Virus record (IMG/VR): IMGVR_UViG_3300001533_001390
Coordinates: 1-20,616 of that record
DNA from: a virus
DNA: 20,616 nucleotides
Direction: 5' to 3' (one strand)
Part shown: positions 1-20,616 of the stretch, one piece after another
Layout: each line of letters starts with the position of its first letter
Numbering within the stretch: the stretch's first letter is position 1
The notes under the pieces: generated by a model
What the model was told of the DNA's origin: nothing
Database searches by the model: none
The model's input: only the letters and a program-made list of their open reading frames with translations
Program-made: the position numbers and the translations under genes

Positions 1-460
1 CTGTGACGGTTTCCGACAGATAGACATTGCCGTTGATATACAATACGCAGGTACTGCCGCTGCGGGTCATCGCGAAGTGTGTCCAGGTGTTCAGCGGGAT
101 GGTCGCCGTGCCCTCATGCCAGGAACCGACGCCACCGATGAACATGCCGGCGACCTGATTTTTGATTCCGGCAATCAGACGTCCACCGTGCCCTCCCTGA
201 TATTGTGAGAATATCTGGTTCTCACTTGTGTACGCCGAGAGTTTGAACCAGGCCTCGACCGTGAAATCTGAACTTGGGATTCGTCCGGTGGTGACGACAC
301 GCTCGCCTCGCTCATCGAAACTGAGAGTATTGTCAGCAGCTGCAACACCCGGCGCAGCCATCAGGGCTGCGCCGCAGAGAACCGCTGCCGCCAGTCGCGT
401 TGCAAACAATCTTGCCGCTGTGAAGGTTTTGGTATATCTGACACATAATACACTTTGCAT
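1..460 (-). CDS. Secreted LamG/concanavalin-like protein, 3' end outside window
   Basis: Host gene read leftwards off the edge; 153 codons are visible. The ATG at 458-460 follows a good Shine-Dalgarno (GAGGAG at about 468-473). Residues 1-42 look like a long Sec signal peptide: basic stretch (RYTKTFTAARLFATR), Ala-rich core and a likely cut after GVAAA. From about residue 43 the pattern is that of the LamG-like jelly-roll fold: F-T-V-E-A-W-F-K-L followed by G-R-L-I-A-G, then N-T-W-T-H-F-A-M-T-R and V-L-Y-I-N-G-N. Such domains bind glycans or act as accessory modules of exported enzymes. It lies 29 bases downstream of the sialidase pseudogene on the same strand, so the two probably formed a glycan-degrading operon. 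The exact ligand cannot be told. Confidence 0.85.
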   Translation of the reverse strand, partial: MQSVLCVRYTKTFTAARLFATRLAAAVLCGAALMAAPGVAAADNTLSFDERGERVVTTGRIPSSDFTVEAWFKLSAYTSENQIFSQYQGGHGGRLIAGIKNQVAGMFIGGVGSWHEGTATIPLNTWTHFAMTRSGSTCVLYINGNVYLSETVT

Positions 461-489
461 AACTATCTCCTCTTCACTATAACCCTTCT

Positions 490-1700
490 TTAGTACACAA
501 TAACGCCCCATTTGCCGATACTGAGTGTATCACCGGCTTTCAGTTCTTTTTGATAAACCGAACACACATTCGCCGCGCCTGCGCCCCATAACGGGAATTC
601 AGCAACGGCGGCTTTAACAAAACCCTGCTTTAGAAGGGTTTTTTCGATGCTGTCGCGATTGCGCTCAGCTACCGGTGTCAGCACATATACAACCCCCGGT
701 TCAATACATTTGGCGGATGCGCCTTTGTCCAGTGAACCGCGGATAAAAAATCTGTCAGTCAACGGTGCTGGAATCTTTGCGAAGTTGTAGCTGCGGTTGT
801 TGAAAATCAGCGCGTTGCTTTTCAGCTGCGCGCTCTCACCCGATTGCACGTCAAGTTTCGCACGCGGGGCAGTGATCAACGGCGCGGCGTCGGCATTGTC
901 TTTCAATGCCAGCTTCTTGTTGCGCTCTTGTTCCATCTTCGCCAGACGCGGGTTCTTGCCGGTTGCGAAGTTGATCAGCACACGCTGACGACCGGCGGAT
1001 GAGTATTCGCCGCGCCGGACATCCTCTTCGCGGAAGGTGGTCATCAGTATGTTTTTGTCGCGTGCGCGTTCCCAGTCATAGATAACGTAGATCGTGCCGT
1101 CAGGTGCCTGGGTTCCATCGGGATATGATACGCTACCGCGTTCGTCAAGCAACAGTCCCCCGATCCAGCTCTCTCCATCGTCCTCCGAGAGGTAGGCGGT
1201 CAGGTGGCTGCGACCGGCACGCTCATTAATGCCGCCGTGCTTGACCAGCAACAGATTGCCCGAAAGCAGACGACGGATATAGAAACGTGAGGTGGTTTGC
1301 GCCAGATAATCTTCGACCTTGCCCCAGGTTTTACCGCCGTCGGTCGAGATTGTGCGCCCGATGCCATGTCCGGCGGTACGGATCAACATCATCAGAGAGC
1401 CGTCCTTGCGTTCCACCAGCATGTGTTCATCGCAGTTGCGCCTTTCCACCGGTAGGTTTGCCGAACCAAGGAAGGAGAAGCTCGCCCCCTGATCCTTTGA
1501 AATCATAACTCCGGTGCCGTAATCGCGCTTTCAGATCGCATTCGGCATCAGCCAGTCGCCGTTTTTCAGCACCAGCGGTTTGTTGATCATAACGCCGGGA
1601 AAGAGCGGACGCGGTTCGCTCCATTTCGGTTTGGCATCGTTCGGATTTTCGGTGGTGATTGACATGGTGACATGCTGACCGAGAAGAACGCTAAGGGGTT
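490..1700 (-). pseudogene. Sialidase (BNR/Asp-box) gene fragment, disrupted by prophage and by an in-frame TGA
   Basis: The open part from 1506 down to 490 codes for 338 residues of the C-terminal half of an exo-sialidase-type six-bladed propeller. Three Asp boxes are visible: SKDQGASF, STDGGKTW and SEDDGESW. Family-typical stretches D-E-H-M-L-V-E-R-K-D-G-S-L and S-Y-P-D-G-T-Q-A-P-D-G-T-I-Y also occur, followed by a C-terminal region of about 120 residues with no clear function. The same frame continues upstream as sialidase (ITTENPNDAKPKWSEPRPLF and VMINKPLVLKNGDW), but a TGA at 1531-1533 interrupts it; a Trp codon may have stood there. Homology stops near 1680, where phage DNA begins, so the N-terminal catalytic part and the start are missing. 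The missing 5' half is expected beyond the right end of the prophage. The exact boundary is uncertain by some tens of bases. Confidence 0.8.
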
Positions 1701-1750
1701 TGGTACAACACGGGAATAAACGGAAACATACGGTAAATCAACGACTTACG
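1701..1750. repeat. Candidate phage left end with phased ACGG decamers
   Basis: ACGG occurs at 1710, 1720 and 1730, exactly 10 bases apart (units ACGGGAATAA, ACGGAAACAT, ACGGTAAATC), with a related ACGA at 1741. One helical turn of spacing, next to the host junction and outside the last phage gene, fits a transposase-binding end. Mu ends carry several MuA sites of about 22 bp. Without the right end for comparison this remains a proposal. Confidence 0.4.
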
Positions 1751-1752
1751 TT

Positions 1753-1790
1753 AAAAAAAAGCCCGAGATTATTTTGATACAATCTCGGGT
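1753..1790 (-). terminator. Intrinsic terminator of the leftward early operon
   Basis: CCCGAGATT (1762-1770) pairs perfectly with AATCTCGGG (1781-1789) around a 10-base loop. On the minus strand the stem is followed by eight T (complement of 1753-1760). It lies about 70 bases after the last early gene (stop at 1859) and stops early transcription before it leaves the phage. Confidence 0.88.
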
Positions 1791-1858
1791 TGAATTATAG
1801 CATATTGCAATAGGTTTGATACAGAAATACAATATTTTAATCTGTTTTTAAAAGCGCT

Positions 1859-2368
1859 TTAATTTGTCATTTTGTCTGCCAGAACGGCAGCACGTTTACC
1901 TCTAAAATAAAACGGACGGCCAGCCGAGGGCAGATCCGAAGATTTAACGCCGTAGTGAGCACAAATGTCATCGACAGAGTTCCCGATAGTAAACATACTT
2001 ATCCGCAACTCATCCACCGTTAGCCCGGTGTAGCTGTCAAACGGCCGAGTAGTAAGTTGCCCGATCGCATAATTAGCCGAAAGCCAGAAAACGTCGGCTG
2101 TTAGACCAAGAAGAATGTGCAGCAGAAGTCGCTGCTCGTTCTGCTCATAGTAACTGACTTTCAGATCATCTTGGGCCAGTATGGCAAAATGAAGCATCAG
2201 CGAGTCAAATCCATTAATTTTAGACACGCGAGACAGGCTGTTAGGCAGTCCGGCCTTAAGCATTTCAGACTTGCGCCATGCGTCAAACGGCTCATCGGGC
2301 TGTTCAACGCTATATGCTGTAGTCGCCAGCCTGAAAAAAGCAACGCGCTGTTTGTTGGTTAAAGGCAT
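1859..2368 (-). CDS. Unknown protein, last gene of early operon (possibly GemA-like position)
   Basis: 169 residues, mostly helical by eye, with no motif I recognise with confidence. The opening LTNKQRVAFFRL and the later KAGLPNSLSRVSKI resemble the start of small phage proteins found beside MuB. In Mu a gene in this general area codes for GemA/gp16 (DUF1018), but the match here is too weak to claim. The ATG overlaps the stop of the ATPase gene by one base (TAATG) and has AGGAG 10 bases upstream, so translation is coupled. The C-terminus is basic (PFYFRGKRAAVLADK), which could suit nucleic-acid contact. Base composition is less GC-rich than that of the transposase gene. Confidence 0.75.
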   Translation of the reverse strand: MPLTNKQRVAFFRLATTAYSVEQPDEPFDAWRKSEMLKAGLPNSLSRVSKINGFDSLMLHFAILAQDDLKVSYYEQNEQRLLLHILLGLTADVFWLSANYAIGQLTTRPFDSYTGLTVDELRISMFTIGNSVDDICAHYGVKSSDLPSAGRPFYFRGKRAAVLADKMTN

Positions 2369-3339
2369 TATTCGACTCCTATATTAACAAGAAGTGAACG
2401 CGCATAGACAAATGCGGCATCGTTGCCGCGTCTGCTCTGTTTCCAGGCAGGTGATTCTGTAAGCCGTATGGCGTGGCTGATCTGTTTTGAGAGACGGCGC
2501 AGATGGCCAGTCTTGAGTACACACTCATAGGCCTGCTTGCGGATATCCTTATAGGCTTCAGGCCACATGGTTTTAACCATCCTATCCGCTGCTGCCTGAA
2601 GCCATGCCTTGACCTCCGGTCTTGTTGTGTCGCTGTCTATGGATTTACAAAGGCCTACGCGGGATGAAAGTGCCGCGTCTGTAAGCAGCCTGGCCATGAT
2701 CTGATCAGGATTGCCAAGGAGAGCGAACGGCGTATGGGTGGCGTCATTGAAATCCATCACCCAGCGTAGGCCGGAGAGGGGCACACGCTGCGCATTATCG
2801 ATGATAATGAGACGGTCTGAGTTTCTTAGCTTACGTTCCAGAAATTCACACTTACCCTCTTTAACCTTCTGCTTTCTGGTATCAAACTTTGAATATAGCA
2901 GTTTTGCTATTCCAAATCGGTTTGCCTTCCATTCAGGAATCTCCACGCGAATGCATGTAGGGTTAAGTTTAGCATACTCTTTTGACGACTCCGTTTTGCC
3001 AAGCCCGGGAGCGCTGTGAATAATCCCGACATCATTTGCCGCACGGATCAGGTCGAACAGGGTGAAGCACTGCTCTGCAGCATAGGTCGGAAAGAACGTG
3101 TTTCGCAGCTGGCGCTTCCGCGTTTCGGCAGCCAGCATATCAAGGACGCTGTCTTCGAATGCAGCCAGGTTACCGACTGGTTTATCTGCTACGTATTGTG
3201 AGACCAGGCTTTCAGAGCATCCCAGCTTTTTACTGACTGCTTTCTGAGTGAGATTGTTATCACTCAGAAAAGTTTCAAGGGCTGTTCTTATTTCTGGGGT
3301 GGCAGCCTTGACCACCGCTGTGTTTGTTTCAGTACTCAT
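2368..3339 (-). CDS. MuB-like transposition ATPase / target activator
   Basis: 323 residues. The N-terminal part (about 16-60) is a Cro/C1-type helix-turn-helix (LTQKAVSKKLGCSESLVSQYV). The AAA+ domain follows with Walker A SAPGLGKT at 109-116, Walker B LIIID at 177-181, a sensor-like LLGN at 207-210 and a likely arginine finger in SSRVG near 226. Mu B has the same HTH plus ATPase plan; it coats target DNA, delivers it to the transposase and gives target immunity through ATP hydrolysis. The start overlaps the transposase stop by 11 bases and has a strong site (AAAGGAAGGCGA) upstream. Being directly downstream of the transposase supports the role. The subfamily (MuB versus TnsC/IstB-like) is less sure. 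Confidence 0.9.
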   Translation of the reverse strand: MSTETNTAVVKAATPEIRTALETFLSDNNLTQKAVSKKLGCSESLVSQYVADKPVGNLAAFEDSVLDMLAAETRKRQLRNTFFPTYAAEQCFTLFDLIRAANDVGIIHSAPGLGKTESSKEYAKLNPTCIRVEIPEWKANRFGIAKLLYSKFDTRKQKVKEGKCEFLERKLRNSDRLIIIDNAQRVPLSGLRWVMDFNDATHTPFALLGNPDQIMARLLTDAALSSRVGLCKSIDSDTTRPEVKAWLQAAADRMVKTMWPEAYKDIRKQAYECVLKTGHLRRLSKQISHAIRLTESPAWKQSRRGNDAAFVYARSLLVNIGVE

Positions 3340-5380
3340 TAGGATCGCCTTCCTTTTGTTGTTTGTTAAAATCGGGGGAGAAGAAGTTGGTTAAATCAAT
3401 GTCTTCAGTCGGCGGTAGCTGTTGGCGAGCCGCTGGGCGGTCTGTAACCATCCGTGCATCCTCAATGAGATGCGCGTTTGATATTTTGAGACTCTCAAGC
3501 ATTAGGCCGTCCTGGGCGTGTCGCTCTCTGAGCGGTGCGTCAACGGCGGCTATGATGCGCTTCTGGGCTTCGATCGCGGTTTCGACCTGCGTGGCGTTAA
3601 TCGGACTGACGGCGTTCCAGGCGGGTACAACGCCGAGTATATCGCCAGTGTCGGCGTCGGCAAGGACGGCTTTTGAATCATCGTATGGCATGGCATACAC
3701 GTATACCTCTGCTCCCGGTGACAGCAAATAGGCATCGCCCCCAGGTGTGAGCACCCGAGATTGGAAACGGAAGCGGCGGCCAGGTTCGATCGTTGCGTCT
3801 TGAAACTCCAGAAGGCCGTTGTCTTTAACGGTCGCCTTGTGACGGTAGGAATCGCCCAGGATTGATGCCACAGCCCAGGGCGGGAGACGGATCAGGTTGT
3901 CCTGGCCGCTCTGCCACACCTCGCGCGGAGACATGCGGCGGGCGCGGATGTGACCGGGTTCGCGGCATGCGGCATGGGCGAGGGCCTGCATTGATTGCGG
4001 CAGATACTGGATATTATCCACGGGCTGCCAGTTTCCGATCCCGTCAATCGAGTATTCGGCTACCATCCAGTTATTGCTCTCGAATCCCTCGCACTGGTGA
4101 TCGGTGCGGTTATAGATGGCGCGGTAGATGTCGGCTACTACGGGACGGTACGCCCAGAATGTCAATGCCGGCATCCAGAGAAGCCGCTGCTGATCAGGCG
4201 ACATCTGCTCCCAGGCCTTGACGATTTCGCGCGCATAGGAGGTTATGCCGTCGAGCTGCTCGGGGCGGTTTGATCTTGAGTTGCCGCCTGTCTGCGCCGG
4301 AAGATAGTCCGCCTGGTGGTGTAGCAGCCGGTGGCTCTGCTCAACTAGAGCCTTTGCCTTGAAGTTACCTTTTCCGGATCCGTCAAACATACCGCGGACA
4401 AGCGAAGCTCCGATGATTTCCGACGTGCGGAATGTTACCTTGCCGTCTGTCAGGCGTTCGATGATCTCGCGCACGTGCGGCCGGACCGCAGCGGTTCCGT
4501 GCTCGAGCACGAACACGCAGCCGTCGCAGTGGTAACCGACGTTGGTCAGGATGTGGCAGACAAGCCAAAGCATTTCGCGCTCTTTCAGACCGGTGCGCGA
4601 TCCGTCCTCGCGCTCCATCTGGCAGGAAAGGCCGTAGGCGGCCTTATAAGTTGAGGCGTAGTCGATCGCGCAGAATTCCAGTGGTCGGGCGAGACCCTTG
4701 TTTATTCCGGGCAGGATAACGGAGACATCATGCCAGACATCATCGAACTGATAAATCATGCCCGGCTGCAGTCCGACACGGGTGGAATACACGGCCGGCA
4801 CGTACTTGTGCGCGGCTTTGACTCCAATCCGCATAATGGCCGCTTCGCGCTTTGACAACTTTGCGTAGTGCTGCATGTTGCGGTAACTCATGCCCTTCGG
4901 GATCCAGCCGAAAGGGCAGCGGCTCGGCGTCGTTAAATTTGGATAACAGGCGTGGAAGATATCTGTCCAGTCGCCGTCGCGCCCGCCGGGGCCGATACCG
5001 GATAGACGCTTGCCGCTCCAGATATCGTGCAGCATGTGCTCGTGTGCCTTCTTGCTTGATCTCTGGTGCTGGCCGCAATAGTGCTTGAACAGTGTGTCGC
5101 ACATCGAGCGCGGTGTCTGGCGGCTGTTTCCGACCTTCGCCCAGTTGACCAAGCTCGTCCACGTGCGTCCGTTGTTGAGCCAGTCGTAGTATTTCGAGCG
5201 CAGGCGGCTGGACGACCAGCCGCGCATCCCGCCCGCGTTGCGGGCGATTTCCTTACATTTGTCAAGCTTGCTGGCGGCAGCGTCGATAATCTCCATCGCT
5301 GATTCCAGCCTGCCGACTTCGGCCTGCACCTCCGCCGGCAGCGAGCCCCATTCGGGGCAGTCGTTTCTGTTGTAGTTCAT
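3329..5380 (-). CDS. MuA-like DDE transposase
   Basis: 683 residues, close to the length of MuA (663). It would bind phage ends and carry out strand cleavage and transfer. The first 200 residues are a basic DNA-binding part with many Trp, Tyr and His. The RNase H-fold core starts near 205: first acid D213 in QFDDVWHD, second position E293 in VLEHGTAAV, third E347 in KAKALVEQSH. From the alignment by eye the second residue, Asp in MuA (D336), is Glu here. After residue about 525 comes the beta-barrel typical of the Mu transposase C-terminal part (PGRRFRFQSRVL, then AEVYVYAMPYDD, then TGDILGVVPAW). The acidic tail (EDIDLTNFF) may contact the ATPase. The ATG has AAAGGAAGGCGA upstream. It is the core enzyme of the element and leaves little doubt about its class. 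Confidence 0.93.
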   Translation of the reverse strand: MNYNRNDCPEWGSLPAEVQAEVGRLESAMEIIDAAASKLDKCKEIARNAGGMRGWSSSRLRSKYYDWLNNGRTWTSLVNWAKVGNSRQTPRSMCDTLFKHYCGQHQRSSKKAHEHMLHDIWSGKRLSGIGPGGRDGDWTDIFHACYPNLTTPSRCPFGWIPKGMSYRNMQHYAKLSKREAAIMRIGVKAAHKYVPAVYSTRVGLQPGMIYQFDDVWHDVSVILPGINKGLARPLEFCAIDYASTYKAAYGLSCQMEREDGSRTGLKEREMLWLVCHILTNVGYHCDGCVFVLEHGTAAVRPHVREIIERLTDGKVTFRTSEIIGASLVRGMFDGSGKGNFKAKALVEQSHRLLHHQADYLPAQTGGNSRSNRPEQLDGITSYAREIVKAWEQMSPDQQRLLWMPALTFWAYRPVVADIYRAIYNRTDHQCEGFESNNWMVAEYSIDGIGNWQPVDNIQYLPQSMQALAHAACREPGHIRARRMSPREVWQSGQDNLIRLPPWAVASILGDSYRHKATVKDNGLLEFQDATIEPGRRFRFQSRVLTPGGDAYLLSPGAEVYVYAMPYDDSKAVLADADTGDILGVVPAWNAVSPINATQVETAIEAQKRIIAAVDAPLRERHAQDGLMLESLKISNAHLIEDARMVTDRPAARQQLPPTEDIDLTNFFSPDFNKQQKEGDPNEY

Positions 5381-5405
5381 CGGATCGCCTTCCTTTAAAC
5401 GGTGA

Positions 5406-6095
5406 TTAAACTTCGCGGCGGCGCAGCTCTTTTTTGATCTGCGACACCAGCACGATGTAAGATGAATTGATTGCCTCGAGGGTTTCGGTGTCGAGCATGA
5501 GCCAGTCGTCGTTGATCATCGCGGACTGGGCTTTGCTGATGGCGATGGCCAGAGCGGCGTGCGCGGCATCCTTGCGCTGCGTCTTGGTGAGCTTGCGCTG
5601 CCGGGGCTCGGCGCCGGCCTCGGCGCCGGAGCGCCGATTGCCGAGCTTGTTGTTCAGATACTCCGCAACACCGGCAACCGCCGCCGGGATGTCGCTGTCG
5701 TCCGGGGTGTCCTCGCCGGCGCCCAGCATCAGGCTGTTTTTGGATACGAGCGCGGCGATGCCGTCAGCGTCGTAGTGGCGGAGTTGCTGCCATGCCTGCG
5801 CTGCGCTCATGCCCTTGCGCTCCAGGCAGGTGTTGGCCTCTGCGATATAACGGCGGATTGTGCGCGGATGCCTCTGCGGCATGACATCGGTCACGGCGGC
5901 GGTCCAGTCGCCGTGCGGGCACATCTCGCGGATCGCCGCGAGGCCGATGCAGGCTCTCATCCGGTGGAACTGGCCGACATCGGATTGCTCCAGGTCGCTG
6001 GCTACAACGGCCAGTATGCTGACTGCCTCGTTGGGGATTTCAAACTTGGTAATACCAGTTGTTGCGGCGTCGGGTGTTTTTTTTGATCTTGGCAT
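5406..6095 (-). CDS. DUF3102-like putative regulatory protein
   Basis: 229 residues. The central stretch (HGDWTAAVTDVMPQRHPRTI, then RRYIAEANTCLE) resembles the HG-x-W ... R-T-x-R-R-Y core of DUF3102-type phage proteins, which look like DNA-binding or replication accessory factors. The second half has an acidic, Asp/Pro-rich linker and a Lys/Arg-rich segment (EPRQRKLTKTQRKDAAHAAL) followed by a helical C-terminus. The gene lies between the DUF3164 gene and the transposase, 25 bases before the latter. The upstream site (CAGGAT) is modest. The family assignment is from motif shape only. Confidence 0.7.
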   Translation of the reverse strand: MPRSKKTPDAATTGITKFEIPNEAVSILAVVASDLEQSDVGQFHRMRACIGLAAIREMCPHGDWTAAVTDVMPQRHPRTIRRYIAEANTCLERKGMSAAQAWQQLRHYDADGIAALVSKNSLMLGAGEDTPDDSDIPAAVAGVAEYLNNKLGNRRSGAEAGAEPRQRKLTKTQRKDAAHAALAIAISKAQSAMINDDWLMLDTETLEAINSSYIVLVSQIKKELRRREV

Positions 6096-6144
6096 ATTTT
6101 TTTCATCCTGATTTTTATGGTTTTTGTGTTGCGGAAAGTCCGCG

Positions 6145-6900
6145 TTAAATTTTGACCTCGCAGAGGTTAAACTTGTCGTTGGTTGTTTTCCGGGCGTACA
6201 GCCGGGTGTAGGTTTTCAGGCCGTCGGCCCTCATGGCGTCGCGCACCTGCTGTTTGATGTCTATCCACTCAGGATCGTTACACGGAACCGACAGCAGGTC
6301 GTTGACTTTGCTGACCGATATTTCCCCTGTGTCCGTTGCCAGAAACGCCTTTTTAGCCAGCTCCAAAATGAACTGGTCGGCGCCTTTCCCCTTTTTGGCG
6401 AAATAGTGCATAACCCGCTCCCGCGCCGCTGCAACCTCGGGAGTGAAACTCTTTGTAGCCCTGCGGTCGATCTGCAGGCGGCGGGTGCAATCCAGGTTGT
6501 TAAGCGTGACCTTGCCGGGCTCCTGGGCGGCCTTGCTGCCGCCTGCGTCGCAGATAGCCATGGATACCAGGCAGTCCGCCTCGATGTGCACATGCCCCCG
6601 GAAATAGTCAGCCCCGGCGGACATGGCCGCCATCAGCAGGTGCGCCTCGTCAACCAGGTCGCTTTCGATGCGGTCGCGCTGCGCGATCAGCTCGTCCGGA
6701 ACGAATCGACCCTTGCCGTCGCGGGTATAGCCCGTCGGCACGATGCGCCGCTCCTCCGCCTGGGCGATCTGCTCGCGGCGGTAGCCCGCCGTCATCGCCG
6801 CGAAAATCTCCAGCAGCCCATTGGGCACCGTAACACCGTTAAGCATCAGCATACCGTTTCCGGTTTCCGTGCTTTGAACGTCAGTCGTTTCTTCACTCAT
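6145..6900 (-). CDS. DUF3164 family early phage protein
   Basis: 251 residues. Key family features are visible: the segment GYTRDGKGRFVPDELIAQRDRI, V-T-L-N-N-L-D-C-T-R-R-L-Q-I-D in the middle, F-L-A-T-D-T-G-E-I-S-V-S-K-V-N-D-L-L near 190-210, and the closing LKTYTRLYARKTTNDKFNLC. DUF3164 proteins are common in the early region of Mu-like phages, near the transposition genes; their biochemical function is not established. The start has GAGGGAA 7 bases upstream. The region between it and the previous gene holds a perfect short hairpin (6930-6944). The N-terminal 20 residues (Ser/Thr/Glu-rich) look disordered. Confidence 0.85.
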   Translation of the reverse strand: MSEETTDVQSTETGNGMLMLNGVTVPNGLLEIFAAMTAGYRREQIAQAEERRIVPTGYTRDGKGRFVPDELIAQRDRIESDLVDEAHLLMAAMSAGADYFRGHVHIEADCLVSMAICDAGGSKAAQEPGKVTLNNLDCTRRLQIDRRATKSFTPEVAAARERVMHYFAKKGKGADQFILELAKKAFLATDTGEISVSKVNDLLSVPCNDPEWIDIKQQVRDAMRADGLKTYTRLYARKTTNDKFNLCEVKI

Positions 6901-6929
6901 GGTGATTCCCTCTTTTTTGTTTGTTTAAA

Positions 6930-6944
6930 GGCGGTTTAACCGCC
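6930..6944 (-). other. Short perfect hairpin overlapping a stop codon
   Basis: GGCGGTT and AACCGCC flank a single T and cover the TAA of the HTH gene ending at 6936. On the minus strand it is followed by TTTAAAC rather than a long T run, so it looks like an attenuator or an mRNA-stabilising element within the operon. A 16-base stretch from this site (6924-6939) recurs in inverse orientation in the terminator at 10160-10175. Confidence 0.5.
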
Positions 6945-7280
6945 GATGTTAGATCTTCTTTTTTTCGCCTCTTCGAGACTTAGCAGTGTTGCGCGCGCTG
7001 GGTCGAACTCGCGCTCGATACACACGACGATGCGCCTGTGCCCGCGGTGGCCACAACCGCGCGCGCCGACTCTGATGCAGAGCAGCTCGCCGCTGTCGAT
7101 CATGTTGTATACAGTCTGCAGCGAGCAGCACAGATGCTCAGCCGCCTGCACAGGCGTGACGGTTTTGGCGTGCTTCGGCAGATCAGCCACAACCGCGCGC
7201 ACTGCGCTGGCGTCGACCTCGGTGCCGTCGGTGCCCCACGGCATCAGCATGTGGCCTTGATTGTCAACATGGTATCGCAT
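6936..7280 (-). CDS. Small helix-turn-helix (HTH_17/excisionase-like) protein
   Basis: 114 residues. Residues about 40-90 form a MerR/excisionase-like helix-turn-helix: VTPVQAAEHLCCSLQTVYNM, then I-D-S-G-E-L-L-C-I-R-V-G and H-R-R-I-V, the usual order of helix, recognition helix and beta wing. The wing carries an unusual Cys/Gly/His insert (GARGCGHRGH). Such proteins bind DNA at phage ends or operators; here it could modulate early transcription or aid transposition complexes. ATG at 7278-7280 with GGAGGG upstream; it overlaps the previous small gene by 17 bases. The Lys/Arg tail (EEAKKRRSN) is likely DNA-contacting. Confidence 0.82.
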   Translation of the reverse strand: MRYHVDNQGHMLMPWGTDGTEVDASAVRAVVADLPKHAKTVTPVQAAEHLCCSLQTVYNMIDSGELLCIRVGARGCGHRGHRRIVVCIEREFDPARATLLSLEEAKKRRSNIGG

Positions 7281-7422
7281 ACTGCACAGCCCTCCGGTGG
7301 TCGCACTGCCGACACTCCGCCAGGCACACTTTGCGCCGGTGCAGTTTGCCGTGCTTGATTGAGCAGTAGTATGTTTTGCCGCACCTGAACCGGAACGGAC
7401 ATCTTATTTCCTGCATCTTCAT
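7264..7422 (-). CDS. Small cysteine-rich protein, probably zinc-binding
   Basis: 52 residues from ATG 7420-7422, chosen because CAGGAGGCGATC stands directly upstream and this sequence recurs before other early starts; a longer frame upstream has no such site. Cysteines fall as C-P-F-R-F-R-C, Y-Y-C, V-C-L-A-E-C-R-Q-C and a last Cys at the end, with several His, enough for one or two zinc sites. Very basic overall. The fold resembles a small zinc ribbon; no named family is recognised. Stop overlaps the start of the next gene. Function is unknown. Confidence 0.7.
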   Translation of the reverse strand: MKMQEIRCPFRFRCGKTYYCSIKHGKLHRRKVCLAECRQCDHRRAVQYAIPC

Positions 7423-7448
7423 TGATCGCCTCCTGGTGCTTGTTTTGA

Positions 7449-7874
7449 TCAGTGCCGCTCTGCAATGTCGGCCGAGAAACACTGTGGACATCCGAAAAAA
7501 TCAGCTCGCAGACTTTCCGCCGGACATTCCCGCCCGTCAACGAATGCGGACGCATCGGCTGAAAATCCGCAGCTCTTACAGACAAGCTGCGCCGCGGGTT
7601 GTGTTGCTGACGGCTGCAGCCCCGCGCCACCGTCAACTGCGCCCGCCATCGCCACCGTAACATCAGCGGCGTTGCCCGCTGCGGTTGTGCCGTCGATGGA
7701 CCGCGAGGCGGAATCAAGCAATGCGCAGATGCAGCGATAGAGCCGGACGCGTCCGGCATCGGCTCCCGGCTTAGCCAGTAGCCGGTTGAGCGCATCCTGC
7801 ATCAGCACGGCAGCCTCGTCGAGATCGTCATACTTTATTGCAGCCGGTATAATCATGTTTCTTTGCGTTTTCAT
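7449..7874 (-). CDS. Unknown early protein with C-terminal zinc ribbon
   Basis: 141 residues from ATG 7872-7874 (MKTQRNMIIPAAIKYDDL). A longer frame starting at 7940 would run through the tandem repeat at 7905-7930 and overlap the upstream gene, so the shorter start is preferred. The upstream site is weak (GGAAG) with TTTAACG just before the ATG. The N-terminal half is helical (DEAAVLMQDALNRLLAK and GRVRLYRCICALLDSA). A Gly/Ala/Thr-rich linker follows, then a CxxC...CxxC pair (CKSCGF and CPQC) as in a treble-clef or zinc-ribbon. No function can be named. Confidence 0.65.
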   Translation of the reverse strand: MKTQRNMIIPAAIKYDDLDEAAVLMQDALNRLLAKPGADAGRVRLYRCICALLDSASRSIDGTTAAGNAADVTVAMAGAVDGGAGLQPSATQPAAQLVCKSCGFSADASAFVDGRECPAESLRADFFGCPQCFSADIAERH

Positions 7875-7904
7875 CGTTAAATCTTCCGTTTGATGCCCGT
7901 CATC

Positions 7905-7930
7905 GGGCCACACAGGGCCACACAGGGCCA
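7905..7930. repeat. Tandem GGGCCACACA repeat, 2.6 copies
   Basis: The decamer GGGCCACACA occurs at 7905-7914 and 7915-7924, with GGGCCA after it. It lies in the 62-base gap between two early genes, about 30 bases upstream of the ATG at 7874. Possibly a slippage product or a protein site. Confidence 0.7.
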
Positions 7931-7936
7931 GAGTCC

Positions 7937-8200
7937 TCACGGCTGCACCTCCTCTACATGCGCGTCCGGGTAGACGCCGCGGTCGATACTCGGAAAACCA
8001 GTCATCGGTGGCACGCGCTCGATGCGAGCGCGGCTGAGCGCCACGATTGCACCTAACATAATTGCGCAGGCGATCATCGCGATGATGATCTCAATCGCTA
8101 TCGCGGCGACCCACAACGACGTATCGCTGTGCCAGCGTGCGCGCCGTGCGTAGTAGGCGCGATACAGCGCGGTGTAATCGATATCGTGTGATTTAATCAT
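7937..8200 (-). CDS. Small single-pass membrane protein
   Basis: 87 residues. ATG 8198-8200 is preferred because GGGAGGT lies 7 bases upstream; a frame start at 8224 lacks this. A Tyr/Arg-rich N-terminus (YTALYRAYYARRARW) precedes one long hydrophobic helix at about 29-54 (LWVAAIAIEIIIAMIACAIM and onwards), then SRARIERV and a polar tail. Positive charges lie on both sides of the helix, so topology is uncertain. The start overlaps the stop of the upstream gene by 8 bases. It could affect the host membrane, for example in superinfection exclusion, or act as a holin-like protein, but the early position argues against lysis. No family recognised. Confidence 0.7.
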   Translation of the reverse strand: MIKSHDIDYTALYRAYYARRARWHSDTSLWVAAIAIEIIIAMIACAIMLGAIVALSRARIERVPPMTGFPSIDRGVYPDAHVEEVQP

Positions 8201-8372
8201 TGCGTACCTCCCGCCACATGGCATTAACCGGCTCGCCGCGCGCGCCGATGATCGTCTCGCAGCTCGGCAGCTCTCGGCAGATACATTTGTCGTTAAATCC
8301 CGCGCAGTCGCGGCATCTTCCGGGCACTTTTATAAATACCCGACCATCCTCAGTTGTGTATTGTGTCTGCAT
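8193..8372 (-). CDS. Small cysteine-rich protein
   Basis: 59 residues from ATG 8370-8372, just after the strong site CAGGAGGCGA. Five Cys are grouped in the middle: G-R-C-R-D-C-A-G-F-N-D-K-C-I-C-R-E-L-P-S-C, a likely zinc knuckle. The N-terminal part (TTEDGRVFIKVPG) reads as a beta hairpin. It overlaps the upstream gene by 23 bases and the downstream membrane-protein gene by 8 bases, so the three are translated as a chain. Function unknown. Confidence 0.72.
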   Translation of the reverse strand: MQTQYTTEDGRVFIKVPGRCRDCAGFNDKCICRELPSCETIIGARGEPVNAMWREVRND

Positions 8373-8544
8373 TTTTCGCCTCCTGTTGTTTTTTGTCTTT
8401 GCTCCGGTGCGGGCATCTGCCGCACTCGGCATCCGTGACCGCCCTGAGATAGGGCGGCAGATCGCGGTGGCCGCAGTGCGGCCGGCCACGGAAAACCAGA
8501 CGGTAGCGGCAGCGCGGCGCGCTTGTTGTGTTGGCGTTTATCAC
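8350..8544 (-). CDS. Small cysteine/histidine-rich protein with GTG start
   Basis: 64 residues. The likely start is GTG at 8542-8544, overlapping the TGA of the upstream gene as GTGA, with GAGGTG 6 bases before it; an ATG further up has no reason to be used. The sequence shows CRYRLVFRGRPHCGHRDLPP and later AECGRCPHRS, a CxxC plus CGH layout that fits one zinc site. The second half is very basic (KDKKQQEAKNAD). It runs 23 bases into the next gene. Not recognised as a named family. Confidence 0.65.
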   Translation of the reverse strand: MINANTTSAPRCRYRLVFRGRPHCGHRDLPPYLRAVTDAECGRCPHRSKDKKQQEAKNADTIHN

Positions 8545-8993
8545 GGGTGCACCTCGCGCCAGTAGTTGTCGGCTTTGATGGGCAGCAGCCCGCTGCCGCA
8601 TAGGCACACACAGAGCGGCCCGTCAAAATGAGCGTCGCACATTTCACAAGCCTCTGTGTCGCCGCGATCATTTGTGTGTATGTGCAGGGCGTAGAACTTG
8701 CCGCCGTGCTCGCACACAAACTTGCCGTCGTCAGTCATGACCTCCGGCTCGCTTATCACCGGCTCGCCGACTGTGATTTCCCTCGGCCCGTAATCATCGC
8801 CGACATCTCTCTGCAGGTGGCAGGCTGCGCCGCACGCAGCCTCAGCCGTGGCGCCGGCGCACCGCAGCAGTTTTTGCCACGGCGTTTCATCGCCCGCCTC
8901 ATCCGGCCTTATATCCGCCGCGTGCGCAATCGCCTTGGCCGGGTCTTTAATCCAGATCTCAATTTCCTGTTTAACTATGTATTTGATTTTCAT
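8541..8993 (-). CDS. Cysteine-rich early protein of unknown function
   Basis: 150 residues. ATG at 8991-8993 follows AAAGGAAGGCGA, the same cassette seen before the transposase and ATPase genes. The N-terminal part MKIKYIVKQEIEIWIKDPAKAIAHAADI is a short beta-beta-alpha unit. Two cysteine groups follow: RCAGATAEAACGAACH in the first half, and CEHGGKFYALHIH, CEMCD, CVCLCG near the end. The last set would suit a zinc ribbon. It is the second gene of the operon after the Ner-like regulator. No catalytic motif is visible. Confidence 0.72.
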   Translation of the reverse strand: MKIKYIVKQEIEIWIKDPAKAIAHAADIRPDEAGDETPWQKLLRCAGATAEAACGAACHLQRDVGDDYGPREITVGEPVISEPEVMTDDGKFVCEHGGKFYALHIHTNDRGDTEACEMCDAHFDGPLCVCLCGSGLLPIKADNYWREVHP

Positions 8994-9014
8994 TTGTTCG
9001 CCTTCCTTTGCTGT

Positions 9015-9203
9015 TTATCTACGAATGATTTTAATCCCGAGATCATCAATACGCGTTTGCAGTTTAATGCTGTAGCCGGGATCGCCGGGATCGCTGTTCA
9101 GATGCCTGTTTACATGCGTAGGTGTCACGCCGAGAGCCTTGGCCGCCGCGCTGACGCCCTTCCACTGTTCGATTCTCACTTTTCTGAGTTCAATTTTTGT
9201 CAT
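9015..9203 (-). CDS. Cro/Ner-like small helix-turn-helix protein
   Basis: 62 residues from ATG 9201-9203. The helix-turn-helix is clear: GVSAAAKALGVTPTHVNRHL at about 15-34, followed by a short basic C-terminus (DDLGIKIIRR). As first gene of the leftward operon, divergent from the repressor, it holds the place of Mu Ner or lambda Cro, a small negative regulator that tunes early transcription. The upstream site is weak (GCGGAAAAA). A longer frame reaching 9359 would cross the promoter region and overlap the repressor gene, and is rejected. Confidence 0.8.
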   Translation of the reverse strand: MTKIELRKVRIEQWKGVSAAAKALGVTPTHVNRHLNSDPGDPGYSIKLQTRIDDLGIKIIRR

Positions 9204-9314
9204 TGCTTTTTTTCCGCTTCGGGTGTATTTTCTGAAAAAAGTAGCTCTTACACGTTGTCTTAACTTGGCACTATTAAAAGCTAACTTTTGAGATTGTGCA
9301 AGCGAAAAATTAGA
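9204..9314. promoter_or_regulatory. Divergent early promoter / operator region
   Basis: The 111 bases between the two regulators are AT-rich. On the minus strand TTGCAC (9296-9301) and TTTAAT (9273-9278) are 17 bases apart and form a plausible early promoter. An inverted repeat AAAAG-CTAA-CTTTT (9276-9289) lies between these boxes and would suit an operator. For the rightward repressor a weak TTACAC (9248) with TATTAA (9272) is possible. The palindrome found at 10061-10583 is absent here. Confidence 0.55.
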
Positions 9315-9680
9315 ATGATTGAAAAAAATATAGATTTGGTCAAAAAAGTTAGGAAACAACTGTGTCTTACTCAGGCAGAGCTGGGAAAGCTGCTTGATCT
9401 CGACCGCAACTATATATACATGATGGAAGCCGGCAAAAAGCCGGTTAGCGATAAGACTTTGCGCAAGTTAAATCAGCTAATTAGCGAGATAGAAGGAAAG
9501 ACTAAAAATAAAGATAAGACAAAAAACAGCATGAGAGATTCGCGGCTTGAATACTGCACCGCTGAAGACTACCGCGATGAAAACCGGCGGCTGCACGGAG
9601 TTATAGAAAATCTCCAGAAGGCACTGGATCAGGCACAAACGAATTTAAGCGAAGCGCTTAAAATCATTAACAACGAATAG
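9315..9680 (+). CDS. Phage repressor, XRE/Cro-C1 type with C-terminal coiled coil
   Basis: 121 residues from ATG 9315, preferred over an in-frame TTG at 9288. The helix-turn-helix spans about 18-52: LTQAELGKLLDLDRNYIYMM, then EAGKKPVSDKTLRKL. A Lys-rich linker (GKTKNKDKTKNS) joins it to a predicted coiled coil (YRDENRRLHGVIENLQKALD and onwards) that could serve for dimers. There is no S24 peptidase domain, so RecA-stimulated self-cleavage is not expected; induction would need another route, as in Mu. Its position divergent from the Ner-like gene points to the lysogeny repressor. AT-richer than the late genes. Confidence 0.82.
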   Translation: MIEKNIDLVKKVRKQLCLTQAELGKLLDLDRNYIYMMEAGKKPVSDKTLRKLNQLISEIEGKTKNKDKTKNSMRDSRLEYCTAEDYRDENRRLHGVIENLQKALDQAQTNLSEALKIINNE

Positions 9681-9702
9681 TTTAATAGAATAGGAGAGTG
9701 TT

Positions 9703-10044
9703 ATGAAAACATGCCCAATGTGTTACAGCCAGATAGAAGATGATGCTGTTACGTGCGCAAGCTGTGGCGCGGCGATTATGGCGGATCAACAGCAGCCGTC
9801 GCAGCAGCAGTCGCTCCCGTCGGCAGGCCGCCGCGTGGCCTGCCCGTGGTGCCTCAGCGCGTGCAGCTACGAGCTTTTATATACCGAGCGGCGGGTCTAC
9901 CGCTGCCCGTTCTGCACGAAGGCTTTTGTGCTTAAAAACGGAAAGCCGCAGCGTTCGGACGGCACCAGCGCCGCTGCCAGGGCGCTTGCGTTGATCATCG
10001 CCGCGCTGGTGATACTGCCGGCCATCATCTTCGGGTGCCGATGA
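9703..10044 (+). CDS. Double zinc-ribbon protein with C-terminal membrane anchor
   Basis: 113 residues; ATG 9703 follows TAGGAGAGTGTT. Four CxxC pairs: CPMC and CASC (residues about 4-22) make one zinc ribbon, CPWC and CPFC (about 47-71) a second. A Gln/Ser-rich linker lies between them. The C-terminus AARALALIIAALVILPAIIF is one hydrophobic helix, so the ribbons would sit on the cytoplasmic side. It is co-directional with the repressor and ends before the terminator at 10162, so it is probably expressed in the lysogen. A lysogenic-conversion or exclusion role is possible but not shown. Confidence 0.8.
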   Translation: MKTCPMCYSQIEDDAVTCASCGAAIMADQQQPSQQQSLPSAGRRVACPWCLSACSYELLYTERRVYRCPFCTKAFVLKNGKPQRSDGTSAAARALALIIAALVILPAIIFGCR

Positions 10045-10060
10045 CCGCCGCCTGCCGCGC

Positions 10061-10101
10061 AAAACGGACATGATTTTCAAAACGGACACGATGTCCGTTT
10101 T
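10061..10101. promoter_or_regulatory. Palindrome copy 1 with upstream half-site
   Basis: Left arm AAAACGGACA (10079-10088), spacer CGA, right arm TGTCCGTTTT (10092-10101): a perfect 10-bp inverted repeat. A direct half-site with the same ten bases stands at 10061-10070, 18 bases upstream. It lies after the zinc-ribbon gene and before the terminator. Confidence 0.85.
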
Positions 10102-10161
10102 CAATCTGAAAAAATAACGTAATTTCAGGAGCTTGAAAAAGTTTCTTTTTTTTGTGCCTTT

Positions 10162-10190
10162 AAACCGCCTTTAAATTGGGCGGTTTTTTT
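10162..10190 (+). terminator. Terminator of the repressor operon
   Basis: AAACCGCC (10162-10169) pairs with GGCGGTTT (10179-10186) around a 9-base loop and runs into T's up to 10190. It ends rightward transcription from the repressor and zinc-ribbon genes. Confidence 0.88.
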
Positions 10191-10244
10191 GTTGGTGTAT
10201 GCAGTTTTTCTTTCGTGTTTTTCGTGGTTAAAAACACCTCTTCT

Positions 10245-10287
10245 AAAACGGACAAAACTCAAAACGGACATCGTGTCCGTTTTGAGT
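10245..10287. promoter_or_regulatory. Palindrome copy 2 with upstream half-site
   Basis: Arms AAAACGGACA (10261-10270) and TGTCCGTTTT (10274-10283) around TCG. The pairing extends outwards by ACTC/GAGT, giving 14-bp arms (10257-10287). A half-site AAAACGGACA is at 10245-10254, 16 bases upstream, repeating the half-plus-full layout of copy 1. Confidence 0.85.
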
Positions 10288-10335
10288 TTTTAAAAACCGC
10301 TGCATTTTCGCCCTGTATTTACAGGGGTCAAATTC

Positions 10336-10358
10336 AAAACGGACACGATGTCCGTTTT
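10336..10358. promoter_or_regulatory. Palindrome copy 3
   Basis: Arms AAAACGGACA (10336-10345) and TGTCCGTTTT (10349-10358) around CGA. Identical over 23 bases to copy 1. No half-site upstream. Confidence 0.85.
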
Positions 10359-10411
10359 CAAAAACGAGATTTCACTTTTTTCAGCATCTTTTTTAAACCT
10401 ATCCCACGTAT

Positions 10412-10433
10412 ACGCGCGCGGGCGCGTTTTTTT
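10412..10433 (+). terminator. Second rightward intrinsic terminator
   Basis: ACGCGC (10412-10417) and GCGCGT (10422-10427) pair around GCGG, followed by seven T. It has no annotated gene between it and the terminator at 10162-10190, so it would end either read-through or a short non-coding transcript starting near palindromes 2 and 3. Confidence 0.75.
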
Positions 10434-10560
10434 GTATAAATTAGCCCCATGCGAGAGCGCCTTCTCTCACCAAAAAAGGCTTGTCCGGCCTCTCCGTGTT
10501 TTCGCCTTCCCGGAGAGCGCCGGAACCCACTTGTTTTTTATGGTTTTACAATTGGTTTTA

Positions 10561-10583
10561 AAAACGGACAGCGTGTCCGATTT
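10561..10583. promoter_or_regulatory. Palindrome copy 4, directly upstream of the late operon
   Basis: Left arm AAAACGGACA (10561-10570), spacer GCG, right arm TGTCCGATTT with one change. It ends 19 bases before the ATG at 10603 and only a few bases before its CAGGAG site, so a bound protein would cover or border the late leader. Confidence 0.8.
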
Positions 10584-10602
10584 GAAAACAGGAGCTTTTT
10601 AC

Positions 10603-10920
10603 ATGTCCCCGGAAAACCTCGCAAATGCTCAAAGCTACGTCGCCGTGATTATTGTAATTGCTTTTATTTTGATGCTGGTTAACAGCGTCATAAACCTGGT
10701 TGATAAGTTCCGCCCGAAGTCGTCCAGCGAAAACCTCGACGCGCGCATAACCGCGCTGGAAAGTGCCGTGTCTGAAATCAAAACATCGTGCACAACCTGC
10801 AAGAACGAATATCTCACGAAGATCGGCGAGATTCATGAGAAGATCAACGGCGTAAAAAGCTCCGTCGATCTGCTTACAGGAGAGCTGCAGGCCTACCGCA
10901 GGCTGGAGGGCAAACAATGA
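10603..10920 (+). CDS. DUF2730-like membrane-anchored coiled-coil protein (Mu gp25-like)
   Basis: 105 residues. The ATG at 10603 has CAGGAG upstream. One membrane helix at about 12-33 (YVAVIIVIAFILMLVNSVIN) is followed by a long coiled coil (LDARITALESAVSEIKTSCT, then EIHEKINGVKSSVDLLTGEL). This is the plan of DUF2730 proteins, which stand just before the gp26/gp27 genes in Mu-like phages. A CTTC motif interrupts the coiled coil. Its end overlaps the next start as ATGA. The function of the family is unknown; lysis or morphogenesis roles have been suggested for genes in this region, but nothing here decides it. Confidence 0.75.
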   Translation: MSPENLANAQSYVAVIIVIAFILMLVNSVINLVDKFRPKSSSENLDARITALESAVSEIKTSCTTCKNEYLTKIGEIHEKINGVKSSVDLLTGELQAYRRLEGKQ

Positions 10921-11207
10921 TTACCGCCAAAATATCCGACGCTATTCTCGACATTCTTGCCGAAGTGCCCGCAGGCAAAGGCTTAAACCTCGCAACCCTC
11001 GCCGACCAGGTCAACGCCGCTCTCCCTGAAATTGCCGTCGATTACCACATGACTCGCGAGCACTGTAATTGGCTCCTGAACAAAGGCTACCTCGCAAGCC
11101 AGGCGCACCCGCTGTCAGCAGATCAACAGATGTTGAGCATAACCATTGCGGGCAAGTGCATAGCCGAACAATTCGACGGCGACCTGCCCGCAACAGAAAA
11201 AAATTAA
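10917..11207 (+). CDS. Winged-helix Mu gp26-like protein
   Basis: 96 residues. ILDILAEVPAGKGLNLATLA at 11-30, then YHMTREHCNWLLNKGYL and a likely wing (AHPLSADQQMLSITIAGKCI) give the order helix, helix, recognition helix, wing, helix. This matches the small winged-helix proteins (VpaChn25_0724 family, Mu gp26) between DUF2730 and the small terminase. Start overlaps the upstream stop by four bases, with GGAGGG about 7-12 bases before it. Likely a DNA-binding accessory of packaging or late control. Identification rests on fold pattern and position. Confidence 0.7.
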   Translation: MITAKISDAILDILAEVPAGKGLNLATLADQVNAALPEIAVDYHMTREHCNWLLNKGYLASQAHPLSADQQMLSITIAGKCIAEQFDGDLPATEKN

Positions 11208-11249
11208 CGATATACCCATCCCATAAGCGTACAACATAATAAACCGCCG

Positions 11250-11315
11250 GGCCAGGGGTGGTGGCAGAGTATCAGTAACGCCCGAAGCTGCCGTTGTATT
11301 TCCGGCAGCCTGGCC
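11250..11315 (+). other. Structured RNA leader before the small terminase gene
   Basis: GCTGCCG (11287-11293) pairs with CGGCAGC (11303-11309) around a 9-base loop. Outside it GGCCAG (11250-11255) pairs with CTGGCC (11310-11315), closing a branched structure over about 66 bases. It stands 12 bases before the ATG at 11328, which has no Shine-Dalgarno of its own. Confidence 0.6.
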
Positions 11316-11327
11316 AACAATTTAACC

Positions 11328-11909
11328 ATGAGAAAACCGAGAACAGATAGCCCCCTGGCAAAATGGAACGACGAAGCTCACCGCCCGCAGTGCGACGAGC
11401 TTTATTCCATCCTCCGCACGTCAACCTATGCCGAGGCCGTAAAGTGGCTGGAAGAAACGCACGGCATAATAACCAGCGTCGGCGGCCTCTCTCGCTGGTA
11501 TAAGCGGCAGAATAAAAAACGCCTCCGTGAACGCCTCCGCGACTCGATTGCCACCTCCAAGGTGTTTGACAAAAAGGTGGATGCTGCGGTTATCGACGGC
11601 CGCATGGGTACGGCATTGCAGTCTCTGTTTTTCGCAGCGGTATCAACAGGAGATACGAAAGCAATCCTTGAGTTTGCGGACGCCGCCATGGAGCACAGTA
11701 AATCACAGCGCGAAGAAACCAAACTCGAACGCACTTTGAAAGCCGAGCGCGAAGCCCGCACACTGCGCGAAGAGCTCGGCCACGCCAACGCACAGATCGA
11801 AGAGCTGCGCCTCGCCCTTGCCAATATCGGCAGGGTCAACCAGGCAGACCCCGCCGAAGTCATGGCAAAGGTTGACGAATTCCTAGGAGTAAAGAAACCC
11901 AGCAAATGA
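11328..11909 (+). CDS. Small terminase subunit, Mu gp27-like (DUF3486)
   Basis: 193 residues. An N-terminal helix-turn-helix region (TYAEAVKWLEETHGIITSVG, then GLSRWYKRQ) is followed by a basic patch (NKKRLRERLRDS) and a long helical region with a coiled coil (EREARTLREELGHANAQIEE). This is the DUF3486 layout and the place directly before the large terminase agrees. In Mu the small subunit recognises the packaging end of phage DNA. The ATG at 11328 is preceded by TTTAACC and not by a Shine-Dalgarno; the structured leader may matter. The stop overlaps the next start as ATGA. Confidence 0.85.
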   Translation: MRKPRTDSPLAKWNDEAHRPQCDELYSILRTSTYAEAVKWLEETHGIITSVGGLSRWYKRQNKKRLRERLRDSIATSKVFDKKVDAAVIDGRMGTALQSLFFAAVSTGDTKAILEFADAAMEHSKSQREETKLERTLKAEREARTLREELGHANAQIEELRLALANIGRVNQADPAEVMAKVDEFLGVKKPSK

Positions 11910-13390
11910 ACGCCGCAGAACATATAGAGCAGATCGAACGTGAGTCCTACTTCCTGCCATACCAGGAAGCATGGATCGCGGATAATTCCACTTTGAAGCT
12001 TGCGGAAAAATCCCGCCGCGTGGGATTTACCTTTGCAAGCTCATACCGCATGTTCCGAAAGTGCATGATGCGCCCCGGCCTCACGCAGTGGGTAAGTTCA
12101 AAAGACCAGCTTACAGCCCGCGAGCTGATAACCGACTACATAGCCAAATGGTGCAAGCTCTCCAACATCATAGCCGAGGGATTGTACGGCGACAATATCC
12201 AGGTTATAGACCCGGAAAAAAATATAACTGCTTTTGTTTGCGTTTTCCCCAACGGGTCCCGCATTGTTTCGTTATCTTCCAACCCGGCGGCCTTTGCCGG
12301 AAAGGGCGGCGACGTGTTTCTCGACGAGGTCGACCTGCACCTCGACAGCGCAACCCTCATCGACATGGCAATACCCTGCATTATGTGGGGTAATCAGCTG
12401 GAGGCAGTGTCCGCCTATAAAGTCAACGGAACCAAGGAAACGCCGTGGGCAAAGATGATCGCCAAGGCCAAGGAGGGCGACAATCCGCAGGGCGCAAGCC
12501 TGCATACGGTTACTATAGACGACGGCATAGACCAGGGCCTTGTCGAAAAAATAAACTCCGTTTCAGGATCGGATATGACCCGACAGGAGTTCCGCAAAAA
12601 AATGCGCTCACTCTGCCGCAGCCTCGCCGCCTGGGAGTCGCAGTTCCTTTGCATTGTTCAGGACGCGGGCGGCAAGCTCATACCTATATCTAAAATTACA
12701 CCGTGCGAAATGTCCGCCGCCGACCTTGCACTTATGATCGCCAAATATTCCAACGCTCCGCGCTTCGGCGGCTATGACGTGGCACGCAAACAGCATGCCT
12801 CCGCGTGGCATGAATATGCGCAGATCGGCAACGGCTTATACCTCGCCGACCGGCAGACCTGGCACGATGCATCTTTCGACGACCAAGAGGCCTGGATAAA
12901 GTCGCGCGTGACCGACCGCAACAAGCCGCGTATTTCCAGAATGGCAATGGACGCAACCGGCCTCGGAATGCAGATGGCCGAACGCATGGCGGACAAGTTC
13001 CCCGGACGCGTGGACCAGGTTAACCTCGAAAGCCACCGCCGCACCGAGCTCTGCGTTATGCTCGCCGACCGTTTCGAGAACCAGCGCATATTCCTGCCGG
13101 AGGACGACCAGCTACGCGCCGATATGTCCGGGCCCCTCCGCGCCGCCGCCAAAAACGGAGCCTTGCGAATTATCGTGCCTGCATTTGATTATCAGAATAA
13201 AGACACCGGCGAAACTGAAACAAGCCATTGCGACGAATTTATGGCCGCCGTTTTGGCCAACTCCGCCGCAGACGTCGGAGCCTCCGGCAGTGATTTTGAA
13301 ATTATAACCGGAACCGCAATACCGCCCGCCTTTAACTTTTCCGGGCTCGGCGGTTACTCCGGCAGCATATCCGACAGAAGGGCTCTCTAA
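11906..13390 (+). CDS. Large terminase subunit, Mu gp28-like
   Basis: 494 residues, the packaging motor and headful nuclease. The ATPase part shows an adenine-binding start (FLPYQEAWIADNS), a deviant Walker A KSRRVGFT at 35-42, and Walker B with catalytic Glu VFLDEVD at 137-143. The nuclease part has metal-binding Asp in FGGYDVARKQHAS (D291) and MAMDATG (D349), plus HCDE near 440. Lys/Arg before the GFT is usual in this subfamily. The four-base overlap with the small subunit gene fits coupled synthesis. Confidence 0.92.
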   Translation: MNAAEHIEQIERESYFLPYQEAWIADNSTLKLAEKSRRVGFTFASSYRMFRKCMMRPGLTQWVSSKDQLTARELITDYIAKWCKLSNIIAEGLYGDNIQVIDPEKNITAFVCVFPNGSRIVSLSSNPAAFAGKGGDVFLDEVDLHLDSATLIDMAIPCIMWGNQLEAVSAYKVNGTKETPWAKMIAKAKEGDNPQGASLHTVTIDDGIDQGLVEKINSVSGSDMTRQEFRKKMRSLCRSLAAWESQFLCIVQDAGGKLIPISKITPCEMSAADLALMIAKYSNAPRFGGYDVARKQHASAWHEYAQIGNGLYLADRQTWHDASFDDQEAWIKSRVTDRNKPRISRMAMDATGLGMQMAERMADKFPGRVDQVNLESHRRTELCVMLADRFENQRIFLPEDDQLRADMSGPLRAAAKNGALRIIVPAFDYQNKDTGETETSHCDEFMAAVLANSAADVGASGSDFEIITGTAIPPAFNFSGLGGYSGSISDRRAL

Positions 13391-13391
13391 G

Positions 13392-14966
13392 ATGGCAAAC
13401 AAACGACAACGCAAAAAAGCCGCCCGCAGCGCCGCGAACAAAACCGAAAGCGCAATTCGCGTCGAAACCCTTAACAGCTCAACCGGTTACAGGTTTAATG
13501 TTCTGCGCAGTCTTTCGCCGTCAAACCTGGTTCGCTATATAGAAAGCTTCGAAAGCGGCGACTTTTATTGGCTTGCCCGCACAATGGCCGCCATGGAAAA
13601 CCGCGACGACTCCTGGAAAGTCGCCGCTGCTAAAACCCGCAAAGATGTAAGCCGCCGCCGCTGGCAGTGCGTACCCCTCGAAGGCTGCGAAGAAGACGAA
13701 CAGGCCGCGGCTCAGGCCGAAAAATTACAGGCGTTTTACAATCGCCTCCAGGTTGTAGACTGGAAGTGCCGCAACGTCCGCAAAGGTGTGCGCGGTTTAA
13801 TCTCCGGGGTGGCTCGGTCCTATAACGACTGGTTTTCCGTTTCCGAGCTTGTTTTCGACACCTCCGGCGGCGAGCTTTCAGCCGTTGCCATGAATTGCCC
13901 GCTTGAATGGTTTGTCCTGCGCAACGGCCTTATGCACCTGCGCGGCCAGCTCGACGGCACCGGCGATATACCGCTCGAAGACGGCGGCTGGATTATAGCC
14001 GAGGGCGACGGCGTAGGCGTGGCATGCTCGGTTGCATACCAGTTTAAAAGAATGGCCGTGGGCGACTGGGCCATTTATTCCGGTCGCTGTGGCCACCCCG
14101 GCGTACAGGGCAAGACCGATGCCGAATACGGGTCCACTCAATGGTCCAACATGAAAGCCGCCGTACAGGCCTTCACCAAAGAGTGGGCCACCGTGACCGG
14201 CCTTAACGATGTTTTTGAAAAAATAGACCTGTCTATTTCCGGCGAGCTGCCATTTCCTAAAATGGTTGAAACCATGAGCCGGTCAATATCGGCCCTTCAG
14301 CGCGGCGCGGATCTCTCGACAATGTCGGCAGGCAGCGGCAGCGGCGAAGGGGCCAGCCTCCAGGGCGAAGAGTCCGACATTCTCCTGGGCGATAACTGTG
14401 AAATGGTCTCGGAAACGCTCCGCGCACAACTCGACCCTGTTGTCATTGCCTGGTATTTCGGCGAAGATGCCAAGATAAAAGCTGGCTTTGAACTTATCCC
14501 GCCGGAGTCCGACACAATCGACGCCGACCTGAAGATCGACCAAGCTTTAATTAATATGGGCGTTAAACTTTCGAAGGCCGACGCACTCTCCCGTTATAAC
14601 CGCCGCGAAGCCGACACCGCAGACCCGGACGACGAACCCCTGCGGCAGCCACAGACAGCCCCGGCAATGCCGGGCACTCCCTTTGCTAACGAAAAACAAC
14701 CAGGGAGCGCAGTCCCCGCCGACGGAACCGACACACCCGCAGGCCGGGGCGGCTCCAATGGCAACGACCCCGCAGCCGAAATAATCAACCGCGCCGCCGC
14801 TGCAATCCTGGACGGCTCAAAGCCGTTTAAAGAAGCCATGTCCTACGCAATGGCAGAGCTGGAAAAACTGCCGGGCGCAGCCGACAGGCTGCCGGACACC
14901 CTCGAGGACACTCTCACCGACGCCATGTTTAAAGCCGCGTCGGACAACATACAGGAGACCGCATAA
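13392..14966 (+). CDS. Portal protein, Mu gp29-like (DUF935)
   Basis: 524 residues, starting one base after the terminase stop with AAGGGC upstream. It would form the dodecameric ring through which DNA enters the head. DUF935-like features are the opening around LSPSNLVRYIESFESGDFYW, the segment RNGLMHLRGQ, YGSTQWSNMKAAVQAF and LSISGELPFP. After about residue 410 comes a low-complexity Pro/Ala/Asp-rich tail (DPDDEPLRQPQTAPAMPGTP). It carries FANE at 431-434 and ends in a helical segment. The FANE motif recurs three times in the next gene. The tail may be processed during maturation. The stop and the next start share one base (TAATG). Confidence 0.9.
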   Translation: MANKRQRKKAARSAANKTESAIRVETLNSSTGYRFNVLRSLSPSNLVRYIESFESGDFYWLARTMAAMENRDDSWKVAAAKTRKDVSRRRWQCVPLEGCEEDEQAAAQAEKLQAFYNRLQVVDWKCRNVRKGVRGLISGVARSYNDWFSVSELVFDTSGGELSAVAMNCPLEWFVLRNGLMHLRGQLDGTGDIPLEDGGWIIAEGDGVGVACSVAYQFKRMAVGDWAIYSGRCGHPGVQGKTDAEYGSTQWSNMKAAVQAFTKEWATVTGLNDVFEKIDLSISGELPFPKMVETMSRSISALQRGADLSTMSAGSGSGEGASLQGEESDILLGDNCEMVSETLRAQLDPVVIAWYFGEDAKIKAGFELIPPESDTIDADLKIDQALINMGVKLSKADALSRYNRREADTADPDDEPLRQPQTAPAMPGTPFANEKQPGSAVPADGTDTPAGRGGSNGNDPAAEIINRAAAAILDGSKPFKEAMSYAMAELEKLPGAADRLPDTLEDTLTDAMFKAASDNIQETA

Positions 14967-15940
14967 TGCACCGCATAGGATACCCCAACAGTTTTGAGTT
15001 CAACCCGGCAAAGCCGTTTACAATTCCATACGGCGAGTACCCGCACGCAAAGGGAGTGGTCCAAGTTGTCAACGCAACCAGCGCCGCCGCCTTTGCAATG
15101 AACATACAGACAGCTCAGGCCGAAGGCGCACCCGGTCTGCCTATTTATGCCGGGCACCCCGACGTGCCGGAGCTTGCCGTCAAATACCCGGACAAAGCAG
15201 CCAAGGGCTGGTTAATTTCCTGCAAAGTCGGCGACGATTCCTGCGTGCTCTCCGTCGAATGGGTTAAAGAGCCGGAGCCCGGAGAGTTTATATATTTTTC
15301 GCCCTACTTTTTCAGCAACCCGCCCGAAAGCGGCAAGGCCGTAATTGATGAAATTAAAAGCATAGGCCTTACAAACGACCCCAACTCTACCCGTTTCCGG
15401 CTGCCCAACGAGGCCGCCACTACTAACCAAAAACAAAAAGGAGAACCCGCGATGGATAACCTTATCCTCGAAGCTCTCGGCCTGCCCGAGGACGCCTCTG
15501 TTGAGCAAGCCGTGGCAAAGATTAACGAAATCAAAGGCACGGCCAACGAAGAGGCGGAGGACCTTAAAAAAGAGGTCGAAGACGCCAAAACCGAAGCCGA
15601 CAAAGCCAAGGAAGAGTTCGCAAACGAACGCACAGCTCGCCTCGGTCTTATGCTGGATAATGCACTGGCAGCCGGTCAGATTACACCGGCAACCCGCCCG
15701 GTGTGGGAAAAGCGCCTGCGTAAAGACTTTGCCAACGAGGCCTCCGCGCTTGCCCGCGTCAAGCCTGCGGTTAAAAAAAAGTCCGCCTTTGCCAACGCCG
15801 GCGCAGACCGCGACGGCTTCGCCAACGAGGCCGACATTCTCACCCGCTATGAGGCAATGCCGAAGGGACCGGAAAAATCCGAGTTCCTGCAAAAGCACGC
15901 CCGGCAGATTAACGATGCCCGCGTCGCCCGCGCCGATTGA
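14966..15940 (+). CDS. Prohead protease I with scaffold C-terminus (Mu gp32-like)
   Basis: 324 residues. The N-terminal 150 match the Mu I protease type: YAGHPDVPE, KAAKGWLISCKVGDDS and FIYFSPYFFSNP. In the Mu family this region is a serine-type head maturation protease; which residues are catalytic I cannot fix by eye. Residues 163-324 are a charged helical scaffold (AEDLKKEVEDAKTEADKAKE). Four FAN(E/A) motifs occur at 218, 255, 275 and 285. SD CAGGAGA lies before the ATG. An internal start at 15452 would give the scaffold alone. Confidence 0.87.
   Translation: MHRIGYPNSFEFNPAKPFTIPYGEYPHAKGVVQVVNATSAAAFAMNIQTAQAEGAPGLPIYAGHPDVPELAVKYPDKAAKGWLISCKVGDDSCVLSVEWVKEPEPGEFIYFSPYFFSNPPESGKAVIDEIKSIGLTNDPNSTRFRLPNEAATTNQKQKGEPAMDNLILEALGLPEDASVEQAVAKINEIKGTANEEAEDLKKEVEDAKTEADKAKEEFANERTARLGLMLDNALAAGQITPATRPVWEKRLRKDFANEASALARVKPAVKKKSAFANAGADRDGFANEADILTRYEAMPKGPEKSEFLQKHARQINDARVARAD
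15452..15940 (+). CDS. Internal scaffold protein (Mu Z-like), in frame within protease gene
   Basis: An in-frame ATG (residue 163 of the protease) is preceded by AAAAGGAG and 8 bases, one of the best ribosome sites of the window. The 162-residue product starts MDNLILEALGLPEDASVEQA and contains only the scaffold part. Mu makes a separate scaffold Z from inside gene I in the same way, and lambda makes Nu3 from inside C. The inference is strong from placement and site strength. The scaffold would fill the prohead and be removed by the protease. Confidence 0.72.
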   Translation: MDNLILEALGLPEDASVEQAVAKINEIKGTANEEAEDLKKEVEDAKTEADKAKEEFANERTARLGLMLDNALAAGQITPATRPVWEKRLRKDFANEASALARVKPAVKKKSAFANAGADRDGFANEADILTRYEAMPKGPEKSEFLQKHARQINDARVARAD

Positions 15941-16010
15941 TCGGCATAACAACTGCCGGACAAGGCAGCATTAAACCCCGTTTAAAAACCATAAAAAGGA
16001 AGAAACAACT

Positions 16011-16901
16011 ATGGCAACAAGTGTAGCAACCGCAGCGGAGATTTACTCCGACCAGGTTATTAAAGAGCTGCAAAAGGTTCTGGCAAAGCTCCGGGCCTTT
16101 TCTCTGAACCTTACCAGTGAGTTCAAGGCAACCGGCGAAACCGTCAAAGTGCCTCTTACCGGTCCCGACACAGTCGGCACATGGGATGCGACCTCCAACA
16201 ACTTCAAACGCTCCGGCGCAACTTTGAAAGAGGTTAGCCTCCGCCTTAATGACAAACTCATTACAGGGTTTGCAATTACCCCGGCGCAGCTTAAACAGTT
16301 TAAGCCGAACTGGTGGAAGAGCAAGGCGGAAAACAACGTCCCCGAAATTGTGGACACAATCCTGACCGGCATTGCCGGTATAGTAACCGACGCTAAATAC
16401 GGCAGCACTGCAAACGACCGGATTAACGTTGCGCTGGGCGAGTTTGGTATTAAATCTCTGGCCCCGCTGCGTGCGCAGATGGTTAAGCAGAAGGACCTCA
16501 AGCCCGCCCGCTCGTGCCTGGTTCTCTCCCCGGACTACTACTCGGCGCTGCTGGGCGATATGCCCGGCCAGTTCTGGGTATCGGAAGAAACAATCGCCAG
16601 CGGCGTTGTTCCCGGGCTGCTCGGTTTCCGGGCTATTGTTGAGCTGCCGCAGCTCACAACCCCCGGCTTCGTATGCCACCCCGACGCAATCGCCGTCGGC
16701 TCCGCAATCGAAGAGCTGCCCAGCGCAAAGCCTTACGACCTGGTCGAAGTTATCGAAGAGCCCGAAACCGGCCTTTCGCTTCAGCATGTCATCTACACCG
16801 ACGGCTCGGACGGCAGCATGTCCGACAGCATCAACGGTGTGGTCGGATACGGTGTCGGCAACAGCTCGGCGCTTATCCGCCTGGTTGAGGCCAAGGCGTA
16901 G
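16011..16901 (+). CDS. Major capsid protein (HK97-like fold expected)
   Basis: 296 residues with AAAAGGAAG before the ATG. It follows the protease/scaffold gene, as the Mu major head gene T does. The sequence has AAEIYSDQVIKELQKVLAKL at the start, then a long mixed region with DTVGTWDATSNNFKRSGATL, a central helix (VPEIVDTILTGIAGIVTDAK), SCLVLSPDYYSALLGDMPGQ, and a Gly-rich C-terminus ending IRLVEAKA. It lacks the length and opening of Mu T itself, so it may belong to another HK97-fold coat family. The call leans on order, size and composition. A strong hairpin follows 12 bases after the stop. Confidence 0.75.
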   Translation: MATSVATAAEIYSDQVIKELQKVLAKLRAFSLNLTSEFKATGETVKVPLTGPDTVGTWDATSNNFKRSGATLKEVSLRLNDKLITGFAITPAQLKQFKPNWWKSKAENNVPEIVDTILTGIAGIVTDAKYGSTANDRINVALGEFGIKSLAPLRAQMVKQKDLKPARSCLVLSPDYYSALLGDMPGQFWVSEETIASGVVPGLLGFRAIVELPQLTTPGFVCHPDAIAVGSAIEELPSAKPYDLVEVIEEPETGLSLQHVIYTDGSDGSMSDSINGVVGYGVGNSSALIRLVEAKA

Positions 16902-16913
16902 GCATGATCGCAA

Positions 16914-16938
16914 CAGGGGGCAACCTCTCCGCCCCCTG
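16914..16938 (+). other. Hairpin after the capsid gene
   Basis: CAGGGGGC (16914-16921) pairs with GCCCCCTG (16931-16938) around a 9-base loop. It is followed by ATTGAAATTGTT, without a real T tract, so it is more likely to stabilise the capsid message 3' end or to attenuate than to terminate fully. Confidence 0.65.
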
Positions 16939-16983
16939 ATTGAAATTGTTAAACGAAGTCAAAACCAAAAAGGAAAATTACAT

Positions 16984-17349
16984 ATGAAACGTAAGTTTTC
17001 AATAGCTGGCCTGTTGCTTGTTGCTGCGGCCATGATCGCCACCGCCGCAACCGTCGTCGGGCTGCATGTTGTGGGACTGCCGGAAAAGGGCTCCTGGAAA
17101 GCCACCGGCATTTCGGTTGCAAAGCCTGTGCATGTCCAGGCCAACGACTGCCTGCCGACGAACGGCACGCTTATAATCAAGCAGGTTATAGGCAGCTCAA
17201 CAACCAACACGCTGTACAGCGGCACGGCAACCAACGGCGTTATTAATCAAGCTATCGGCACAACCTGGTATGTTTGCGCCGGGGATACGTTGCTGCGCGA
17301 GGGCACCATTACCAATGGCTACCCCCGTGTGATTTTCGAGGGCGACTGA
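16984..17349 (+). CDS. Small protein with signal peptide or membrane anchor, unknown
   Basis: 121 residues from ATG 16984-16986, with AAAAAGGAAAATT upstream. The start MKRKFSIAGLLLVAAAMIAT is a textbook Sec signal: basic residues, then a hydrophobic core running to about 28. A cut after ATA or a retained anchor are both possible. The rest is short beta strands with many Thr/Asn/Gly: NGTLIIKQVIGSSTTNTLYS and TTWYVCAGDTLLREGTITNG. Two Cys (in NDCL and YVCAG) could form a disulfide outside. Between capsid and gp36-like genes one would expect a decoration or connector protein, and an export signal there is odd. Function unknown. Confidence 0.75.
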   Translation: MKRKFSIAGLLLVAAAMIATAATVVGLHVVGLPEKGSWKATGISVAKPVHVQANDCLPTNGTLIIKQVIGSSTTNTLYSGTATNGVINQAIGTTWYVCAGDTLLREGTITNGYPRVIFEGD

Positions 17350-17376
17350 ACTCTCCCTTGATTTTCACAAACAGAC

Positions 17377-17417
17377 CGGCGGCCCCGGTCGAGTTCCTTA
17401 ACCGGGGCCGCCGTTTT
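17377..17417 (+). terminator. Strong intrinsic terminator or attenuator in the late operon
   Basis: GGCGGCCCCGGT (17378-17389) and ACCGGGGCCGCC (17401-17412) form 12 pairs, plus a C-G pair outside, around an 11-base loop, followed by TTTT. It sits between the exported small protein and the gp36-like gene and could set head versus tail gene dosage. Confidence 0.75.
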
Positions 17418-17422
17418 CCAAC

Positions 17423-17454
17423 CTAAACACCTAAACCGCTAAACACCTAAAACT
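17423..17454 (+). repeat. Four tandem octamers directly before a start codon
   Basis: CTAAACAC, CTAAACCG, CTAAACAC and CTAAAACT follow one another without gaps, the last ending one base before the ATG at 17455. No Shine-Dalgarno is present in this leader. Confidence 0.85.
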
Positions 17455-17907
17455 ATGAGCTGGACAACCCTAACAGAGCAGGACATAGCCGACCGGCTTT
17501 CCGCTGCCGAATATACCGCTTTTACTTCTAAATTCCTGCGGCCCGGCGCAACATCACCGCTGCCTGGAATTATCGCCGGAGTTGTCCAGGAAGTGCGCGG
17601 CTATGCGGCAGGCAATTCCAGCAATGCCCTGCAGGACGGCTCCACAATTCCGCCGGAACTCACCGAGGCCGCGATCGCCCTTTGCGTATACCGGCTTACA
17701 ACGCGCCTGCCCGTAAAGCAGACCGACGCCCGCAAAGAAGCCAAAGACGACGCGCTTAAACTTTTGGACCGCGTCGCCTCCGGCAGATTCTTTATTTCAG
17801 ACGCCGACTCCGAAGACCTGGCCGACAGCCAGCCCGGCGGCGGCGTTGAACGTGTCGAGCCCGACGGGCACACCCCGAGCTCCGACGACCTTAACGGATT
17901 GGTTTAA
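17455..17907 (+). CDS. Mu gp36-like protein (DUF1320)
   Basis: 150 residues. LTEQDIADRLSAAEYTAFTS at the start, a middle helix VVQEVRGYAAG, I-P-P-E-L-T-E-A-A-I-A-L-C-V-Y-R-L, then R-K-E-A-K-D-D-A-L-K-L-L-D-R-V-A-S-G-R-F are typical of DUF1320, a head-tail joining family found after the capsid gene in Mu-like phages. The C-terminal tail is acidic and Gly-rich (SQPGGGVERVEPDG). The start has no Shine-Dalgarno but follows four CTAAAC octamers. The next gene begins two bases after the stop. Confidence 0.87.
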   Translation: MSWTTLTEQDIADRLSAAEYTAFTSKFLRPGATSPLPGIIAGVVQEVRGYAAGNSSNALQDGSTIPPELTEAAIALCVYRLTTRLPVKQTDARKEAKDDALKLLDRVASGRFFISDADSEDLADSQPGGGVERVEPDGHTPSSDDLNGLV

Positions 17908-17909
17908 CC

Positions 17910-18395
17910 ATGTCCACCGACCCCCAGGAACAAGCCACCCGCGCGGCCAACTCCACGCTCTGCGCCATGTTGCAGGCCGTTGCCGCAACACTCGCGGCGG
18001 ACACGCGCCTGCAAGTTTCTACAGTCACAATTTTAACCGAGGATAAAGGCGACTTTAACACAAACATAGAAGCCGCATGCGGAACAACCGGCACCGCTAT
18101 ATCCGTTATGTTTGCCGGTGCATCCGGGCGCAACACCATACCCGGAGTATGTTTCAATCAATCAAAAATGATTATTGAAATTGCAGAGAACGCCGCCGTC
18201 AATCGCGGCAACAACGGGCGACCGGCGCTGGAAACCGCCGAAACATGCGCCCTTGTAGTGGAAGAGAGCGCCGACAGTATAGGCCGCCGCTATATGGTTG
18301 ACAGCATTGTGCCCGCCCCGCAGATGCCGGACGGCGCCGACGTGGCCTATCACGTCATACTCGAAACAAAGAACGTAAAAATTAAAAGGAGCTGA
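17910..18395 (+). CDS. Head-tail joining / tail terminator candidate
   Basis: 161 residues. The position after the DUF1320 gene corresponds to Mu gp37 (DUF1834) or a tail terminator in siphoviruses. Visible are an N-terminal helix (QATRAANSTLCAMLQAVAAT), a strand QVSTVTILTEDKGDF, a beta-rich middle (GTAISVMFAGASGR and KMIIEIAENAAVNR) and a closing strand AYHVILETKNVKIKRS. This alpha-beta order fits a tail terminator fold, but no signature is decisive. The ATG is preceded by TTTAACC, the same ten-base context as the gene at 11328. Confidence 0.65.
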   Translation: MSTDPQEQATRAANSTLCAMLQAVAATLAADTRLQVSTVTILTEDKGDFNTNIEAACGTTGTAISVMFAGASGRNTIPGVCFNQSKMIIEIAENAAVNRGNNGRPALETAETCALVVEESADSIGRRYMVDSIVPAPQMPDGADVAYHVILETKNVKIKRS

Positions 18396-18399
18396 GTAA

Positions 18400-19383
18400 A
18401 TGGCTATCGACAAACCCGCACTGAATGGCGACACAATCTATCGCGGCGCCGCTCATATCATTATAAGCAAACCAGCCGATCAGGCTAACTGGGTTTACAT
18501 CTTTGCAAAGGGCGAGGTTGTCGTCCGATTTAAACGGTCCGAGCGCGACAATATGGTCGAAGGCTTCGGCAATGTATCCAACCCTAGCACGGACGAAAAC
18601 ATCGAGGTGGTTTTCACGCCTGCCGACCAGGTTATCAACGCCACTGTGCTTTCGTATCTCTACGGCTCCTGTCTTTCGGCAATGCCCGGTGCCTCCTGGT
18701 ATGGCAGCAGCAGCACGCCCGTTTATGTGCACACCATGGACGGCCAGCTCTTAACCATTGCCAACGCGCAGCCGACCGCCGTTCCTCCGGTTGTCTTCGG
18801 GGCTGGCAAGAGCCGCTTCGGCGGCAGCGTAACCCTGACCGGCATTCTCGCACGCGGCGCAGCCCGCACCGACACCGGGGCCTTGTTCACCGACTGGGCC
18901 GCCGTATCCTTCCTGGCCGAGCCGGACGAGTCCACCTTTGTTTCCTATCCGTGCTCCTCCGCCTGGGCCAGCGTTGCCGGAACAGTCCTCGAGAGCATGG
19001 ACGGCTGGACCTTTGCGCCGCAGCTCCAGCTTGCGCCGGTTACGGTGGCAAACCTCGGCACTATTGATATGACCGTAGGCAACGGCCTTGGGCTGGAAGT
19101 TTCCGGCGTACCTGCCAACATCGGACTGGACGAACTTTGGAGCACCGACATTTTGGGAGCCTCCCGCGAAATCGGCACAAGCCGCGCAGGCGGGAACTTC
19201 ACCATAACCGAAGACAACCCTGGCTTAACGGCTCTTGCCTACAACTGCCGGTTGATCGACCCCGCCAGCGCATTCTCGGTTGAAAACCCGGTGGCGGGCC
19301 AATGCGTGTGGCGTGCGCGGCGCGGTATTGTTTCGGAGGCATGGGGACCGCTCGGAACCCTCACAGCTACAGCGGCGGAATAA
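18400..19383 (+). CDS. Putative major tail (tube) protein
   Basis: 327 residues with AAAAGGAG before the ATG. It is rich in beta strands and Gly/Thr/Ser: RGAAHIIISKPADQANWVYI, NIEVVFTPADQVINATVLSY, then a repeat-like middle (FGGSVTLTGILARGAARTDT) and GNFTITEDNPGLTALAYNCR near the end. The 'NPG' plus 'D-P-A' pattern and length fit tail tube proteins of Mu-like siphoviruses, which follow the terminator gene. No sheath-like sequence is present. Function is inferred mainly from order and beta content. Confidence 0.6.
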   Translation: MAIDKPALNGDTIYRGAAHIIISKPADQANWVYIFAKGEVVVRFKRSERDNMVEGFGNVSNPSTDENIEVVFTPADQVINATVLSYLYGSCLSAMPGASWYGSSSTPVYVHTMDGQLLTIANAQPTAVPPVVFGAGKSRFGGSVTLTGILARGAARTDTGALFTDWAAVSFLAEPDESTFVSYPCSSAWASVAGTVLESMDGWTFAPQLQLAPVTVANLGTIDMTVGNGLGLEVSGVPANIGLDELWSTDILGASREIGTSRAGGNFTITEDNPGLTALAYNCRLIDPASAFSVENPVAGQCVWRARRGIVSEAWGPLGTLTATAAE

Positions 19384-19390
19384 CAACAGC

Positions 19391-19412
19391 AGCCCGCCCC
19401 ACCCGGCGGGCT
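19391..19412 (+). other. Hairpin between two tail genes
   Basis: AGCCCGCC (19391-19398) pairs with GGCGGGCT (19405-19412) around CCACCC. It ends 9 bases before the ATG at 19422, where a ribosome site would be expected, and could control translation of that gene or partial termination. Confidence 0.65.
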
Positions 19413-19421
19413 TCATGAATT

Positions 19422-19853
19422 ATGACTATAACTCTAACAGATGGCGTTTCGCCGGTTGTTCTTTGCGACGGCTCTTCATACATCGGAACCGCCGGAAAGT
19501 TCATCGGGCCGCTGGACAAACTCCAGACCGAGGCCGAGTGGTCAATCCGACCCAAGCGACCAATAGGCGCAGCCGACGAAACGCCGCTCGACGGCGGCCA
19601 CGCCGTGTGGCCCTTCGCCTTTTCGGTATGGGTCGAGTGGGGAACACTCGACGCAGCGCAGGAATTTGCCGACACCTGGGCCGCCTCGCTGGAACGCGAC
19701 GGCGTGTCGCTGGTTATCGACTATCTAAGCGGAAACCAGACAACCCGCGACAACGCCGTCATGAAAAAATGCACCGTCACCCAGTACGGAGCCGCCGCCC
19801 AGGTCGACTATCTTTTCCAGACGGCCCGCCCCGAAGACACAACACCGGAGTAA
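19422..19853 (+). CDS. Tail protein of unknown role
   Basis: 143 residues. The ATG follows a hairpin and lacks a clear Shine-Dalgarno. The sequence is strand-rich: MTITLTDGVSPVVLCDGSSY at the start, an acidic/Trp-rich middle (HAVWPFAFSVWVEWGTLDAA), and a conserved-looking end (KKCTVTQYGAAAQVDYLFQT). Its place between the tail tube candidate and the fibre-like gene suggests a minor tail or tail-assembly protein. No signature recognised. Confidence 0.65.
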   Translation: MTITLTDGVSPVVLCDGSSYIGTAGKFIGPLDKLQTEAEWSIRPKRPIGAADETPLDGGHAVWPFAFSVWVEWGTLDAAQEFADTWAASLERDGVSLVIDYLSGNQTTRDNAVMKKCTVTQYGAAAQVDYLFQTARPEDTTPE

Positions 19854-19857
19854 ACGA

Positions 19858-20616
19858 ATGTTTAAACACACTTTAAAACTGTTACTGTGCGGCGGCATTA
19901 TTGCCGCTGGTATTACAGCCTCCGCCCAGGTGCCCGGCCCCTGGGTTGTGGACCTGACAAAGCCGCAGGCCGCCGCCTATGAACTATGGTCCGGCGAAAC
20001 CCTTAATATAGACGTTTCCTATAAGAGCTCCGGCAGCTATGCCGACCTCTCCGGCATTACCGCCGCCACACTGTACTGGCAGACAAACGGCATGGCCGAC
20101 ACCTGGTGGGAAAAACCCGCCACGGTTATAACCGGCACAACCGATTACATACGCGCCGTTTTTGCCCCCACGAACGACTGCGGCGCAGCCTACTACACTT
20201 TCTTTGTGCGGGCAACCGCAGCAGCCGAAGGCAGCCACTACAGAGCCAACGGCACTATTACAATGCACAGCTCGCCTGGCTTTGAGCCGTCCACTATGCC
20301 GCCGCCTACGCTCTACCCTGAATTGGCCACCAACCTTGCGCCCTATGTCCTGGCACTCATGCCGGACTACGACCCGCTCGGCTCCGCCCTCGCTGTTTCC
20401 GGCACACTCGCCCAGGCCGTGGCAGCCGTGGCAGCCGACACAACCAACGCCCAGGCTGCCGCCGCCGCTGCTCAGTCCACCGCCGACACTAACGCCGCCG
20501 ACATAGCAGTACTCGGAACTAACCGCGCCGACAGGCTCTGGAGCACCGCCACCAACTATCTCGACGGCGCTGGGGTGCTGTATGAGATTGTGTCCACGCC
20601 GATTTATACCGACACG
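19858..20616 (+). CDS. Fibre-like protein with Sec signal peptide, 3' end outside window
   Basis: 253 codons visible. The start MFKHTLKLLLCGGIIAAGIT, then ASA-Q is a clean signal peptide with a likely cut after Ala-Ser-Ala. Residues 24-130 are a beta-rich domain (ELWSGETLNIDVSYKSSGSY, then ATLYWQTNGMADTWWEK) that resembles by eye the N-terminal domain of baseplate/upper fibre proteins (BppU-like). After this comes a Pro-rich bridge (PPPTLYPELA) and an Ala/Thr/Asp-rich helical stretch (NAQAAAAAAQSTADTNAADI) like the shaft of tail fibres. SD CCGGAG lies before the ATG. The signal on a fibre-like protein inside the virion operon is unexpected. The rest lies off the window. Confidence 0.75.
   Translation, partial: MFKHTLKLLLCGGIIAAGITASAQVPGPWVVDLTKPQAAAYELWSGETLNIDVSYKSSGSYADLSGITAATLYWQTNGMADTWWEKPATVITGTTDYIRAVFAPTNDCGAAYYTFFVRATAAAEGSHYRANGTITMHSSPGFEPSTMPPPTLYPELATNLAPYVLALMPDYDPLGSALAVSGTLAQAVAAVAADTTNAQAAAAAAQSTADTNAADIAVLGTNRADRLWSTATNYLDGAGVLYEIVSTPIYTDT

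Follow-up and report, generated by a model that had tools for sequence, protein, structure and literature searches.

Palindromes set in a series between the lysogeny and late gene blocks of a prophage raise the question of which protein reads them, and what its binding is for. The prophage examined here resides in the window, by which we mean the whole stretch of viral DNA analysed, a virus record of 20,616 bases. The left part of the window is host DNA, and the rest is a Mu-like prophage, whose left end is probably located near positions 1700-1850. A BNR/sialidase-like gene (490-1506, minus strand) was noticed in this left part (1-1850). Transposase A, a MuB-like ATPase and Mu-type head genes occur together in the element, which places it among the Mu/B3-like transposable phages. 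Matches include PHROG 310, AAA_22, Portal_Mu, Mu-like_Pro and Phage_Mu_Gp36, and a DUF3164 protein is encoded as well. A near-perfect inverted repeat (TTTCTGAGTGA...TCACTCAGAAA) is found at 3241-3270, at the start of the MuB-like gene.

The coordinates of the features discussed are collected in the table. A motif scan recovered the four 23-bp palindromes described in an earlier note on this DNA, three perfect and one with a single change, and the two direct half-sites reported 16-18 bases upstream of two copies were found before copies 1 and 2. The two terminators said to be interleaved with the palindromes correspond to terminator-like hairpins. Beyond the four copies no further AAAACGGACA-N3-TGTCCGTTTT sequence is present in the window, allowing up to three mismatches, and none arose by chance in 100 dinucleotide shuffles. 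The end of copy 4 is separated by 20 bases from the ATG at 10604. The array lies ~8.4-8.9 kb from the left prophage end, which is about a quarter of a ~33 kb genome, taking the size from the 32.8-kb contig of the related locus L046. The view that these look like protein-binding sites placed between lysogeny and late blocks is supported.

Table. Features of the window relevant to the palindrome array
Feature	Coordinates	Strand	Basis
MuB-like AAA ATPase	2368..3339	-	PF13401
Mu-like transposase A; same operon as 5406-6095, and downstream of it	3329..5380	-	PHROG 310 transposase; relatives
DUF3102-like protein, 229 aa, probable array binder; recognition helix with R81-R82	5406..6095	-	profile match; alignment
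CI-like repressor (HTH_3); considered not to bind the array	9315..9680	+	domain match; comparison of relatives' repressors
Small zinc-ribbon protein, upstream of the array	9703..10044	+	domain match
Extra direct half-site, starting 18 bases before copy 1	10061..10070	+	
Palindrome copy 1, AAAACGGACA-CGA-TGTCCGTTTT, perfect	10079..10101		motif scan
Terminator-like hairpin (10162-10186) and its T run; lies between palindromes 1 and 2	10162..10193	+	
Extra direct half-site, starting 16 bases before copy 2	10245..10254	+	
Palindrome copy 2, perfect; arms extend to 17 bp (10254-10290)	10261..10283		motif scan
Palindrome copy 3, perfect	10336..10358		motif scan
Terminator-like hairpin (10412-10427) and its T run; lies between palindromes 3 and 4	10412..10434	+	
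Palindrome copy 4, with a single change; immediately precedes the ribosome-binding site of the first late gene	10561..10583		
First late-block gene, downstream of copy 4	10604..10920	+	PHROG 736, unknown function
Large terminase; query for finding related prophages	11906..13390	+	PF17289

Searches with the terminase and the DUF3102-like protein identified a group formed by L046 and by prophages in the genomes G211, G284, G477 and G492. Searches for the exact arms were misleading, as the arms change between relatives, and homology combined with a palindrome scan was the approach that worked. Related prophages share the location of the palindrome array with the window, but differ in its arms. 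L046 (TerL 76% in alignment) has four palindromes built around TGGCAATGCATTGCCA, with TGGCAA arms and spacers of 3 and 4 bases mixed within one array, and copy 4 sits again just before the late gene. At least 10 palindromes with three inner sequences form one array in G211, two of them directly before start codons, in gaps of the late operon. G492 has four palindromes of the GTCTCAC type adjoining the repressor gene, G284 two (GTGAAA), G477 a single one (TGGCCA) at a contig end. A more distant relative (L093, 5588-7567) contains three related palindromes (CCCCGCCACG/CGTGGCGGGG). The perfect palindrome with 71-bp arms at a contig end of L222 (1-142) is probably an assembly artefact.

The earlier note would have abandoned the idea of a phage-specific site had the motif been scattered as a repeat in the host chromosome, or had the arms not been conserved in related prophages. 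The first check was run in the genomes of two relatives, and the corresponding palindromes are confined to the prophage: all four found in the 4.5 Mb of G492, and all six found under the pattern used in the 5.2 Mb of G211, where they reside on contig C118. As to the second, the arms do differ, array and position are kept, and the changes follow the recognition helix of the DUF3102-like protein; taking the lack of conserved arms as a refutation would have misled. The helix reads PRTIRRYI in the window, PRTIRGYM in L046, PRTLQTYM in G211, PRSLRRYY in G477, RSTLFRYM in G492 and SRTADNYM in G284. The GTCTCA sequence of G492 is seen again in a ParB-type locus (L246), along with an RSTINR helix.

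Sites of the same class recur in other phages. An exact motif scan retrieved 11 virus contigs and 29 stretches in bacterial genomes. Many bacterial matches resemble terminators, and those in L016, L018-L022 and similar stretches were left out as chance hairpins with T runs. ACGGACA palindromes occur also in Clostridia genomes (L017, L024 and, twice, L025) with no obvious phage context. A distinct group of matches lies in frame inside DUF3102-like or ParB-like genes, and encodes the peptide KTDxxSVL. When spacers of 1-9 were allowed, in-gene sites were found too whose spacers measured 2, 3 or 4 bases and whose reading frames were shifted, and many of the contigs with the in-gene motif encode Mu-like transposases, MuB or DUF3164 proteins. 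As an example, the DUF3102 gene of Pseudomonas phage B3 (B3ORF13), which directly precedes the transposase gene, contains a perfect palindrome of 26 bp, CAAAACGGACAACGTTGTCCGTTTTG, whose arms are those of the window palindromes. In Microcystis phage Mae-JY22 the DUF3102 gene holds CAAAACGGGCGGCGCCGCCCGTTTTG once, and a nuclease-like gene located downstream of the repressor region holds two near-identical copies, both in frame (L178, 8585-8608 and 8630-8653, peptides SKRAAPPVL and EKRAAPPVL). Other inner sequences occupy the same place in the DUF3102 genes of PhiKM and KP12. In another B3-like prophage (L162, 685-900, minus strand) a remnant of a second DUF3102-like gene lies beside two extra palindromes.

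Eighty DUF3102-like loci from IMG/VR, pooled with those collected earlier, gave 98 genes and 59 distinct best sites. Most of the 98 genes host a dyad of 24-26 bp (CAAA...TTTG) in a constant position, directly following the HTH, with inner bases that vary widely. In a subset of 60 genes, paired positions in the dyad number 11.4 out of 12.45, and fall to 6.2 when codons are shuffled synonymously, and the dyad beats all 200 shuffles in 41 genes. Clear dyads are missing in the DUF3102 genes L089, L099 and L166, and are weak in L088 and L113. Variable positions carry alternative Watson-Crick pairs, and the central step is usually symmetric too, a pattern that favours a DNA dyad over an RNA hairpin. 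On the coding strand A-C mismatches are frequent, most of which seem to stem from a single group of related phages; the kinds of mismatch are therefore not decisive by themselves. The encoded peptide KTDxxSVL was discarded as the cause of the pattern because frame, position and spacing of the sites differ (L009, L055, L052, L026), and because an unrelated gene of Mae-JY22 contains two in-frame copies of the same palindrome. Ends or remnants of insertion sequences were discarded as well, as the sites are embedded in coding or regulatory surroundings that are conserved, and no IS lies in the vicinity.

Covariation points to the probable reader. Mutual information was calculated between site bases and the columns of 58 DUF3102 proteins, 45 transposases and 51 upstream regulators, setting aside the linker columns encoded by the site itself, whose high scores are trivial. 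The top remaining columns fall in the recognition helix (residues 96, 98, 99, 101 and 102 of the B3-like DUF3102 protein L052; z 8 to 18), with maxima of z 5.4 for the transposase and 5.0 for the upstream regulator. Of 12 independent R/Q differences placed on a transposase tree, about 11 agree with CG/GC differences and none opposes (p ~0.001); on a DUF3102 tree built without the covarying columns about 9 of 9 agree. The pattern can be put as a rule. In the first position R goes with CGG, and Q or E with GCG/ACG; in the next one R goes with ACA/CCA, and K with AAT/AAC. CGGACA is found with 11 of the 21 RR proteins, and with none of the other 37; the window couples an RR protein to a CGGACA array. 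In sets not used to derive the rule, namely ParB_N proteins of Mu-like phages and the group of the window itself, R goes with GG in 10/10 and Q/E with CG in 7/7 instances (Fisher p 5e-5), a count in which several members are relatives of one another, and the contigs of two (L224, L241) were originally picked up by the CGGACA pattern. Neither G477, which has an RR helix and TGGCCA, nor L046, which has R-G and TGGCAA, fits the rule in full. Half-site spacing varies by 1 bp between sites, even within L046.

The window protein has no Pfam match and is only remotely similar to the DUF3102 family; compared by profiles with the B3-like DUF3102 family, it aligns over the HTH with probability 92.8 and E 4e-7. 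In turn, 44 of the 47 members of that family match PF11300, and members match DUF3102 only, apart from stray single matches. A Pfam scan found no ParB_N (PF02195) CTPase domain in the window protein, and no ParA was seen among the 20 window genes scanned, the record being partial. The structural model of the window protein itself is poor (pLDDT 59). The AlphaFold model of L052 reaches pLDDT 90, and its covarying residues lie on or adjoining the helix 97-110. Residues 43-177 match ParB, Spo0J and Noc DNA complexes (Z 7.3-7.9), and KorB (1r71, Z 4.9). Plant and cyanobacterial Raf1 score level with ParB/Noc, such Z values are common according to the tool, and Foldseek E exceeds 1; the fold alone is thus not proof of ParB kinship. 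A sequence search of the PDB returned coiled-coil matches only. The cognate palindromic site typical of the ParB/KorB superfamily is suggested by the covariation, and we infer from these comparisons that 5406-6095 encodes a ParB/KorB-type binder devoid of the ParB CTPase domain.

Same-class sites recur, dyads are kept while their sequence changes, and the helix covaries with them; the palindromes are therefore, as far as sequences can tell, very probably sites of the DUF3102-like protein. The four palindromes and the two half-sites would together form a multi-copy operator array of the protein encoded at 5406-6095 on the minus strand, an interpretation which we consider probable. The binders proposed in the earlier note (the genes at 9015, 6936 and 10917, and the repressor) leave out this candidate. 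The DUF3102-like protein would be an early-operon product with a ParB/KorB-type HTH, its gene immediately preceding that of the transposase. Each half-site, AAAA-CGGACA, would engage one recognition helix, R81 pairing with CGG and R82 with ACA. Judging from its position, the occupied array may block or gate the passage of transcription out of the lysogeny genes into the late operon, and copy 4, at the start of the first late gene, would be the positional basis for late gating. In B3-like phages the single in-gene site may feed back on the DUF3102-transposase operon. The array would thus control late transcription and, in B3-like phages, the corresponding site that of the transposase.

The same protein might bind the array to a different end, as a parS-like site, or as a site of synapsis or condensation coupled to replicative transposition. 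Such a role, the main alternative, is possible, if rather doubtful. It would agree with the ParB/Noc-like fold modelled for the B3-like member, with the proximity of binder and transposase genes in the window and in B3-like phages, matched by a ParB homologue in roseophages (PMC5488378), and with the same kind of in-gene site in phages with ParB domains. Yet the Pfam scan of the window protein and the window genes scanned yielded neither ParB_N nor ParA, and sites set between terminators and just before late genes fit transcription better. A 'partition-like' site, among the roles suggested in the earlier note, was a good guess at the class of protein; a gyrase-type central site is not supported, because the copies are several and lie about a quarter of the genome from the left end. 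Gyrase, or a late activator unrelated to DUF3102, would suit the position before the late block. However, each phage has its own arms, which covary with the DUF3102-like helix, and copy 4 is too near the start codon for a classical activator site, which makes both most unlikely.

Operators or stoperators of the CI-like immunity repressor would explain why the palindromes flank the repressor operon, and why the arms differ between related phages, like immunity specificities. Nevertheless, the repressors of G284 and G492 are 66% identical, with the same HTH, and share the early operator TTATACA-N3-TGTATAA, though the arrays are AAATGTGAAA and AAAAGTCTCAC, respectively. A common HTH and early operator with different arrays exclude the repressor. 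In the window, as anticipated in the earlier note, neither the array motif nor anything similar was found in the early operator region (9204-9314), and the palindromes are, in line with that note, not the repressor operator; we regard the opposite as extremely improbable. RNA hairpins, acting as terminators, attenuators or mRNA 5' stems, could be invoked for copies 2 and 4, which on the minus strand pass a simple one-strand scan for intrinsic terminators, defined as G+C-rich hairpins having a free loop and then a T run, and copy 4 falls where the 5' leader of the first late gene is expected. But T runs after the stems are short, the even-length sites of relatives are mostly symmetric through the centre and hence loopless, G-T pairs make up only 11% of the dyad mismatches on the coding strand, and covariation with a DNA-recognition helix would be left unexplained; the RNA reading has little chance of being correct. 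It is hardly more credible that the palindromes are end-like or enhancer sites for the transposase, as their vicinity to its gene in B3-like phages could suggest, because neither CGGACA nor TGTCCG occurs in the first 300 bases of B3, the in-gene site is the sole palindromic copy in the B3 genome, and transposase columns covary at background level only.

Having preferred an operator array of the DUF3102-like protein, we lean, with some reserve, towards a broader scenario. Transposable phages of several bacterial phyla would host ParB/KorB-like regulators, in DUF3102 and ParB_N variants, obeying a shared helix-base rule. In B3-like phages the operator would lie in frame in the gene of its binder, specificity and site making up one cassette; in the group of the window the sites would have moved out, and multiplied into the lysogeny-late array. 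Palindromic operators of ParB-type proteins are already known. In open-licence papers, we found neither a DNA target for DUF3102/PHROG 1748, nor the helix-base rule, nor an in-frame operator in the gene of the binder, and nothing relevant on DUF3102 or B3 together with palindromes. A DNA target and a mechanism class can be proposed for a family (PF11300, PHROG 1748) listed as unknown in Pfam and PHROGs, and present even in the long-studied phage B3. The rule allows prediction of operators from protein sequence in uncultured phages, and the dyads appear to be a DNA operator maintained inside a coding sequence through compensatory codon changes.

Known systems resemble the array to different extents. 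The strong gyrase site of Mu is single and near the genome centre, unlike the window sites. Cluster A mycobacteriophages carry stoperators, asymmetric sites of the immunity repressor (PMC9283540). As in that case, several protein sites are spread across the prophage, some in short gaps before genes; unlike L5-type stoperators, the window sites are symmetric, and the repressor is excluded as their reader. In roseophages vB_ThpS-P1 and vB_PeaS-P1 a ParB homologue is encoded upstream of a Mu-like transposase, and the searched passages of PMC5488378 mention no DNA target for it. Gene position is the same as in the window, and IMG/VR relatives of the roseophage proteins show the same in-gene dyad and helix-base rule; in contrast to the window protein, the roseophage homologues carry ParB_N. 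ParB/Spo0J-parS and Noc-NBS are comparable for the fold of L052 (residues 43-177) and for the palindromic cognate site, and differ from the phage system in that no CTPase domain or ParA was found in the latter, and its sites diverge between related phages. Spo0J cognate sites, too, are sometimes located within the gene of the binder. The nearest working analogue is KorB of plasmid RK2 with its scattered OB operators. KorB, a member of the ParB superfamily, carries a CTPase clamp at its N terminus, has KorA as its partner, and gates transcription through OB sites of 16 bp (PMC11790492). The window protein showed no ParB_N domain, and the phage dyads are longer (23-26 bp), tolerate 1 bp of spacing play, and in relatives lie inside the gene of the binder. 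Common to both systems would be a ParB-type DNA-binding domain, and several copies of a short operator placed, within a mobile element, near the genes to be regulated.
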